Below are positions 1 through 64,000 of a stretch of DNA of 64,000 nucleotides, one piece after another; position 1 is the stretch's first letter; each line of letters begins with the position of its first letter. Source of the stretch: Thermus antranikianii DSM 12462 (GTDB lineage Bacteria > Deinococcota > Deinococci > Deinococcales > Thermaceae); the NCBI RefSeq assembly GCF_000423905.1, contig NZ_AUIW01000009.1, positions 1 to 64,000 on the forward strand, given 5' to 3'. The notes below the pieces were generated by a model, which was given only the letters and a program-made list of their open reading frames with translations, was not told the DNA's origin and did not search any database. The position numbers and the translations under genes were made by a program.

Positions 1-255
1 TTCCCCCACGTCCACCAGGCGGCGGACGTAGGGCTTAAGGAAAGCCGGGTAATACCGAGATTCCCGATCCCTAGGGACCTTCAGGTCCACCTGGCCAAAG
101 GCGGTCTCCAGCTTGCGGGGGTAGTAGCCGTTCCTGCGGCCTCCGTGCACCTGCAAGAAGGCCGTCCGGTCCAACTCCAGAACCGTCTGCAAAACCTCGG
201 CCACCGTCTCCCGCACCGCTTCCCTCAGCAAGATTCGCAAGGTATCCTGGTCCAC
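1..255 (-). CDS. IS256 (mutator) family transposase, N-terminal part
   Basis: The reading frame starts at a GTG preceded by GAGGAGGT and runs off the left edge of the window, leaving 85 codons. The visible sequence has the family's N-terminal pattern: a helical segment ([14 protein letters not shown]), then [18 protein letters not shown], then LKVPRDRE. This corresponds to the G-Y-R/T-x-x-G/VPR-x-R signature ahead of the DDE catalytic domain, which lies outside the window. It would catalyse cut-and-paste transposition. Whether the complete gene is intact cannot be told from here. Confidence 0.75.
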
Positions 256-331
256 GGGGCACCTCCTCGTGCTAAGGTGTGCCCCCCTATTAAACACGGA
301 CCCTTACACATAAATCCTTACACGACCCGCC
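1..331 (-). mobile_element. Partial IS256-family insertion sequence (one end only)
   Basis: The left window edge cuts through an insertion sequence. It contains the first part of a mutator-type transposase and about 75 bp of non-coding end. The non-coding end carries two copies of a CCTTACAC-type string, near 302 and 316, as IS256-family ends often do. The outer boundary near 331 is inferred; no target-site duplication can be checked because the other end lies outside the window. It stops roughly 15 bp before the pyrF promoter. Confidence 0.6.
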
Positions 332-344
332 CGGGAGCTTGGGG

Positions 345-371
345 TTGTCAACGGTTGTCAAGGCCTATAGT
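345..371 (+). promoter_or_regulatory. pyrF promoter, probably leaderless
   Basis: TTGTCA (345-350) lies 15 bp upstream of TATAGT (366-371). A second TTGTCA at 355-360 makes a 10-bp tandem repeat. The -10 ends 7 nt before the GTG at 379, so transcription would begin at the start codon, a common arrangement in Thermus. The spacer is shorter than usual. Confidence 0.5.
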
Positions 372-378
372 GGAAGGC

Positions 379-1152
379 GTGGACTTTCTCCTGGCGCTTT
401 CCCGCCCTCCTTTGGTCCTCGGGGTGGATCCCAGGCCCGAGCTTCACGGGCGTGAGCCCGTTGCCCACTTGAAGCGGTACACGGTGGAGCTTCTCGAGGC
501 CTTGGCTCCCAGGTTGGCTGCGGTCAAGTTCCAGCTGGCCTTCTTTGAGGCCCTGGGCCCGGAGGGGTTCGGGCTTCTTTTTGAGCTGGCCAGCGCCGCA
601 CGGGTCATGGGTTTGCCCGTGATCTTTGACGGGAAGCGGGGGGATATCGGTTCCACCGCCGAGGCTTACGCCCGAGCCTACCTCCTGCGCTTTCCCGGAA
701 GCGCCCTTACCGTGAACCCCTACCTGGGCCTGGATACCCTCACGCCCTTCTTCCAGGCGGCCCGGGAAAGCCAGGGGGCGGTTTTCGTCCTGGTCAAGAC
801 CTCAAACCCAGGATCAGGGTTTTTGCAGGATCTTCTGGTGGAGGGAAGGCCCCTTTACCTTCACCTGGCGGAGGCCCTGGCCCGGGAGGGGGAGGGATAC
901 CGGGAAGGGGAGTGGAGCCGCGTGGGCATGGTGGTGGGGGCCACCTACCCGGAGGTGGTCTTGACGGTGCGGGAAAAGGCTCCCCATGCTCCCTTCCTCC
1001 TCCCCGGCGTAGGGGCCCAAGGGGGAAGGCCCTTGAAGGGCCCTGGCCTTTTGAACGCCGCAAGCCGCGCCCTTTTCTACCCGGGGGGCAGGCCGGATCT
1101 GGAGGGAGCCTTACAGGCGGCGGAGGACTTCCATAGGGCTTTGGTAGAGTAG
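379..1152 (+). CDS. pyrF: Orotidine 5'-phosphate decarboxylase (PyrF)
   Basis: PyrF decarboxylates OMP to UMP, the last step of de novo pyrimidine synthesis, in the cytoplasm. The 257-aa protein has the TIM-barrel landmarks: LGVDPRPE near the N-terminus, [11 protein letters not shown], and the catalytic stretch [12 protein letters not shown] with the D-x-K-x-x-D pattern. The C-terminal [10 protein letters not shown] binds phosphate. The sequence resembles the longer bacterial type 2 PyrF group. The GTG at 379 is chosen because the -10 lies 7 nt upstream; a GTG at 370 is in frame but overlaps the -10. It is followed 5 bp later by pyrE, so the two form an operon for consecutive pathway steps. 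The IS fragment lies just upstream, but the promoter appears complete. Confidence 0.93.
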
Positions 1153-1157
1153 GGGGG

Positions 1158-1709
1158 ATGGATGTCCTGGAGCTCTACCGCAGGACGGGGGCCCTTCTGG
1201 AAGGGCACTTCCTCCTGCGCTCGGGGTTGCACTCGCCCATCTTCCTGCAATCCGCTGCCCTCTTGCAGCATCCCCTCTATGCGGAGGCGGTGGGGGAGGC
1301 CTTGGGCAAGCTATTTGAAGACGAGAAGGTGGATTTCGTCATCGGCCCGGCCCTGGGGGGTGTGGTGCTTTCCTTCGTGGTGGCCAAGGCCCTGGGGGCC
1401 AGGGCCCTCTTCGCCGAGAAGGATGGCCAGGGAGGCATGACCCTGCGCAGGGGCCTCACCGTGAACCCAGGCGACCGTTTTTTGGCGGTGGAGGATGTGG
1501 TGACCACCGGGGAGAGCGTGCGCAAGGCCATTCGGGTGGCGGAGGCCAGGGGAGGGGTTTTGGTGGGCGTGGGGGCCATCGTGGACCGGAGCAGGGGGGA
1601 GGCGGATTTCGGTGTCCCCTTCCGGGCCCTTTTGAAGCTGGAGGTGCCCCAGTACCTTTCCGAAGCCTGCCCTCTGTGCCGGGATGGTGTGCCCTTGGAG
1701 GAGGTCTGA
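1158..1709 (+). CDS. pyrE: Orotate phosphoribosyltransferase (PyrE)
   Basis: PyrE joins orotate to PRPP to give OMP, the substrate of the upstream gene product. The 183-aa protein shows the PRPP-binding motif FLAVEDVVTTGESV, with the two acidic residues followed by TTG, and the glycine-rich IGPALGGVVL. LRSGLHSPIFLQ near the N-terminus fits the orotate-site region of the family. The C-terminal CPLCRDGVPL has two cysteines, as in other Thermus/Deinococcus homologues. The ATG is preceded by GGGGG and sits 5 bp after the pyrF stop, which indicates co-transcription. The next gene begins 4 bp after its stop. Confidence 0.95.
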   Translation: MDVLELYRRTGALLEGHFLLRSGLHSPIFLQSAALLQHPLYAEAVGEALGKLFEDEKVDFVIGPALGGVVLSFVVAKALGARALFAEKDGQGGMTLRRGLTVNPGDRFLAVEDVVTTGESVRKAIRVAEARGGVLVGVGAIVDRSRGEADFGVPFRALLKLEVPQYLSEACPLCRDGVPLEEV

Positions 1710-1713
1710 GGCC

Positions 1714-2718
1714 ATGCGCCTCCTGGCCTTTCTTCTTGTTCTTTTTCCCTGGGCCATGGCCTCTTCTTCGGTGGAGTTGGCCCGCCAGGCGGCAGAGGCC
1801 TGGCTTGCGGGAAAGCTTTCGCCGCGCCTCGAGGAGGTCCTAAGGGCTTCCCCTGAGGAGGCCCCGAAGCTTTTGGAGCGCTACGCCCTTTTCCCACCGC
1901 CTCCCAGAGGCCTCTCCCTCAACCTGGATAGCCCCAGGGTGGAGGGAAACCGGGTCCTCTTCCCCGCAGCGGTGGGGGACGAGGTGGGGGAGGTGGTGGT
2001 GGTCCTGGAGGGCGGCGAGGCCAAGCGGGTCTACTTCCGCCCCGAGGGGCTTGCCCTTCCCGGGTACCTGCTTAACCCGGCTTCGGGGTGGGGGTTTTTG
2101 CTCCTTTCCCTATTCTTTGGCTTTCTCCTCTTCCAGCCCTCGCCCTTTCGCGCCTGGCTTTTGGAGGCCCTGGCCCTGCTTCGCGCCTATAGGGGGCTTT
2201 ACCTTTTCACCAACCTCTTCCTCTATGGCCTCTTTGCCCTCGGGAGTTTGCTGGCCTATGGGATGCCGGAGATGGCCCGGGCGGTGCAGGCCCTTTTCGG
2301 CGGGGCCCTCGAGGCCATAGGCTTGGAGGAGGCCACGGGAAAGGGCATCCTGGTCTTGGCCGGGGTGATCTTCCACTGGAACTTCGGCCAGGGGCTTTTC
2401 CTCACCGGGCTTCTGCCCGCCTTGCTTTTGGGGGTTCCTGTCTTTTTTTTGAACGCCCTCCGCTATCTGGTCTTCGGCTTCGCCCTGTCTCCGGCGCTTC
2501 TGGGCGCTGCCTTCCTGGTTCACCTCCCCACCCTTCTCCTGGAGCTTCAGGCCTACATCCTGGTCACCTTCGGGGGGCTTGTGCTCCTGGCTAAGACGGC
2601 GGGAGGGGAGGGGTATAGGAAGGGGCTTAGGGCCTTGCTCCTCACCTTCTACCTGGGGGCTCTTTTCCTGCTTTTGGCGGCCTGGTATGAGGCCTGGGAG
2701 GTGAGCGTGCTCCTATGA
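1714..2718 (+). CDS. Multi-pass membrane protein, possibly SpoIIM-like
   Basis: This 334-aa protein has an N-terminal signal peptide (LLAFLLVLFPWAMASS), about 100 residues that look extracytoplasmic, then about six hydrophobic segments starting near residue 115. The C-terminal part includes HLPTLLLELQAYILVTFGG, which resembles the H-x-x-x-E-L core of SpoIIM/DUF95 membrane proteins; this is a by-eye resemblance only. The ATG at 1714 is chosen because GGAGGAGG lies just upstream and the signal peptide then begins at residue 1. An earlier in-frame start lies inside pyrE. It overlaps gpsA by ATGA, so it is probably translationally coupled to it. I cannot assign a function. Confidence 0.7.
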   Translation: MRLLAFLLVLFPWAMASSSVELARQAAEAWLAGKLSPRLEEVLRASPEEAPKLLERYALFPPPPRGLSLNLDSPRVEGNRVLFPAAVGDEVGEVVVVLEGGEAKRVYFRPEGLALPGYLLNPASGWGFLLLSLFFGFLLFQPSPFRAWLLEALALLRAYRGLYLFTNLFLYGLFALGSLLAYGMPEMARAVQALFGGALEAIGLEEATGKGILVLAGVIFHWNFGQGLFLTGLLPALLLGVPVFFLNALRYLVFGFALSPALLGAAFLVHLPTLLLELQAYILVTFGGLVLLAKTAGGEGYRKGLRALLLTFYLGALFLLLAAWYEAWEVSVLL

Positions 2719-3683
2719 AGGTGGCCATTCTGGGGGCTGGGGCCTGGGGCACCGCCTTGGCGGTCCTTCTGGCCAGCAAGGGGATTCCCACGGCCCTCTG
2801 GGCCAGGAGGAAGGAGCAGGCGGAGGCCCTAAGGGCCAACCGGGAGAACAAGGACTACCTGCCGGGGGTGGCCCTCCCCGCTTACCTGTACCCCACCGCC
2901 GACCCGGAGGAGGCCTTGGAGGGAGTGGAGCTGGCCGTGGTGGCCCTGCCCTCCAAGGCCCTGGAGGACACCTTAAGGGCTCTGCCCCGGGCCCCGTGGT
3001 ACCTTTCCGCCACTAAGGGGCTTTTCTTCAAGGAGGGGAGGCTTCACACCCCCAGCGAGGTAGTGGAGGCCTTGACCGGCAGGCCCGTGGTCGCCCTTTC
3101 CGGCCCCAACCACGCGGAGGAGGTGGCCCGCTTTCTCCCCACCGCCAGCGTGGCCGCGGGTCCCTTGGAGCTGGCCAAAAGGGTGCAGGAGCTTTTCTCC
3201 GGGCCCACCTTCCGGGTCTACACCAGCCAAGACCGGCGTGGGGTGGAGCTGGGCGGGGCCTTGAAGAACATCCTGGCCCTGGCGGCGGGGATGGTGGACG
3301 GGCTTCGCCTGGGGGATAACGCCAAGGCGGCCCTCCTCACCCGGGGCCTTAGGGAGATGGTGCGCTTCGGTACCGCCCAGGGGGGAGAGGAGGCTACCTT
3401 TTATGGGCTTTCCGGCCTGGGGGATCTCCTGGCCACCGCCTATAGCCTCCACTCCCGAAACCGGGGGGCGGGGGAGAGGCTGGTGCGGGGGGAGGCTTTG
3501 GAGCGCCTCGAGGACCGGGGGGTGGTGGAGGGGCTTTATGCGGTCAAGGCCCTCATGGCCTGGCGGGAGCGAACTGGGCTTGAGCTTCCCATCGCCGAGG
3601 CGGTGTACCAGGTGGTCTACGAGGGGCTGGATCCCTTGAAGGCCCTTTCCGCCCTCATGGCCCGGGAGCCCAAGGCGGAGTAG
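2715..3683 (+). CDS. gpsA: NAD(P)H-dependent glycerol-3-phosphate dehydrogenase
   Basis: GpsA reduces dihydroxyacetone phosphate to sn-glycerol-3-phosphate, the backbone for phospholipids. The 322-aa length is typical. Residues 5-11 carry the Rossmann motif GAGAWGTA. SGPNHAEEVA and the catalytic-lysine region GGALKNILALAAGM follow, and GLSGLGDLLAT is the family's C-terminal signature. The start codon overlaps the stop of the upstream membrane-protein gene (ATGA), placing it at the end of the pyrF-pyrE operon. About 100 bp without a clear terminator follow before the next gene. Confidence 0.95.
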   Translation: MKVAILGAGAWGTALAVLLASKGIPTALWARRKEQAEALRANRENKDYLPGVALPAYLYPTADPEEALEGVELAVVALPSKALEDTLRALPRAPWYLSATKGLFFKEGRLHTPSEVVEALTGRPVVALSGPNHAEEVARFLPTASVAAGPLELAKRVQELFSGPTFRVYTSQDRRGVELGGALKNILALAAGMVDGLRLGDNAKAALLTRGLREMVRFGTAQGGEEATFYGLSGLGDLLATAYSLHSRNRGAGERLVRGEALERLEDRGVVEGLYAVKALMAWRERTGLELPIAEAVYQVVYEGLDPLKALSALMAREPKAE

Positions 3684-3797
3684 CTGGCTGGGACCGCCCT
3701 GCCTGGCCTTGGGACCCTGGAGAATCCCTTTCCCAAGCTTCCTTATTGGTCTGGCTGAGGTCGGGGCTGGGCGAAAAACCGTAGAATGGAATTGGGA

Positions 3798-4328
3798 ATG
3801 TTAGCCCCCAAGCTTCCTAAAGCTCTGGAAGCCTACCTGGAGGAGGAGGCCCAGTCTCCGGTGAAGCGGGAGTACTTGCGGGGGCGCCTTTACGCCATGG
3901 CGGGGGCCAGCGCCCTCCATAACCGGGTGGCCCTCAACATCGCCGCCCGGTTTCTGGAGGCGGCCAGGCCCAGGGGGTGCCGGGTGTACATGAGCGACAT
4001 GAAGCTACGGATCCGGGATGAAGCCGTCTACTACCCCGACGTGATGGTGGTGTGCCAACCCGGGCCTCCCCACCCTTACTACGAGGAGGCTCCTTGCGCC
4101 GTGGTGGAGGTTCTTTCGCCCGCCACCGAGGTGCAGGACCGCCGGGAAAAACGGGCCCTTTATGAAACCCTGGACAGCTTGGAGGTCTACCTTCTGGTGG
4201 ACCCCGAGGCCCGCCGCTTCACCCTTTACCGCAGGACCCCCGAGGGCTTTGCGGAGGAGGAAGGGGAAGAGGCCTTGATCCCCTGCCTGGACCTCGTGTT
4301 GCGGGCCGAGGAGGCCTTCCGCCTTTAG
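3798..4328 (+). CDS. Uma2 family (DUF820) PD-(D/E)XK nuclease-like protein
   Basis: The 176-aa protein matches the Uma2/DUF820 fold: an N-terminal YLEEEAQSPVKREYLRGRLYAM segment, then YYPDVMVV (acidic residue of the nuclease core), then AVVEVLSPATE (E-V-L-S-P) and RREKRALYE. These are the residues expected of a PD-(D/E)XK active site. The substrate of this family is not established, and many copies sit in genomes as paralogues. TAGAAT at 3782-3787 would put transcription start just before the ATG at 3798, so I prefer that to the ATG at 3786, which lies inside the -10. It overlaps the end of the convergent hydrolase gene by 4 bp. Confidence 0.8.
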   Translation: MLAPKLPKALEAYLEEEAQSPVKREYLRGRLYAMAGASALHNRVALNIAARFLEAARPRGCRVYMSDMKLRIRDEAVYYPDVMVVCQPGPPHPYYEEAPCAVVEVLSPATEVQDRREKRALYETLDSLEVYLLVDPEARRFTLYRRTPEGFAEEEGEEALIPCLDLVLRAEEAFRL

Positions 4329-5035
4329 AGCACCTCGGCCAGAAAGCCCAGAAGGGCCGTGCGGAAGGCCTTGGGGTTTTCCAGGTTGGCCAGGTGCCCG
4401 GCCTCGGGAAGGATGAGCAGGCGGGCGTCGGGCAGGGCCCTGGCCATCCGCTTGGCCTCCTCCGGGGGGGTTAGGGTGTCCTCCTCCCCCACCAGGACCA
4501 GGGCCGGGCGGCGCATCCCGGGAAGCAGGGGGGTGGAGTCGGGCCGTTCCGCCAGGGCCAGGAGGCTTCCTGCCACCGCCTCGGGGCTGGCCTCCAGGAT
4601 GAGGGCTTTGGCCCTTGCCACCACCTCGGGCTTCTCCTCCTGCGTGGTCTTGCCCAGGTGGTTTGGGAGAAGGGCCTCGGGCAGGAAGCCCACCCCTTCC
4701 GCCAGAACCCTTTCCCTTAGGGCATAGCGGTTTTTCCGGCCCTCCTCGGTGTCGGCCCCCGCGCGGGTATCCGCCAGCACCAGGCCCAGGAAGCGCTCGG
4801 GGGCCCTGCGCCAAAGTTCGAAGATGAGGTAGCCCCCCATGGAAAGCCCCACGAAGACGGCCTCCTCGAGGCCCGCCTCATCCATCTCCCCCAGCACCTT
4901 ATCCGCTGCCTGGGAAAGGGATAGCCCTAAGTAATGGGGGGCCAGGACGGGAAGCCGCCCCCGAAAGTAGCCCATCTCCTCCTCCCACATCCGGGGGTTG
5001 TAGGGGAAAGCGTGCAGGAACACCACGCCTCGCAT
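4325..5035 (-). CDS. Alpha/beta-hydrolase
   Basis: This 236-aa cytoplasmic protein has the complete alpha/beta-hydrolase set. VFLHAFPYNPRMW supplies the oxyanion region, VGLSMGGYL is the nucleophile elbow with Ser, VGEEDTLTPP carries the acid, and EAGHLANLENP the His. It resembles the BioH/3-oxoadipate enol-lactonase branch, but the substrate cannot be told from sequence. It is the last gene of the minus-strand sufS-sufU cluster, beginning immediately downstream of the small unknown gene, so it may be co-transcribed with it. Its end overlaps the convergent Uma2 gene. Confidence 0.85.
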   Translation of the reverse strand: MRGVVFLHAFPYNPRMWEEEMGYFRGRLPVLAPHYLGLSLSQAADKVLGEMDEAGLEEAVFVGLSMGGYLIFELWRRAPERFLGLVLADTRAGADTEEGRKNRYALRERVLAEGVGFLPEALLPNHLGKTTQEEKPEVVARAKALILEASPEAVAGSLLALAERPDSTPLLPGMRRPALVLVGEEDTLTPPEEAKRMARALPDARLLILPEAGHLANLENPKAFRTALLGFLAEVL

Positions 5036-5239
5036 CTAGGCCTCCTTCACGGATTCCCCCTCGAGGCCCAAGGCCTTGAGCCGGGCGATGAGGCTTGGGT
5101 CTTCCACCACCACGTAGTTGCGCCCATCCTGGCTCTCCGCCCTAAGGAGCCCAGCCTTGGCAGCCTCCTTCCAGGCCTCCATGAGGTCGGGGTACTGGAC
5201 CAGCAAGGGGGTCACCTTGTGGGCGGGGTAACGCCTCAC
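5036..5239 (-). CDS. Small protein of unknown function downstream of sufU
   Basis: This is a 67-aa soluble protein starting at a GTG that overlaps the sufU stop (GTGA), so translation is probably coupled to sufU. It has the pattern LLVQYPDLMEAWKEAAKAG, then a basic/aromatic DGRNYVVVEDP, then a C-terminal helix LIARLKALGL. No cysteines or recognisable domain are present. Its placement suggests a role linked to Fe-S assembly, but that rests on position alone. A longer reading frame in the same phase runs antisense-like through sufU and is not credible. Confidence 0.7.
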   Translation of the reverse strand: MRRYPAHKVTPLLVQYPDLMEAWKEAAKAGLLRAESQDGRNYVVVEDPSLIARLKALGLEGESVKEA

Positions 5240-5652
5240 CGCAGGGCCTCCTCGAGGGCGTGCCAGGCCAAGGTGGCGCACTTCACCCGGGCGGGGAGCT
5301 TGGCCACCCCCTGAAGGGCCAGGAGATCCCCAAGGGCCGGGTCGGGGGGGGCTCCTTCCACCACCATGGCCTGGAACTTCCTGGAAAGCTCCAGGGCCTC
5401 CGCCACCTTCTTCCCCTTCACCAGCTCGGTCATCATGGAGGCGCTTGCGGTGCTGATGGCGCACCCTTGACCCTGGAAGCGGATGTCGGCGATGGTATCC
5501 CCTTCCAGCCGCACCATCACCTCCACCTGGTCCCCACAGGAAGGGTTCATGCCCCCGGCGGTCTTGGTGGCCTGGGGCAGGACCCCGAAGTTTTTGGGGT
5601 TCTGGTAGTGCTTGAGGATGATCTCCCGGTAAAGCTCGTCAAGGACGCTCAT
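5236..5652 (-). CDS. sufU: SufU iron-sulfur cluster assembly protein
   Basis: SufU accepts persulfide sulfur from SufS through a zinc site and passes it to the SufBCD scaffold. The 138-aa protein has the three conserved cysteines plus Asp: NPSCGDQ, GQGCAISTASASMM and VKCATLAW. The 20-residue-scale insertion between the second and third cysteine regions (KVAEALELSRKF) fits SufU rather than IscU. The ATG at 5652 follows GGGGG at good spacing and yields MSVLDELYREI, matching other SufU N-termini. The upstream ATG at 5664, overlapping the sufS stop, has no ribosome-binding site. It lies directly downstream of its partner sufS. Confidence 0.93.
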   Translation of the reverse strand: MSVLDELYREIILKHYQNPKNFGVLPQATKTAGGMNPSCGDQVEVMVRLEGDTIADIRFQGQGCAISTASASMMTELVKGKKVAEALELSRKFQAMVVEGAPPDPALGDLLALQGVAKLPARVKCATLAWHALEEALR

Positions 5653-5663
5653 GGATTCCCCCA

Positions 5664-6878
5664 TTATAGCCAGGCCCGGTACCGGGTGTGGATGCGAAGG
5701 AGGGCTTCCACGAAGCGGTCCACCTCCTCGAAGGTGTTGTAGAGGTAGAAGCTCGCCCGGGCCGTGGCGGCCAGGCCCAGCTTCCGGTGCAGGGGTTGGG
5801 CGCAGTGGTGCCCTGCCCTTACCGCGATCCCCTCCTGGTCCAGGAAGGTGGCCAGGTCATGGGGGTGGAGGCGGCCTAAGGTGAAGGGGATGACTCCGCC
5901 CCGATCCTCCCCCTTGGGACCGTACACCTTGAGGTCCGGCACCTCCGCAAGGCGCTTTAGGGCATATTCCAAAAGGGCCCGGTCATGGGCATAGACCCGC
6001 TCCATGCCGATCTCCATCAGGTAGCTGGCCGCTTCTCCCAAGGCGATGGCCTCGGCGATGGGGGGAGTGCCGGCTTCAAAGCGTTGGGGAGGGGGAGCGT
6101 AGGTGGAGCGGTCCACGTGGACTTCCCGGATCATCTCCCCTCCTCCCAGGAAGGGCATCATCCCCTCCAGGACCTCGTACCGTCCAAAGAGCACCCCGGC
6201 CCCTGTGGGCCCCAGCATCTTGTGGCCGGAGAGGGCAAAGAAGTCGGCTCCCAGGGCTTTCACGTCCACGGGCAGGTGGGGGGCGCTTTGCGCCCCGTCC
6301 ACCACCACCAGGGCCCCCACCTCCTTGGCCCTCCTGGCGATCTCCGCCACGGGGTTGATGGTGCCCAGGACGTTGGACATGTGGACCACGGAAACCACCT
6401 TGACCCTTTCCGTGAGGAGGGTGTCCAGGGCGGAAAGGTCCAACCGGCCCTCCTCGGTGAGGGGGATGGCCTTGATCCGGGCTCCCTTGAGCCCCGCCAC
6501 CAGGTGCCAGGGCACAAGCCCTGCGTGGTGCTCCATTTCCGTGACCAGGATCTCGTCGCCCTCCTTAAGGTTCCTTAAGCCCCAGGCGTAGGCCACCAGG
6601 TTCAGGGCCTCGGTGGTGTTGCGCACGAAGATGATCTCCCTTTCCTCGGCGTTGAGGAAGCGGGCCATGCGGCGCCTTGCTTCCTCGTAGGCCTCGGTGG
6701 CCGCCACGGAGAGGCGGTAAGCCCCGCGGTGGACGTTGGCGTTGAGCTCCTTGTAGTAGCGGTCCAAAGCCTCCAGGACCCGCTTGGGCTTCTGGCTGGT
6801 GGCGGCGGAGTCCAGGTAGACCAGATCCGGCCGCCCCGCGATCAAGGGGAAGTCCTCCCTTAGGGTGGTAAAGTCCAT
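5664..6878 (-). CDS. sufS: Cysteine desulfurase SufS
   Basis: SufS is a PLP enzyme that converts cysteine to alanine and an enzyme-bound persulfide for Fe-S cluster assembly. The 404-aa sequence has the group II signatures: YLDSAATSQKP at the N-terminus, HVDGAQ-type VVVDGAQSAPH, the PLP lysine in ALSGHKMLGPTG, and the catalytic cysteine in RAGHHCAQPLH near the C-terminus. It leads the sufS-sufU-unknown-hydrolase cluster. The scaffold genes sufC-sufB-sufD lie about 13 kb away on the same strand, beyond the copper island. The ATG at 6878 lies 16 bp downstream of the end of copB. Confidence 0.95.
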   Translation of the reverse strand: MDFTTLREDFPLIAGRPDLVYLDSAATSQKPKRVLEALDRYYKELNANVHRGAYRLSVAATEAYEEARRRMARFLNAEEREIIFVRNTTEALNLVAYAWGLRNLKEGDEILVTEMEHHAGLVPWHLVAGLKGARIKAIPLTEEGRLDLSALDTLLTERVKVVSVVHMSNVLGTINPVAEIARRAKEVGALVVVDGAQSAPHLPVDVKALGADFFALSGHKMLGPTGAGVLFGRYEVLEGMMPFLGGGEMIREVHVDRSTYAPPPQRFEAGTPPIAEAIALGEAASYLMEIGMERVYAHDRALLEYALKRLAEVPDLKVYGPKGEDRGGVIPFTLGRLHPHDLATFLDQEGIAVRAGHHCAQPLHRKLGLAATARASFYLYNTFEEVDRFVEALLRIHTRYRAWL

Positions 6879-6893
6879 GCCTCCAGTCTAGCC

Positions 6894-8921
6894 CTAGGCG
6901 TCCAGGTGTGCCCGCCTTAGGAGAAGGGCGTTGAAGGCCACCACCACGGTGGAGAGGCTCATGAAGAGGGCACCGAGGGCCGGAGGGAAGAGGAAGCCGA
7001 AAGGGTAGGCCGCGCCCGCGGCCAGGGGCAGGGCGATGGCGTTGTACCCTGTGGCCCAGAAGAGGTTTTGGAGCATCTTCCTCCGTGTGGCCTGGGCCAG
7101 GTGGAGGAGGCGGACCACGTCCAGGGGATCGCTCTTGACCAGCACCACATCGGCGGATTCCATGGCCACATGGGTTCCCGCCCCGATGGCTACCCCAAGG
7201 TCCGCTTCCAGGAGGGCAGGGGCATCGTTGATGCCGTCCCCCACGAAGGCGGTGGGGCCTTGGGACCTTAGCTCCCGCACGATGCGGGCCTTGTCCTGGG
7301 GCAGGACCCGGGCGTGGTAGAGGGCGATACCCAGTTCCCCAGCCAGGGTTTTCGCCACCGCCTCGGCGTCCCCTGTGACCATAACGGGGGTGAGGCCCAG
7401 GGCTTTGAGGCGTTGGATGGCCTCCCGGGCCGAAGGGCGCGGGCGGTCGCGAAGAGCGAAAAGGGCGAGGAGGCGGGTTTCATCCATGAGGACCACGGCG
7501 CTTTCCCCCCGGGCCTCTACTTCCCTCAGGGCCTGGGCGAGGTAGGGGGGGAGGGAAAGGCCCAGTTCCTCGGCCCACTCCGGCCGGCCCACCCGGTAAA
7601 GCTGCCCATCTAGATACCCCTCCACCCCTTTGCCCGGCACGGCCTGCACCCTGGTGGGGGAGGGAAGAAGGGCCTCGGGGCCCAGGTGGGCCTTGGCGTG
7701 CTCGCGGATGGCCTCGGCCAGGGGGTGTTCAGAGAAGGCCTCGAGGGCCGCGGCCAAGGCCAGGGCCTTCCCTTCCTCGAGGCCCTCCGCATACACCCCC
7801 CGCACCTCGAACCGCCCCTCGGTGAGGGTCCCGGTCTTGTCCAGGGCCACATACCTTAGGCCCGTGGCCCGCTCAAAGGCTTCCCGGTTTCGGATGAGGA
7901 TTCCCCTTTGGGCGGCCATGGCCGTGGCGTTGACCACCACCAAGGGTATGGCCAGGCCCAAGGCGTGGGGGCAGGCGATGACCACCACGGTCACCGCCCG
8001 CTCCAGGGCGAAGGACAAGGATGCGTCGGCTAGAAGCCAAAGGAAGAAGGTTGCGCTTCCCCCCAGCACCGCCAGGTAGAAAAGCCACCCCGCCGCCCGG
8101 TCGCCCAGGTCCTGGAAGCGGCTCCGGGAAGCCTGGGCTTCCTCCACCAGGCGCATGATCTGCCCCAGGGTGGTGGAGGTTCCGGTGCGGGTCACCCGGA
8201 CCTGGATGGCCCCCTCCCCGTTTAACGCCCCGGCCAGGACCTCGTCCCCCACCCCCTTGGCCACGGGCCGGGACTCCCCGGTGAGGAAGGCCTCGTTCAT
8301 GCTGGTGGCCCCTTCCACCACCACGCCGTCCGCGGGCACCTGCTCCCCCGGGCGGATGAGGATGAGGTCCCCCTCCCGGAGGGCGGTGGTGGGTACATCC
8401 TCGACCCGGCCATCAACCAGGCGGTGGGCCGTCTGGGGCATCAGTTTGGCCAAGGCTTTTAAAGCCTCGCCCGCTCCCAGGATGGCCTTCATCTCCAGGA
8501 AGTGGCCGAGGAGCATCACATCCACCAGGGTGGCCAGCTCCCACCAGAAGGGCTTCCCCTCGGTCAGGGGAGCCAGTTCCACGGCCAGGCTGTAGATATA
8601 GGCCACGCTGATCCCCAGGGCCACCAGGGTCATCATCCCCGGCCGCCTGCCCCCAAGCTCCCGGAGGGCCCCCTGGAGGAAGACGCCGCCGCCGTAGAGG
8701 TAGATCAGGGTTCCCAGGGGGAGGGGGATCCAGGAGGCTCCCTCCCAGGGGGGAAGGCCGAGGAGGCCCCGCACCTCCTCGGAGGCGTAGAGGACCGGCA
8801 GGGTGAGGAGAAGACAAACCAGGAAGCGGTCCCGGAACATCTCCGGGGTGTGGCCCGCATGCCGGTCATGGGCCTGGGAGGGGGAGGCGGGGGGAGGATG
8901 GGGATGGGGGTGGGGATGCAT
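6894..8921 (-). CDS. copB: P1B-type copper-exporting ATPase, CopB type (CPH motif)
   Basis: This integral membrane pump would move copper out of the cytoplasm using ATP. The 675-aa protein lacks HMA domains and instead starts with a His-rich tail (HPHPHPHPPP, then AHDRHAGH), as in CopB-type pumps. The transmembrane metal motif is ACPHALGLA: CPH, the P1B-3 signature, rather than the CPC of CopA. The phosphorylation motif DKTGTLTEG, TGES and GDGINDAPAL are intact. Its start overlaps the multicopper oxidase stop (TAATG), so export and oxidation genes are coupled. CPH pumps have been linked to Cu(II) or Ag(I); which applies here is unknown. Confidence 0.92.
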   Translation of the reverse strand: MHPHPHPHPPPASPSQAHDRHAGHTPEMFRDRFLVCLLLTLPVLYASEEVRGLLGLPPWEGASWIPLPLGTLIYLYGGGVFLQGALRELGGRRPGMMTLVALGISVAYIYSLAVELAPLTEGKPFWWELATLVDVMLLGHFLEMKAILGAGEALKALAKLMPQTAHRLVDGRVEDVPTTALREGDLILIRPGEQVPADGVVVEGATSMNEAFLTGESRPVAKGVGDEVLAGALNGEGAIQVRVTRTGTSTTLGQIMRLVEEAQASRSRFQDLGDRAAGWLFYLAVLGGSATFFLWLLADASLSFALERAVTVVVIACPHALGLAIPLVVVNATAMAAQRGILIRNREAFERATGLRYVALDKTGTLTEGRFEVRGVYAEGLEEGKALALAAALEAFSEHPLAEAIREHAKAHLGPEALLPSPTRVQAVPGKGVEGYLDGQLYRVGRPEWAEELGLSLPPYLAQALREVEARGESAVVLMDETRLLALFALRDRPRPSAREAIQRLKALGLTPVMVTGDAEAVAKTLAGELGIALYHARVLPQDKARIVRELRSQGPTAFVGDGINDAPALLEADLGVAIGAGTHVAMESADVVLVKSDPLDVVRLLHLAQATRRKMLQNLFWATGYNAIALPLAAGAAYPFGFLFPPALGALFMSLSTVVVAFNALLLRRAHLDA

Positions 8922-10327
8922 TAGACCACCTCCAGCACCCCCATCATGCCCCGGTCCTCGTGCTCCACGATGTGGCAGTGGAAGACGGTCTTCCCGGGAA
9001 GGTTCCTAAGGGGAACCAGAAGGCGCACCACCTCCTTGGCCTTCAGGTTGACCACGTCCTTGAGGGCGCGGTAAGGAAGGGGCTTGCCGTTCACCGAGAG
9101 AACCTGGAAGGGGTGGGTGTGGAGGTGGAAGGGGTGGTCCATGTCCCCTTGGTTGTCCACCTCCCAGACCTCGAGGTCCCCCGCCCGTCCCTGGAAGTCC
9201 ACCCTGAGGTGATCAAAGGTTCGGCCGTTGATGAAGAACTTCCCGGCCATCATGTCCTCCGTGAAGGTGATGCGCCGGGTCACCCTGGCCTGGTTGGGGT
9301 TGAGGGCGGGCAGTTTGGCCAGGGCCTTGGGCAGGGGGAGGGGTTTGGGGCGGGGCGGAGCCACCAGGGTGAGGAGGGTTTGCGGGCCGCTGGGGCTCGT
9401 TCCCATGGACATTCCTCCGTGGCCCATGTGCTCCATCCCGCCCATCATGTGGATCCCTCGGTCGTAGGGCAGGGCGAGGAGGCGGAAAGCCCCTTCCTTC
9501 TGGAAGCGCACCAGGACCTCTGCCCGTTCCCCGGGGGCCAGGAGGAGTTCGGGGACCTCATAGGGTTCCTCCAGGAAGCCCCCGTCGCTGGCGATGAGGT
9601 AAAGGGGATGCCCTTCCAACTGGAGCCGGTAGTAGCGGGCGTTGCTGGCGTTCAGGAGGCGGAGGCGCAAGGTGGCCTTGCTGGCCCGCAAGGTGGGGCG
9701 GGAAGCCCCGTTGACCAGAAGAAGGTTGCCCTCCTTGCCGTTGATCCAGTCCATGGGGGTGTGGGCGGCGGGACGGCCCGATGCGAGCTCCAGGTCCTTG
9801 AGCACCAAAAGGTGCTCCTCGGCTTCCCGGAGCTCGGGAATCCCGTCCACGGGGCTTTCCACCACGATGGCCCCCGCCAGTCCGGCGAAAAGCTGGGGGG
9901 CCACCCGCCCGTGCAGGTGGGGATGGTACCAGAAGGTGCCTGCCAGGTCCTGGGGAACGGTGAAGGCGTAGCTCCAGGTTTCCTTGGGGGGGATTTCCAG
10001 GAAGGGATCGTCCACCTTAGGGGAGATGGGAAGCCCGTGCCAGTGCAGGTTCGTGGGCTCGGGGAGCAGGTTTTCCAGCTCGAGGCGCACGGCATCCCCC
10101 GGGCGCACCCTGAGGGTAGGCCCTGGGAAGCTGCCCCCGTAGGTCCAAAGCCGCGCTTCCCGTCCCGCCAGGGAAAGGGGGGTGGGGGCAACCTTCAGCC
10201 GCACCTGAAGAAGGCCGTCCCGGCTTTTGAGCACCGGGGGCTCGGGAAAGGAGGCCTGTCCCCTGGCCAGGGGGGAGAGGAGGAGGCCTGCGGTGAGCTT
10301 TAAAAGGGTTCGGCGATCCGTGTTCAT
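8921..10327 (-). CDS. Multicopper oxidase (CueO/laccase type), Tat-exported
   Basis: This enzyme oxidises substrates, plausibly Cu(I) or phenols, while reducing oxygen to water in the periplasm. The 468-aa protein starts with a twin-arginine signal (TDRRTLLKLTAGLLL), suitable for export of a folded cofactor protein. All four copper-ligand blocks are present: HWHG, HPHLHG, HPFHLHTHP and HCHIVEHEDRGMMG. A Met/His-rich stretch (HMMGGMEHMGHGGMSMG) about residue 295 resembles the Met-rich substrate-access region of cuprous oxidases such as CueO. It closely matches the laccase known from Thermus. The ATG follows GGAGGT and sits 8 nt after the -10 of a shared-box promoter. copB overlaps its stop. 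Confidence 0.93.
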   Translation of the reverse strand: MNTDRRTLLKLTAGLLLSPLARGQASFPEPPVLKSRDGLLQVRLKVAPTPLSLAGREARLWTYGGSFPGPTLRVRPGDAVRLELENLLPEPTNLHWHGLPISPKVDDPFLEIPPKETWSYAFTVPQDLAGTFWYHPHLHGRVAPQLFAGLAGAIVVESPVDGIPELREAEEHLLVLKDLELASGRPAAHTPMDWINGKEGNLLLVNGASRPTLRASKATLRLRLLNASNARYYRLQLEGHPLYLIASDGGFLEEPYEVPELLLAPGERAEVLVRFQKEGAFRLLALPYDRGIHMMGGMEHMGHGGMSMGTSPSGPQTLLTLVAPPRPKPLPLPKALAKLPALNPNQARVTRRITFTEDMMAGKFFINGRTFDHLRVDFQGRAGDLEVWEVDNQGDMDHPFHLHTHPFQVLSVNGKPLPYRALKDVVNLKAKEVVRLLVPLRNLPGKTVFHCHIVEHEDRGMMGVLEVV

Positions 10328-10335
10328 ACCTCCAG

Positions 10336-10369
10336 AGGGTAGGGGAGGTTTGTAAAGGAAGTATAAAGG
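10336..10369 (-). promoter_or_regulatory. Copper-island box promoter upstream of the multicopper oxidase
   Basis: On the minus strand CCTTTATACTTCCTTTA (10369-10353) holds two CCTTTA half-sites in 11-bp register. It is followed by 11 bp and then the -10 TACCCT (10341-10336), 8 nt before the ATG. No -35 is evident. The geometry equals that of four other promoters in this island, although this copy has CTTTA rather than CTTAA in the second half-site. Confidence 0.55.
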
Positions 10370-10384
10370 TCCCTTTTGAACCCT

Positions 10385-10774
10385 CTAGAGTTTGGCCAGG
10401 GCTTTTTCTAGCCGGCTTCTAGCCTCTTCCACCACGGGTTTCAGGGCCTCCTGCTTTTCCGGAGGGAGGACCTGGAACATGCCCTTGGGGTCTTGGAGGA
10501 GGATTTCCACGCCTTCTCCGCCTTCCCTGAGCACGGCGTTGCAGGGGAGGAGGAGGCCGATGTCGGGCTCGGCCTCGAGGGCCTTGGCGGCCAGGTTCGG
10601 GTTGCAGGCTCCCAGGATCAGGTAAGGGGGCCTTTCCAGGCCCAGGCGGGCCTTTAGGGTGGCGGCCACGTCGATCTCCGTGAGGATGCCGAAGCCTTCC
10701 TCCTTCAAGGCGGCTTCCAGGCGGGCACGGGCCTCGGCCAGGCTGGTTTTCAGGGTTTTCCTTAAGTCCGTCAT
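10385..10774 (-). CDS. DUF302 domain protein
   Basis: The 129-aa cytoplasmic protein fits DUF302: an N-terminal helix (SLAEARARLEAALKEEGFGI), LTEIDVAATLKARLG, then LILGACNPNLAAKAL and LLLPCNAVLRE, each with a Cys-Asn pair, and a helical C-terminal tail. The function of this family is unknown; the paired cysteines and position next to copper genes suggest metal or redox handling. The ATG at 10774 follows GGGAGGG; a longer frame upstream has no basis. It is transcribed toward the multicopper oxidase and may read through into it, but a box promoter lies between them. Confidence 0.82.
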   Translation of the reverse strand: MTDLRKTLKTSLAEARARLEAALKEEGFGILTEIDVAATLKARLGLERPPYLILGACNPNLAAKALEAEPDIGLLLPCNAVLREGGEGVEILLQDPKGMFQVLPPEKQEALKPVVEEARSRLEKALAKL

Positions 10775-10869
10775 GGTACCCTCCCTACCTAAAGTGTAGC
10801 GGAACCTGAGAGAAAAGACCTTTAGTGAAAGTCGTATTGAGGAGTTTTGAGGGGTATAGGAAAGGCCCT

Positions 10870-10906
10870 GGGCCCTGCCCGGGGTAGCTGCCCCGGGCAT
10901 GGGCCC
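10870..10906 (-). terminator. GC-rich hairpin between Met-rich protein and DUF302 genes
   Basis: TGCCCGGGG (10876-10884) and CCCCGGGCA (10891-10899) form a perfect 9-bp stem with a 6-nt loop, extended by flanking GGGCCC/GGGCCC with one bulged base. It starts 9 bp past the stop of the Met-rich protein gene. It lacks a strong T-run, so termination is inferred from position and stability. Confidence 0.5.
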
Positions 10907-10914
10907 TACCGGGG

Positions 10915-11568
10915 TCACTCTCCCAGGAAGAAGCCATGCCAAGTGTGGACCCAGACCTCCCCCGTGTAGGCGTTCACGGAAAGCATGCCCTCCACCTCCT
11001 TGCGCCCGAAGTCAAAGGTGTAGTACCCCGGGAAAGCCCCGGCTTCCATCACCTGGGCACCCGGGAGGTAACCTTTCAGGAAGGTCTCGGCCAGCTTCCT
11101 GGCTTCCGTCAAGGGGAAGCGGACAGGGGTCTGCACGGGCCCGCCCATCATGCCGTAACGGGTGTTCCACATCATGTTGGGGCCAGGTTCCGGGGAAACC
11201 ACCCCCGTGTAGCGATCGGCGATGAGCTCAAAAAGCCCCTGTCCCTTCTCGTCCACCACCTGGGCGTAGTAGTTTTGGCTGAAGGCCATGAAGTCCTTAA
11301 GGCGTGCCCCCGGGTAGATGCGCTTGGCGTAGGCTTCCATCCGCGCTTTAGCTTCTTTCTGGGGAATGGGCTGGGCCTCCGGAGGGTAGACCGCCATCAT
11401 GCCCATCATCCCGTAGCCGCCCATCATGCCGTAGCCCATCATCCCCGGGCCATACTGCGGGCCGTAGCCCATCATTCCCGGACCAAAACCCCCCATCATG
11501 CCTTGGGTGAGGGCGAGGCCTAAAAGCATAAGGGCCAGAACTCCTAAAGCCAAACCGTAGCGTTTCAT
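10915..11568 (-). CDS. Met-rich exported PepSY-like protein
   Basis: The 217-aa protein has a signal peptide (LGVLALMLLGLALTQG) followed by a Gly/Met/Tyr-rich stretch with repeated MMGYG-type units (residues about 23-58). Two tandem alpha/beta segments then resemble PepSY-type repeats: KARMEAYAKRIYPGARLKDF with QNYYAQVVDEKGQG, and ARKLAETFLKGYLPGAQVME with PGYYTFDFGRKEVEGM. Methionine clusters bind Cu(I) in periplasmic carriers, so a copper-binding role is likely but inferred. It is the second gene of an operon, overlapping the SHOCT gene by ATGA, under a shared-box promoter. Confidence 0.75.
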   Translation of the reverse strand: MKRYGLALGVLALMLLGLALTQGMMGGFGPGMMGYGPQYGPGMMGYGMMGGYGMMGMMAVYPPEAQPIPQKEAKARMEAYAKRIYPGARLKDFMAFSQNYYAQVVDEKGQGLFELIADRYTGVVSPEPGPNMMWNTRYGMMGGPVQTPVRFPLTEARKLAETFLKGYLPGAQVMEAGAFPGYYTFDFGRKEVEGMLSVNAYTGEVWVHTWHGFFLGE

Positions 11569-11810
11569 GCTTCACCTCCCTTTTCCAGTTCCTTCCGCAA
11601 CCTTCTGTAGGTTTCCTCGTCCAGCTCGCCCCTGGCGTACCGGAGGCGCAGGGCCTCCAGGGCCGCATCCTTTCTCGGCTCCCCGCTTCCCCGTTCCCAA
11701 GCCCGAAGGCCCAGGTACAGGAGAAGCCCCAAGAGGGCCAGCACCAGGAGCATGTTGAGAAGCCCGAAGAACCACCCGAAACCCATGCTGCCCCAACCCA
11801 TCATGCCCAC
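11565..11810 (-). CDS. Small SHOCT-domain membrane protein (copy 1)
   Basis: The 81-aa protein has one transmembrane helix (LLNMLLVLALLGLLLYLGLR) and a C-terminal SHOCT motif, LRLRYARGELDEETYRRLRK. Such short domains occur at the ends of many bacterial proteins and are thought to aid oligomerisation. The GTG at 11810 lies 6 nt after GGAGG; the ATG at 11804 is an alternative. It is paralogous to the SHOCT protein at 16439-16651, and both lead operons with shared-box promoters. A Met/Trp/Gly-rich N-terminus (MGMMGWGSMGFGW) could bind copper; this is inference. Confidence 0.78.
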   Translation of the reverse strand: MGMMGWGSMGFGWFFGLLNMLLVLALLGLLLYLGLRAWERGSGEPRKDAALEALRLRYARGELDEETYRRLRKELEKGGEA

Positions 11811-11827
11811 GGTTCACCTCCACCTAT

Positions 11828-11861
11828 ACCCTAGCCCGGTACTGTTAAGCTGGCGTAAAGG
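11828..11861 (-). promoter_or_regulatory. Copper-island box promoter for SHOCT/Met-rich operon
   Basis: On the minus strand CCTTTACGCCAGCTTAA (11861-11845) is followed by exactly 11 bp and the -10 TAGGGT (11833-11828). No -35 is present. The box lies head-to-head with the next box, and their junction forms the palindrome GTAAAGGGCCTTTAC (11855-11869). Confidence 0.7.
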
Positions 11862-11862
11862 G

Positions 11863-11896
11863 CCTTTACCGGCACTTAACGTTCGTCCCTTAAGCT
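11863..11896 (+). promoter_or_regulatory. Copper-island box promoter for the CcdA-like gene
   Basis: CCTTTACCGGCACTTAA (11863-11879) is followed by 11 bp and the -10 TAAGCT (11891-11896). The ATG at 11904 lies 7 nt beyond the -10, giving a leaderless start. The layout mirrors that of the divergent promoter. Confidence 0.7.
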
Positions 11897-11903
11897 GATG
11901 GGT

Positions 11904-12728
11904 ATGCGAAGAGAGCTCCTGGCGCTTGGTCTCGCTGTCCTGGGCCTGGTGGGGTTGGCCTTGGGAAGCGGGTTACTGGAGGAGGTTTCCCGAAGCCTTT
12001 ACCGAACGGCCAACACCCTGTACGCTCTCCTGGCCCCCTGGGTGGATGGCCTGAGGCGGGAGGTGGGGGTCCCTTGGCTTTCCGCTTTCCTGCTTGGGGT
12101 CTTGGCGGCCTTTGCTCCCTGCCAGATCACCACCGGGGCCAGCGCCCTGGCCTATCTGGCTCCTTCCGCCCTCGAGGGAAGGGTCTGGCCCAGGTTTCTG
12201 GCCTTTCTCCTGGGGAAGGCCTTCACCTACCTGGTGCTCGCCGGGGTGGTTCTCTTCGTTTTGGGCGGGACCCTGGACAACCCCGGGGCCATCTTCCGCC
12301 CGGTGCGGCTGGCCCTTGGGCCCTTTATGGTCTTGGTGGGCCTGGGCCTTTTGGGGGTGGTGCGCTGGCCCCTGGCCTGGGCGGCGCCGGAGAGCTGGGT
12401 GGCCCGGGTGGGGGCGTGGGGTGGGCTTGTTGGGCCCTTGGCTTTGGGCGGGGTTTACGGCTTGGCCTTCTGCCCTACCCTCTTCTGGCTTTTCTTCGGG
12501 CTTCTCCTTCCCCTAGCCCTGGCCTCTCCCTTTGGGCTTCTCTTTCCCCTTCTCTTCGCCCTGGGGACGGGCTTTCCCCTGGGTTTCCTGCTCCTCCTTT
12601 TCGCCCGCATGGGCCGGGGCCAGGCCCTCAAGGGAATGCGCCTCGTGGGAAGCCGTCTTCTAAGGGGTGCAGGGGCGGTCTTCGTGGCCCTGGGGATGTT
12701 GGACACGGTGCTTTACTGGAACCTCTAG
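11904..12728 (+). CDS. CcdA/DsbD-like transmembrane protein
   Basis: The 274-aa protein has about seven to eight hydrophobic segments. LLGVLAAFAPCQITTGASAL and YGLAFCPTLFWLFFGL carry two transmembrane cysteines next to prolines, the pattern of the CcdA/DsbD/TauE-SafE-like superfamily that passes reducing power or ions across the inner membrane. In a copper island it could reduce thiols of periplasmic copper proteins or move copper; neither is shown. The ATG at 11904 is preferred because the -10 of the box promoter ends 7 nt upstream; an ATG at 11898 is also in frame. A methyltransferase gene follows after 16 bp. Confidence 0.75.
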   Translation: MRRELLALGLAVLGLVGLALGSGLLEEVSRSLYRTANTLYALLAPWVDGLRREVGVPWLSAFLLGVLAAFAPCQITTGASALAYLAPSALEGRVWPRFLAFLLGKAFTYLVLAGVVLFVLGGTLDNPGAIFRPVRLALGPFMVLVGLGLLGVVRWPLAWAAPESWVARVGAWGGLVGPLALGGVYGLAFCPTLFWLFFGLLLPLALASPFGLLFPLLFALGTGFPLGFLLLLFARMGRGQALKGMRLVGSRLLRGAGAVFVALGMLDTVLYWNL

Positions 12729-12744
12729 CATGGGAGGCAAGGGC

Positions 12745-13365
12745 ATGAAGAGGGGCTTAAGGGCTCGGTTTTTCGCCGCCCTCCTTCCCGCCCTTTCCCG
12801 GGGGCACGTGGGCTTGAGCGAACCCTGGCGGAAGAAACTCCTGGGAAGCCTGGCGGGGAAGGTTTTGGAGATCGGCCCGGGGACAGGGGTTAACCTGGCC
12901 TATCTGCCGGATGGCGTCCACTGGATTGGCCTCGAGCCCAATCCCTACCTCCACCCCCACCTTAAGCGGGCCCTGAGCCTGAGGGGGCTTTCCGGCGAGG
13001 TTCTTTTAGGCCAGGCGGAGGCCATCCCCCTGCCGGAGGAAAGCGTGGAGGCCGTGGTGGCCACCTTGGTCCTTTGCTCGGTGGCGGATCCTAGGGCGAC
13101 CTTGGCGGAGATCCTCAGGGTGTTGAAGCCCGGGGGGCGTTTGGTTTTTTTGGAACACGTGGCCGCTCCCCCGGGCTCTTCCCTGCGTCGATTCCAGGAC
13201 CTCCTTTGCCCCTTATGGGGGTTTTTGGGGGACGGCTGCCATCCCAACCGGGAAACCCTAGCCCTTATTCGGGAAGCCGGGTTTGCCCGGGTGGAGGCGG
13301 AGGCCTTCGAACTGCCCCTTCCCCTGGTGGCCCCTCATGTGGCCGGGGTGGCCTGGAAGGGATAG
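12745..13365 (+). CDS. Class I SAM-dependent methyltransferase (METTL7/PmtA-like)
   Basis: The 206-aa protein has the SAM-binding motif VLEIGPGTGVNLAYL, the acidic motif II region GLEPNPYL, and motif IV VVATLVLCSVADP followed by LRVLKPGGRLVFLEHV. This combination resembles the METTL7 and phospholipid N-methyltransferase group, but the substrate is unknown. FLGDGCHPNRETLALI near the C-terminus carries Cys and His that could be catalytic. The ATG at 12745 has GGAGG 7 nt upstream. It is second in the operon led by the CcdA-like gene, so it falls in the same presumed regulon. Its end is 3 bp from the convergent propeller gene. Confidence 0.82.
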   Translation: MKRGLRARFFAALLPALSRGHVGLSEPWRKKLLGSLAGKVLEIGPGTGVNLAYLPDGVHWIGLEPNPYLHPHLKRALSLRGLSGEVLLGQAEAIPLPEESVEAVVATLVLCSVADPRATLAEILRVLKPGGRLVFLEHVAAPPGSSLRRFQDLLCPLWGFLGDGCHPNRETLALIREAGFARVEAEAFELPLPLVAPHVAGVAWKG

Positions 13366-13368
13366 CCC

Positions 13369-14127
13369 TCAGCGCCCCTGCCAGAGGGTGCCCCTTTCGT
13401 CCACCCAGGCCAGCCAACCCTCCTCCTGGGGATGGGCGGTGAGGGCCAACACCGCTCCCTGCCAGATCCTGCGCCACCCCGCTTCCGTCCGCTGCCAGAG
13501 GCCGAGCTTTCCTCCCAGGTACAGGGTGCCCGAAGGGGAGAGGGCCAGGGGTCCCGGGGCGGGGTCAGGGGAGGGAATGGGGCGGAAGCTTTCGCCCCCA
13601 TCCTCGCTCAGGAAGAGCCCCCTTTCCATCAGGGAAGCCCAGAGGCGGCCCTTTTGGTCCACCAGGAAGAAGGCCATCCCCGCTTTGGGCAGGCCCCGGG
13701 CGGGAAGCTTTGCCCAGGTCTGCCCGCCGTCCCGGCTGCGGAAGTAGCCGTAGGTGGCCTCGAGGGTGTAGTGGACCTCAGGCTTCCTGGGATCGATGGC
13801 ATAGGCGTGGAGGTCCAGGGCGGGAAGGCCCTTGGGCCTTAGGTCGCGGAAGCGCTTGAGATCCCGGCTTTCCGCAAGGATCCAGTGCCCGGCCGCGATA
13901 AGGCGCTTGCCATCCCAGGCCAGGTTCATGGCGTCCCAGTCCCGCCGCCGCACCAGGTCCTGGGGGGTGCTGTTTTTCCAGGCAACGATGCCGTCGTGGT
14001 GGCCCAGGAGCAAGGCTCCCGAGGGGTGCCACAAAAGGGCGTGAACGTCCCGCGTGGGCACCGGACCCAAGGGAGTTTGGGCCAGGGCGAGGCCGAGGAA
14101 GAGGGTAAAAAAGGTGAAAGGGCGCAT
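13369..14127 (-). CDS. Exported BNR/beta-propeller protein
   Basis: The 252-aa protein starts with a signal peptide (FTFFTLFLGLALAQTP). It then shows repeated Asp-box-like units, FRSRDGGQTWAKL and FLSEDGGESFRPI, each the S-x-D-x-G-x-T/S-W type turn of sialidase-like propellers. Between them are blade-like segments such as LLWHPSGALLLGHHDGI. It has no visible catalytic glycosidase set and is more likely a binding or scaffolding protein. Its gene lies just downstream of the CueP gene with a 6-bp gap, so the two form an operon under a box promoter. A role in copper binding is inferred from the context. Confidence 0.72.
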   Translation of the reverse strand: MRPFTFFTLFLGLALAQTPLGPVPTRDVHALLWHPSGALLLGHHDGIVAWKNSTPQDLVRRRDWDAMNLAWDGKRLIAAGHWILAESRDLKRFRDLRPKGLPALDLHAYAIDPRKPEVHYTLEATYGYFRSRDGGQTWAKLPARGLPKAGMAFFLVDQKGRLWASLMERGLFLSEDGGESFRPIPSPDPAPGPLALSPSGTLYLGGKLGLWQRTEAGWRRIWQGAVLALTAHPQEEGWLAWVDERGTLWQGR

Positions 14128-14133
14128 GGCGTT

Positions 14134-14649
14134 CTACCGTGAGGCGAGGCGGAAGCCGGTAAGGCAGGTGGGGCTTTGGCTGAAGGTGGCTACGGAGCCG
14201 GTGGCCGCCAGGTTCCCCCAGCGGATCTCCAGGGTGTAGCGGCGGTTGCGGGGCAACCAGAGCTCAAAGAACCCGTCCTTCCCCGTTTTGACCTGGGTCT
14301 TGAGCACCTCCTTTTCCCCCTCCAGCACCCGAACCTCAAAGACCTCCTCCTGGAGCTCCCCCGTGCAGCTGGAGAAGTAGTGGACCTGGCAGGGATGGGT
14401 ACGGCTCACGTAAGGGGCGATCGCCAGGAGGAAGCGGTCCTTGAGGGCCACCTGGGCTTTGCGGCCGTCCGGGAACTCGAAGAAGAAGGCCTCGGGAGTC
14501 ACGTAGCTCACCACCCTTTGCCCTTCCTCCCGCCACCGCTTGGCCAGGGCCAGGGCCTCTTCGGGCTTCAGGCCTTTGAGGGCCTCGGGGGAGGGAGTCT
14601 GGGCCAGGCCTAAAGCCACGCCTAGGACAAGCGCCAGAAGCTTCTTCAT
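14134..14649 (-). CDS. cueP: CueP family periplasmic copper-binding protein
   Basis: CueP was described in Salmonella as a periplasmic copper-binding protein that can hand copper to other proteins. The 171-aa sequence begins with a signal peptide (KKLLALVLGVALGLAQTP) and carries the family hallmark THPCQVHYFSSCTGELQ, with two cysteines and a histidine in the expected order. A third cysteine near the C-terminus (SPTCLTGF) is also typical. LKGLKPEEALALAKRW is the helical N-terminal region. The ATG at 14649 follows GGGTGGG. The gene overlaps the box promoter region and starts 11 bp beyond the histidine kinase stop. The call is strong on motif; the precise role in Thermus is inferred. Confidence 0.85.
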   Translation of the reverse strand: MKKLLALVLGVALGLAQTPSPEALKGLKPEEALALAKRWREEGQRVVSYVTPEAFFFEFPDGRKAQVALKDRFLLAIAPYVSRTHPCQVHYFSSCTGELQEEVFEVRVLEGEKEVLKTQVKTGKDGFFELWLPRNRRYTLEIRWGNLAATGSVATFSQSPTCLTGFRLASR

Positions 14650-14656
14650 GGTTCCC

Positions 14657-14690
14657 ACCCTAAGCCTTTCCCATTAAGCCTGTGTAAAGG
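14657..14690 (-). promoter_or_regulatory. Copper-island box promoter for cueP
   Basis: On the minus strand CCTTTACACAGGCTTAA (14690-14674) is followed by 11 bp and the -10 TAGGGT (14662-14657), 7 nt before the cueP ATG. The box overlaps the last codons of the sensor kinase gene and shows no -35. Confidence 0.7.
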
Positions 14691-15781
14691 GGCAGGGTGA
14701 AGCGGAAAACGCTTCCCCGGCCCAGCTGGCTTTCCACCCAGATCCTTCCCCCCATGGCTTCTACCAGGCTCTTAGCGATGGTGAGGCCCACTCCGGTTCC
14801 CCCGTCCTGACGGCTGCGGGAGGGGTCTATGCGGTAGAAGCGCTCAAAGATGCGGGGAAGGTGTTCCTCGGGGATGCCGGGCCCTGTATCCTCCACGCTG
14901 AAGACCACTGCCTGGCCTGCCCTTTCCACTCCAAGGGTTACCCTTCCTCCCTCTGGGGTGTGGCGGAGGGCGTTGGAAAGCAGGTTGGCGAGCACCTGGA
15001 GGGTCCGTTCCGCATCGGCCCAGACCCGGGGGAGAAAGGAGGGAGCCGCCACCTCCAGGGCCACGCCCTTGGCCTGGAAGGCGGGGCGGAAGCGTTCCGC
15101 CGCCTGTTCCAGGAGGCCTTTGGGGTCCAGGGGCTCGGGGTGAAGCTCCACGGCCCCCGATTCCACCTGGGAAACCAGGGAGAGATCCCGGATCAGCCGG
15201 CTCATGGCCCGCACTTCCTGCTGGATCCTTTCCGCTGCCTTTTCGGGCTCCATGACCCCGTCCGCCAGGGCCTCGGCGTAGGCTTGCAGGGCGGACAGGG
15301 GAGTCCTAAGCTCGTGGGCCACGGTGCCGATGAGCTCCACCCGGCTTTGTTCCACCCGTTCCAGAGCCTCGGCCAGGCGGTTGAAGTGAAGGGCCACCTC
15401 GCCGAGCTCGTCCCGTTCCAGGGGGGGAAGGCGAACCCGGTACTCCCCTTGGGCCATGCGGCGGCTTCCCTCGGCCAGAAGCCTGGCGGTGCGGGAGAAG
15501 CGCAGGCTGGCGAAGGAGGCGGAGAGGGCGGCCCCGGCCACGGACAAGGGGAGGGCGGCAAGGAGGGCGGTGGTGAGGGTGGAGCGGAGGCCTTCCTCGA
15601 GGTCCCGCCTTAAGGCCTCGCCCATCATGAGCCCGCCCATCATGGATAGGGCGTGGTACATGCGCTCCACATGCCCCCGGTAGAAGGAGGGGGCCAGGGT
15701 CTCCGCCAGGAGGAAGAAGAGGAACAGGGCCAGGAGGGCCACCAGAAGGTGGCTGAGGAAGAGCTTAGCGAAGAGGCGCAT
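14660..15781 (-). CDS. Sensor histidine kinase
   Basis: This 373-aa inner-membrane kinase has a first transmembrane segment (FLSHLLVALLALFLFFLLAE), a short periplasmic loop rich in His and Met (RGHVERMYHALSMMGGLMMGE), a second segment, and a HAMP-like linker (RRMAQGEYRVRLPP). The phospho-acceptor motif is GTVAHELRTPLSALQAY, and the ATP-binding boxes are NLLSNALRHTPEGG, VEDTGPGIP and GGTGVGLTIAKSLV. The Met/His-rich loop suggests it could sense copper or silver directly; that is inferred. The ATG at 15781 overlaps the response regulator by 17 bp, so they are coupled. A longer upstream start lies inside the regulator. Confidence 0.9.
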   Translation of the reverse strand: MRLFAKLFLSHLLVALLALFLFFLLAETLAPSFYRGHVERMYHALSMMGGLMMGEALRRDLEEGLRSTLTTALLAALPLSVAGAALSASFASLRFSRTARLLAEGSRRMAQGEYRVRLPPLERDELGEVALHFNRLAEALERVEQSRVELIGTVAHELRTPLSALQAYAEALADGVMEPEKAAERIQQEVRAMSRLIRDLSLVSQVESGAVELHPEPLDPKGLLEQAAERFRPAFQAKGVALEVAAPSFLPRVWADAERTLQVLANLLSNALRHTPEGGRVTLGVERAGQAVVFSVEDTGPGIPEEHLPRIFERFYRIDPSRSRQDGGTGVGLTIAKSLVEAMGGRIWVESQLGRGSVFRFTLPLYTGLMGKA

Positions 15782-16442
15782 CGGTTTCCCGGAAGCGGTA
15801 CCCCACTCCCCGTACCGTTTCAATGAACCGGGGGTTTTCCGGATCGTCCATGAGCTTTTTTCTCAAAGCAGCGATGTGCACGTCCACCACCCGGTCTATG
15901 CCCGGGAAGTCCGGTCCCCACACCTTTTCCAAGAGCCTTTCCCGGGTAAAGACCATGCCCGGGTGCTGGGCCAGGGTGAGGAGGAGGTCAAACTCCAGCT
16001 GGGAAAGGGGAAGGGGCTTGCCCTCCAGGTAGGCCTGCCGTTCCTTGGGAAGAAGGCGCAAGGGGCCATAGCAGAGCTCCTCCTTGAGGCCGGCCCGCCT
16101 TAGGAGGGCCTTGACCCGGGCCACCACCTCCTTGGGGCTGAAGGGCTTGACCACGTAGTCGTCGGCCCCTAGCTCCAGCCCCTTAACCCTTTCCTCCTCC
16201 TCCCCCCTGGCGGTCAGCATGAGGATGGGAAGCTCGGGCCTTTCCCGGCGCACCTCCTCCAGGACCTTGAAGCCGTCCAGCTTGGGCAGCATGAGGTCCA
16301 GGATGACGAGATCGGCCCGGGGAAAAAGCTCCAGGGCCTTTTCCCCATCCTGTGCCTCCAGCACCTCAAACCCAGCCCCCCTCAGGTAGGCCCCTAGGAC
16401 CTCGAGGAGGGCCGGGTCGTCGTCCACCAGGAGAACCCTCAT
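15765..16442 (-). CDS. OmpR/PhoB-family response regulator
   Basis: The 225-aa protein has a receiver domain with the acidic pocket LLVDDDPALLEVLG, the phosphorylated Asp in LVILDLMLPKLDGF, and the conserved Lys in YVVKPFSPKEV. The C-terminal winged helix includes RERLLEKVWGPDFPG and VDVHIAALRKKL followed by VRGVGYRF, typical of the OmpR family. It is cognate to the adjacent kinase. OmpR-type regulators bind direct repeats in 11-bp register upstream of the -10, which is the arrangement at five promoters in this island, including its own operon. That link is inferred. It overlaps the SHOCT gene by 4 bp. Confidence 0.93.
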   Translation of the reverse strand: MRVLLVDDDPALLEVLGAYLRGAGFEVLEAQDGEKALELFPRADLVILDLMLPKLDGFKVLEEVRRERPELPILMLTARGEEEERVKGLELGADDYVVKPFSPKEVVARVKALLRRAGLKEELCYGPLRLLPKERQAYLEGKPLPLSQLEFDLLLTLAQHPGMVFTRERLLEKVWGPDFPGIDRVVDVHIAALRKKLMDDPENPRFIETVRGVGYRFRETDAPLR

Positions 16443-16651
16443 GCGAGCTCACGCTTCATGCGCTCAAAGGTTTCCTTGTCGATCTCCCCCCGGGCGTACC
16501 GCTCCTTGAGGATCTCTAGGGCCCGGTCCCGGCGTTCCGGCACCAGGCTCCGAACCAGCCAATAGACGAAGAGGCCCAGGAGGACGAACCAGAGAAGCCC
16601 GAAGAGGGGCCCCCACCAACCCATGTACCCCCAGTTGCCGCACCACCACAT
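16439..16651 (-). CDS. Small SHOCT-domain membrane protein (copy 2)
   Basis: The 70-aa protein has a Trp/Gly-rich N-terminus (MWWCGNWGYMGWW), one transmembrane helix (LLWFVLLGLFVYWLVRSLV) and a C-terminal SHOCT motif, LKERYARGEIDKETFERMK. It is paralogous to the SHOCT protein at 11565-11810. The ATG at 16651 sits 8 nt after GGAGG; ATG and GTG codons further upstream are in frame but lie on or before that site. It is the first gene of the operon with the regulator and kinase, overlapping the regulator by ATGA. It could modulate the kinase in the membrane; this is inference from operon structure only. Confidence 0.75.
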   Translation of the reverse strand: MWWCGNWGYMGWWGPLFGLLWFVLLGLFVYWLVRSLVPERRDRALEILKERYARGEIDKETFERMKRELA

Positions 16652-16670
16652 ACCCATCACCTCCGGTTTC

Positions 16671-16704
16671 ACCTTAGCCGGGGCCGGTTAAGCCCCGGTT
16701 AAGC
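16671..16704 (-). promoter_or_regulatory. Copper-island box promoter for SHOCT-regulator-kinase operon
   Basis: On the minus strand GCTTAACCGGGGCTTAA (16704-16688) contains two GCTTAA half-sites in exact 11-bp register, followed by 11 bp and the -10 TAAGGT (16676-16671). It overlaps the last bases of copA. It implies that the two-component system regulates itself. Confidence 0.65.
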
Positions 16705-19063
16705 TCTTCGGTTGGAATCCCCTCAGCCTCAAGGAGTTGGTGAGCACGAAGAGGCTGGAGAGGCTCATGGCCCCGGCCGCCAGCATGGGGTTCAGAAGAA
16801 GCCCGGTGAAGGGGTAAAGAGCCCCGGCCGCCACCGGAATGAGGAGGATGTTGTAGGCATAAGCCCAGAAGAAGTTGAGGTAAATGGTCCTTAGGGTGCG
16901 CCGGGATAGGAGGATGGCGTGCACCAACCCTTCCAGGCTTGGCGAAAGCAGGATCACATCCCCGGCCTCCACCGCGATGTCCGTGCCCGTGGCCAGGGCG
17001 ATGCCCGCATCGGCCTGGGCCAAGGCGGCGGCGTCGTTGATGCCGTCCCCCACGAAGATCACCTTCCGCCCCTGGGTCTGGAGGTGCCGTATGGCCTCCA
17101 CCTTACCCTCAGGGCGCACCCCGGCCAGCACCTCCTCTATGCCCAAGGCCTCGGCCACCCGCCTGGCCGGGACGGGATGGTCCCCGGTGAGGAGGACGGG
17201 CTTGAGGCCCAGGGCCTTTAAAGCGGCCACCACCCTTCGCGCCTCGGGCTTGGGGGGGTCAAAGACCCCGAAGGCGGCCAAAAGCCTCTCCCCATCCGCC
17301 AGGTAAAGGGGAGTGTAGCCCTTTTGGGAAAGCTCCTGGGCCTCCTGGGGAAGGGCCACCTTGAGCCGCTCCATGAGGGCTGGACCCCCCAGGTAAAGCC
17401 TTCTTCCCTCCACCACTCCCTCGATGCCCTCCCCGGGCAGGGCCCGCACCCCTTCGGCCTCGGGCAGGTTGAGATCCTTGGCTGCCTCCAGAACCGCCTT
17501 GGCGATGGGGTGTTCGCTTCCCCGCTCCAAGGCGGCGGCGAGGCGCAAGGCCTCCTCAGGGCTTAGGGCGAACCCCAGGCGTTCCGTGAGGGTGGGCTTC
17601 CCTTGGGTCAGGGTCCCGGTTTTGTCCAGCACCACGGTATCCGCCCGGGCAAGGCCTTCGATGGCCTGGCCCTTGCGGAAAAGGAGGCCCATTCCCGCCG
17701 CCCTGCCCGTGGCCACGGCGATGGCCGCTGGGGTGGCGAGGCCCATGGCGCAGGGGCAGGCGATAAGGAGCACGGAAAGAAGGGCCACGAAGGCGTAGGA
17801 GAGGCCGGGCCCCAAAAGAAGCCAGAGGGCGAAGGTGATAAGGCCGATGAGGAGCACGATGGGCACGAAGACGCTGGCGATGCGGTCCGCCACCTCCTGG
17901 ACCCGGGGCTTGTAGGCCTGGGCTTCCTCCACCAGGCGGGCCATCTGGGCCAGGACCGTGGCCTCCCCCACCCGGCTTACCCGGATGAGGAGGGGACCTT
18001 CCCCGTTCACCGTTCCCCCCACCACCTCATCCCCGGGCTTCTTGGCCTTGGGGATGGGCTCCCCGGTGAGCATGGCCTCGTCCACATGGCTGAACCCCTC
18101 CACCACCACCCCATCTGCGGGGATGCGCTCCCCGGGAAGCACCCGCACCAGATCCCCGGGGATGAGGGCCTCGGCGGGGATTTCCCTTTCCTCCCCTTCC
18201 TGAACCACCCGGGCGGTTTTGGGCCTCAAGGCCAGGAGCTTGCGGATGGCCTCCGAGGCCTTCCCCTTGGCCTTTTCCTCCAGGTGCTTGCCCAAAAGGA
18301 TCAGGGCCAGGATCACCGCCCCCGCCTCGAGGTAGAGATGGCGGGCCTCCTCCGGGAAAAGGGTGGGAAAGAGCAGGACCAGAAAGGAGTAGAGGTAGGC
18401 GCTTCCTGCCCCCAGGGCCACCAGGGTGCTCATGCCCAGGGAACGGTGCCGGATCTCCGCCAGGGCCTGGCGGAAGAAGCGCCGGCCGGCGTAGAGGACG
18501 GGGAGGGCGGTGAGGGCTTGGAAAAGAGGAGGGAGGTGGGGAAGGGGAAGGAGCAGGGGCCCCATGGCTAGGAGAAGGGTGAGGAAGGCAAAGGGCAAGG
18601 CGATGAGGAGATCCAAGGGGTAAGCGGGGGCCGGTTTTTCCTCCTGGGTTACCTCTAGGGGCTCGTACCCTGCATCCCGGATGGCCTGGCGCAGGCGGGG
18701 AAGGGTCACGGTGTCCGGGAGGTACTCCACAAAGGCCTTCTCCGTGGCCAGGTTCACGTGGGCGGAAAGCACCCCGGGTAGCTTCTTCAAGGCCCTTTCC
18801 ACCCGGGCCACGCAGGCGGCGCAGGTCATGCCCCGGATGGGGATCTCCACCCGGGCCACCACTGGCTCGTAGCCGGCCTCCTCCACCTGCTTCAGGACCT
18901 CCTTGAGGTCTATCCCTTCCTGAAGGCGCAAAAAGGCTTCCTCGGTGGTGAGGTTGACCCGGGCCTCCTCCACCCCGGGGGCGCGCTTGAGCGCCCTTTC
19001 CACCCGCGCCACGCACGAGGCACAGGTCATGCCCTTTACCCCTACCTTCACTTCCAGTGCCAT
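16688..19063 (-). CDS. copA: Copper-exporting P1B-type ATPase CopA
   Basis: CopA pumps Cu(I) from the cytoplasm to the periplasm. The 791-aa protein has two N-terminal heavy-metal domains (GMTCASC near residue 15 and GMTCAAC near residue 81), about eight transmembrane helices with the CPC motif in [15 protein letters not shown], the phosphorylation motif [14 protein letters not shown], and [10 protein letters not shown]. It is the third gene of copZ-csoR-copA, but a 85-bp gap holding an inverted repeat separates it from csoR. Presumed control is by CsoR at the copZ promoter. It is the CPC counterpart of the CPH pump at the other end of the island. Confidence 0.96.
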
Positions 19064-19125
19064 AGCCTCATACCCCCTGGCGGAAACCCTTTGCTTTCCA
19101 CGGGCTGGTGTGTCCTTGGGCCTCT

Positions 19126-19149
19126 ATCCCACCCTGGACCGGGTGGGAT
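19126..19149. repeat. Perfect inverted repeat between csoR and copA
   Basis: ATCCCACCC (19126-19134) and GGGTGGGAT (19141-19149) form a perfect 9-bp dyad with a 6-nt loop, abutting the csoR stop. It could act as a partial terminator that lowers copA expression or as a second CsoR site; it resembles the copZ operator in its CCCACCC/GGGTGGG core. No T-run follows. The 85-bp gap also holds ATACCCCCT at 19070-19078, a CsoR half-site-like string. Confidence 0.5.
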
Positions 19150-19433
19150 CAACGGTACTTGAGGGCCTCCATCAGTTCCTCCACGATTTCCTCCACGTCC
19201 CCCCGCTCGTGGGCGGTGGCCACGTGGTCCCTGAGGTGGGCCCTTAGGACCATCTCCCCCACCCGGTCCAGGGCACCCTCCACCGCCTTGAGTTGCTTCA
19301 GCACGTCCACGCAGTAGACGTGGGGATCCTCCAGCATGCGCAGGATGCCCTCGAGGTGGCCCTTGGCGGAGAGGAGGCGCCTTTTGGCCTCTTCCCGCAC
19401 CTTGGGGTCCAGGTGGAGGGGGTGGCGGGGCAC
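19149..19433 (-). CDS. csoR: Copper-sensing repressor CsoR
   Basis: CsoR represses copper-efflux genes until Cu(I) binds. The 94-aa all-helical protein has the family core AKRRLLSAKGHLEGILRML and LKQLKAVEGALDRVG. The metal ligands are Cys41, His66 and His70, the C-H-H set described for T. thermophilus CsoR rather than the C-H-C of other bacteria. It lies between copZ and copA, and the presumed operator is the dyad at 19658-19675. The GTG/ATG choice is not in doubt: the ATG at 19433 is 9 bp after the copZ stop. Confidence 0.95.
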   Translation of the reverse strand: MPRHPLHLDPKVREEAKRRLLSAKGHLEGILRMLEDPHVYCVDVLKQLKAVEGALDRVGEMVLRAHLRDHVATAHERGDVEEIVEELMEALKYR

Positions 19434-19442
19434 AGGGCCTCC

Positions 19443-19643
19443 TTAGCCCGCCAGGACAGCCCGGTACCCTTCCTCTTCCACCGCCCGGATCAGGGCCTCG
19501 GGGTCCGCCTTGCCCTCCACCAGGGCCTCGGCCCGTTCCAGGCTCACCTCGGCCTTCTCCACCCCAGGCACCTTCATGAGGGCCTTCTTGACCGCCATCA
19601 CGCAGTGGTTGCAGGTCATGCCTTCTACCTTGAGCTTCAGCAT
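19443..19643 (-). CDS. copZ: Copper chaperone CopZ
   Basis: CopZ carries Cu(I) in the cytoplasm to CopA and to CsoR. The 66-aa protein is a single heavy-metal-associated domain with VEGMTCNHCVMAVKKAL near the N-terminus, the two cysteines at residues 11 and 14. The ATG at 19643 follows GGGAGGTG. An upstream extension of 28 codons is non-conserved-looking and crosses the operator, so it is rejected. It is the first gene of the copZ-csoR-copA operon. Confidence 0.94.
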   Translation of the reverse strand: MLKLKVEGMTCNHCVMAVKKALMKVPGVEKAEVSLERAEALVEGKADPEALIRAVEEEGYRAVLAG

Positions 19644-19657
19644 CCTCGCACCTCCCC

Positions 19658-19675
19658 CCACCCCAGGTGGGGTGG
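19658..19675. promoter_or_regulatory. Presumed CsoR operator
   Basis: CCACCCCA (19658-19665) and TGGGGTGG (19668-19675) form an 8-bp dyad with a 2-bp centre. It sits at the expected transcription start of copZ, where binding would block RNA polymerase. Assignment to CsoR follows from the operon content and the G-tract dyads known for this family. Confidence 0.7.
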
Positions 19676-19683
19676 GTACTCTC

Positions 19684-19712
19684 ACCCTAGCGCTTCTTCC
19701 ACCTACCGTCAA
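19684..19712 (-). promoter_or_regulatory. copZ-csoR-copA promoter
   Basis: On the minus strand TTGACG (19712-19707), a 17-bp spacer and TAGGGT (19689-19684). Transcription should start near 19677, inside the operator dyad. Unlike the five box promoters of this island it has a good -35. Confidence 0.75.
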
Positions 19713-19717
19713 GGACA

Positions 19718-19744
19718 AAGGCCCCAAGGAAGACTTGGGGCCTT
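19718..19744 (-). terminator. Terminator of the suf operon
   Basis: AAGGCCCCAA (19718-19727) and TTGGGGCCTT (19735-19744) form a perfect 10-bp stem with a 7-nt loop, 17 bp past the Rieske gene stop. On the minus strand the stem ends in CTT then TGTCCTT. It separates the suf operon from the copZ promoter. Confidence 0.75.
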
Positions 19745-19761
19745 GCGGACGGGATGAGCGT

Positions 19762-20064
19762 TTAGAGGTCCAGGAGGATGGTATCCCCCTCCAGCTTGGC
19801 GGGGAAGACCTTGACGGGCCTGGGGGCGGGAAGGGTCTGCCGGCCTGTTTTCAGATCGAAGCGGGCCCCGTGCCGGGGGCAGACGATCTGGCCGTCTTCC
19901 ACATCCCCCTCGTGGAGGGGGCCGTCGTCGTGGGTGCAGATGTCCTCCAGGGCGAAGACCTCCTCCCCGGTGTAGAGGAGGAGGATGGGCTTCCGGTGCT
20001 CGGGCCTTTTGACCACCAGCCTGCCGTTTTCCAGATCGCCCAGCTTGGCCACCGGGGTCCACAT
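19762..20064 (-). CDS. Rieske [2Fe-2S] ferredoxin-like protein
   Basis: The 100-aa protein has the Rieske ligand set Cys43-x-His45 (CTHDDGPL) and Cys62-x-x-His65 (VCPRHGARFD), which coordinates a [2Fe-2S] cluster. It lacks a membrane anchor, so it is a soluble electron carrier like the small ferredoxin subunits of dioxygenases. No oxygenase partner is nearby. It is the last gene of sufC-sufB-sufD-Rieske, 5 bp after sufD, so it may supply electrons for cluster assembly; that role is inferred from the operon. The hairpin that follows ends the transcript. Confidence 0.9.
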   Translation of the reverse strand: MWTPVAKLGDLENGRLVVKRPEHRKPILLLYTGEEVFALEDICTHDDGPLHEGDVEDGQIVCPRHGARFDLKTGRQTLPAPRPVKVFPAKLEGDTILLDL

Positions 20065-20069
20065 GGCCT

Positions 20070-21362
20070 TCAGATTCTAACCTTTTCCTCGATCACCGCC
20101 TCGAGGTGAGCCCTTAAGGCCTTGAGGGGAATGCGGTTAAGAACGTCCGCCAGGTGGGCCTTGACCAAGAGCTCCTGGGCAAGGCTACGGGGCAGGCCCC
20201 GGGACTGCAGGTAGAAGAGTTGCATCTCGTCCACAGGGGCGGTGGTGCTGCCGTGGGTGCAACGCACGTCGTTGGCCCCGATCTCCAGCTGGGGGATGGA
20301 GTCCACCCGGGCGGTGGGGGAGAGGATGAGGTTGCGGTTGGCCTGGTAGGCGTCGGTCTTCTGGGCTCCCCGCTCCAGCTTGATGAGGCCGGAAAAGACC
20401 GCCCGGGCCTCGTCCTTCACCGCCCCCTTGTAGAGGAGGTCGCTTCGGGTGTGGTGCTCCACGTGGTGCTGCAGGGTGTAGTGGTCGAAGTGTTGGAGGC
20501 CGTGGCCGAAGTAAAGCCCCAGCATCTCGCTTTCCGCTCCTGGGCCCAATAGCTCCGAGGCCACCTCGCTCCTGGCGTAGCGCCCGCCCAGGTTCACCAC
20601 CAGGTCGTTTAAGGCGGCATCCCGCTCCAGCAGGGCCCTTTGCCGGTGGAAGTGCCAGACCCCGTCGCCCAGGGTTTGCACGTGGGCGTGGCGCAGCCGG
20701 GCTCCAGGCCTCAAGACCATCTCCGTGGCGGAGAGGTGCAGGGTGGGGGGGAGGTCCAAGGAGAGGTACTCCTCGATGTAGGCGGCCTTGGCGTTGTCCT
20801 CCAGGAAGATGAGGCTCCGGCCCGCCGAGGCCTTGCCCCCTTCCAGCACCTTGAAGACCCCGAGGGGCTTTTCCACCTCGAGCCCCGCGGGCACGTAGAG
20901 GAAGGCCCCGTGGGTGAAGAAGGCGGAGTTTTCCGCGGCGAACTTGTCCTCCACGTAGACCCCCCGGAAGAGGGTAGCCTCCACCTTACCGGGGTGGGTC
21001 TTCAAGGCCTCGGCCAGGCTAGTGAAGACCAGGCCCTTGGCGGAAAGCTCCTCCGGCACCTCGGCGTAAACCAAATCCGGGCCCACGAAGACCAGAAAGC
21101 CCGAAACATCGGTCTTCTCCAGGCGGCGCTTCACCAGTTCGGGAAGCCCGTCCCGGGAAAGCCTGCGCCCCTTGGGGGTTTCCACCTCTTGTTCCAAGGG
21201 GGCTTCGGAGAGATCCGTGTAGCGCCAGGCCTCGTCCTTCTTGCTGGGGTAGGGGAGGCGGGCGAAGGCCTCGAGGGCCTTTAGCCTTTTCTCCAGCACC
21301 CAGCCCGGCTCCTTTAGGGCCCGGGAGATGGCTTCCACCTGCGTTTTGTCCAGTACCTGCAT
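20070..21362 (-). CDS. sufD: Fe-S cluster assembly protein SufD
   Basis: SufD pairs with SufB in the SufBC2D scaffold that builds Fe-S clusters. The 430-aa protein has the SufBD beta-helix region and the family's C-terminal block with the pattern CTHGSTTAPVDEMQLFYLQ and RSLAQELLVKAHLADVL. An N-terminal helical domain (AISRALKEPGWVLEKR) precedes it. It is third in sufC-sufB-sufD-Rieske, with a 42-bp gap from sufB. The ATG at 21362 begins MQVLDKTQVEAI, and it follows AGGAGG. Confidence 0.95.
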   Translation of the reverse strand: MQVLDKTQVEAISRALKEPGWVLEKRLKALEAFARLPYPSKKDEAWRYTDLSEAPLEQEVETPKGRRLSRDGLPELVKRRLEKTDVSGFLVFVGPDLVYAEVPEELSAKGLVFTSLAEALKTHPGKVEATLFRGVYVEDKFAAENSAFFTHGAFLYVPAGLEVEKPLGVFKVLEGGKASAGRSLIFLEDNAKAAYIEEYLSLDLPPTLHLSATEMVLRPGARLRHAHVQTLGDGVWHFHRQRALLERDAALNDLVVNLGGRYARSEVASELLGPGAESEMLGLYFGHGLQHFDHYTLQHHVEHHTRSDLLYKGAVKDEARAVFSGLIKLERGAQKTDAYQANRNLILSPTARVDSIPQLEIGANDVRCTHGSTTAPVDEMQLFYLQSRGLPRSLAQELLVKAHLADVLNRIPLKALRAHLEAVIEEKVRI

Positions 21363-21404
21363 GAATCCTCCTAGCGCAAAGGTTAAGACCCTTGACGGAA
21401 GCCC

Positions 21405-22811
21405 TTAGCCTACGGAGCCCTCCATCTCCAGCTCGATGAGCCGGTTCAGCTCCACCGCGTATTCCAGCGGCAGCTCCTTGGCGATGGGCTCGATGAAGCC
21501 CCGCACGATGAGGGCTGCGGCCTCATCCTCCTTGAGGCCCCGGGTCTGCAGGTAGAAGATCTGCTCGTCGTTGATCTTGGACACCGTGGCCTCGTGGCCC
21601 ACGTGGGCGGTGTCCTCCTCGATCTCGATGTAGGGGTAGGTGTCGGTGCGGCTCTCCGGGTCGATGAGAAGGGCGTCGCACTCCACATTGGCCTTGGCAC
21701 CCCTAGCCCCTTCCAGCACCTTCACCAGGCCCCGGTAGCTGGCCCGGCCCTCCCCCTTGGAGATGCTCTTGGAGACGATGGTGCCCGAGGTGTGGGGGGC
21801 TGCCAGGATGATCTTGGCCCCGGTGTCCTGGTGCTGGCCGGTCTTGGCAAAGGCGATGGAGAGGATTTCCGTGCGGGCCCCGGGCTCCAGGAGGTAGCTG
21901 GAGGGGTACTTCATGGTGACCTTGGAGCCCAGGTTGCCGTCCAGCCACTCGTGGAAGGCATCCCCGTAGACCAGGGCCCGTTGGGTCACCAGGTTGTACA
22001 TGTTGGTGGACCAGTTCTGGATGGTGGTGTAGCGGCTCCTGGCCCCCCGCTTCACCACGATCTCGATGACCCCGGTGTGGAGGCTTTCCGTGGAGTACAT
22101 GGGGGCGGTGCAGCCCTCGATGTAATGCACCTCGGCCCCCTCGTCCACGATGATCAGGGTCCGCTCAAACTGGCCGAACTCGGGGGTGTTGACCCGGAAG
22201 TAGGCCTGCAGGGGAAGCTCCACCTTTACCCCGGGGGGAATGTAGACGAAGGAGCCCCCGGACCAGGCGGCGGAGTTCAGGGCGGCGAACTTGTTGTCCT
22301 CCGGGGGGACCACCTTGGCGAAGTACTCCTTGAAGAGGTCCTCGTACTTCTTCATCCCCTCCTCGATGGCCACGAAGATGACCCCCTGCCGCTCCAGCTC
22401 CTCCCTGACCCGGTGGTAGACCATCTCCGAGTCGTACTGGGCTCCCACCCCGGCGAGCACCTTGCGCTCGGCCTCGGGGATGCCCAGGCGCTCGTAGGTC
22501 CGGCGGATCTCCTCCGGGATCTCCTCCCAGCTCTTGGCGTCCCTCACCTCTGCGGGCTTCACGTAGTAGACCAGGTTGTCCAGGTCCAGGCCCGAGAGGT
22601 CCGGGCCCCAGGTGGGCATGGGCTTTTTCTGGAAGATTTCCAAAGCCCGCAGGCGGAACTTCAGCATCCACTCGGGCTCCCCCTTGTGGTAGCTGATGGC
22701 CTCGATCACCCTCCGGGTGAGGCCCCGCTCGGCCACGAAGACCGGCTTGACCTCGTCCACGAAGTGGTATTTGTACTCTTCGCCCAGCGCCCTAAGATCT
22801 ACCTCGCTCAT
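21405..22811 (-). CDS. sufB: Fe-S cluster assembly protein SufB
   Basis: SufB is the scaffold subunit on which sulfur from SufU/SufS and iron are assembled. The 468-aa protein has [13 protein letters not shown] at the N-terminus, the conserved [13 protein letters not shown] with its cysteine, [17 protein letters not shown], and [19 protein letters not shown], all typical of SufB. The ATG at 22811 overlaps the sufC stop (ATGA) and follows GGAGGG, so the two genes are translationally coupled. Ten extra codons upstream are in frame but lie inside sufC. Confidence 0.96.
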
Positions 22812-23560
22812 GCTCCCTCCTTCACCCTTTCCCGGAGCCACTCGTAGCCCTTAGCCTCCAGCTCCAGGGCCAGCTCGGGGCCGCCCTCCGCCACGATGCG
22901 CCCGTCCATCATCACGTGCACCCGGTCAGGGACGATGTAGTTCAGTAGGCGCTGGTAGTGGGTGATGACCAGGGCGCCGAAGCTGGGCCCCCGCATGGCG
23001 TTCACTCCCCGGGCCACCACCTTTAGGGCGTCGATGTCCAGCCCGGAGTCGGTCTCGTCCAAGACGGCGTAGGTGGGTTCCAGGACCAAAAGCTGCAGGA
23101 TCTCGTTCCGCTTCTTCTCCCCGCCGGAAAAGCCCTCGTTGAGGTAGCGGGAGAGGTAGCCCTCGTCCCAGTCCAGAAGCTCCAGGGCCCGCTTCACCTT
23201 GGCCCAGAACTCCGCCACCCCCACCTCCCGGCCCAGTTTGGCCTGCAGGGCCAGGCGCAGGAAGTTGGCGATGGTGACCCCCGGCACCTCCACGGGGTAC
23301 TGGAAAGCCAGGAAGAGGCCCTTCCTCGCCCGCTCGTCCGGGGATAGATCCAGGATGCTTTCCCCGTCCAAAAGGATATCCCCCCGTTCCACCGTGTACT
23401 CGGGGTCCCCGGCCAGGATCTTGCCCAGGGTGCTCTTCCCGGCCCCGTTGGGGCCCATGAGGGCGTGCACCTGGCCCTTGGGAACCACCAGGTTCACGCC
23501 CTTTAGGATGGTCTCGCCGTCAATGGAAGCCCAGAGGTCGCGGATTTCCAGCTGGTTCAT
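22808..23560 (-). CDS. sufC: Fe-S cluster assembly ATPase SufC
   Basis: SufC is the ABC-type ATPase of the SufBC2D complex. The 250-aa protein shows Walker [15 protein letters not shown]-loop [11 protein letters not shown], signature [16 protein letters not shown], and Walker [16 protein letters not shown] followed by the VVARGVN D-loop region and the switch His in VITHYQR. It lacks transmembrane partners, as expected. It leads the operon downstream of a dyad-containing promoter. The ATG follows AGGAGGC. Confidence 0.96.
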
Positions 23561-23589
23561 CGTTCTGCCTCCTGATGCCGGGTCGGGTT

Positions 23590-23620
23590 CTTACTGCGAC
23601 CCATTCGCAGTAAGAGTATA
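23590..23620 (-). promoter_or_regulatory. suf operon promoter with perfect dyad operator
   Basis: On the minus strand the -10 TATACT (23620-23615) is followed immediately by CTTACTGCGA, a 5-nt loop, and TCGCAGTAAG, a perfect 10-bp dyad (23614-23590). The dyad spans the transcription start, so a bound protein would repress. No -35 is clear. The cognate regulator is not in this window; the sequence does not look like a standard IscR or Fur site. Confidence 0.7.
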
Positions 23621-23648
23621 ACCCCTCCACCCCCTAAAGTATAGTGAT

Positions 23649-26411
23649 TTAGTCGGGATTTGCCAGGTAGAAGCCCAGGGCCTCAGGAAGGGCCAGAGGG
23701 GTGGGAGGAAGGCGCCTTTGGAGCTCGGGGCAGAAGCGGCCCAAAGCCCGGCCCAGCTGGAAGCGGAAGGGTTCGGGGAGAAGGCTTTTCCTCACCTCTG
23801 AAAGCTTTTGCCAGGCGGCCTCCTTCTCTCCCAGGCCTAGAAGAGCCAGCACCTCCACCGCCCGGGCTTGGACTAAAAGGCCAGGGTCTTCCAGGGGAGG
23901 CAGGGCCACCACCTGGGCCAGGGCCTCCCCCAGGTTGCCCTCGCGGACCAGGGCCTCGGCGTAACTCAGGCGGGCCTGGGCCCTGAGGTAGGGGTTTTCC
24001 ACATCCAAAAGGGGTTTTAGAAGGACCTTCCCCTCGGCGGGGGGAAGAAGGAGGGCCAGGAGGCTTGCGGTGTCCAGCCGCAAGGCGGTGTAGCGATCCG
24101 TGGCTTCCCAGGGGATTTGCTCCAGAAGGTCCTCGAGGAGGCGCTGAGCCGTGGGGGCGTGGAGCCCTCCCAGGAAGGGGGCCCGGTAGGGCTGCCCTGC
24201 CTCCAAAAGCAGGTAGGTGGCTCCCAGGCGGAAGAGGGTGCGCAGATGGCGGTAGCGGGCTTCCTTGGGCCTCTCCTCCGTGGTGCGGAAGTAGGCCTCG
24301 GCGGGGACCAAAAGGCTTAGGGCGGCAAAGGGGCGGCCGCGGGCCGCCTCGAGGATCCCGGCCTCGCTTTTCACCCGGGCCCGGGTAAAGGGGTCCTCTG
24401 CTTCGGCCAGGGCCTTCTCCATGGCTTTTCCTGCTTCCTCGTACAGGCCTAGGCGCCGGAGGAGGGTGGCGTAGCGGGCCCGCACCCGGGCCACCTCGTC
24501 CTTGGGGGCTCCTGCTTCCTCCAGGGCCTTTAGGCCCTCCTCCATGCGGAGCTTGGCCTCCAGGCTTCCTAAGCGCATGAGGAGGTCCCCCATCTGGTAG
24601 CGGGCCCTCCCCAGGAGGAGGGGGTCATGGCCCACCCGGGAGAGGGCCTCCAGGGCCTCCTGGTAGCGGCCTAGGTCCTTGGCCACCAGGCCCCGCCACA
24701 GGTATACCCGGTCTTGCAGGAAGGGGGCCACGGGAAGCCCTTGCGCCTCCTCCACAAAGTGGGCTGCCTTCTCGTAATCCCCTTTCCAGCGCTCCACCGC
24801 CGCCATGACCAAAAGCCCCTCCGCCTGGGCGGTATCGTCCAGGAGCTTGAGGTCCTCCTTGGGGGGCAGAAGCTCCTCCGCCTCCTTGTAAAGGGCGGCG
24901 TCCGCCTTGGCCTCCGCCGCCTTGATGCGGGCCCAGGTGCGCAAGGAGGGGTTTTGGGCTTCCGAGAGCACCCTGAGGGCTTCCTCCGCCTCGGGGTGGG
25001 CGTACTGGCCCAAGACGGCCCGGTAGCGCACCACCACCGCGGCCAGGGCCTCGAGGTCCTCCCGGGGCCAGGCCTGGGCTTCCTGCCAAAGCCCGGGAAG
25101 GAGGGCCAGCCGGGCGGGATCCTCCTGGAGAAGATCCAGCAGTATCTGGGTTTCCCCCGCCTTGTAGGCGTGGTGGAGCTTGCGGAAGAGGTTTTCCTTG
25201 GGGAAGAAGGAGAGGGCCAGGCGGTGGAGTTCCCTGGGGGCTTCCTGGGGAAGGAGGCTTCTTAGGGCGGGGCGCACCAAGCCTTCCCCCACCCAGTCCA
25301 AAAGAGCCCTCTCCGCCTGGGAAAGGCGTTCCAGAGGCTTGCCCAGGGCTTTTTCTAAAAGCTCTGCGGGAAACGCGGGATCGGCCTCGGGGCTGAAGGC
25401 GGAAAGGGCCAGGAGCAGGGGCTTTAGGGCCGGGTCGTCCTGGAGGGGGGTCTTGGGGTCGTGCTTGGCGGCCTCGAGAAGGACCAGGCGGGAAAGCTCG
25501 CCGAAGTTGCGCCCCGCCTGGTTCACCAGGGCCTCCAGCCTCTCCGGGGGCAGATGGGGAAGCCGTTCCCGCACGAAGCGCCTGGCCTCCTCCCGGCTCG
25601 GAGGGGAAAGGGGCTGATGGGGCAGGGTAGGGGGTGGCTCGCTTAGGGCCGCCACGTAGGGGATGGTCAGAGCTTTTAGGAAAGGTTCCAGCCAGATGGC
25701 GAGCTTTCGTTGGGTGCCGTCTGGGCCCCGCAGGGGGAGGCCTTCCAGGGTTCCCTCCGCCTCAGCCCTGAGGAGGAGGGGGCGGCCTTCCCGGTTCAGG
25801 CCCCGGGCCAAAAGGGCCAGCACTTCCTGTTCCAAGGCTCCCTGCAGGATGTAGGGCTGGGTGGGGGAGAGCTGGGCCAAAAGGGCCCGCACCTCCTCCC
25901 CTATTCCCAGGCCCTCGGCTAAGGGGACCAAAGCCTGGGCCAGCTCCCCCCCCAGGTTGAGGAGGAAGGGTTCCTTGCCCGGCAAAGCGGAAAGGGCACG
26001 GTTCAAGGCGGCTAGGAGGACTCCCTTGCCCGTGGCCGGCCCCCCCACCACCACCATCTGGGGCTTCCCCCCGGCTTCCAGCTCCTTCAGAAAGCGTCGG
26101 AAGATGCGGCGCTTGTCCCGGCCCAGGGTCTTGCGGGCGCTTTCCAGGAAAAGCTCCGCCGGGGGAGGGGGGGGTGGGAGGCCCGCCTCCTGGTACAGGT
26201 CGGCGATGACCCCGTAAAGCCTTTCCTTCTCCTCGGGGCTTCCCAGGTCCTTGTAGAGGATGTTGCGCACGGTCCCCGCCTTCCCGCCCCGCTCGGCCAT
26301 GAGGGCCTCGAGCCACCTTAAGGAGCCCCGCTTGCCCCGATGGTCCCGGCCCTTAAGGTGGGGACGGAGGTCTTCCAGGTAGCGCAGCCAGGGTGTATTG
26401 GCCTCTGGCAT
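23649..26411 (-). CDS. Large P-loop protein with TPR-like repeats
   Basis: This 920-aa cytoplasmic protein is not recognised. A small N-terminal domain (RGKRGSLRWLEALMAERGG, KAGTVRNILYKDLG) precedes a proline run. An ATPase core follows, with a P-loop MVVVGGPATGKGVLL at about residues 119-133, where Gly replaces the usual Ser/Thr after GK. The rest, from about residue 340, is helical and repeats TPR-like units such as EALEALSRVGHDPLLLGRARYQMG and LYEEAGKAMEKALAEAED. This order (small domain, NTPase, TPR) resembles STAND-type ATPases used as signalling switches, but that is a shape argument. The ATG follows a -10-like TATAGT by 9 nt. The gene sits between suf and aceA with its own promoter. 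Confidence 0.75.
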   Translation of the reverse strand: MPEANTPWLRYLEDLRPHLKGRDHRGKRGSLRWLEALMAERGGKAGTVRNILYKDLGSPEEKERLYGVIADLYQEAGLPPPPPPAELFLESARKTLGRDKRRIFRRFLKELEAGGKPQMVVVGGPATGKGVLLAALNRALSALPGKEPFLLNLGGELAQALVPLAEGLGIGEEVRALLAQLSPTQPYILQGALEQEVLALLARGLNREGRPLLLRAEAEGTLEGLPLRGPDGTQRKLAIWLEPFLKALTIPYVAALSEPPPTLPHQPLSPPSREEARRFVRERLPHLPPERLEALVNQAGRNFGELSRLVLLEAAKHDPKTPLQDDPALKPLLLALSAFSPEADPAFPAELLEKALGKPLERLSQAERALLDWVGEGLVRPALRSLLPQEAPRELHRLALSFFPKENLFRKLHHAYKAGETQILLDLLQEDPARLALLPGLWQEAQAWPREDLEALAAVVVRYRAVLGQYAHPEAEEALRVLSEAQNPSLRTWARIKAAEAKADAALYKEAEELLPPKEDLKLLDDTAQAEGLLVMAAVERWKGDYEKAAHFVEEAQGLPVAPFLQDRVYLWRGLVAKDLGRYQEALEALSRVGHDPLLLGRARYQMGDLLMRLGSLEAKLRMEEGLKALEEAGAPKDEVARVRARYATLLRRLGLYEEAGKAMEKALAEAEDPFTRARVKSEAGILEAARGRPFAALSLLVPAEAYFRTTEERPKEARYRHLRTLFRLGATYLLLEAGQPYRAPFLGGLHAPTAQRLLEDLLEQIPWEATDRYTALRLDTASLLALLLPPAEGKVLLKPLLDVENPYLRAQARLSYAEALVREGNLGEALAQVVALPPLEDPGLLVQARAVEVLALLGLGEKEAAWQKLSEVRKSLLPEPFRFQLGRALGRFCPELQRRLPPTPLALPEALGFYLANPD

Positions 26412-26457
26412 GGTGATTACACTATATCAGCTTTGGTGTGCCTTCGGTCTACCACAG

Positions 26458-26493
26458 AAAAGGAGTCTGCCGCCCCCGGGTTTGGAGGGCGGC
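26458..26493 (-). terminator. aceA terminator
   Basis: GCCGCCC (26469-26475) and GGGCGGC (26487-26493) form a 7-bp stem with an 11-nt loop, 24 bp past the aceA stop. On the minus strand TTTT (26461-26458) follows about 7 nt after the stem. It separates aceA from the downstream P-loop/TPR gene. Confidence 0.65.
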
Positions 26494-26516
26494 GGTCAGC
26501 GGACTTTCTGCCGAGC

Positions 26517-27833
26517 CTAGCGCACGGGTTCGTTGAACTGGGCCTCCTCGGTGGAGCCCTTGAGGGCCAGGGTGGAGGCCTCCCCTTGGGTGAGGGCCAG
26601 GAGCACCTCGTCGAAGTAGCCCGCCCCCACCTCCCGTTGGTGCTTCACGGCGGTGAAGCCCTGGGCCTGGGCCAGGAACTCCTTCTGCTGGAGTTCCACG
26701 AAGGCGGGCATGCCTCGGGCCTTGTACTCCTTGGCCAGCTCCCAGGTGTAGTAGTTCACGGTGTGCCAGCCCGCCAGGGTGATGAACTGGAACTTGTACC
26801 CCATCTCCCCCAGCTCCCGGTTGAACTTGGCGATGGTTTCGTCGTCCAGGAACTTCTTCCAGTTGAAGGAGGGGGAGAGGTTGTAGGCGAGGAGCTTATC
26901 CGGGAACTCCCTCTTCACCGCCTCGGCGAACTTGCGGGCCTCCTCCAGGTCGGGCTTGGAGGTCTCCATCCAGATGACGTCGGCGTAGGGGGCGTAGGCC
27001 AGGGCCCGGGCGATCCCTGCCTCGAGGCCGTTTTTCACCCGGTAGAAGCCCTCGGGGGTGCGCTCCCCAGGCAGGATAAAGGGCCGATCCCGCTCGTCGA
27101 TGTCGCTGGTGATGAGGGTGGCGGCCTCGGCGTCCGTGCGGGCGATGATCACCGTGGGCACCCCCATGACGTCCGCTGCCAGGCGGGCAGCCTGCAGGGT
27201 GCGGATGTGTTGGGAGGTGGGCACCAGGACCTTGCCTCCCAGGTGGCCGCACTTCTTCTCCGAGGCCAGCTGGTCCTCGTAGTGGATGCCGGCGGCCCCG
27301 GCCTCGATCATGGCCTTGGTGAGCTCGAAGACGTTCAAAGCCCCGCCGAAGCCCGCCTCGGCGTCGGCCACGATGGGCACGTACCAGTCCCGGGTCACCT
27401 TGCCCTCGGAGCGCTCGATCACATCGGCTCGCATCAGGGCGTTGTTGATGCGCTTCACGATCTGGGGCACCGAGTTATAGGGGTAGAGGGACTGGTCGGG
27501 ATAGGTCTGCCAGGCCAGGTTGGCGTCCGCGGCCACCTGCCAACCGGAAACGTAGATGGCCTCCAAGCCGGCCCGCACCATCTCCACCGCCATGGCCCCG
27601 GTGTAGGCCCCGAAGGTGTGCACGTAGGGTCGCTCGTGCAAAAGCCGCCAGAGCTTCTCCGCTCCTCGCTTGGCCAGGGTGTACTCCACCTTCACGCTGG
27701 GGCGAAGCCGGACCACGTCCTCAGGCCGGTAGTCCCGCTTCACTCCCTTCCACCGGGGGTTGGTCGCCCAATCCCGCCGAAGTTCCTCCGCTTCCTGCTG
27801 CATCTCTGGGGTCAGCACGCTCAGAGGGTCCAT
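26517..27833 (-). CDS. aceA: Isocitrate lyase
   Basis: Isocitrate lyase splits isocitrate to glyoxylate and succinate, opening the glyoxylate shunt for growth on acetate or fatty acids. The 438-aa length is typical of bacterial enzymes. The catalytic loop [15 protein letters not shown] is intact, with [20 protein letters not shown] and [13 protein letters not shown] also matching the family. Malate synthase is not in this window. The ATG at 27833 follows GGAGGT. A dyad overlaps its promoter, and a terminator follows. Confidence 0.96.
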
Positions 27834-27874
27834 GAGCCACCTCCAAGGGTCAGTCTGGAGGTGGGAGAGGTTAC

Positions 27875-27907
27875 AGTGTAGGGTGTAAGGTCAGGGACTT
27901 GACACCC
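27875..27907 (-). promoter_or_regulatory. aceA promoter with extended dyad
   Basis: On the minus strand the -10 TACACT (27880-27875) abuts a 27-bp dyad (27907-27881) with outer arms GGGTGT/ACACCC and inner arms GTC/GAC. The dyad covers the -35/-10 spacer and the -35 region. It is a likely repressor site controlling the glyoxylate shunt. The TACACT -10 is a moderate match. Confidence 0.55.
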
Positions 27908-27968
27908 GGTGGTGGTGTGTCCTCCTATTAGCTACACCGGTTAGTACCGTTAGTTTAGTTGGGTTGTT

Positions 27969-29300
27969 TTATTTCACCTGCTGGGCGGCGATGAGGAGGG
28001 GGTCCCAGACGGGGCTGTAGGGTGGGGCGTAGGCTAGGTCTAGGCTCAGGAGGTCCTCCACCGTGCCCCCCTGGTGCAGGAGGGCGGCCAGGGCGTCGAT
28101 GCGCAAGGCCCCGTGCCCATGGGCCACCACCGCCCCGCCCAGGAGTTTTCCCGTGCCCTCCTCGTAGATAAGCTCCACCCATAGGGGCTGGCTTCCCGGG
28201 TAGTAGTGGGCCCCGTCCCGGCTTTGGATGAAGACCTTCCTGGCCTGGAAGCCTTCCTTTAGGGCGGCTTCCTGGGAAAGCCCGGTGGTGGCCACCGCCA
28301 GACCGAAGGCCTTGAAGATGGCGGTGCCCACCACCCCGGCGAAGCGGGCCTCCTTGCCGGCGATCACCGTCCCGGCGGTGCGGCCGTGCTTGTTGGCCAC
28401 GTCCCCCAAGGGAAGCCAGTAGGGGCGCTTGAGCACCTGGTGGAAGCTTTCCGCCACATCCCCGGCGGCATACACTCCCTCCAGGTTGGTGCGCATCCTC
28501 TCGTCGGTGGCGATGGCTCCCGTGGAACCCAGGGCCACCCCCATGGCCTGGGCCAAAAGGGTGTTGGGCTTGATCCCCGTGGCCACCAGCACCAGGTCGG
28601 CGGGCACCACGCCTTCCGAGGTCTCCACCGCCTCCACCCGGCCCTGGCCCCTTAGGGCCTTCACCTCCACCCCGGTCCAGACCTCCACCCCGTGCCGCTC
28701 CAGCTCCTCCTTAAGGAGGTTCCCCACCTCCTGGTCCCAGTGGGGTAGGGGACGGTCCTTGAGCTCCAGGAGGGTCACCTCGAGGCCCCGTTTGCGGAAG
28801 GCCTCGGCCACCTCGAGGCCAATGTACCCGGCCCCCAGGATGGCAGCCCTTTGGGCTCCCTCCAGGGCCTTGAGGAGGCTTTCCCCATTCTCCATGCTCC
28901 TTAAGGTGTAGACCCCTTCCTGCTCCGTGCCCGGGATGGGGGGAAGGCTCGGCCTGGCCCCGGTGGCCAGGACCAGGTAGTCGTACCGGTCCTGGAAGGT
29001 ACGTCCCTCCTGGTGGTCGAAGACGGTGAGGGTCTTAAGCTCCGGGTCCACGTCCACCACCTCGTGATGGACGTGGATGTGGATCCCCTGCTTCCGGAAC
29101 TCCTCCGGGGTCCTGGCCACCAGCTTTTCCAGACGGGGGATCTCCCCGGAAAGCACGTAAGGCAGGCCGCAGGCCCCGTAGGAAACCCACCCTGATTTCT
29201 CGTAGACCACCACCTCCAGGTCCGGGTTCTCCCGCTTGGCCTTAAAGGCGGCGGAGGCCCCGCCCGCCACCCCCCCGATCACCACCAGCCGCTTGCCCAT
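27969..29300 (-). CDS. CoA-disulfide reductase-like FAD-dependent oxidoreductase
   Basis: The 443-aa flavoprotein belongs to the pyridine-nucleotide disulfide reductases with a single active cysteine. It has GGVAGGASAAFKAKR for FAD binding, the redox cysteine in SYGACGLPYVLSGE, the NAD(P)H motif ILGAGYIGLEVAEAF, and TNLEGVYAAGDVAESF for FAD. The catalytic cysteine near residue 43 is the mark of CoA-disulfide reductase and water-forming NADH oxidase. Which of these reactions it performs is unclear. It is upstream of aceA on the same strand but separated from it by the aceA promoter. Confidence 0.88.
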   Translation of the reverse strand: MGKRLVVIGGVAGGASAAFKAKRENPDLEVVVYEKSGWVSYGACGLPYVLSGEIPRLEKLVARTPEEFRKQGIHIHVHHEVVDVDPELKTLTVFDHQEGRTFQDRYDYLVLATGARPSLPPIPGTEQEGVYTLRSMENGESLLKALEGAQRAAILGAGYIGLEVAEAFRKRGLEVTLLELKDRPLPHWDQEVGNLLKEELERHGVEVWTGVEVKALRGQGRVEAVETSEGVVPADLVLVATGIKPNTLLAQAMGVALGSTGAIATDERMRTNLEGVYAAGDVAESFHQVLKRPYWLPLGDVANKHGRTAGTVIAGKEARFAGVVGTAIFKAFGLAVATTGLSQEAALKEGFQARKVFIQSRDGAHYYPGSQPLWVELIYEEGTGKLLGGAVVAHGHGALRIDALAALLHQGGTVEDLLSLDLAYAPPYSPVWDPLLIAAQQVK

Positions 29301-29360
29301 AGGGGGTATTGTGCCACAGGCGGGGTGGGCGGGATGTCCCGGGGAAAGGGCAGGGGGTGG

Positions 29361-30050
29361 CTACCGCGGGGGCCCAGGCACCTCCTGCCGCACCAGGCGC
29401 CCTCCCTTGAGGTAGAGGATCCGTTCCGCCTGGGCGGCCAGCTCCAGGTCGTGGGTGACCAGGATCAGGGTGCGCTTTTTCCCGGCTTCAAAGAGCAGGG
29501 ATGCCACCTGCTCCCGGGAGGCGGCGTCCAGGTTGCCGGTGGGCTCGTCGGCAAAGAGGATAGGGGGGTCCAGGGCTAGGGCCCGGGCCAAGGCTACCCG
29601 TTGCTGTTCCCCGCCGGAAAGGCGGCTTGGCAGGTGGTGGGCCCTTTCCAGAAGCCCCACCCTTTCCAGGAGCCCTAAGGCCCTTTCCTTGCGGGCTTTA
29701 GGGGGAAGGCCCGCCAGGAGGAGGGGGAAGGCCACGTTTTCCCAGGCGGTGAGGGTGGGGATGAGGTTCCACTGCTGGAAGACGAAGCCCATGTGCTGAA
29801 GGCGCACCTCGGCCCTTTGGTCCTCGGAAAGCCGGTGCAAGGCCAGCTCCCCCAGGTACACCCCTCCTTCCGTGGGCAGGTCAAAGCCCGCAAGGAGGTT
29901 TAGCAGGGTGGTTTTGCCGCTACCCGAGGGTCCCACCACCGCGGTGCTTCCTTGGGGGAAGGCGAAGGTAAACCCTTCCAGGGCCATCACTTCCTTCTCC
30001 CCTTGCCGGTAGCGCTTGCCCAGGTTTTCCGCCCGCAGGACGCTCGTCAT
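29361..30050 (-). CDS. ABC transporter ATP-binding protein (LolD/MacB type)
   Basis: The 229-aa ATPase has Walker [20 protein letters not shown]-loop [18 protein letters not shown], signature [16 protein letters not shown], and Walker [13 protein letters not shown] with the switch His in LVTHDLELA. The Q-loop variant FQQWNL-PT and TGNLD fit the LolD/MacB family that powers MacB-like permeases. Its partner is the permease gene 70 bp upstream. The ATG at 30050 follows GAGGAAGG; the long upstream extension is not supported. Confidence 0.93.
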
Positions 30051-30120
30051 ATCCTTCCTCCTGGCTGCTCCGGAACAGCCCCCGAGAAGGGGGTTTACTC
30101 CTGGGAAAGCCAAGGTGGTC

Positions 30121-31263
30121 TCAAACCCTCCCCAAAGCCTCCACCACGGGAATCCGGCTGGCGTGGTAGGCGGGGAGGATCCCCGCGGAAAGCCCAAGCC
30201 CCAGGGCCACGAGAAGGGCGAAAAGGGAAAGCCTGGGGGTGACGGCGGAAAGGGCTAAGCCCACCTGCTCCAGGGTGTAGAGGTTGATGGCCTGGGAAAC
30301 CGCGCTTCCCAGGAGGAGGCCCAGCAGCCCCCCCAAGGAGGAGAGGAGGAGGGCCTCCAGCACCACCAGCCGGAAGATGAAGCCCCGCTTGGCCCCGAGG
30401 GCGCGCATGACCCCGAACTCCCGGGTGCGCTCGTACACGGACATCATCACCGTGTTGGCCACCAGAAGCCCCCCCACCGCCAGGGCCACCAAGCTGATGC
30501 CGAAGCGCACCAGGTCGCTGATGCGCAAGGCCCTTTCCGCAAAGCGCATCACGTCCCCCGTGGTCTGGGTCTTGAGGCCGGGGAGGCTGGCCTCGAGGGC
30601 CCGGGCCACCTCCTCCGCCTTCTGCCCGGGGTTCAGGGCCACGAGAAGCGCGGTGTAGTTTTGCGTGCCCAAGACCTCCTGCAAGGGCTTTAGCGGAACG
30701 AAGATGAGGTTGTCGGCAAGCCCCCCGCCTTCCTCCAGGATGCCCTCCACCCGTAGCTCCACCCGGGGGGAGAGCCTGAGGGGGCTTCCTAAGGAAAGCT
30801 GGCTCCGCTTGGCCACCTTGGCCCCCACGACGGCTCCCTTGGCCGAGGGGAGAAGCCCGCCCTCCTGGACCCTCACCCCGGGGTAGAGGAGGTCGGGGGC
30901 CACGCCTTGCGGAAGGCCCTGGAAAAAGAAGCTCGTTTGGGGGTCAAACCCTCCCCGGACCAGGAAGAGGGTGGGGATGATGCTCCTCACCCCCAGCTCC
31001 TTCCCCGCTGCCACCGCCCGCCGGTACTCCTCGGGGGTGATCTCGGGGTAGCCGGAAAACCCCAGGCCCTCCATGCCCTCGGGGACCAGCTGGATGGCGG
31101 GGCCCACCCGGGCAAGCTCCTGGGCCAGGGAGCGCCTTAAGCCTTCCCCGAAGGAGAGGAAGAGGACCATGCTGGTGGTGGCGATGAGCACCCCCAGGAG
31201 GGTGAGGAGGCTGCGCACGGGGCGGGCCAGGAGGTTGCGAAGGGCCATGGAAAGGATTTCCAT
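30121..31263 (-). CDS. ABC transporter permease (MacB/FtsX type)
   Basis: The 380-aa protein has an N-terminal helix after [19 protein letters not shown], a large extracytoplasmic MacB core domain, and three C-terminal helices ([21 protein letters not shown], then [19 protein letters not shown], then [20 protein letters not shown]). The FtsX motif [18 protein letters not shown] is intact. Together with the downstream ATPase it would form a mechanotransmission-type exporter or lipoprotein mover; no membrane-fusion gene is adjacent. The ATG at 31263 follows GAAGAAG; a TTG 9 bp upstream is less likely. A TTG start would add three residues. Confidence 0.92.
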
Positions 31264-31339
31264 CTTCTTCAAGCTTATTCCTGGTGCGGAAAGCGGACGC
31301 GGCTAGGCCCAGGGAAGGCCAAACCCGAGGGGGAACGTT

Positions 31340-31615
31340 CTAGATGACCCTCTCCACGAAGTGGGTCTCTATCTCCTCCAGGAACTGGCGGGGGTCCACC
31401 TTCTGGCGTTCAGGGTGCTGGTAGTAGGCCTTTTCCGCCTCCTGAAAGTTCTCGTGGCCCACGAACCACAAAAACTCCCTTTCCCCGATCCAGTAGGCCC
31501 CCAGGACCTGGAAACCCGTGGCCTGGCGCAAGGGGACGATGACCTCCAAGAACACCTTCTGAAAAGCCTCCCTGGCCCCTTCCTTGATCCGGTAGCGGCG
31601 CATCTGGACCGTCAT
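31340..31615 (-). CDS. NIPSNAP family protein
   Basis: The 91-aa protein has the NIPSNAP/dimeric alpha-beta barrel pattern: MRRYRIKEGAREAFQKVF, then GFQVLGAYWIGEREFLWFVGHENF, then AEKAYYQHPERQK. The function of this family in bacteria is unclear. The ATG at 31615 has no strong ribosome-binding site. It lies between the exporter and the PIN-domain toxin gene on the same strand, 9 bp past the PIN stop, so it may be co-transcribed with the toxin pair. Confidence 0.83.
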   Translation of the reverse strand: MTVQMRRYRIKEGAREAFQKVFLEVIVPLRQATGFQVLGAYWIGEREFLWFVGHENFQEAEKAYYQHPERQKVDPRQFLEEIETHFVERVI

Positions 31616-31624
31616 GGTCCAAGC

Positions 31625-32053
31625 TTACCCTTGAGGATCCAAGGATTCCAGCAGCTCCAAGAAGGCCCTAGGGGACAGCACCGGGGGTTCCGGGTGGGCG
31701 AGCCCGAGCAGGTGTCGGTCCCCCGATACCAAGACCCTGGCCCTCGCGGCCCGGGCCAAGGCCACCAGGTAATCGTCCCCGGGATCCGGCGAGAGGCCGG
31801 GGGTTTCCGGGGGGTCGGGGGTCACCTCCCCCCAGCGGACCAGGAAGGCCAGGTAGTCCTGGACCTCCTCGAGGCTCACGTAGTCCCGGAACTTGGGTCT
31901 TTTTAGGACCCGCTCGGCTTCCTCAAGAAGCTTGGGGGAGAGGACGAGCTGGAAGCGCCCTTTCACCAAGAGGCGCAAAAACTGCGCCGGGGCCCCCTGG
32001 GAGGAAAGGAGAGCCGCCACCAGCACCCCTGGGTCAAGGACCGCGCGGATCAT
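31625..32053 (-). CDS. PIN-domain toxin (COG1569-like)
   Basis: The 142-aa protein has PIN landmarks: the N-terminal acidic residue in IRAVLDPGVLVAALLS, the conserved Glu in SPKLLEEAERVL, and the C-terminal acidic pair in PDPGDDYLVALARAARA with SGDRHLL. These form the Mg-binding RNase site. It is paired with the RHH gene upstream, with an ATGA overlap, as in VapBC-type toxin-antitoxin modules. The target RNA is unknown. Confidence 0.87.
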   Translation of the reverse strand: MIRAVLDPGVLVAALLSSQGAPAQFLRLLVKGRFQLVLSPKLLEEAERVLKRPKFRDYVSLEEVQDYLAFLVRWGEVTPDPPETPGLSPDPGDDYLVALARAARARVLVSGDRHLLGLAHPEPPVLSPRAFLELLESLDPQG

Positions 32054-32271
32054 CCCCGGGAGGCGTGGAGCTCCTGGTAGGCCAGCCTCAGGGCCTCTTC
32101 CTCGGAGAGGGGGCCTTTGGCCAGAAGGGCCTCGAGGCGTTCCAGGCCCAGGTAGTGGCGCAAGGCCCGCTCCACCAGCTCCGACTCCCGTAGGCCCAGG
32201 CTTGCCGCCCGCACCTTGGCGGCCCGGAGCACCTCTTCCTCCAGGTACAGGGTGGTCTTGCGCCTGGCCAT
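32050..32271 (-). CDS. Ribbon-helix-helix antitoxin
   Basis: The 73-aa protein begins ARRKTTLYLEEEVLRAAKV, a beta-strand followed by helix A of a ribbon-helix-helix fold, then ASLGLRESELVERALRHYLG as helix B, and a C-terminal tail that would mask the toxin. It is first in the module, with the toxin start overlapping its stop. A palindrome at 32296-32307 upstream is a likely operator for autorepression. The ATG at 32271 is 24 bp from that palindrome. Confidence 0.85.
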   Translation of the reverse strand: MARRKTTLYLEEEVLRAAKVRAASLGLRESELVERALRHYLGLERLEALLAKGPLSEEEALRLAYQELHASRG

Positions 32272-32278
32272 GCCACCA

Positions 32279-32307
32279 TTTTGACGGCATGAGGGTTTGA
32301 CGTCAAA
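32279..32307. promoter_or_regulatory. Presumed autoregulatory operator of the toxin-antitoxin module
   Basis: The perfect 12-bp palindrome TTTGACGTCAAA (32296-32307) is accompanied by a further half-site TTTGACG at 32279-32285, 17 bp away. Paired half-sites upstream of an RHH gene are typical of VapB-type operators. It also lies about 30 bp upstream of the alaS -10, so binding could affect alaS. Confidence 0.6.
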
Positions 32308-32334
32308 GGGGTGAAGGCCAGCGCGTTGAGCCCC

Positions 32335-32340
32335 TATAAT
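32335..32340 (+). promoter_or_regulatory. alaS -10 element, leaderless
   Basis: TATAAT is a consensus -10 ending 7 nt before the alaS ATG, so transcription starts at or next to the start codon. No good -35 is seen. Confidence 0.7.
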
Positions 32341-32347
32341 CAAAGGC

Positions 32348-34996
<2,649 letters not shown>

Positions 34997-35059
34997 GGGA
35001 GGCCCCTAGCCTCGCCGGGGTGCCTGGCAGGGGACACCCTCCCCCGGTAAAATGAGCCC

Positions 35060-35749
35060 ATGGCCATGTTGCTGAACCTGGTGGCGGTGGCCCTTTCCTG
35101 GGCCCTTTTCGGCCTCACCTTTGGGCGGTACCGGGGGCGTCCCTCCCTTCACAACGCCCTCTACTCCCTGGGCCTCCTTCTCTTCGCCCTGGCGGTTTCC
35201 GCCGAGTTTCTGTCCAAGCTCCTGGGTGCCTGGAACCCCTTCCTCTATCGGCTTTGGTACCTCACCGGGGCCATGCACGGGGTGACCTTTTTGGGCCTGG
35301 GAAGCCTGGCCCTTTTGAACCCCAAGGCGGCCCGGGGGCTTCTTTGGGTGCTCCTGCCCTTTATCCTCTATGGGTTTTATCTGGTGGTCTCGGCCCCTCT
35401 GGACTTTTCCCAGCTCCCTGCGCCCTATGCCCCCTCGGGCAAAGCCTTCCCCGAGCCGAGCCTCACCTCGCCCAGGCTTTGGACCATTCCCTTTAACCTC
35501 CTGGGCACGGTGCTGCTGGCCGGGGTGGCCCTTTACACCACCCTCCTCTTCTGGAGAAAGAACCCCCTTAGGGCCCAGGGCACGGCCCTCATCTTCCTGG
35601 CGGCTTTGGTGTTGGCCTCCACCAGCACCTTAAACCGCTTTGGGGTGGTGGGCCTCGAGGAGGCGGGAAGGGCCATTGGGGTTGCCCTACTCTACCTCGG
35701 GGTGGTCTTGGCGGATCGCAGCGTGCAGTATGCGGGTGGGCGCGCTTGA
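35060..35749 (+). CDS. Seven-helix membrane protein of unknown function
   Basis: The 229-aa protein has about seven hydrophobic segments, beginning [19 protein letters not shown] and ending [18 protein letters not shown] loop of about 35 residues ([19 protein letters not shown]) lies between segments four and five. No family is recognised. TAAAAT at 35048-35053 ends 6 nt before the ATG, so it is probably leaderless. Its last 20 bp overlap ruvX, so it heads an operon with ruvX and mltG. Confidence 0.72.
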
Positions 35750-36137
35750 CGTGGGAGAGGCCAGGATCGGCCTGGCGGTGGGGGAGGAGGGAAGCCCCTT
35801 CGCCTTCGGCCGGGGTTATCTGGTGCGGAGGAGCCTGGAAGAGGACGTGGCGGCCCTCCTGGACTTCGTGCGCCGGGAGGGGTTAGGGAAGCTCCTGGTG
35901 GGCCTTCCCTTGCGCACCGACCTCAAGGAAAGCGCCCAGGCCCAGAGGGTCCTTCCCCTGGTGGAGGCGCTTAGGGCCAAGGGGGTGGAGGTGGAGCTTG
36001 TGGACGAGCGCTACACCACCCAGGCGGCGGCCAGGCGTCTGAGACACGCCCCCAAACGGATCCGCCGGGAGAAGGGCCGGTTGGACGAGATGAGCGCGGT
36101 GATCCTCTTGGAGGGCTACCTTGCGGGAAGGCTCTAG
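35730..36137 (+). CDS. ruvX: RuvX/YqgF pre-16S rRNA nuclease family protein
   Basis: The 135-aa protein has the RNase H-like fold of Ruv[16 protein letters not shown] with the first catalytic Asp, [10 protein letters not shown], and the conserved [13 protein letters not shown], with a final acidic residue in [14 protein letters not shown]. The family has been called a Holliday-junction resolvase and an rRNA-processing nuclease. The ATG at 35730 starts the conserved domain at once; an extended frame upstream lies inside the membrane-protein gene. It overlaps mltG by 17 bp. Confidence 0.92.
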
Positions 36138-37134
36138 GCGCTGGCTCTGGCGGGGGGTGGTGGCCCTTTTCGTCACCTTCGCCCTTCTCCTCTTCTACGC
36201 CCTCTGGCTTTTGGGCCCCACGGGAAAAGAGGCCACGGTGCGCATTCCCCGGGGGGCCACGGGGCAGGAGGTGGCCAGGATCCTGGAGGAGGCCGGGCTT
36301 TTGCGCTCCGGGTACCTCTTTTCCGCCTACCTGCGCTTCTCCGGCCGGGCCAAGAAGCTGGTCCCTGGGGTCTACCGCCTCGAGGGGGACGGGGCCTTCC
36401 GCCTGGCCAGGGCCCTCACGGGAGGGGAGAGGCCCCTCACGGTCACCCTCACCTTCCCCGAGGGGGAAAGGGCGGTGGACTACGCCAAAAGGCTTTCCCA
36501 GGCGGGCCTGGATGGGGATGGTTTTTTAAGGATTGTCCAGGAGCCTGGTGCCCTGCGCCCCCCGTACGTGGAGGGCAGGTCCCTGGAGGGTTACCTCTTC
36601 CCCGCCACCTACACCTTTGACCTCCTGGTTACCCCCGAGGAGGTGGTGCGGGCCCTCCTGGGCCGCTTCGAGGCCGAGCTCACGCCCCCGGTGAGGCGCC
36701 TTTTGGAGGAGCGGGGGCTTTCCGTCCACGCCTGGGTGACCCTGGCCTCCATCGTCCAGGCGGAGGCGGGAAGCCAAAAGGAGATGCCCTACATCGCCGG
36801 GGTTTTCCTGAACCGACTGGAAAGGGGCATGCCCCTCCAGGCGGATCCCACCGTGGCCTACGCCCTGGGCAAGAGGCTTCCTGAGCTTTCCCGGAAGGCG
36901 GGGGACTTCGCCCATGATTCCCCCTACAACACCTACCGCTACGCCGGGCTTCCCCCGGGGCCCATCGGCAACCCGGGGCGGGAGGCCCTCCTTGCCGTGC
37001 TCAATCCCGTGCGCACCGACCCCAAGGGGCGCCCTTACCTCTACTTCTTCCACGCCAAGGGGGAGCTTTTCCTCAACACCAGCTTCGAGGCCCACCTCGA
37101 GGACCTCCGCCTGCACCGCTATTCTTCGCCGTGA
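36121..37134 (+). CDS. mltG: Endolytic murein transglycosylase MltG
   Basis: MltG cuts nascent peptidoglycan in the periplasm to end chain growth. The 337-aa protein has an N-terminal membrane anchor ([20 protein letters not shown]), a LysM-like segment ([17 protein letters not shown]), and the YceG domain with the catalytic Glu in [15 protein letters not shown], followed by [18 protein letters not shown] and [14 protein letters not shown]. The start is a TTG with GGAGGG 5 nt upstream inside ruvX, so the two are translationally linked. Its end overlaps the convergent permease gene by 16 bp. Confidence 0.94.
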
Positions 37135-37955
37135 CGCAGAAGCCTGAGCTGGGCATAGGCGAAGAGGAGGGTGAGGAGGAGGATGACCACGGTGACCGCG
37201 GCGGCGTAGCCCAGCCGGAAGTTCTCGAACCCCGACTCGTAGAGGTAGTAGCCCAAGACCCGGGTGGCCCCGTAGGGCCCGCCCCGGGTGAGGAGGAAGA
37301 CCGCCGAGTAGGACTGCAGGGAGAGGATGGTGCCCACCACCACCAAAAAGGCCACCGCCGGGCGCATGAGGGGAAGAACTATGTAGCGGAAGGCTTCCAA
37401 GGGCCCTGCCCCGTCCACATAGGCGGCCTCCAGAAGGGATTTGGGGATGGCCTTAAGCCGGGCCGAGGCCACCAGGACCCCATACCCCAGGTGCCGCCAC
37501 AGGGTGAAGAGGACCACCATGACCAAGGCCCAGAACCCCTCCCGGTCCCAAGGGGGGATGGGCAGGAACTGGGCTAAGGCCCCGTACTCGGGGGTGAAGA
37601 GGGTGTACCAGCTCAGGGTGGCCCCACCCAGGGTGACGAGCCCGGGCAGGAAGAGAAGGCTTTTGGCAAGGCGCTCGTAGGGTGCCCCTTCCAAAGCCAC
37701 CGCCAGGGCGATGGAAAGCCCCACGAAAAGGGGCAGGGCCAGGAGCATGAACTTCAGGGTCACCCAGAGGCTTCCCCAGAAGGCGGGGTCTTGGAAAAGA
37801 TCCCGGTAGTTTTTGAGCCCCACCGGCTTGGGCTCGGAAAGCCCCGACCAGTCCCAGGTGGAAAAGCGAATCACATCCAAAAAGGGGTAGAGGATGAACA
37901 CCCCCAGGGTGAGGAGGGCGGGAAGGGAGAAGAGGAAAAGGGGAAGGCGCCGCAC
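37119..37955 (-). CDS. Sugar ABC transporter permease (MalF-like), apparently orphan
   Basis: The 278-aa protein has six transmembrane segments and the EAA loop LLEAAYVDGAGPLEAFRYI followed by VLPLMRP, which binds the ATPase. It resembles MalF/UgpA-type permeases of the CUT1 sugar uptake systems. Normally a solute-binding protein and a MalG-like second permease lie next to it, but neither is found: upstream is a barrel-like protein and downstream is convergent mltG. Its partners must lie elsewhere, or it is a relic. The reading frame looks intact. Confidence 0.85.
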   Translation of the reverse strand: MRRLPLFLFSLPALLTLGVFILYPFLDVIRFSTWDWSGLSEPKPVGLKNYRDLFQDPAFWGSLWVTLKFMLLALPLFVGLSIALAVALEGAPYERLAKSLLFLPGLVTLGGATLSWYTLFTPEYGALAQFLPIPPWDREGFWALVMVVLFTLWRHLGYGVLVASARLKAIPKSLLEAAYVDGAGPLEAFRYIVLPLMRPAVAFLVVVGTILSLQSYSAVFLLTRGGPYGATRVLGYYLYESGFENFRLGYAAAVTVVILLLTLLFAYAQLRLLRHGEE

Positions 37956-37958
37956 GGG

Positions 37959-38450
37959 TTACCAGAGGTAGAGAAGGCTCAGCAGGAAGGGATACCGGTC
38001 GGAGGCGGAAACCTCCAGGGCCAGGGGTTCCAGGTAGAGCCTGAACCCGGCTCCCCAGGCCAGGTGGAACCCGCTTTGGTAGCCTAGCCCCCCGTAGGCG
38101 GAAAGGGCTCCTCCCGGCACCTCGAGGCTCACCACGGGTCCCAGGTGCACCCCAAAGGGATACCGCAGGTCCAGGCCCAGGCCCACCGAGGTGTAGAGGT
38201 CCGCCAGGACCAGGCCCGGGAAGAGGTTGGCCTTGAAGAAGGCGAAGACCTCAGGGTTCTGGGAGACGAGGGCCTGCAGGTCCAGCCCCGTGTCGATTCC
38301 CAAGGGGCTAAGGGGCAAAAGGGCGCTTCCCTGCAGGTAGATGCCCTTATCGGGGGCGTACCCGATCCCCAGGGTGTTCTCCGGGTAAGCGGGCATCTGG
38401 GCCAGGGCCAGGCTGAGGGCCAGGAGGAAAGGGGCGACTAGACGCTTCAT
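37959..38450 (-). CDS. Exported protein, possibly outer-membrane barrel
   Basis: The 163-aa protein has a signal peptide (LVAPFLLALSLALAQMP). After it come alternating amphipathic strands with aromatic caps, for example GIGYAPDKGIYLQGSALLPL and LAWGAGFRLYLEPLALEV, ending SLLYLW with an aromatic last residue, typical of outer-membrane beta-barrels. No family is recognised. It is 3 bp upstream of the orphan permease, so the two could be co-transcribed. Confidence 0.65.
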   Translation of the reverse strand: MKRLVAPFLLALSLALAQMPAYPENTLGIGYAPDKGIYLQGSALLPLSPLGIDTGLDLQALVSQNPEVFAFFKANLFPGLVLADLYTSVGLGLDLRYPFGVHLGPVVSLEVPGGALSAYGGLGYQSGFHLAWGAGFRLYLEPLALEVSASDRYPFLLSLLYLW

Positions 38451-38467
38451 ATCCCCCCTATCCTAGC

Positions 38468-38494
38468 AAAAGCCCCCGGCTTCAAGCCGAGGGC
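38468..38494 (-). terminator. Intrinsic terminator of the lipoprotein gene
   Basis: GCCCCCGGCTT (38472-38482) and AAGCCGAGGGC (38484-38494) form an 11-bp stem with one G-T pair. On the minus strand TTTT follows directly. It starts 17 bp past the stop codon. Confidence 0.85.
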
Positions 38495-38511
38495 ATCGGG
38501 GCAGTAAAGGC

Positions 38512-39987
38512 TTATGGCTGATTGCACGGCTGGGCACCCATGTCCTGGATGAGGAAGTCCTCGAGGCTCATGGTTTGACCAGCAGCGAAGTGCAGGGTGA
38601 GGTTCTCCCCAGGGACGCAGTTGTTGTTTTCGTCATCTAGGATCCCCTCAAAGGTGACCACCTTGCTGTCTACCCGCAGGAGCCCGTTTTGGATGTGGAT
38701 GCGCGTGGGGTTTTCCTCCACCTGCGTGACCTGGAATTCAAGGTGGAGGGATTGGGTAGAGGTGCTGAGGTCTATGGAAACATCCCCAGAGGAGGCATTG
38801 AAGTTTTCCAGCAGGCTACCGCAGGTGCCCGGCGTGGCAGAGCCGTTCACCCCCACCTGGCCTTGGGTGTGGAGGGCGCTATCGTTTCCCTGTACCAGCA
38901 GGCTGAGATTCCACGCAAGTTCCAAGCGAGAAGGGCTGGTGGTGAGGTTAAGGTTAGCCAAGTCCACCAGGCGCTGGTTGGTGGTGGGATGATCAAGGAA
39001 GCCTTTCAGGTTAAGGCTTTGGGGCTCCAAAAGGTACTTGCCGCTTAGGCAGGTACTGGGCCGCCAGCTGGCGGTAAAGGTAGCTTCTCCTTCATTGGAT
39101 CCATTCTCGCCGAAGTCCACAGCGAAGAAGGCCTTGGTAGGCATTTCTTGGGTGTTCTGCGTATCCCAGGGCTGATGCGTTTCCACGGTGTGGGAGGGAG
39201 TTCCCCTGGTGGATGCATCCCAATCTGCCAAAGCCTTGTTCCAGGGATCGGTGGCCTGCTGCTTGAAGCGCAGCTCCAAATCGTTAGAGAAATCCACCTG
39301 ATTGCAGTTGCCCCCTATGCACTCAATCTTTCCCCGGGGTAAGGAAGAGGTGGCCAGGGGATAAAGCCCCTGAGGTTTCACAGAGAAGATGCTTTCTAAG
39401 CGAAGCTCGGCTAGGCTTCCCAGGGTATCGGAAAGGCCTGTCTGCCCTAAGGCAAGGTTCTGCCCGGAAAGTTGCTGTGGGAAAAGGCTTTTGATGGCGT
39501 TTTCAAGTTCCCGAATAACTTGTTGGATCTCTCCGGCTAAGGTTTGCAACGCTCCGCTGGTTTCCCCAGGTGAGGCTTGAAGGGATGCTTCGACGGTTAC
39601 GTTCAGGTTCGCCGTCTTGGTGAGGCTCCCCGCGGTGGCCTTCACCCGGAGGTTGTAGGTGCCGGTGGCCACGCTGGAGGCCACCTGGAGGGTTAGGATC
39701 TGGGTCACCGGGTTCGTACCCGTCACGTTCAGGCTGGTGGGGCTCAGGGTGATGCCCTGAGGGGCGGGGGAACCATCCTGCCGCTCCAGGGTCAGGGTCA
39801 CCTGCCCCGTGAACCCGTTCTGGGGCGACAGGGTGAGCTGCGTGGTCCCGCTACCCCCTTGTTGCACCGTGAGGCTCGTGGGGTTCAGGGAAAGGGTGAA
39901 GTCGGGGACGGGGGGCAACTGCTGGGGGCACGCTGTCAAAGCCAAGGACAGGAAACCCAGGACAAGTGAGCGAAACACTCGTTTCAT
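38512..39987 (-). CDS. Lipoprotein with N-terminal Ig-like domain
   Basis: The 491-aa protein starts with a lipoprotein signal (LVLGFLSLALTACPQQ) with the lipid-modified cysteine in LTAC. An Ig-like segment follows (FTLSLNPTSLTVQQGGSG, then FTGQVTLTLERQDG and ITLSPTSLNVTG, ending TKTANLNVTVEA), which resembles bacterial NEW3/Ig-like domains. The remaining 350 residues are polar and Asn/Ser/Thr-rich, with several cysteines, and are not recognised. Its base composition is visibly less GC-rich than its neighbours', suggesting recent acquisition or a fast-evolving surface protein. A strong terminator follows. The ATG follows GGGAGG. Confidence 0.75.
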   Translation of the reverse strand: MKRVFRSLVLGFLSLALTACPQQLPPVPDFTLSLNPTSLTVQQGGSGTTQLTLSPQNGFTGQVTLTLERQDGSPAPQGITLSPTSLNVTGTNPVTQILTLQVASSVATGTYNLRVKATAGSLTKTANLNVTVEASLQASPGETSGALQTLAGEIQQVIRELENAIKSLFPQQLSGQNLALGQTGLSDTLGSLAELRLESIFSVKPQGLYPLATSSLPRGKIECIGGNCNQVDFSNDLELRFKQQATDPWNKALADWDASTRGTPSHTVETHQPWDTQNTQEMPTKAFFAVDFGENGSNEGEATFTASWRPSTCLSGKYLLEPQSLNLKGFLDHPTTNQRLVDLANLNLTTSPSRLELAWNLSLLVQGNDSALHTQGQVGVNGSATPGTCGSLLENFNASSGDVSIDLSTSTQSLHLEFQVTQVEENPTRIHIQNGLLRVDSKVVTFEGILDDENNNCVPGENLTLHFAAGQTMSLEDFLIQDMGAQPCNQP

Positions 39988-40003
39988 TTGCTTTACCTCC
40001 CTT

Positions 40004-40028
40004 TGGTTAGGTTCGGCATGGTTAGGTT
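40004..40028. repeat. Two direct repeats of TGGTTAGGTT, 15-bp period
   Basis: TGGTTAGGTT occurs at 40004-40013 and 40019-40028, separated by 5 bp. On the lipoprotein-coding strand they lie 17-41 bp upstream of its ATG, in or near the 5' leader. Equal phase suggests a protein-binding site. Confidence 0.6.
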
Positions 40029-40063
40029 AATGTGTGCAGGATAACTCTTTTCTCCATACATTC

Positions 40064-40091
40064 ATTGTACGGCAAACATTGTACGGCAAAC
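40064..40091. repeat. Perfect 14-bp tandem repeat ATTGTACGGCAAAC x2
   Basis: Two exact copies (40064-40077 and 40078-40091) lie in the divergent region between the lipoprotein and the P-loop gene. Each contains TTGTAC; the second copy serves as the likely -35 of the P-loop gene. It may be an operator or a recent duplication. Confidence 0.8.
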
Positions 40092-40108
40092 TTGGATTAG
40101 CTTACAAT
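40079..40108 (+). promoter_or_regulatory. Promoter of the P-loop gene, leaderless
   Basis: TTGTAC (40079-40084), an 18-bp spacer and TACAAT (40103-40108). The -10 ends 6 nt before the ATG at 40115. The -35 lies inside the tandem repeat. Confidence 0.7.
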
Positions 40109-40114
40109 CCCCCT

Positions 40115-40840
40115 ATGCTAGTGTCTCCTCCAGTAGCCTTTTCCCTCGAGCCCCGTCCCAACTTAGTTCCCGTAAAGGACCACCCCCTCCTCATCCTGGT
40201 GGGCCTCACCGGGGTGGGGAAGAGCACTTTGGTGGAGGCCTTGGGCTTTTCCCGGCTTCCTGACCGCAGGGAGCTGGTGGACCTCTATGTCCTTCCCCGC
40301 TACGGGGTCAACCTCCCCATTCCCCGGGAGGAGCGCTTTCGCCTGACTCGGCGCTTCCGGGAGGAGTTCCCGGGAGGGGTGGCGGAGGTCCTGGCCCGGG
40401 GGTTTGTGGAGCCCCGCTTCCCCCTTCTCTTTGATGGGCTTAGGGGGGAGGCGGAGGTGGCCTATGCGTTGGAGCATCTGCCCAAGGCGCTTTTCGTGGT
40501 CCTTCACGCCCGGGAAGCCACGCGGCTCAAAAGGCTACTTTCCCGCCAGGATGCCTTTGACCGGGTGGAGCTTCGCCCGGAGGAGAAGGCGGAGCTAAGG
40601 GCGTTGGCGGAAGGGGTTTTGTCCCCAGAGGAGCTGGAGGAGGCCCTGGCCCTGGCCCCTTGGGAAGAGGTCTTGGCCAAGCTCAAAATCGTGGCCGAGG
40701 AGAAGAGAAACTACGATCCCTTGGGCCCCTTGCGCCTCCTTGAGGACCACCCCCGGGCCCTCATCCTGGACACGGAGAGGCTTTCCCTCGAGGAGGAGGT
40801 GGAGGCGGTTAGGGGCTTCCTCAGGCGGCTTGGCCTCTAA
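40115..40840 (+). CDS. P-loop NTPase of unknown function
   Basis: The 241-aa protein has a Walker A motif LILVGLTGVGKSTLVEAL near residue 30 and a later ALFVVLHAREATRLKRLLSRQ, suggesting a kinase-like or GTPase-like P-loop protein with a lid region. The rest is helical (LSPEELEEALALAPWEEVL). The family is not recognised. It begins leaderless at ATG 40115 and is 9 bp upstream of the enolase-superfamily gene, so they form an operon. An earlier in-frame start at 40034 lies upstream of the promoter and is rejected. Confidence 0.78.
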   Translation: MLVSPPVAFSLEPRPNLVPVKDHPLLILVGLTGVGKSTLVEALGFSRLPDRRELVDLYVLPRYGVNLPIPREERFRLTRRFREEFPGGVAEVLARGFVEPRFPLLFDGLRGEAEVAYALEHLPKALFVVLHAREATRLKRLLSRQDAFDRVELRPEEKAELRALAEGVLSPEELEEALALAPWEEVLAKLKIVAEEKRNYDPLGPLRLLEDHPRALILDTERLSLEEEVEAVRGFLRRLGL

Positions 40841-40849
40841 AATGGCCTC

Positions 40850-41929
40850 ATGGCAACCATCCGCGACCTCAGGCTGGTTCCTTTCCGCATCCCCTTAAGG
40901 GCGCCTTTGCGCTGGGGTAAGGCCTCGGAGATGGCGGCCCTGGAGCATGCCCTTTTGCAGGTGGAGCTCAGCGATGGCTCCCTGGGCCAGGCGGAGGTGG
41001 CCATCCGCCCCACCATCTACGGGGAAACCCTGGGAAGCGTGCGGGCGGGGCTGGAGTATCTGAAGCCCCGGCTTTTGGGCCTCGAGGCGGACGACCAGGA
41101 GGCTATCCGGGCTGTCCTGGAGTCTTTTCCCTGCAACCTGGGCCTTAAGGGAGCTTTGGACCTCGCCCTTTGGGAGGCTTGGGCGAGAAGCGAGGGGGAG
41201 GAGCTTTACCAGGTATTGAAGCCCGCCAAGCACCGGGTGCGGGTTTCCTATATTCTGGGCATGGCCTCGGAGGAGGAGCTGCTTTTAGATGCCCGCATGG
41301 CCTACGAGGCGGGGGTGCGGGTCTTCAAGGTGAAGGTGGGCCGGGACCTGGAGGAGGATGGCCGGAAGATCGGTCGCCTTAAGGAAGCCTTCCCCGACGC
41401 CGAGCTTTACGCCGACGCCAACGAAACCCTTTCCCCCAAGGAGGCCGAGCGCTACCTCCTTGCCTGGAAGGAAATGGGCCTTCTCTACGTGGAAGAGCCC
41501 CTGCCCGTTGAGGAGGTGGAGGCCAGGAGGAAGCTAAGGGAGAAGAAAATCCTTCCCCTCATCGCCGACGACTCGGCCATGACCCCCAAGGACCTCCGCC
41601 GGGAGCTTCTTCTGGACACCTTTGACATCCTGAACCTGAAGCCCGCCCGCACCGGGGTGACCTGGACCCTGGAGATGCTGGCCTTAGCCCGGGAAAAGGG
41701 CAAAAGGGCCATGGTGGGAAGCCAGGCGCAGAGCTCCTTTGGCGCCTACCAGTCGGCGCTTCTCGCCTTCCAACAGGGGGTTACCGAACCCAACGAGCTG
41801 GCCTTCCACCTCAAGGCGGAAGGGGGGTTCCTGGACTTCCCCACCTTCCGCCAGGGGTGGCTTTACTGGGAGGACCTGGTGGAGGCGCGGTTTGACGAGG
41901 GGGCCTTTCGGCGGTATGCCCTAGAGTAG
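40850..41929 (+). CDS. Enolase-superfamily enzyme (MLE subgroup: OSBS/racemase/epimerase)
   Basis: The 359-aa protein has the muconate-lactonizing subgroup active site: Lys160-x-Lys162 (FKVKVG), metal ligands Asp189 (YADANE), Glu215 (VEEPLP) and Asp240 (IADDSAM), and the second catalytic Lys264 (NLKPARTG). This set serves o-succinylbenzoate synthase, N-acylamino acid racemase and dipeptide epimerase, which cannot be told apart by motif. No menaquinone genes are adjacent. The P-loop gene precedes it closely. Its end overlaps the convergent HAD gene by 9 bp. Confidence 0.85.
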   Translation: MATIRDLRLVPFRIPLRAPLRWGKASEMAALEHALLQVELSDGSLGQAEVAIRPTIYGETLGSVRAGLEYLKPRLLGLEADDQEAIRAVLESFPCNLGLKGALDLALWEAWARSEGEELYQVLKPAKHRVRVSYILGMASEEELLLDARMAYEAGVRVFKVKVGRDLEEDGRKIGRLKEAFPDAELYADANETLSPKEAERYLLAWKEMGLLYVEEPLPVEEVEARRKLREKKILPLIADDSAMTPKDLRRELLLDTFDILNLKPARTGVTWTLEMLALAREKGKRAMVGSQAQSSFGAYQSALLAFQQGVTEPNELAFHLKAEGGFLDFPTFRQGWLYWEDLVEARFDEGAFRRYALE

Positions 41930-42547
41930 CTCCATGGCCTTCCTGAAGTCCTGGAGGACCCCCCAGGCTCCCGCCTCGAGGAGGGCTTCCTCCTTGTGCC
42001 CCGTGAGCAGGGCGTAGGTGGGTATCCCCGCCCCCACGGCGCTCCTCACCCCGGAGGGCGAGTCCTCAAAGGCCAGGGCTTCCCGGGGGGTGAGGCCCAG
42101 GTGCCTTAGGGCCACCCGGTAGGGCAAGGGGTCGGGCTTGCCCCGGCCCACCTCCTCCGCCAGGACCAGAAGGGGCGGGTTCAAACCCAGGGCCTTCAAC
42201 ACATGGCGGGCGTTCTCCCGGGGAGCGTTGGTGACCACCCCCCAGGTGAGGCCCCTGGCCCGGGCCTTTTCCAGAAGCTCCTTAAGGCCGGGCATGGGCT
42301 TGAGGTTCAGGGCCAGTTCTCGGAAGCGGGCTTCCTTGGCCTCGATGAGCCTTCGGGCTTCCTCTCCCTCTAGCCCCAAAAGGTCCTTGACGATCTCGGG
42401 GTTAAGGCGGCCAGAGATGCGCTTTCGGTAGAAGTCCTCGTTCACCTCGAGGCCATAGGGCGCCAAGACCTCTCGCCAGGCCAGAAGGTGCAGGGGGTCG
42501 GTGTCGGCCAAGGTGCCGTCCAGGTCAAAGAGAAGGGCCTTAAGCAT
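41921..42547 (-). CDS. HAD family phosphatase (beta-phosphoglucomutase-like)
   Basis: The 208-aa protein has the HAD motifs: LFDLDGTLADTDPLHLLAW (nucleophile Asp and acid/base Asp), TNAPRENARHV (motif II Thr), the Lys in GRGKPDPLPY, and FEDSPSGVRSAVGAG (motif IV). The cap domain fits the beta-phosphoglucomutase/GPH branch; the substrate is unknown. The start codon overlaps the MFS gene by 8 bp, so they are co-transcribed. Confidence 0.9.
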   Translation of the reverse strand: MLKALLFDLDGTLADTDPLHLLAWREVLAPYGLEVNEDFYRKRISGRLNPEIVKDLLGLEGEEARRLIEAKEARFRELALNLKPMPGLKELLEKARARGLTWGVVTNAPRENARHVLKALGLNPPLLVLAEEVGRGKPDPLPYRVALRHLGLTPREALAFEDSPSGVRSAVGAGIPTYALLTGHKEEALLEAGAWGVLQDFRKAMELL

Positions 42548-43580
42548 GGACGGCCCTCCGTTCCAAGCTGGAAACCATCAGGAAAAGGCCCAGGGCCAGG
42601 CCGAGAAGCCCATAGGGGATGCCAGGTGTGGGCAAAAGGGCAAAGAGGGCCGGGATCAAGGTGCTCCCCGTGGCGCCCGCATAAAGCAGACCCCCCAGGG
42701 CCCGGTGGCCGAAGCGGGCCTGCACCAGGGCAAAAAGGGTGGAAAAGAGGGGACCCAGGAGAAAGCCAGCCAAGGGAAAAAGGAGGGCGGTGGGGGGTAG
42801 GAGGTTGAGGAAAAGGAGGGCGAGGACTCCAAGAAGGAGGCTCCTCAGGGCAGCCAGGGGCTTTTGCGCCACCGGTTTGGCCAGGAAAAGGCGGCCCAGG
42901 GCCAGAAAGAGCCAGTACAAGGAGAGAAGCACCCCTCCCGTAGGGGTGGGGTGGCCGAGGTGTTCCAGCCAGACCCGGTTCCAGGTGGCCAGGGCTCCCT
43001 CCAGACCGGTGTAGATGGCCACGGCCAGGAGGAAGGGCCAAAGCCCCCGCCCCTGTTCCTTGGGCACCTGGGTTACCTGAGGGGCTCCCCAGAGGAGAAG
43101 GGCCCCTATCCAGGCCAGGAGGCCCGCCAGAAACAACACGGCGCCGTAGGGCAAAAGGGTGAGGGCGAAGGGGGCGAAGACCGCCCCTAGGCCGAAGGCC
43201 ACGTTTACCCGGTTCAGGAGTTCCACCCGTTTCCTGGGGTAAAGCTCCCCCACCAGGCTGTTGCCGTGCACGTTCATCAACCCTTCCCCGAGCCCGAGGA
43301 GGAAGGCCAGGGCCACCACCAAGGGGAAGGAAGGGGCCAGGGCCACCCCCCATAGAGCCAAGCCCACAAGCCCCATGGCGGCGGGAAAAAGGGGGTGGCG
43401 TTTATTCCCTTGGGCCAGGCGCACCCCAAAAAGGAGGCCCAGGAGGAGGACGGTGAAGAACCAGGAAACCTCCTCTCCCACCCCGTAACGCCCCCGCCAA
43501 ACGGGCAGGGCTGCCCCGGGCAGGGCCACGATCACCCCCACGAGAAAAAGCGCCAGGAAGGAGCCCCAGAAAAAGCGCAC
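42540..43580 (-). CDS. MFS transporter
   Basis: The 346-aa protein has about eleven to twelve hydrophobic segments, with an MFS-type loop GVRLAQGNKRHPLFPAAMG between helices two and three and ELYPRKRVELLNRVN between helices four and five. The first helix is FWGSFLALFLVGVIVALPGA. Substrate unknown. The GTG at 43580 is preferred because the -10 lies 7 nt upstream with a good -35; the in-frame TTG at 43616 overlaps the -35. It is followed by the HAD gene. Confidence 0.82.
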   Translation of the reverse strand: MRFFWGSFLALFLVGVIVALPGAALPVWRGRYGVGEEVSWFFTVLLLGLLFGVRLAQGNKRHPLFPAAMGLVGLALWGVALAPSFPLVVALAFLLGLGEGLMNVHGNSLVGELYPRKRVELLNRVNVAFGLGAVFAPFALTLLPYGAVLFLAGLLAWIGALLLWGAPQVTQVPKEQGRGLWPFLLAVAIYTGLEGALATWNRVWLEHLGHPTPTGGVLLSLYWLFLALGRLFLAKPVAQKPLAALRSLLLGVLALLFLNLLPPTALLFPLAGFLLGPLFSTLFALVQARFGHRALGGLLYAGATGSTLIPALFALLPTPGIPYGLLGLALGLFLMVSSLERRAVHA

Positions 43581-43587
43581 GTCCGTT

Positions 43588-43616
43588 ATTCTTCTCCTAC
43601 CTGACCCTTTGGTCAA
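43588..43616 (-). promoter_or_regulatory. MFS-HAD promoter, leaderless
   Basis: On the minus strand TTGACC (43616-43611), a 17-bp spacer and AAGAAT (43593-43588), 7 nt before the GTG at 43580. The -35 is part of an inverted repeat TGACC-N4-GGTCA that also lies next to the divergent ygfZ start. Confidence 0.65.
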
Positions 43617-43627
43617 TAATGGAGGGG

Positions 43628-44407
43628 ATGGAGGAGGCCCTGGAAAAGGCTTTGGCGGGCGAGGGGTACTTTGCCTTTCCTGGCCTTTTGCTGGTGCGGG
43701 GGCCCGACGCCCTTTCCTTCCTTCAAGGCCAGGCTACCCGGGACCTCAGAAGGCTTTCCGGGCCCGTGGGGGCCCTGTTCCTCAACCACCGGGGGCAGAT
43801 AGAGGAGGCGGCCACGGTGTTCGTGCACGAGGAAGGCTTTCTTCTGGCTCCCTGGGGCACCTTGGAGGGCTTAAGGGCCCGGCTGAAGCGCTACATCGTC
43901 TTTGACCAGGTGGAGCTTCTGGAACTTCCCCTTTACCGGCGCCTCCATGCCGATGGGCGGGAGGAAGTGGCGGAAAGCGGGGAGGGGGCCCATCCCGCTG
44001 GGGTTTACCCCCTTTACACCCTGCTTAAGGGCCTTCCGCTCCTTTCCGATATTCGTGGGGAGCTTCCCCAGAGCGTGGGGCTTCTCCACCTGGTGGACTA
44101 CGGCAAGGGGTGTTATGTGGGCCAGGAGATCATGGCCCGCCTCGAGGGGAAGGAGGTGCACCATCGCCTGGTGGGCCTAAGGGGGCTTTCCCCTGCCCAA
44201 GAAGCCCCCTTTGACCTCCTGCTGGAGGGGCGCAAGGTAGGGGAGGCCAAGCGGGTGATGGAAACGCCCTTCGGGGTTTTGGGCCTTGCCGTGGTGCGCA
44301 AGGAGGTGCCCCTAGGGGCGGTGGTGGAAGGGGGTGGGGGACGCTTTCGGGTGGAGCCCCTGCCCTTTGAGGAGGCGGCATGGAGCGGGCGGAGATCATC
44401 GGGGTAG
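43628..44407 (+). CDS. ygfZ: YgfZ/GcvT-like folate-binding protein
   Basis: YgfZ-type proteins help Fe-S cluster enzymes such as MiaB and resemble the GcvT folate-binding fold. The 259-aa protein has the signature [16 protein letters not shown], containing the conserved redox cysteine, preceded by [11 protein letters not shown]. The N-terminal part ([16 protein letters not shown] and [15 protein letters not shown]) also fits. The ATG at 43628 is preferred to the one at 43619, which lies in the AT-rich -10-like region. It overlaps cinA by 28 bp and heads the cinA-thpR-recA-rny run. Confidence 0.9.
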
Positions 44408-45564
44408 GTACGGAGCTCATCTACGGGGAGACCCTGGACACCAACACGGCGGAGATCGCGAGGAGCCTCGAGGCCTACGCCCTCAAGGTGGAAAGGACCC
44501 TCAGGGTGGTGGACGAGCCCCTCCCCTTGGCCCGGGAGGTGGGCCAGGCCTGGGAGCGGGCGAGGCTTTTGGTGCTTTCCGGGGGCCTAGGCCCCACCCC
44601 CGACGACGTGACCCGGGAGGCGGTGGCCGAGGCCTTGGGGGAGCCCTTGGTGTTGGACGAGGAGATGCTTTCGGAAATTGAGGCTGTCTTCCGGGCCCGG
44701 GGTCGGAGCATGCCCGAGGCCAACCGCAAGCAAGCCTTGAGGATCCCTTCGGCCACCTGGCTTAAAAACCCCAGGGGCACCGCCCCCGGCTGGTGGGTGC
44801 GGAAGGAAGGAAAAGACCTGATCCTCCTGCCCGGGCCTCCTCCTGAGTGGCGGCCCATGTGGGAGGAGGTGTTGCCCAAGTTGAACCTCCCCCGCCGTCC
44901 CTACGCCAAGCGGGTCCTGAAGACCTGGGGCATCGGGGAGTCGGAGATCGTGGAAAGGCTCGGGGAGCTCTTCAAACGGGAGGCGGAGGTGGAGGTGGGC
45001 ACCTATCCCAAGCTTCAGGGGGTGGAGGTGGTGATCCGGGGCCGGGAGGATCTGGTGGCCGACCTTACGGAAAGGATCAGGAAGCGGCTTTTTAAGGAGA
45101 TCTGGGGCGAGGGGGACCTCACCCTGGCCGAGGCGGTGAAGCGCCGCCTGGAGCTGGAAGGGGCCACCCTCTCCACCATGGAGAGCCTCACTGGTGGGCT
45201 TCTGGGAGCGGAGATCACCCGGGTGCCGGGGGCAAGCCGCTTCTATTTGGGGGGCGTGGTATCCTATTCCGTAGGGGCCAAGGCCCGCTTCGGTGTGCCG
45301 GAGGGACTCCTCGCCAAGACGGTTTCCGCCGAAACGGCCAAGGCCATGGCGGAGGCCGCCCGGGTGCTTTTCGGTTCCACCTATGCCCTTTCCACCACGG
45401 GGGTGGCGGGGCCGGACCCCTTGGAGGGCGAGCCTGTGGGCACGGTCTTCGTGGCCCTGGCGGGGCCTAAGGGGACGGAGGTGCGCCGCTACCGCTTCCC
45501 AGGGGACCGCGAGGTGGTGCGGCTCCGAAGCGTTTATGCCGCCTTGGCCTTGCTCCTAACATGA
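44380..45564 (+). CDS. cinA: CinA (competence/damage-inducible, NMN amidase family)
   Basis: The 394-aa protein has the MoCF-like N-terminal domain ([18 protein letters not shown] and [20 protein letters not shown]) and a C-terminal NMN deamidase-type domain ([46 protein letters not shown]). CinA has been linked to competence and to NAD recycling; in Thermus, a naturally transformable genus, it sits with recA as in Streptococcus. It overlaps ygfZ by 28 bp and thpR by 4 bp (ATGA). Confidence 0.95.
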
Positions 45565-46154
45565 GGCTCTTCTACGCGATCTTTCTTCCTGAAGAGGTGA
45601 AGCGGGTCTTGGTGGAGGCTCAGGAGCGGGTGGCCCGCTACAAGGGGTGGAAGGAGGTGGTGCCCCACCATCTCCACCTTACCCTTCTTTTCCTGGGGGA
45701 AAGGCCGGAGGAGGACCTGGAGGACCTTTTGGCCCTGGGCCACCGGATGGGTCGGCTCCATCCTCCCTTCACCGCTCGCATCCGCGGTACGGGTTACTTC
45801 CCCAACGAGGGCACCCCGAGGGTTTGGTTCGCTAAGGCGGAAGGGGAGGGATTCCTTCCTTTGGCCGAAGGGCTTCGGGAAGGGGTGCGGGAGATCCTGG
45901 GAGAGGAGGCGCTTTTGGCGGGCGGTAACAAGCCCTTCAAACCCCACATCACCCTGGCCCGGCGCAAGGCCCCTGCTCCCCGGGTACCCCCGGTGGTCTT
46001 CGGCGTGGAGTGGCCGGTGAAGGAGTTCGCCCTGGTACGCTCGGAGCTTAAGCCCAAGGGGCCCGTCTATACCATTTTGGGAAAGTTCCCTTTGCGAGGT
46101 GACCATGGACGAGAACAAGAGGAAAGCGCTAGAAAACGCTCTCAAGACCATTGA
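45561..46154 (+). CDS. thpR: RNA 2',3'-cyclic phosphodiesterase ThpR
   Basis: ThpR (LigT) opens 2',3'-cyclic phosphates on RNA. The 197-aa protein has both H-x-T-x motifs of the 2H superfamily: [11 protein letters not shown] and KPHITLARR. The C-terminal tail ([19 protein letters not shown]) lies entirely in the region that also encodes the RecA N-terminus, a 50-bp overlap in another frame. The gene lies between cinA and recA, as in other Thermus. Confidence 0.92.
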
Positions 46155-47127
46155 GAGGGAGTTCGGCAAGGGTGCGGTCATGCGCCTGGGGGAGATGCCT
46201 AAGCTCCAGGTGGATGTGATCCCCACGGGCTCCTTGGGCCTGGACCTGGCCTTGGGAATCGGGGGTATTCCCCGGGGAAGGGTGATCGAGATCTACGGCC
46301 CTGAGTCCGGGGGGAAGACCACTTTGGCCCTCACCATCATCGCCCAGGCCCAGAAGCAGGGGGGTGTGGCGGCCTTCGTGGACGCGGAGCACGCCCTGGA
46401 CCCCCTTTACGCCCAGAAACTGGGGGTCAAGGTGGAGGACCTCCTGGTTTCCCAGCCCGACACCGGGGAGCAGGCCCTGGAGATCGTGGAGCTTCTGGCC
46501 CGCTCGGGGGCGGTGGATGTCATCGTGGTGGACTCGGTGGCCGCCTTGGTGCCCAAGGCGGAGATCGAGGGGGAAATGGGGGATCAGCACGTGGGTTTGC
46601 AGGCCAGGCTCATGAGCCAGGCCCTGCGCAAGCTCACCGCGGTCCTTTCCAAGAGCAACACCGCCGCCATCTTCATCAACCAGGTGCGGGAGAAGGTGGG
46701 GGTGATGTACGGCAACCCCGAGACCACCCCCGGCGGCCGGGCCCTTAAGTTCTACTCCAGCGTGCGCCTGGATGTGCGCAAAAGCGGCCAGCCCATCAAG
46801 GTGGGGAACGAGGCGGTGGGGATCAAGGTCAAGGTGAAGGTGGTGAAGAACAAGCTGGCCCCACCCTTCCGCGAAGCGGAGCTGGAGATCTACTTCGGCA
46901 GGGGCCTTGACCCGGTCATGGACCTGGTGAACGTGGCCGTGGCGGCCAACGTGATCGAGAAGGCGGGAAGCTGGTTCTCCTACGGGGAGATCCGCCTGGG
47001 CCAGGGGAAGGAGAAGGCGGCGGACTACCTCCGGGAGCGGCCTGAGCTTCTGGAGGAGATCCGGGCCAAGGTGCTGGAGAGAGCTCACGAGGTGGTGCTC
47101 GTAGGGAGCGAGGAAGGGGAGGAGTAG
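46105..47127 (+). CDS. recA: Recombinase RecA
   Basis: RecA forms filaments on single-stranded DNA and catalyses strand exchange. The 340-aa protein has Walker [15 protein letters not shown], the catalytic ENHANCED region [17 protein letters not shown], Walker [15 protein letters not shown], and loops L1 and L2 ([19 protein letters not shown] and [15 protein letters not shown]). The ATG at 46105 follows GAGGTGA; the GTG at 46099 lies on that site. Translation probably couples to thpR. The rny gene starts immediately after its stop. No LexA-type site was seen upstream. Confidence 0.97.
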
Positions 47128-48855
47128 ATGACCCTGACCCTTTTGGACCTGGGGCTTCTCCTCCTGGTCTTGCTCCTTTCGGGGGCTTTGCTCCTTAGGC
47201 GCAGAGGGGAGGACCGAACCGGGGAAGCCAAACGGCTCCTGGATGCGGCCAAGGGGGAGGCAAGGGAGGTCCTCGAGGCGGCTCGCAGGGAAGCGAGGGA
47301 GATCCTCGAGGCTGCCCGGGCCGAGGCCAGAGCCCTGCGCCAGGAGGCCGAGGAGCGGGCCAAGGCCTTGCGGCAGGAGGTGGAGGCGGAGCTTAAGCGC
47401 CGGTCGGAGGCCTTGGAGGCCGAGGCTAAAAAGCGCTTGCAAGAGGCGGAAGAGCGCCTAAGGAGCGAGCGGGAGGAGCTTAAGGCTGAGCGGGAGAGGC
47501 TTAAGGTCTTGCAGGAGGAGCTTAAGGCGGAGAGGGAGCGCCTTAAGGGGGAACGGGAGGAACTGCGGCGGGAGGCCGAAAGGCTTTCCAAGAGGGGCGA
47601 GGCCTTGGATGCCCGGGCTCTCAAGCTGGATGCCCTAGAGGAGGCCCTTTCCAAGCGGGAGGAGGCGCTTAAGGCCCAGGAGGCCCTTCTGCAGGAGAAG
47701 GAACGCGAGGTGGAACGGAGGCTTCACGAGGTGGCGGGCCTCTCCCCGGAGGAAGCCCGGCGCCTCATTTTGGAGAAGCTGGACCGCGAGCTGGAGGAGG
47801 AGAAGGCCCAGAGGGTGCGGGCGGCCTTGGAGAGGGCGCGCCTCGAGGCCCGCAAGGAAGCCCAGAAGATCCTGGCCCAGGCCATGCAGCGCCAGGCCTC
47901 GGAAACCGCCGCCCAGCTGGCGGTTTCCGTGGTGCCCATTCCCTCCGATGCCATGAAGGGCAGGATCATCGGACGGGAGGGGCGGAATATCCGCACCTTT
48001 GAGGCCTTGACGGGGGTGGACCTCATCATCGACGACACCCCGGAGGCGGTGCTCCTTTCCTCCTTCAACCCCATCCGCCGGGAAATCGCCCGCATGGCCC
48101 TGGAGGAACTCCTCAAGGATGGGCGTATCCATCCAAGCCGGATCGAGGAGGTGGTGGAGAAGGCCAAGCAGGAGATGAAAACCTTCATCTACGAACGGGG
48201 CGAGGAAGCTGCCCTCGAGGCTGGGGTGGTGGGGTTAAAGCCTGGCCTCATCCAGCTTCTCGGCCGGCTCCACTTCCGCTCCAGCTACGGGCAGAACGTC
48301 CTCAAGCACTCGGTGCAGGTGGCCCACCTCTCTGGGATCATGGCCGCGGAGCTGGGCCTGGATGCCGCCTTGGCCCGGCGGGCGGGGCTCCTTCACGACA
48401 TCGGCAAGAGCGTGGACCGGGAGGTGGAGGGAAGCCATGTGGAGATCGGCATCGCCCTGGCCCGCCGCTTCGGGGAACCCGCGGAGGTCATAGACGGCAT
48501 CGCCCACCACCACGACCCGGAGAACGCGGAGACCGTGTATGCGGTTTTGGTGGCGGCCGCCGACGCCCTTTCCGCCGCCCGGCCCGGGGCCAGGCGGGAG
48601 AGCCTGGAGGAGTACCTGCAGCGCCTCGAGGCCCTGGAGCGCATCGCCCTTTCCTTCCCCGGGGTGGAAACCGCCTTTGCCGTGCAGGCGGGGAGGGAGG
48701 TGAGGGTCATCGTCAAGCCCGACAAGATCACGGACGCCAAGGCAACCCTTCTGGCCCGGGAAATCGCTAACCGCATCGAGCGGGAGATGAACTATCCGGG
48801 CCAGGTGCAGGTGACCGTGGTGCGGGAGACCCGGGCGGTGGAGTACGCTAAGTGA
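47128..48855 (+). CDS. rny: Ribonuclease Y
   Basis: RNase Y is a membrane-anchored endoribonuclease that starts mRNA decay. The 575-aa protein has an N-terminal anchor (LLDLGLLLLVLLLSGALLL), a long coiled coil rich in Glu/Arg/Lys to about residue 240, a KH domain with DAMKGRIIGREGRNIRTFE, and an HD domain with HSVQVAHL and LLHDIGKSVDRE followed by IAHHHDPE. The ATG directly follows the recA stop, so they are co-transcribed. Confidence 0.96.
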   Translation: MTLTLLDLGLLLLVLLLSGALLLRRRGEDRTGEAKRLLDAAKGEAREVLEAARREAREILEAARAEARALRQEAEERAKALRQEVEAELKRRSEALEAEAKKRLQEAEERLRSEREELKAERERLKVLQEELKAERERLKGEREELRREAERLSKRGEALDARALKLDALEEALSKREEALKAQEALLQEKEREVERRLHEVAGLSPEEARRLILEKLDRELEEEKAQRVRAALERARLEARKEAQKILAQAMQRQASETAAQLAVSVVPIPSDAMKGRIIGREGRNIRTFEALTGVDLIIDDTPEAVLLSSFNPIRREIARMALEELLKDGRIHPSRIEEVVEKAKQEMKTFIYERGEEAALEAGVVGLKPGLIQLLGRLHFRSSYGQNVLKHSVQVAHLSGIMAAELGLDAALARRAGLLHDIGKSVDREVEGSHVEIGIALARRFGEPAEVIDGIAHHHDPENAETVYAVLVAAADALSAARPGARRESLEEYLQRLEALERIALSFPGVETAFAVQAGREVRVIVKPDKITDAKATLLAREIANRIEREMNYPGQVQVTVVRETRAVEYAK

Positions 48856-48856
48856 C

Positions 48857-49075
48857 ATGGACTGGCGTGAGCGCATCACCGTGGACCCGGAGGTCATGGG
48901 GGGGCGGCCCTGCATCCGGGGTATGCGCTTTCCTGTGGCCACGCTCCTGCAACTCCTAAAGCACCAGACGCCCGAGGAAATACTTCAGGAGTTTCCTTAC
49001 CTGGAACGGGAGGACCTGGAAGCCGCTTTGGATTTCGCCGCTTATCTCGCTGAGGGGCGAGAGGTGGTCCTTTGA
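48857..49075 (+). CDS. DUF433 antitoxin-like protein
   Basis: The 72-aa protein has the DUF433 pattern: RITVDPEVMGGRPCIRGMR, then FPVATLLQLLKHQTPEEILQ and FPYLEREDLEAALDFAA, a winged-helix-like DNA-binding fold used by antitoxins of the VapB45 type. It begins 1 bp after the rny stop and shares its last bases with the PIN-like gene (TTGA), as expected of a toxin-antitoxin pair. It probably also relies on rny transcription. Whether it is active is unknown. Confidence 0.85.
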   Translation: MDWRERITVDPEVMGGRPCIRGMRFPVATLLQLLKHQTPEEILQEFPYLEREDLEAALDFAAYLAEGREVVL

Positions 49076-49434
49076 AAGTGGTGGTGGATGTGTGCTTGAG
49101 CCCTAGGTGGGTTCCTTACCTAAGGAAGAAGGGTCTGGAGGCCTTTCACTGGAGTGAGCTGGGTGATTTACGAGCAAAGGATCAGGAGATCCTTGCCTAC
49201 CGCAAAAGGAACGGGTATGTCCTCCTCACCCAGGACCTGGATTTTGCCGCCTTGCTTTTTTCGGGTGGCGAGGTTCCGGCAAGGGTGGTGCTCCTCCGGG
49301 TTTCGGACCTGCGGGTAGAGGTAGCCGGGCCCAGGGTTGCCGCGGTGCTGGCGGGTGTGGAGGAGTACTTGAAGAAGGGAGGAGTGGCGGTGGTAGAGGA
49401 CCACAGGGTCCGCTACCGGGTTCTTCCTGAGTAG
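49072..49434 (+). CDS. DUF5615 PIN-like toxin
   Basis: The 120-aa protein fits the DUF5615/Mut7-C PIN-like family: VVVDVCLSPRWVPYLRKKG with the first acidic residue, AFHWSELGDLRAKDQEILAY, and VLLTQDLDFAALLFSGG with the second acidic pair. It would be an RNase toxin for the upstream DUF433 antitoxin. It starts at TTG 49072 overlapping the antitoxin stop, with a GTG at 49078 as alternative. The mreB promoter lies right at its end. Confidence 0.82.
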   Translation: MKVVVDVCLSPRWVPYLRKKGLEAFHWSELGDLRAKDQEILAYRKRNGYVLLTQDLDFAALLFSGGEVPARVVLLRVSDLRVEVAGPRVAAVLAGVEEYLKKGGVAVVEDHRVRYRVLPE

Positions 49435-49437
49435 AAT
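49432..49437 (+). promoter_or_regulatory. mreB -10 element
   Basis: TAGAAT overlaps the last base of the DUF5615 stop codon and ends 9 nt before the mreB ATG, so the leader would be at most a few nucleotides. No clear -35. Confidence 0.5.
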
Positions 49438-49446
49438 GGGGCGATT

Positions 49447-50478
49447 ATGCTGAGGGGCGAGGACATCGGGATTGACCTGGGGACGGCAAGCGTTCTCATT
49501 TACGTGCGGGGGAAAGGGATCGTCTTGCGCGAACCCTCCGTGATCGCGGTGGTCCAGGGGAAGCGGGAAGTGAAGGCGGTGGGGGCCGAGGCCTACCGCA
49601 TGCTGGGGCGCACCCCGGGAAACATCGTGGCGGTACGGCCCCTTAAGGATGGGGTTATCGCCGACTATGCCTTAACGGAGCGCATGCTCCTCCTCTTTCT
49701 GCAGAAGGTGCTCTCCCCCATGAGCCGCTTCTTCCGGCCGCGGGTCATGGTGGGGGTGCCCTCCGGGGTCACGGACGTGGAGCGGCGGGCGGTGGTGCAG
49801 GCGGTGTCCGCCATGGCCCACAAGGTCTACCTCATCGAGGAACCCCTGGCGGCGGCCATCGGGGCGGGGATCAACGTGGCCGAGCCCACGGGCAGCATGG
49901 TGGTGGACATCGGGGGAGGCTCCACGGACATCGCCGTCATCTCCCTGGGGGGCATCGTGCGCTCCGAGAGCCTTAGGATCGCTGGCAACGAGATGGATCA
50001 GGCCATCATCCGTTACGTGCGGCAAAAGTACAACCTCCTCATCGGGGAGCGCACCGCCGAGGAGCTCAAGATCCAGCTGGGGCGGGCTAAGATCCTTCCC
50101 GGGGAGGAGAAGGAGGTGGCCGAGGTGCGGGGCCGGGACCTCATCACCGGCCTTCCCCGCACGGCGGAGATCCCCGCCGAGGACGTGGCCGAGGCCTTGA
50201 AGGAGCCGTTGGACAAGATCTTCCAGGGGGTGAAGGCGGTTTTGGAAACCACGCCCCCCGAGCTGGCCTCGGATATTTACGAGAGGGGCATTCTTCTAAC
50301 CGGCGGCGGGGCCCTTCTAAAGAACCTGGATGTGGCCTTGCAGGAGGCCACGGGGGTGCCCGTGGTGGTGGCGGAAAACCCCATTGAGGCGGTGGCCTTG
50401 GGCACGGGTAAGGCCTTGGAGATGCTCCACGTGCTGGAGGACACCATCCTGTCTTCGGACGATGTGCTGAAGAGGTGA
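49447..50478 (+). CDS. mreB: Rod-shape-determining actin homologue MreB
   Basis: MreB polymerises under the membrane and guides cell-wall synthesis. The 343-aa length is typical. It has the actin-fold motifs DIGIDLGTASVLIYV (phosphate 1), VVDIGGGSTDIAVISLGG (phosphate 2), and ERGILLTGGGALLKNLD (adenosine). IEEPLAAAIGAGINV is also characteristic. mreC and mreD are not adjacent; fabZ follows 3 bp after its stop. The promoter lies just upstream. Confidence 0.96.
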   Translation: MLRGEDIGIDLGTASVLIYVRGKGIVLREPSVIAVVQGKREVKAVGAEAYRMLGRTPGNIVAVRPLKDGVIADYALTERMLLLFLQKVLSPMSRFFRPRVMVGVPSGVTDVERRAVVQAVSAMAHKVYLIEEPLAAAIGAGINVAEPTGSMVVDIGGGSTDIAVISLGGIVRSESLRIAGNEMDQAIIRYVRQKYNLLIGERTAEELKIQLGRAKILPGEEKEVAEVRGRDLITGLPRTAEIPAEDVAEALKEPLDKIFQGVKAVLETTPPELASDIYERGILLTGGGALLKNLDVALQEATGVPVVVAENPIEAVALGTGKALEMLHVLEDTILSSDDVLKR

Positions 50479-50481
50479 GCT

Positions 50482-50913
50482 GTGGAGATCGGGGAGATCC
50501 TTGCCCTCCTGCCCCATCGCTACCCTTTTTTGCTCATCGACCGGGTCCTTCACGCCGACGAGAAGACCTTCCGGGCCCTGAAGAACGTGACCTTTAACGA
50601 ACCCCACTTCCAGGGGCATTTTCCCGGCTACCCCATCATGCCGGGGGTGTTGATCCTCGAGGCCATGGCCCAGGCGGCGGTGGGCACCATCGCCAAGCAG
50701 CCGGGTTTCAAGCCCGGAGGCCTAGTCTTTTTGGTGGGGGTGGAGGAGGCCCGCTTCAAAAAGCCCGTGGTGCCGGGGGATACCCTGATCCTGGAGGGGG
50801 AGCTCCTCCTCTTCCGCCGGGGCCTGGGCAAGGTGGCGGTTAGGGCCTTGGTGGAGGGGGAGGAAAGGGCCAGCGCCCGTTTAAGCTTCGTGGTCCGGGA
50901 GGGTGCGGAGTAG
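50482..50913 (+). CDS. fabZ: 3-hydroxyacyl-[acyl-carrier-protein] dehydratase FabZ
   Basis: FabZ dehydrates 3-hydroxyacyl-ACP in fatty-acid elongation. The 143-aa hot-dog protein has [15 protein letters not shown], and the catalytic His and Glu in [20 protein letters not shown]. The start is GTG with GAGGTG upstream and lies 3 bp after mreB, so the two are co-transcribed. Its last 33 bp overlap the convergent HepT-like gene. Confidence 0.94.
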
Positions 50914-51303
50914 GGTGGCGCTGAACCCCAGGAAGTCGGGAAGCCGTTCCTCCAGGATTTGGCGCAGGATGGGGAGGGAAAGGGCTTGGTAGTCATGCAC
51001 CGCCACATTGGGAAAGCCCACCATGGCCTGCATCCGCTGGGAGAGGCTTGGGGAGATCAGCCCGGCTTTTTCCAACAAAACAAAGGCTTCCCGTGAGGTT
51101 TGGGGTAAACCCAGGCGCCTAAGCCGCACCACATGCATGGCCATGTCTATGGCGGCTTCGCAGGCTCGGAGCAAGTTGAGAACGATGGCGTCCTGACGGG
51201 AGTAGTTGGTTTCCAGCTCCCTTTCATGCCCGCGGTATTCCTCCTCGATGCGCCTTAAGCAACGCTCGATGGTGGCGGCCTTTTGTAGGAGGACCTCATC
51301 CAT
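50881..51303 (-). CDS. HepT-like (DUF86) protein with altered active site
   Basis: The 140-aa helical protein matches the HEPN/DUF86 family that pairs with MNT nucleotidyltransferases. HepT toxins carry the RNase motif R-x4-6-H-x-Y. Here the segment reads [13 protein letters not shown]: the His-x-Tyr is present but the position normally held by Arg (GFRN) is Pro, encoded by CCC. It may therefore be an inactive or modified toxin. The ATG at 51303 overlaps the MNT gene end by 8 bp. The 3' end overlaps fabZ. Confidence 0.83.
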
Positions 51304-51685
51304 AGACTTTTCCCCGTCTCTGAATATCCCGGAGGATTTCCGCTCTTTCCTCGTTGAGGCGGGCGTAGGCCTTAAGGGCGAGGTCCAGGAAGCGGTCCGC
51401 CTCGAGGCTCTTTCGATACAGGGGTTCGCCAAAAGCGGCCACCTGCGCCTGTAGGGGAAGGGAGGCCTGGCGAAGGTCTATCAGGTCCACTTCCCGCCCT
51501 ACAAGAAGGCTCAAGGGGGCACGCAGGGCAAAGAGGTGCTCCGGAGGGTAAGGCTTGGGGCCCAGGATGGCCAGATCCAGGTCGCTTTCTGGGGTCAAAA
51601 GGCCTTGGGCTCCGGAGCCAAAGAGGTAGACCCCGAGGGGATCCAGCTCTTCCACCAGAAGGCGGATGGCTTCTTTAAGCCTTTC
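51296..51685 (-). CDS. MNT-domain nucleotidyltransferase antitoxin
   Basis: The 129-aa protein has the minimal nucleotidyltransferase motif: VYLFGSGAQGLLTPESDLDLAIL, that is GS-x-A then D-x-D, with a third acidic residue in REVDLIDLRQA. Antitoxins of this type block HepT by adenylylating the Tyr of its H-x-Y motif. The GTG start at 51685 begins the domain directly; an ATG at 51727 is in frame but would overlap the divergent gene. The two genes form a HepT/MNT module. Confidence 0.85.
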   Translation of the reverse strand, partial: ERLKEAIRLLVEELDPLGVYLFGSGAQGLLTPESDLDLAILGPKPYPPEHLFALRAPLSLLVGREVDLIDLRQASLPLQAQVAAFGEPLYRKSLEADRFLDLALKAYARLNEERAEILRDIQRRGKVYG

Positions 51686-51725
51686 CACTTCCCTTAGGGT
51701 ATCATCTTTCCTTGTGGCGGACCTC

Positions 51726-52352
51726 ATGGCCTACCTGAAGCGGGCCCGGGGGGGACGGGTGGTGGAAACGGGCTTCCTGGACCCGGAGGAGCAGGCCCTT
51801 CTGGAGGAAAAGGCCCGGGGGGAGGGACTTAAGGTGGCCTTTTTCGGGGGGTTCCCCCTGGCGGAGAGGAGGCTTGCGGTGCTTTATCCCCCGGAGGTCC
51901 CCTCCGTTCACGACCCGGTGGAGGTGGTCTTCCTGGAGAAGGAGCCCCCGGATCTGGGGGAGGCCATGGGGGACTTGGAGGCCTTTGGGGAGGGTTACCT
52001 GGTGGCGGTGTCCGCCAAGGGAAGGAGGGCCTTGGAGGAGGCGGGCTACACCCTTTTCCCACCCCCGGAGGGGGCCTTAAGGGCCACCAGCGAACGGGTG
52101 CGGACCCTGGTGGTGCCCTCTTTGCGGGTGGATGCCGTGGGGGCTAAGGGCTTCGGGGTCTCCCGCAGCTACTTCGTCCAGGGGGTGAGGGCGGGGAAGG
52201 TGCGGCTTAGGGGCAAGGTGGCCTCCCCCAAGGAGGAGATGGCCCCCGGGGACACCCTTTTGGCGGAGGGCTTGGGGAGCCTGAGGCTCTTGGAGGTACT
52301 TGGCGAAACCAGGCGGGGAAACTATAAAATCAAGGTGGAGGTGGAACGGTAG
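51726..52352 (+). CDS. YlmH-like RNA-binding S4-domain protein
   Basis: The 208-aa protein has an N-terminal YlmH-like domain (LKRARGGRVVETGFLDPEEQ and FFGGFPLAERRLAVLYP) and a C-terminal S4 domain (VDAVGAKGFGVSRSYFVQ, GKVRLRGKVASPKEEMAPGD). YlmH proteins have been linked to ribosome rescue and cell division. The ATG at 51726 is chosen; a GTG at 51714 is in frame and lies 8 nt after TATCAT (51700-51705), so a leaderless start there is possible. It lies upstream of the rpoB promoter. Confidence 0.85.
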   Translation: MAYLKRARGGRVVETGFLDPEEQALLEEKARGEGLKVAFFGGFPLAERRLAVLYPPEVPSVHDPVEVVFLEKEPPDLGEAMGDLEAFGEGYLVAVSAKGRRALEEAGYTLFPPPEGALRATSERVRTLVVPSLRVDAVGAKGFGVSRSYFVQGVRAGKVRLRGKVASPKEEMAPGDTLLAEGLGSLRLLEVLGETRRGNYKIKVEVER

Positions 52353-52378
52353 GGGCAAAAGGCAAGGGTCGGGTAGGC

Positions 52379-52406
52379 TTGACGGTTTAGGGGATTGCCC
52401 TATAAA
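52379..52406 (+). promoter_or_regulatory. rpoB-rpoC promoter
   Basis: TTGACG (52379-52384), a 16-bp spacer and TATAAA (52401-52406). Transcription should start near 52413, giving a leader of about 124 nt. Confidence 0.8.
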
Positions 52407-52412
52407 CTAAGG

Positions 52413-52536
52413 TTTGTGCTCTTTGGTTGGGCCAAGGGAGCACGGTAAGAGCCAGCCGCCGCGGGGCGCCAGGTCCCGCGGAAGAACCCTGTTAGCTTAC
52501 CTCGGGCGGCCCGCTTTCCCATCCTTGAGGTGACGC
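52413..52536 (+). promoter_or_regulatory. Structured 5' leader of rpoB with boxA-like element
   Basis: TGCTCTTT (52417-52424), identical to the core of boxA elements, lies about 5 nt into the transcript. It is part of a hairpin with GTGCTC (52416-52421) and GAGCAC (52438-52443). A second, longer structure follows: GGTAAG (52444-52449) with CTTACC (52496-52501), enclosing CCGCGGG (52459-52465) with CCCGCGG (52475-52481). The rpoB ribosome-binding site GAGGTGA lies at 52527-52533. The function is inferred: antitermination or control of rpoB synthesis. Confidence 0.6.
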
Positions 52537-55896
<3,360 letters not shown>

Positions 55897-55937
55897 GCCG
55901 CACCGCAGAAGCGGAATTGCTCTTAAGTGGAGGAGGA

Positions 55938-60515
<4,578 letters not shown>

Positions 60516-60520
60516 GGCCA

Positions 60521-60547
60521 CCCCACCCTGGCTTTGCCAGGGTGGGG
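60521..60547 (+). terminator. rpoBC terminator
   Basis: CCCCACCCTGGC (60521-60532) and GCCAGGGTGGGG (60536-60547) form a perfect 12-bp stem with a TTT loop, 5 bp past the rpoC stop. There is no T-run after it; high stem stability suggests it still ends the transcript or protects its 3' end. Confidence 0.8.
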
Positions 60548-60582
60548 GCTCCTAAGCGCCGCCCCCAGAAGGGCTTTTGCGC

Positions 60583-60588
60583 CATAAT
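60583..60588 (+). promoter_or_regulatory. -10 element of the class II aldolase gene, leaderless
   Basis: CATAAT ends 6 nt before the ATG at 60595, so the transcript is likely leaderless. No -35 is obvious. Confidence 0.55.
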
Positions 60589-60594
60589 GGGCCC

Positions 60595-61173
60595 ATGCTG
60601 GCGCGGATCTACACCGCCTTTCGCCAGGTGGGGGAGGATCTCTTCCACCAAAGGCTCATCTCCGCCACCGCGGGCAACTTTTCCGTGCGCACCAAGGAGG
60701 GCTTCCTCATCACCAAAAGTGGGGCGCAGAAGGCCCGCCTCACCCCGGAGGACCTGGTGGAGGTGCCCCTCGAGGGCCCCTTTCCGGAAGGGGCCAGCGT
60801 GGAGAGCGTGATCCACCGGGAGGTGTACCGGGCGACCCCGGCCCGGGCCATCGTCCACGCCCATCCCCGGGTGGCGGTGGCCCTTTCCTTGCATTTGGAC
60901 CGGATTGTTCCCCTGGACCTCGAGGGCCAGTACTACCTGAAGGAGGTTCCCGTGCTTGCCCCCAAGACCACAAGCGCCACCCTGGAGGCTGCTCTGGCCG
61001 TGGCGGAGGGCCTTAAGGGGCACCGGGCCTGCCTTTTAAGGGGCCACGGGGCCTTTGCCATAGGGCTTAAGGAGAGGCCGGAGGAAGCCCTTCTGGAGGC
61101 CTATAGCCTCCTCACCACCTTGGAGGAGAGCGCGGAGATCCTCTTGTACCACCGCCTTTGGGGGAAGGGATGA
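60595..61173 (+). CDS. Class II aldolase/adducin family protein
   Basis: The 192-aa protein has the zinc aldolase fold. ATAGNFSVRTKEGFLITKSG is the substrate-binding region. The zinc His pair lies in AIVHAHPRVAVALS, and the last zinc His in LLRGHGAFAIG. This resembles fuculose-phosphate aldolase and methylthioribulose-phosphate dehydratase (MtnB). The substrate is not clear; an EGQYYLKEVP segment in the middle is where the catalytic acid may be. Its stop overlaps the next gene (ATGA). It is leaderless. Confidence 0.85.
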   Translation: MLARIYTAFRQVGEDLFHQRLISATAGNFSVRTKEGFLITKSGAQKARLTPEDLVEVPLEGPFPEGASVESVIHREVYRATPARAIVHAHPRVAVALSLHLDRIVPLDLEGQYYLKEVPVLAPKTTSATLEAALAVAEGLKGHRACLLRGHGAFAIGLKERPEEALLEAYSLLTTLEESAEILLYHRLWGKG

Positions 61174-61409
61174 GGGTACTCTTTGTGGAGGGCAAGGAAA
61201 AGGAGGTCCTTTTAGACTTGGCCCGGGAGCTTCCCCATCCCTACTGGCTGCTTGCGGGGGAAGGGATTTGGCTTTTGGAGGTGTTTGGCGCCGGGGAGGA
61301 AGCCATGGCCAAGGCCAGGGCCCTGCCCGGGGTTAAGGTTTGGGCCTTTACCCTGCAGGATGGGGTAGTCTATAGGGGATGCGGGAAGAAATCGGCTACA
61401 TCCCCGTAG
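61170..61409 (+). CDS. Small conserved-looking protein of unknown function
   Basis: The 79-aa protein (RVLFVEGKEKEVLLDLAREL, then PYWLLAGEGIWLLEVFGAG, then ALPGVKVWAFTLQDGVVYRG) has an alpha/beta, possibly ferredoxin-like, pattern but no known motif. The ATG overlaps the aldolase stop by 4 bp and follows GGGGAAGGG, so translation looks real and coupled. It ends 31 bp inside the next gene. Function unknown. Confidence 0.68.
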   Translation: MRVLFVEGKEKEVLLDLARELPHPYWLLAGEGIWLLEVFGAGEEAMAKARALPGVKVWAFTLQDGVVYRGCGKKSATSP

Positions 61410-62227
61410 GGGAGGCGGAGCTTTACGTGGAGGACGTGGGGGACGAGCATGCCCCGGCCCTCCTGGTCCTTCACGGAGGGCCTGGGGGGAACGCCTACGC
61501 CTTGAGGGAAGGGCTTCAGGACTACCTGGAGAATTTCCGGGTCATCTACTTCGACCAGCGGGGTTCTGGCCGGAGCCTGGAGCTTCCCCAGGACCCCAGG
61601 CTTTTCACCATAGATGCCCTGGTGGAGGATACCGTGGCCCTGGCCGAGGCCTTGGGGCTGGAGCAGTTTCATCTTCTGGCCCACGGCTTCGGAGCCCTGG
61701 TGGCCTTGGAGCTCCTCCGCCGCTACCCGGAGGTCCTGGGGGCGGTGCTCCTTTCCCCCTGGGTGAGCTTCCCCTGGCTTTCCGCAAGGCTTGCGGAGGC
61801 GGCGGGACTTGAGCCTTTGGCCGATCCCGAGGCGAACCTGAGGGCGGCCTTGGAGAAGGCGGAGCCCAAGTTCCTCTTCGACCGCCTCATGTTTCCCACC
61901 CCCCATGGCCGCCTGGAGTACGAGTGGGTGGTGGAGGGTTCGGGCATCCTGGGGCCGGATACCCCGGCCTTGGCCTTTTGGAAAAACGGTCTCTGGCGGC
62001 TAGACTACACTCCGTACCTCTCCCCAAGCCGCAAGCCGGTGGCCCTGGTGGTGGGGGAGAAGGACGGTACCAGCTACCCCTATGCCGAGGAGGTGGCGGA
62101 GCGCCTCAAAGCCCCTATCCGGGTGATATCTGGGGCTGGGCACTACCCCTGGATCGACCAGCCCGAGGCTTTTGGCGAGGCCTTCCGGGAGAGCCTCGAG
62201 GGCCTGCTGGCTCCCCGGAGGGTGTGA
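61379..62227 (+). CDS. Alpha/beta-hydrolase, proline iminopeptidase-like, nucleophile replaced by Gly
   Basis: The 282-aa protein has the prolyl iminopeptidase framework: LLVLHGGPGGNAYALREG, VIYFDQRGSGRSLE, then the nucleophile-elbow region FHLLAHGFGALVALELL, the acid region VVGEKDGTSYPY, and GAGHYPWIDQPE with the His. In active enzymes the elbow is G-x-S-x-G; here the Ser position is Gly (HGFG). It therefore cannot be a normal serine hydrolase. The same change appears, as far as I recall, in a T. thermophilus homologue of solved structure. TAGTCT at 61366-61371 is a possible internal -10. It overlaps the small gene by 31 bp. Confidence 0.85.
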   Translation: MREEIGYIPVGEAELYVEDVGDEHAPALLVLHGGPGGNAYALREGLQDYLENFRVIYFDQRGSGRSLELPQDPRLFTIDALVEDTVALAEALGLEQFHLLAHGFGALVALELLRRYPEVLGAVLLSPWVSFPWLSARLAEAAGLEPLADPEANLRAALEKAEPKFLFDRLMFPTPHGRLEYEWVVEGSGILGPDTPALAFWKNGLWRLDYTPYLSPSRKPVALVVGEKDGTSYPYAEEVAERLKAPIRVISGAGHYPWIDQPEAFGEAFRESLEGLLAPRRV

Positions 62228-62257
62228 GGGATGCCCTTCCAGGGCCGGAAAGGGTGG

Positions 62258-62263
62258 TAAACT
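62258..62263 (+). promoter_or_regulatory. -10 element of the thiB-thiP riboswitch transcript
   Basis: TAAACT ends 6 nt before the first base of the riboswitch (62270), so transcription would start at the base of P1. The -35 is weak. Confidence 0.55.
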
Positions 62264-62268
62264 CAGGG

Positions 62269-62350
62269 CGTCACCGGGGGTGCCCTCTTATGGGGCTGAG
62301 AGATACCCTTGGAACCTGATCCGGGTAATGCCGGCGTAGGGAAGGTGACC
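62269..62350 (+). promoter_or_regulatory. TPP (thiamine pyrophosphate) riboswitch
   Basis: The conserved THI-element core is present: GGGGCTGAGAGATACCC, then GGAACCTGATCCGGGTAATG and CCGGCGTAGGGAA. P1 is closed by GTCACC (62270-62275) with GGTGAC (62344-62349). TPP binding should lower expression of the downstream thiamine transporter genes. Confidence 0.95.
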
Positions 62351-62354
62351 AAGG

Positions 62355-62381
62355 CCCCTCCCGGTGACAAGGAGGGGTTTT
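62355..62381 (+). terminator. Expression platform: hairpin hiding the thiB ribosome-binding site
   Basis: CCCCTCC (62355-62361) pairs with GGAGGGG (62371-62377), which is the ribosome-binding site; TTTT and then the ATG follow. This can act both as an RBS-sequestering stem and as a short intrinsic terminator. Its loop contains GGTGAC (62363-62368), a second possible partner for the 5' strand of P1. Confidence 0.7.
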
Positions 62382-63416
62382 ATGTTAAGGATTTTTGCCC
62401 TGCTGGTTCTTCTGGCCTTCGGCTTCGCCCAGGAGGTCACCGTCCTCACCCACAGCAGCTTTTCCCTGGATAAGGGTCTTATCGCCCGGTTTGAGCGGGA
62501 AACCGGCCTGAAGCTCCGCTTCCTCAAGGGGGGGGATGCCGGGGAGACCCTAAACCGGGCCATCCTCACCAAGGGAGCCCCCATCGCCGACGTGATCTAT
62601 GGCTTTGACAACACCTTCCTCTCCCGGGCCCTCGAGGCGGACATCCTCTTGCCCTACCGTAGCCCCGAGATCCGGAACCTGAAGGCTACCTTGCTTCTGG
62701 ACCCTACCTTCCGCGCCCTTCCCGTGGACTACGGTTGGGTGAGCCTGAACTACGACCGGGCCTACTTCAAGGACCGTCCCTTGCCCAAGGCTCCCGCCGA
62801 CCTCACCCGGCCTGAGTACGCCAGGCTTCTGGTGGTGCAAAACCCCGCCACCAGCTCCCCGGGTCTGGCCTTCCTCATGGCCACGGTGGCCCGCTTCGGC
62901 GAGGATGGCTACCTGGACTTCTGGGCCAAGCTCAGGGACGGAGGGGTGCGGGTGACCAAGGGGTGGAGCGAGGCCTACTACACCCACTTCACCCTTTACA
63001 AGGGGGATAGGCCCCTGGTGGTCTCCTACACCACCAGCCCCGCCGCCGAGGTCTACTATTCCGAGGGGAAGTACCGGGAGCCGCCCACGGGGAACCTGTT
63101 CCCCGAGCTGGCCTTCTTCCAGGTGGAATTCGTGGGGATCCTGAAGGGGACCAAGAACCTGGAGGGGGCCAGGAAGGTGGTGGACTGGCTCCTTTCCAAG
63201 CCGGTCCAGGAGAACCTTCCCACGGAGATGTGGATGTACCCGGCCCGCCGGGATGCCAGGCTCCCTGAGGTCTTCCGCTTCGCGCCTGAGCCCCTTGGGA
63301 GCGTGCGTATGGACCCCAGGGCCATGGCCCAAAACCGGGAGCGCTGGATCGAGGAGTGGACCAAGGTGGTCCTCCAGGGGCAAAGCCCCGAAGCGGTGCG
63401 CCAGGGCAGGCGGTAG
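62382..63416 (+). CDS. thiB: Thiamine ABC transporter substrate-binding protein
   Basis: ThiB binds thiamine, TMP or TPP in the periplasm. The 344-aa protein has a signal peptide (LRIFALLVLLAFGFAQ), then EVTVLTHSSFSLDKGLIARF, FLKGGDAGETLNRAIL, and ADVIYGFDNTFLSRALEADIL, which match ThiB. The later PVDYGWVSLNYDRAYF and VVQNPATSSPGLAFLMATVA are also characteristic. The start is the ATG at 62382, 4 nt after the hidden GGAGGGG; an in-frame GTG at 62364 lies in the loop of the expression platform and is not used. It is followed by thiP after 66 bp. Confidence 0.95.
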   Translation: MLRIFALLVLLAFGFAQEVTVLTHSSFSLDKGLIARFERETGLKLRFLKGGDAGETLNRAILTKGAPIADVIYGFDNTFLSRALEADILLPYRSPEIRNLKATLLLDPTFRALPVDYGWVSLNYDRAYFKDRPLPKAPADLTRPEYARLLVVQNPATSSPGLAFLMATVARFGEDGYLDFWAKLRDGGVRVTKGWSEAYYTHFTLYKGDRPLVVSYTTSPAAEVYYSEGKYREPPTGNLFPELAFFQVEFVGILKGTKNLEGARKVVDWLLSKPVQENLPTEMWMYPARRDARLPEVFRFAPEPLGSVRMDPRAMAQNRERWIEEWTKVVLQGQSPEAVRQGRR

Positions 63417-63482
63417 CGCCTTCCTCAGGCTGGGAAGGTCCGGGGCCTTCCGCCGGGCGGCTTGGGGGTTAGGCTTAGGGGG

Positions 63483-64000
63483 ATGGCCTACGGAGGCTTT
63501 TTCGTCCTCCTCTTCCTGGGCCTGGCCCTCTTCTACCCCCTTTCCCGCATCCTGGCCCTGGGGGTAGGGGAGGGGTTTGCCCGGGCCCTGGCGAACCCCT
63601 ACTACTGGGAGCGCTACCTCTGGAGCCTGGAGTATGGGCTTCTTTCCGCCCTCTTCACCTTGTCCCTGGCCCTGCCCCTGGCCTTCCTCTTCCGCCGTCG
63701 CTTTCCCCTTAGGGGGGTTTTCCTGGCTCTTTCCACCTTGCCCTTTGTCCTGCCCACCCCGGTGGTGGCCCTAGGGTTTTTAGCCCTCCTGGGCCCCAGG
63801 GGACTTTTGGGGGTGGACCTTTACGGCACCAGGGCCATCCTCCTCCTGGCCGCCATCTTTTACAACCTAGGCCTCGCCCTCAGGATCCTCCTGCCGGTGG
63901 CCTTGAACCTGGAGGGCCCCTTGCAGGCGGCCCGGGTCCTGGGGGCCTCGAGCCCCAGGGCTTTTCTAAGGGTAGGGCTTCCCCTCCTCCTCCCCGCCTT
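63483..64000 (+). CDS. thiP: Thiamine ABC transporter permease ThiP, N-terminal part
   Basis: The frame is open to the right edge of the window (172 codons). It has a first transmembrane segment (GGFFVLLFLGLALFYPLSRIL), then YGLLSALFTLSLALPLAFLF and ALSTLPFVLPTPVVALGFLA, and RVLGASSPRAFLRVGLPLLL, the cytoplasmic EAA-like loop. This matches the first half of the ThiP double permease. The ATG at 63483 follows GGGGG; a TTG at 63462 is an alternative. It would import thiamine with ThiB and an ATPase outside the window. It shares the riboswitch transcript. Confidence 0.9.
   Translation, partial: MAYGGFFVLLFLGLALFYPLSRILALGVGEGFARALANPYYWERYLWSLEYGLLSALFTLSLALPLAFLFRRRFPLRGVFLALSTLPFVLPTPVVALGFLALLGPRGLLGVDLYGTRAILLLAAIFYNLGLALRILLPVALNLEGPLQAARVLGASSPRAFLRVGLPLLLPA

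Follow-up and report, generated by a model that had tools for sequence, protein, structure and literature searches.

A direct-repeat box before copper-defence genes of Thermus, Meiothermus and Deinococcus, very probably thrown by an OmpR/PhoB-type sensor–regulator pair of the copper island

Two-component systems of the CusRS, CopRS and SilRS type sense copper or silver outside the cytoplasm and turn on periplasmic copper defence, a route that we also propose for the pair described here. Known CusS proteins have sensor domains much larger than the short loop of the present kinase. In Corynebacterium glutamicum, according to the available passages of the paper on CopRS (PMC3140484), that system activates a multicopper oxidase and a copper ATPase. 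For Deinococcota, the literature searched (titles and abstract openings, most subscription papers lying outside its scope) yielded no description of copper control beyond CsoR and none of the regulon presented below, nor do the passages of PMC4605624 describe it. Here we analyse a copper island in which five promoters carry one direct-repeat box. Judging from sequence comparison, the box, which recurs before copper-defence genes of Thermus, Meiothermus and Deinococcus, is very probably a switch thrown by the sensor–regulator pair encoded in the island.

A search of the window (the whole stretch of DNA analysed, 64,000 nt) with the pattern CTTWAM-N5-CTTWA-N11-TANNNT returned five matches, four exact and one with a single mismatch, against 0.02 expected; none of 100 dinucleotide shuffles contained five (Table 1). 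These are the five 17-bp boxes picked out in an earlier note on this DNA, all present where it had placed them, with the same sequences and the same 11-bp gap to the -10 element (our match coordinates start one base inside them). The weakest is the oxidase site (CTTTAT-N5-CTTTAC), whose TACCCT lies 8 nt 5' of the oxidase start codon. For both the CcdA-like gene, the box of which is divergent from that of the SHOCT/Met-rich pair, and cueP, the ATG follows 7 nt 3' of the -10. Two of the five boxes overlap genes: that of cueP covers the final codons of the kinase gene, and that of the SHOCT-regulator-kinase operon the final codons of copA. The box-associated targets in the island include copper-defence genes, namely those for the multicopper oxidase, the copper ATPase (in a single operon with the oxidase) and CueP; in other genomes they include genes for DUF305 proteins, a four-helix copper protein and copper ATPases. 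The BNR/Asp-box gene stands directly behind a box in genome G013. No Pfam or NCBIfam model matched the Met-rich exported protein; its structure model is weak (mean pLDDT 65.8), with the YpeB C-terminal domain as best match (E 1.6e-4, TM 0.33), and on this model we tentatively regard the protein as PepSY-like.

Table 1 Boxes and genes of the copper island, in positions of the window
Feature	Position	Strand	Details
Box and -10, multicopper oxidase-copB operon	10336..10368	-	CTTTATACTTCCTTTAC, -10 TACCCT at 10341-10336, one mismatch
Box and -10 TAGGGT, SHOCT/Met-rich PepSY-like gene pair	11828..11860	-	Exact pattern
Box and -10 TAAGCT, CcdA-like (DsbD_2) membrane protein gene	11864..11896	+	Exact pattern
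Box and -10 TAGGGT, cueP	14657..14689	-	Exact pattern
Box and -10 TAAGGT, SHOCT-regulator-kinase operon	16671..16703	-	Exact pattern
CopB-type copper P-type ATPase, proposed target	6894..8921	-	TIGR01511, TIGR01525 above cut-off; CPH motif in translation
Multicopper oxidase, proposed target	8921..10327	-	Cu-oxidase families
Met-rich exported protein, proposed target	10915..11568	-	Without assigned family; possibly two PepSY-like domains
Small SHOCT-like protein, proposed target	11565..11810	-	PF09851, 24.3 bits, below cut-off 27
CcdA-like membrane protein, proposed target	11904..12728	+	ATG at 11904; PF13386 DsbD_2; ArsG model below cut-off; domain scan began at upstream ATG 11898
BNR/Asp-box protein 3' of cueP, probable target	13369..14127	-	BNR repeat, 21.8 bits, below cut-off 27
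CueP copper-binding protein, proposed target	14134..14649	-	PF21172, 98.1 bits, cut-off 27
Sensor histidine kinase with short sensor loop	14660..15781	-	HAMP, HisKA, HATPase_c
OmpR/PhoB-type response regulator, proposed activator	15765..16442	-	Response_reg, Trans_reg_C
Small SHOCT protein, first gene of regulator operon	16439..16654	-	PF09851 above cut-off
CopA-type ATPase, CsoR side; 3' end bears regulator-operon box	16688..19063	-	TIGR01511 above cut-off
CsoR, beside island copA	19149-19433		Copper regulator by family

The response regulator belongs to the OmpR/PhoB family (PF00072, 106.4 bits; PF00486, 99 bits; both above cut-off). However, unlike pairs of the CusRS/CopRS/SilRS type, it scores only 164 bits against TIGR01387 (CusR/CopR/SilR/CzcR; cut-off 279.2), and the kinase 175.1 bits against TIGR01386 (CusS/CopS/SilS; cut-off 292.55), a match that spans residues 60-364 only and starts after the first part of the sensor loop. 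With both scores under the cut-offs, we rejected these curated heavy-metal families as the home of the pair. In an alignment of 51 distinct kinases, Phe33, His37 and Met41 of the loop are invariant in every one. The sensor had been called Met/His-rich in the earlier note, a description that fits most Thermus sequences; phylum-wide, the loop keeps one invariant His and one invariant Met.

The exact pattern has four matches in the whole genome of 2,162,148 bases, always inside the island, with no match in the reversed control. With one mismatch allowed, six matches were obtained (reversed control 1), comprising the five island sites and C1:45408, an extra match outside the island that lacks TANNNT. 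When Thermus sites were picked by the direct repeat alone, 45 of the 47 distinct contexts had TANNNT at the distance expected, and in the same set it stood at 0 of 30 other distances; the fixed gap is thus not an artefact of the search, because it holds at sites picked without TANNNT. In Deinococcus, the -10 lies one base further away in 4 of 24 sites. As a test on sequence, a direct repeat with an 11-bp period at one fixed distance before the -10 fits the class II layout of OmpR/PhoB-family regulators over the -35 region, and the 11-bp period and the TANNNT spacing agree with the promoter layout read from the five sites originally. Promoters of one island could be co-duplicated, and the shared sequence might be a relic of promoters copied with their genes, or else a general promoter feature. 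Either origin is hardly credible: elsewhere in the 2.16-Mb genome there is no exact match, which led us to reject a general promoter element; flanking and inter-half-site sequences vary among the sites compared, whereas half-sites and spacing stay constant; and both other families and Deinococcus show boxes of this same geometry.

Within the genus, 56 exact boxes were found in 21 of 27 genomes (reversed control 1), all within copper-gene neighbourhoods, so that the conservation before orthologous genes on which the earlier note had staked its regulon is borne out. An orthologue of the response regulator (at least 82% identity) is present in 20 of the 27. Exact boxes occur in 20/20 genomes with the regulator versus 1/7 without it (Fisher p = 2.4e-5, uncorrected for shared ancestry), the single regulator-less genome with a box (one box) being fragmentary. 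These counts are non-independent, regulator and targets being linked and the genomes related, and the seven regulator-less genomes also lack the oxidase gene. A box lies upstream of 14 of the 16 oxidase genes of the genus; the two exceptions, in G006 and G012, had none in the loci examined. Allowing one mismatch adds isolated matches in two more regulator-less genomes (G019 and G021), and the one-mismatch site CTTAACCATGCCTTCAAC of G009, G010 and G011 was rejected, as it also occurs in regulator-less G019.

This distribution bears on whether CsoR, or some other regulator of the island, binds the boxes, with the two-component system as a bystander. The csoR gene adjoins the island copA, and its product is a copper regulator by family. 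However, CsoR (at least 86% identity) is encoded in 26 of the 27 genus genomes; six of the seven genomes without the response regulator are among them, and the box therefore tracks the response regulator and not CsoR. Five of those six have no exact box, so that sites fail to follow CsoR in 5 of the 26 genomes that carry it. CsoR operators are, moreover, described in the available passages of PMC3902906 as G-tract pseudopalindromes, as against direct repeats over the -35 region here. CsoR was rejected as the box binder on genome distribution, and we rate the bystander explanation as very unlikely; a regulon separate from CsoR control, as first suggested from the island, agrees with these counts.

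The proposed regulon, supported in the genus, reaches further than had been claimed. In Meiothermus relatives and in family f4, the same box stands at the same distance before copper genes and before the regulator's own operon, and Deinococcus plasmid loci carry it before both as well, with boxes in 14 of 14 loci (38 boxes, reversed control 0). As a negative control, 80 loci of other phyla contain one box; these loci come from a genome-collection scan with the regulator in which near relatives were possibly left out, and none is labelled as Thermaceae or Deinococcus among the matches listed (best identity 53%). The site is common to orthologous promoters, is lost with the regulator and precedes the regulator's own operon, as comparative genomics expects of a regulon, with exceptions in G009, G012, G020, G031, G038 and G042. 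G009 and G012 have a degenerate autoregulatory site, with 3-4 mismatches and the register kept; G020 and G031 have boxes without the regulator, apparently as deletion relics; G042, also regulator-less, has one exact box with CANNNT as the -10; and G038 has the regulator and no exact box in its genome. In G028, where the regulator is present, the single exact box lies on a different contig. Scattered matches in families f3 and f5 were treated as chance, given the reversed-control matches in several of their genomes.

Among the 20 genus genomes with the regulator, 16 carry the box ahead of its own operon and 2 more carry it ahead of a DUF305-copA-regulator-kinase cluster, matching the self-activation layout predicted from the island. 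This placement, shared by family f4 and Deinococcus, argues against a different OmpR-type regulator, encoded elsewhere, as the protein that binds the boxes, with the island pair serving separate targets. Such regulators are plentiful (10-21 matches to the regulator per genus genome), related ones can share box types, and some genomes have a similar box that belongs to another regulator. However, other members of the family are also present in box-less genomes, and we hold this alternative to be unlikely. Separately, CTTTACC-N4-CTTTACC sites in G027, G030, G039 and G045 lie before another regulator or other genes and were excluded from the system; similar repeats can also be sites for other regulators of the OmpR type.

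We are thus fairly confident that the five boxes are the operators of one activator, the island OmpR/PhoB-type regulator, working with its partner kinase, and the best reading of the whole is a copper/silver two-component regulon of Deinococcota that activates itself and whose pair scores under the curated CusR/CopR and CusS/CopS-type cut-offs. The kinase would sense copper or silver outside the cytoplasm via its short loop with conserved His and Met and would phosphorylate the regulator, which would bind CTTTAC-N5-CTTAAC as a head-to-tail dimer at about -39 to -23, in place of a -35 element, and recruit RNA polymerase to the bare TANNNT -10. We infer activation rather than repression; with no -35, almost no transcription is expected from these promoters in the activator's absence. 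Probably several of them yield leaderless messages, the regulator-kinase operon would amplify itself because it bears the same box, and copZ-csoR-copA would be under separate CsoR control from the cell interior. We give roughly even chances to a broader picture: an old, phylum-wide copper/silver regulon of Deinococcota, run by an OmpR-type lineage outside the CusR/CopR models through a minimal membrane-side Cu(I)/Ag(I) loop (FYRxHVxxM) and a box that takes the place of the -35 entirely and stands at a single fixed distance. Under its control would come export, oxidation, CueP and Met-rich PepSY-like proteins, joined in some lineages by the lipoprotein-maturation enzymes lgt and lnt.

If borne out, the regulon would be a definite set of copper-stress genes for Deinococcota, and its motif would be sharp enough for targets, proteins without assigned function among them, to be annotated from sequence alone. 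Promoters that depend on an activator, tolerate essentially a single spacing and in several cases probably start leaderless messages would make a clean study system, and they are candidates for a metal-inducible switch in thermophiles and in Deinococcus. With its small size and ease of mutation, the compact His/Met loop would allow a test of the way in which Cu(I) or Ag(I) is detected by a histidine kinase.

Among known operators, the PmrA box, CTTAAG-N5-CTTAAG, looks very similar to the island box. This likeness is not backed by closest kinship, because among solved chains BasR scores 112 bits against the island regulator, below MtrA at 179 bits, and the signals and genes of both PhoB and PmrA/BasR differ from those of the island system. 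The island layout resembles that of PhoB, which, in the passages of PMC3348028, binds head-to-tail in tandem on direct repeats over the -35 region. AgrR of Cupriavidus metallidurans, as presented in passages of PMC7380067, is likewise a metal-linked OmpR-type regulator, a proposed type II activator with positive autoregulation; by contrast, the repeat at its core site is inverted (ATKACA-N4-TGTMAT), and some operators have extra direct half-sites. C. glutamicum CopRS, in the passages of PMC3140484, shares with the island an autoregulated OmpR-type regulator with its kinase, a direct repeat of 11-bp period (TGAAGATTT-nn-TGAAGATTT) and, as proposed here, a separate CsoR watching the cytoplasm. 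Its box differs in sequence, however, and forms a single genomic site 266-285 bp before one transcription start, whereas the island box serves several promoters at a fixed distance from the -10.

The earlier note had placed five boxes in the copper island, and a pattern scan of the window recovered all of them in those positions. Four match CTTWAM-N5-CTTWA-N11-TANNNT (a direct repeat followed by the -10) exactly, and the oxidase site carries one mismatch. With one mismatch allowed, shuffled versions of the window gave 0.02 matches on average and never five. Across the T. antranikianii assembly (2.16 Mb, 33 contigs), exact matches number four, all of them inside the island, and the exact reversed pattern is absent; allowing one mismatch yields six matches, namely the five window sites and one elsewhere, with one match for the reversed control. 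The proposed conservation upstream of orthologues extends through the genus, with 56 exact matches in 21 of the 27 Thermus genomes (reversed control, 1), all 56 of which fall in the copper-gene stretches that were extracted and scanned. Two of the window boxes, divergent and set back to back, together make up a nearly perfect palindrome (GTAAAGGGCCTTTAC); the pair is kept in relatives at slightly different distances. A small-protein gene with no box of its own separates the oxidase box from the Met-rich gene; its product looks DUF302-like (its single NCBIfam match is far below the cut-off).

Individual sites differ in how they are kept. Aligned on the start codon rather than on the box, the cueP site keeps a constant position in 18 of 19 loci; in the remaining locus it is one base nearer. 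Since this box overlaps the last codons of the kinase gene, its conservation could partly reflect constraint on the kinase protein; even so, leucine is encoded within the box by TTA, the least used of its codons (11 of 544 in the nine island genes counted). The SHOCT-regulator box overlaps the end of copA and is likewise coding DNA. The oxidase gene is present in 16 of the 27 genomes and is preceded by a box (up to two mismatches) in 14, the loci scanned in G006 and G012 having none; in the draft assembly G014 it lies on a separate contig from the rest, with its own box. One genome (G013) has an exact box without a long reading frame after it, at the place where relatives have the oxidase gene. 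In another (G008) the oxidase gene matches in two pieces, one with an internal stop, and may thus be disrupted, with its box retained.

Because the search pattern itself contains the 11-bp gap, sites were re-chosen on the direct repeat alone. The fixed gap proposed in the earlier note held: TANNNT stands at the predicted distance in 45 of 47 distinct Thermus island sites and at none of 30 other distances tested on the same 47. With C or T allowed as the first base of the -10, the predicted distance is found in 31 of 35 Meiothermus-group sites (at most three at any other distance) and in 20 of 24 Deinococcus sites, the other four being one base longer. Among correctly spaced sites, an ATG follows the -10 by 6–8 nt in 19 of 45 in Thermus, 5 of 31 in the Meiothermus group and 10 of 20 in Deinococcus. 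These distances agree with a published analysis in which leaderless genes abound in Deinococcus-Thermus genomes and carry a TANNNT signal about 12 bp before the start (PMC3160421).

Co-occurrence separates the two candidate regulators. An orthologue of the island OmpR/PhoB-type regulator (at least 82% identity) is encoded in 20 of the 27 genomes, all 20 of which have exact boxes, and six of the seven regulator-less genomes lack an exact box (Fisher p = 2.4e-5 over 27 genomes, a statistic weakened by linkage and shared ancestry). The exception, G020, is 65% complete in about 620 pieces, and an unrelated gene comes immediately after its box and SHOCT gene. This box and a similar one in G031, from another genus of the family, are apparent relics of the loss of regulator and kinase. 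With one mismatch allowed, isolated matches appear in two other regulator-less genomes, G019 and G021. CsoR (at least 86% identity) is encoded in 26 of 27 genomes, including six of the seven without the regulator. The regulator-less genomes also miss at least one target, as the oxidase gene is absent from all seven. Judged from these genomes, the contrast between the regulator and CsoR stands despite linkage and shared ancestry. A box (up to one mismatch) directly precedes the regulator's own operon in 16 of the 20 genomes; in G003 and G025 it precedes a DUF305-copA-regulator-kinase cluster, and in G009 and G012 the autoregulatory site is degenerate (3–4 mismatches) in an unchanged register.

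Features located in the window (first four rows), in genome G008 and in extracted loci (L)
Feature	Position	Strand	Remark
Divergent box pair	11845-11879		near-perfect palindrome
Small-protein gene	10385-10774	-	
Regulator gene	15765-16442	-	
Kinase gene	14660-15781	-	
Oxidase gene, G008	C9:8596-9997		
Apparent deletion relic, G020	L082:3993-4025	-	box and SHOCT gene start kept, regulator and kinase gone
Apparent deletion relic, G031	L103:10001	+	box and SHOCT gene start kept, regulator and kinase gone
Box before lgt/lnt gene	L231:7408	+	copper island
Box before lgt/lnt gene	L231:14446	-	copper island
Box before lgt/lnt gene	L251:6418	+	copper island
Box before lgt/lnt gene	L105:12422	+	copper island
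Box before lgt/lnt gene	L105:14296	+	copper island
CTTTACC-N4-CTTTACC	L098:10033	-	
CTTTACC-N4-CTTTACC	L101:9341	-	
CTTTACC-N4-CTTTACC	L111:8347	-	
CTTTACC-N4-CTTTACC	L101:14635	+	
CTTTACC-N4-CTTTACC	L111:13639	+	
CTTTACC-N4-CTTTACC	L115:10033	-	

The Meiothermus group has the same box, sometimes with a CANNNT -10, before oxidase, DUF411, DUF305, SHOCT, lgt, lnt and regulator genes. In family f4, box, SHOCT, regulator and kinase follow one another in all four regulator loci (regulator identity 68–72%; loci selected for holding a box), and in a fifth locus the genes behind the box encode a Met-rich protein and a copper-type ATPase. A tblastn search of plasmids with the regulator returned 22 records (21 Deinococcus, one Meiothermus), of which 15 (14 and one) were analysed. 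With CTTWAC as the first half, CTKWAC as the second and up to one mismatch, 38 boxes were counted in the 14 Deinococcus loci, at least one per locus (reversed control, 0); 21 exact ones lie in 13 of these loci. They precede DUF305 genes just upstream of regulator and kinase, as well as cueP, copper ATPases, a four-helix copper protein, lgt and lnt. Boxes before lgt and lnt tie lipoprotein maturation to copper stress. By contrast, regulator neighbourhoods from other phyla (80 loci, 1.28 Mb in all) contain a single box. Four genomes from other genera of the family do not fit the pattern: G038 has the regulator with no convincing box in the surrounding 16 kb and no exact box genome-wide; G028 has no box in 9 kb around its regulator and one exact box on another contig; and G031, with its relic box, and G042, with an exact CANNNT box, have no regulator at E ≤1e-68. 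Genomes G029 (L099, L100) and G033 (L106-L108) share near-identical box-bearing stretches, scattered across some 50 kb and containing lgt, SHOCT-regulator and Met-rich genes; as the two are assigned to different genera (g3 and g4), this points to a mobile copper island. In genera g2-g4, another response regulator gene (226 aa) and a 360–366-aa membrane-protein-like gene are preceded by a related but distinct box, CTTTACC-N4-CTTTACC, which probably marks a second OmpR-type autoregulated system.

When TANNNT is numbered -12 to -7, the two repeats cover roughly -39 to -34 and -28 to -23. Like PhoB (PMC3348028), a tandem regulator dimer on them would occupy the place in which sigma region 4 would look for a -35. 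Beyond the box, geometry and gene content, which are observed, we infer the signalling and activation steps: copper or silver outside the cytoplasm would act on the kinase, the phosphorylated regulator would dimerize on the box, and the dimer would bring polymerase to the -10. Autoregulation would make the response sharp and self-amplifying. CsoR would guard the cytoplasm through copZ-csoR-copA and, because the end of copA contains the start of the regulator operon, CsoR-controlled read-through from copA may also feed that operon.

The regulator combines PF00072 and PF00486, and, among proteins of solved structure, MtrA, RpaA and RegX3 are closest to it in sequence. In a midpoint-rooted FastTree phylogeny, read for topology only, the regulators associated with boxes in Thermus, the Meiothermus group and Deinococcus form one cluster, to which an additional regulator of Deinococcus grandis also belongs; the other Thermus regulators in the tree lie outside it. 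The kinase has a short loop between two apparent membrane helices. Phe33, His37 and Met41 are invariant in all 51 aligned sequences (of 55 found, two partial ones and exact duplicates being dropped), among which loop Met-Met pairs are typical of Thermus only. His37 and Met41 are four residues apart on what is likely a helix and could act as ligands for Cu(I) or Ag(I).

The literature searched, mostly non-subscription papers, yielded no account of this regulon for Thermus, Meiothermus or Deinococcus. The island pair resembles CusRS/CopRS in its proposed working; it is not a member of those families as they are defined, because regulator and kinase both score far below the curated heavy-metal regulator and sensor models. 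AgrR is a proposed type II activator with an inverted core site, unlike the direct repeat of the island (PMC7380067). The closest described system found is CopRS of C. glutamicum, which likewise has a direct repeat of 11-bp period before copper genes but differs in repeat sequence and in having a single reported site (PMC3140484). We rate the island system, from its sequence features, as a two-component copper regulon that belongs to a different OmpR lineage and has a box of its own, a rigid promoter geometry and a compact putative sensor.

Follow-up and report, generated by a model that had tools for sequence, protein, structure and literature searches.

The sufC promoter region

The suf genes of Thermus antranikianii lie on the minus strand of the 64,000-nt stretch of contig NZ_AUIW01000009.1 that was analysed as a whole (hereafter, the window). 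The first gene of the operon is sufC (22808–23560, named from its sequence), which is followed by sufB (21405–22811), sufD (20070–21362) and, as the last gene of the cluster, a gene for a Rieske-type [2Fe-2S] ferredoxin-like protein (19762–20064), these three being named by sequence recognition. A copper cluster, recognised by eye and likewise entirely on the minus strand, adjoins suf (16688–19727), and contains a P-type copper ATPase, a CsoR-like regulator and a small copper-chaperone-like protein (19443–19727). Upstream of sufC, on the same strand, are an AGGAGG ribosome-binding site located by inspection (23568–23573), a −10 hexamer TATACT (23615–23620; TAT[A/G]CT in the extracted Thermaceae promoters) and, 17 bp from it, a −35-like hexamer found by inspection, also TATACT (23638–23643), which is TAGACT in some relatives and matches TTGACA poorly.

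Directly after the −10 hexamer on the minus strand, about 30 bp upstream of sufC, is the perfect dyad that the original prediction had placed there: CTTACTGCGA-N5-TCGCAGTAAG (23590–23614; full stretch CTTACTGCGACCCATTCGCAGTAAG, with a 23-bp core, TTACTGCGAATGGGTCGCAGTAA, at 23591–23613), whose 10-bp arms lengthen to 11 bp if a flanking T/A pair is counted. A genome search for further copies, suggested at the same time, left the sufC copy as the sole one at up to three mismatches, both in the window and in the 2.16-Mb genome. A perfect 10-bp dyad is not in itself rare in 64 kb, and its significance by chance alone is not impressive: with spacers of up to 12, such dyads have 10 placements at five sites in the window, against a first-order Markov expectation of 3.2 placements on average. 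The dyad matters because it is conserved across relatives, not because it is improbable.

Could the dyad act in RNA, as a hairpin in the suf leader (an attenuator, or a stability or translation element)? Transcription from the left arm would yield an RNA with a 10-bp stem, its leader having a folding energy of −16.2 kcal/mol. However, the start predicted from the −10 hexamer is some 7 nt beyond it (about 23608), within the left arm, and a leader beginning there lacks the stem; moreover, the left arm stays in contact with the −10 hexamer in most relatives, unrelated promoters use the same motif, and no known RNA element in Rfam attains its gathering score. Because the predicted start falls inside the left arm, a leader hairpin is very unlikely.

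Conservation of the dyad and of its centre

The original prediction was that the dyad spans the suf start and serves a regulator, and absence of the dyad from the suf promoters of relatives had been set beforehand as what would refute it. The claim survives this test: among 50 Thermaceae genomes, of which 49 have a detectable sufC orthologue, 48 carry the dyad, including all 27 Thermus genomes, at a nearly fixed distance from the predicted −10 hexamer. Members of Meiothermus (g4) and of genera g2 and g3 also carry it. The generalised motif TTAYTGCGA-N5-TCGCARTAA, allowing up to three mismatches, has exactly one match in each of the 27 Thermus genomes, always at the sufC promoter. Genus g5 (G049) has no dyad at its suf promoter, though the −10 hexamer is kept, and the dyad is absent from genera g13 and g14 as well.

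The 48 boxes reduce to 22 distinct sequences, in which 72% of the pairs about the dyad centre are complementary; moving the centre by 1–2 bp drops complementarity to 13–26% in this set. The boxes are thus inverted repeats of approximately 7-1-7 form with a fixed centre, as in Fur-family operators. Read in this way, the Thermus box is TGCGAAT-G-GGTCGCA (centred on 23602 in the window), that of most Meiothermus is TGCGAGT-G-ATTCGCA, and the pooled Thermaceae half-site is TTAyTGCGAnY. In g3, where the arms at first seem more widely spaced, there is a 6-bp insertion between the −10 hexamer and the box, which explains the apparent difference, and the box itself (TGGTAAC-G-GTTTGCA) retains the 7-1-7 spacing.

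Probable Fur-family character of the box

The original prediction had found no likeness to Fur sites, a view that does not stand once the dyad is correctly centred. The 7-1-7 repeat TGCGAAY-n-RTTCGCA differs by one base in each half from the TGAGAAT-n-ATTCTCA form of the Fur box, and its half-site, TTGCGAAY, is akin to the Nur half-site TTGCaa, intermediates being present in relatives. The Thermaceae boxes also grade into sequences that look like Fur boxes in sister families, where TCAGGAATCATTCTCAATAG and TTAGGAATCATTCCTAATAG (f3), AGGAATGACTCTCAATAAG (f2) and CTTAATGACAATCGGTCGCAATAAG (f4) occupy the same place behind the suf −10 hexamer. Apart from suf, the best match to the box in each of the two g3 genomes is about 50 bp upstream of a gene for an FbpB-like ferric ABC permease, which is followed by that for FbpC, and the homologous site in G012 (TGCGAATCATTATCA) has one half that is the canonical TGATAAT Fur half-site. 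No such box was found at fbpB in the Thermus fbp operon. The Thermus half-sites depart from the usual TGATAAT, with asymmetric right inner bases (GGGTCGCA), and within Thermus the dyad is confined to suf, whereas Fur regulons usually have many targets.

This restriction to suf would also suit an operator for a regulator outside the Fur family, in line with the original prediction, for example one of DtxR/MntR type or an undescribed Fe–S sensor. DtxR-family genes are present in all 50 Thermaceae genomes at E ≤ 0.001 (48 of them above the family cut-off), and the f3 variant TTAGGAATCATTCCTAA has TTAGG...CCTAA ends in common with DtxR boxes. However, the DtxR box is TTAGG-N9-CCTAA, with a wider spacing than the N7 of the f3 variant, and elsewhere in Bacteria the exact motif adjoins Fur-family genes and targets of Nur/Zur type. 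We consider such a regulator improbable, and a Fur-family box remains the preferred reading.

The same motif across Bacteria

When 84,980 prokaryote species were scanned for exact matches, the motif was found in 117 stretches, of which 80 were listed, 68 of these being outside Thermaceae. Among the matches listed, the neighbours of the 68 non-Thermaceae loci include at least 17 FUR-family proteins (Pfam), a count that takes in related Bacteroidota; by a rough estimate, which assumes some three Fur-family genes per genome, well under one such adjacency would be expected by chance in 68 loci. Metal-uptake or sodF genes lie beside the motif in about 10 further cases among the matches listed. Among these neighbours, NicO, CbiM, PDGLE, ZnuA, Nramp and SBP_bac_5 are each represented twice, and one Fe superoxide dismutase gene (sodF) adjoins the motif in Streptomyces. 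The motif overlaps promoters of genes that are metal-related or encode Fur-family proteins: sufC and fbpB within Thermaceae, and Fur, NicO, CbiM, ZnuA, Nramp and sodF genes elsewhere. The original expectation of a different kind of regulator is hard to reconcile with these neighbours, or with the box at a ferric-iron transporter in a sister genus.

In Bacteroidota, the motif (TTATTGCGA-N5-TCGCAATAA) is in the promoter of the Fur-family gene itself (at least 14 loci), with the same outer sequence and spacing as in Thermaceae, consistent with autoregulation. At several Bacteroidota loci, the Fur-family gene is divergent from one for an FAD-dependent oxidoreductase, the two being likely to form an autoregulated pair. 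The Bacteroidota protein shows no more than distant similarity to the paralogues of Thermus, its best match being FurC/Zur in most cases. At three loci from Streptomyces and another actinobacterium (L154, L173, L182), the exact motif is near a reading frame with a TsaD domain (tRNA threonylcarbamoyltransferase-like).

In Streptomyces, the nickel sensor Nur controls sodF and nickel uptake, and its box, tTGCaa-N5-ttGCAA, overlaps the sodF promoter (PMC3919588). The Thermaceae box shares with it TTGC half-sites, a 5-bp spacer and overlap with a promoter, and Streptomyces loci have the exact Thermaceae-type motif upstream of sodF and of an SBP_bac_5 (NikA-like) gene. The likeness is one of box geometry, and the target in Thermus, unlike those of Nur, is suf. 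It appears that in several phyla the motif's outer sequence and spacing serve Fur-family regulators that respond to different metals; the box does not disclose which metal is sensed.

Which Fur-family protein might bind?

Fur-family genes are present in all 50 Thermaceae genomes, with at least three proteins in all but one, an incomplete assembly. In T. antranikianii, FurB (contig 17, 18536–18928) scores 250 bits against a cut-off of 200 for the NCBIfam model 'manganese-dependent PerR'; FurA (contig 17, 11387–11827) is nearest to PerR/Fur, yet falls under the cut-offs, and by elimination would be the Fur; and FurC is Zur-like, its Meiothermus relative adjoining znuA. No regulator gene's presence tracks the dyad across the genomes compared. 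Such co-occurrence is uninformative because FurA and FurB are near-universal in Thermaceae and orthologues of both are found in nearly all relatives that lack the dyad (G049, g13, g14). Family f3 has FurB, with FurA absent at E ≤ 1e-22, and f5 shows the reverse.

The binder of the dyad would be FurA or FurB, with a slight lean towards FurA by elimination. The Zur-like FurC is less likely: the one Meiothermus zur–znuA promoter considered has a different box, TGATAAC-N2-GTTATCA. This candidate Zur box, with a 2-bp centre, lies in a divergent znuA–zur promoter (L084, 1870–1990). At the Thermus furA and furB promoters, no suf-type dyad indicative of autoregulation was found. Five Meiothermus furA promoters (L061, L062, L065, L066, L069) have a conserved dyad, TTATGCGAT-N4-ATCGCAAT, in which the TGCGA half-site of suf recurs with one extra base between the halves.

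An IscR-like element over the −35 region

A second element, which had escaped the original prediction, is just upstream of the dyad: AATCCCGACTAAATCACTATACTTT (23636–23660, minus strand), which overlaps the −35-like hexamer. The 25-bp IscR type-1 consensus is ATASYYGACTRWWWYAGTCRRSTAT, and the element matches it at 19 of 25 positions, a score attained at two positions out of about 128,000 in the window; in relatives the match rises to 20 of 25. Its right half is weak in Thermus. The element starts 39–40 nt upstream of the −10 hexamer in 46 promoters and is conserved order-wide, persisting in G049 although the dyad is lost there; in genus g13 of family f4 it is clearly palindromic and lies over the −10 hexamer (ATAATCCTGAGTGTATCGGTCGGGATTGTA; palindromic version AATCCTGAGTGTATCGGTCGGGATT). 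In Thermus it overlaps the last codons of the upstream gene (N-P-D-stop), and part of its conservation there could be coding, but in most Meiothermus no long frame enters the element, which argues for constraint at the DNA level.

Might the dyad itself, then, be a site for IscR (or another Rrf2 protein) or for SufR, regulators that commonly govern suf promoters? There is an IscR-like gene beside iscS, but the dyad lacks IscR type-1 sequence, to which the promoter's closest match is the separate element at 23636–23660. The SufR operator consensus is CAAC-N6-GTTG (PMC8593673), and neither CAAC nor GTTG occurs in the promoter. We find an IscR, Rrf2 or SufR site at the dyad scarcely credible; here the original prediction, which had seen no likeness to either IscR or SufR sites, was right, the type-1 match falling on the upstream element. 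The dyad is better regarded as a Fur-family box.

The gene beside iscS encodes an Rrf2 protein (G000 C10) with the arrangement C-x6-C-x5-C, its three cysteines being kept in 10 Thermus proteins, and thus lies in an Fe–S neighbourhood. Its nearest solved relative by sequence is 4cic, a BadM/Rrf2-family regulator. Against the NCBIfam equivalog TIGR02010 (IscR) it scores 100.8 bits, below the cut-off of 207.6, so it is not filed as IscR; it is nevertheless IscR-like and may work in an IscR-like manner.

A model for suf regulation, and its likeness to E. coli

From the position, conservation and symmetry centre of the dyad, the kinship of its motif to Fur-family sites and the presence of suitable regulator genes, we infer repression, its signal and a binding paralogue, as follows. 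The dyad most probably serves as the operator for a metalloregulator of the Fur family whose metal-loaded dimer would repress suf, with an additional IscR-like input at the −35 region. The dimer would bind the 7-1-7 inverted repeat from the base immediately after the −10 hexamer, covering the start site and therefore blocking RNA polymerase; when metal became scarce or the sensor was oxidised, the repressor would leave and sufCBD would be made. The IscR-like Rrf2 protein probably binds the element overlapping the −35 region, perhaps as an activator, given the poor −35 hexamer, and the promoter would integrate metal status with Fe–S status. More tentatively, and rather doubtfully, the Fur-family sensor, possibly of the manganese-dependent PerR type rather than an iron Fur, might be devoted to suf as the only high-affinity target of this sequence in Thermus, in which case manganese or peroxide status, and not iron alone, would gate Fe–S assembly.

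We found no published study of suf, IscR or PerR regulation in Thermus in the literature searched. In E. coli, the suf operon responds to two regulators, the repressor Fur and the activator IscR (PMC8593673, PMC12594620), and suf in Thermus looks to be wired in much the same way, a putative Fur-type operator at its promoter being combined with an IscR-like input, the sequences having diverged: the Fur box of E. coli is canonical and its IscR site is of type 2, whereas Thermus has a TGCGAAY half-site and a type-1-like element. The Thermus cluster also differs in being a minimal sufCBD, and its wiring is predicted from sequence. The dyad would accordingly be a conserved operator of a familiar type, a box of the Fur family whose half-site has diverged, and it illustrates how such a box may drift in sequence while its place and geometry are kept. 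What is new is the assignment of the box to suf in Thermaceae and its pairing with an IscR-like element, a testable arrangement that connects suf control in a deep-branching thermophile with that of E. coli.

Elements resembling the upstream suf site (AATCCCGAC / GGTCGGGATT) recur in sister genera upstream of furB (L263, L264, L266) and of fbpB (L101, L105, L107, L108). Their recurrence at the promoters of perR-like and ferric-transporter genes is a hint that iron genes may belong to an IscR-like regulon.
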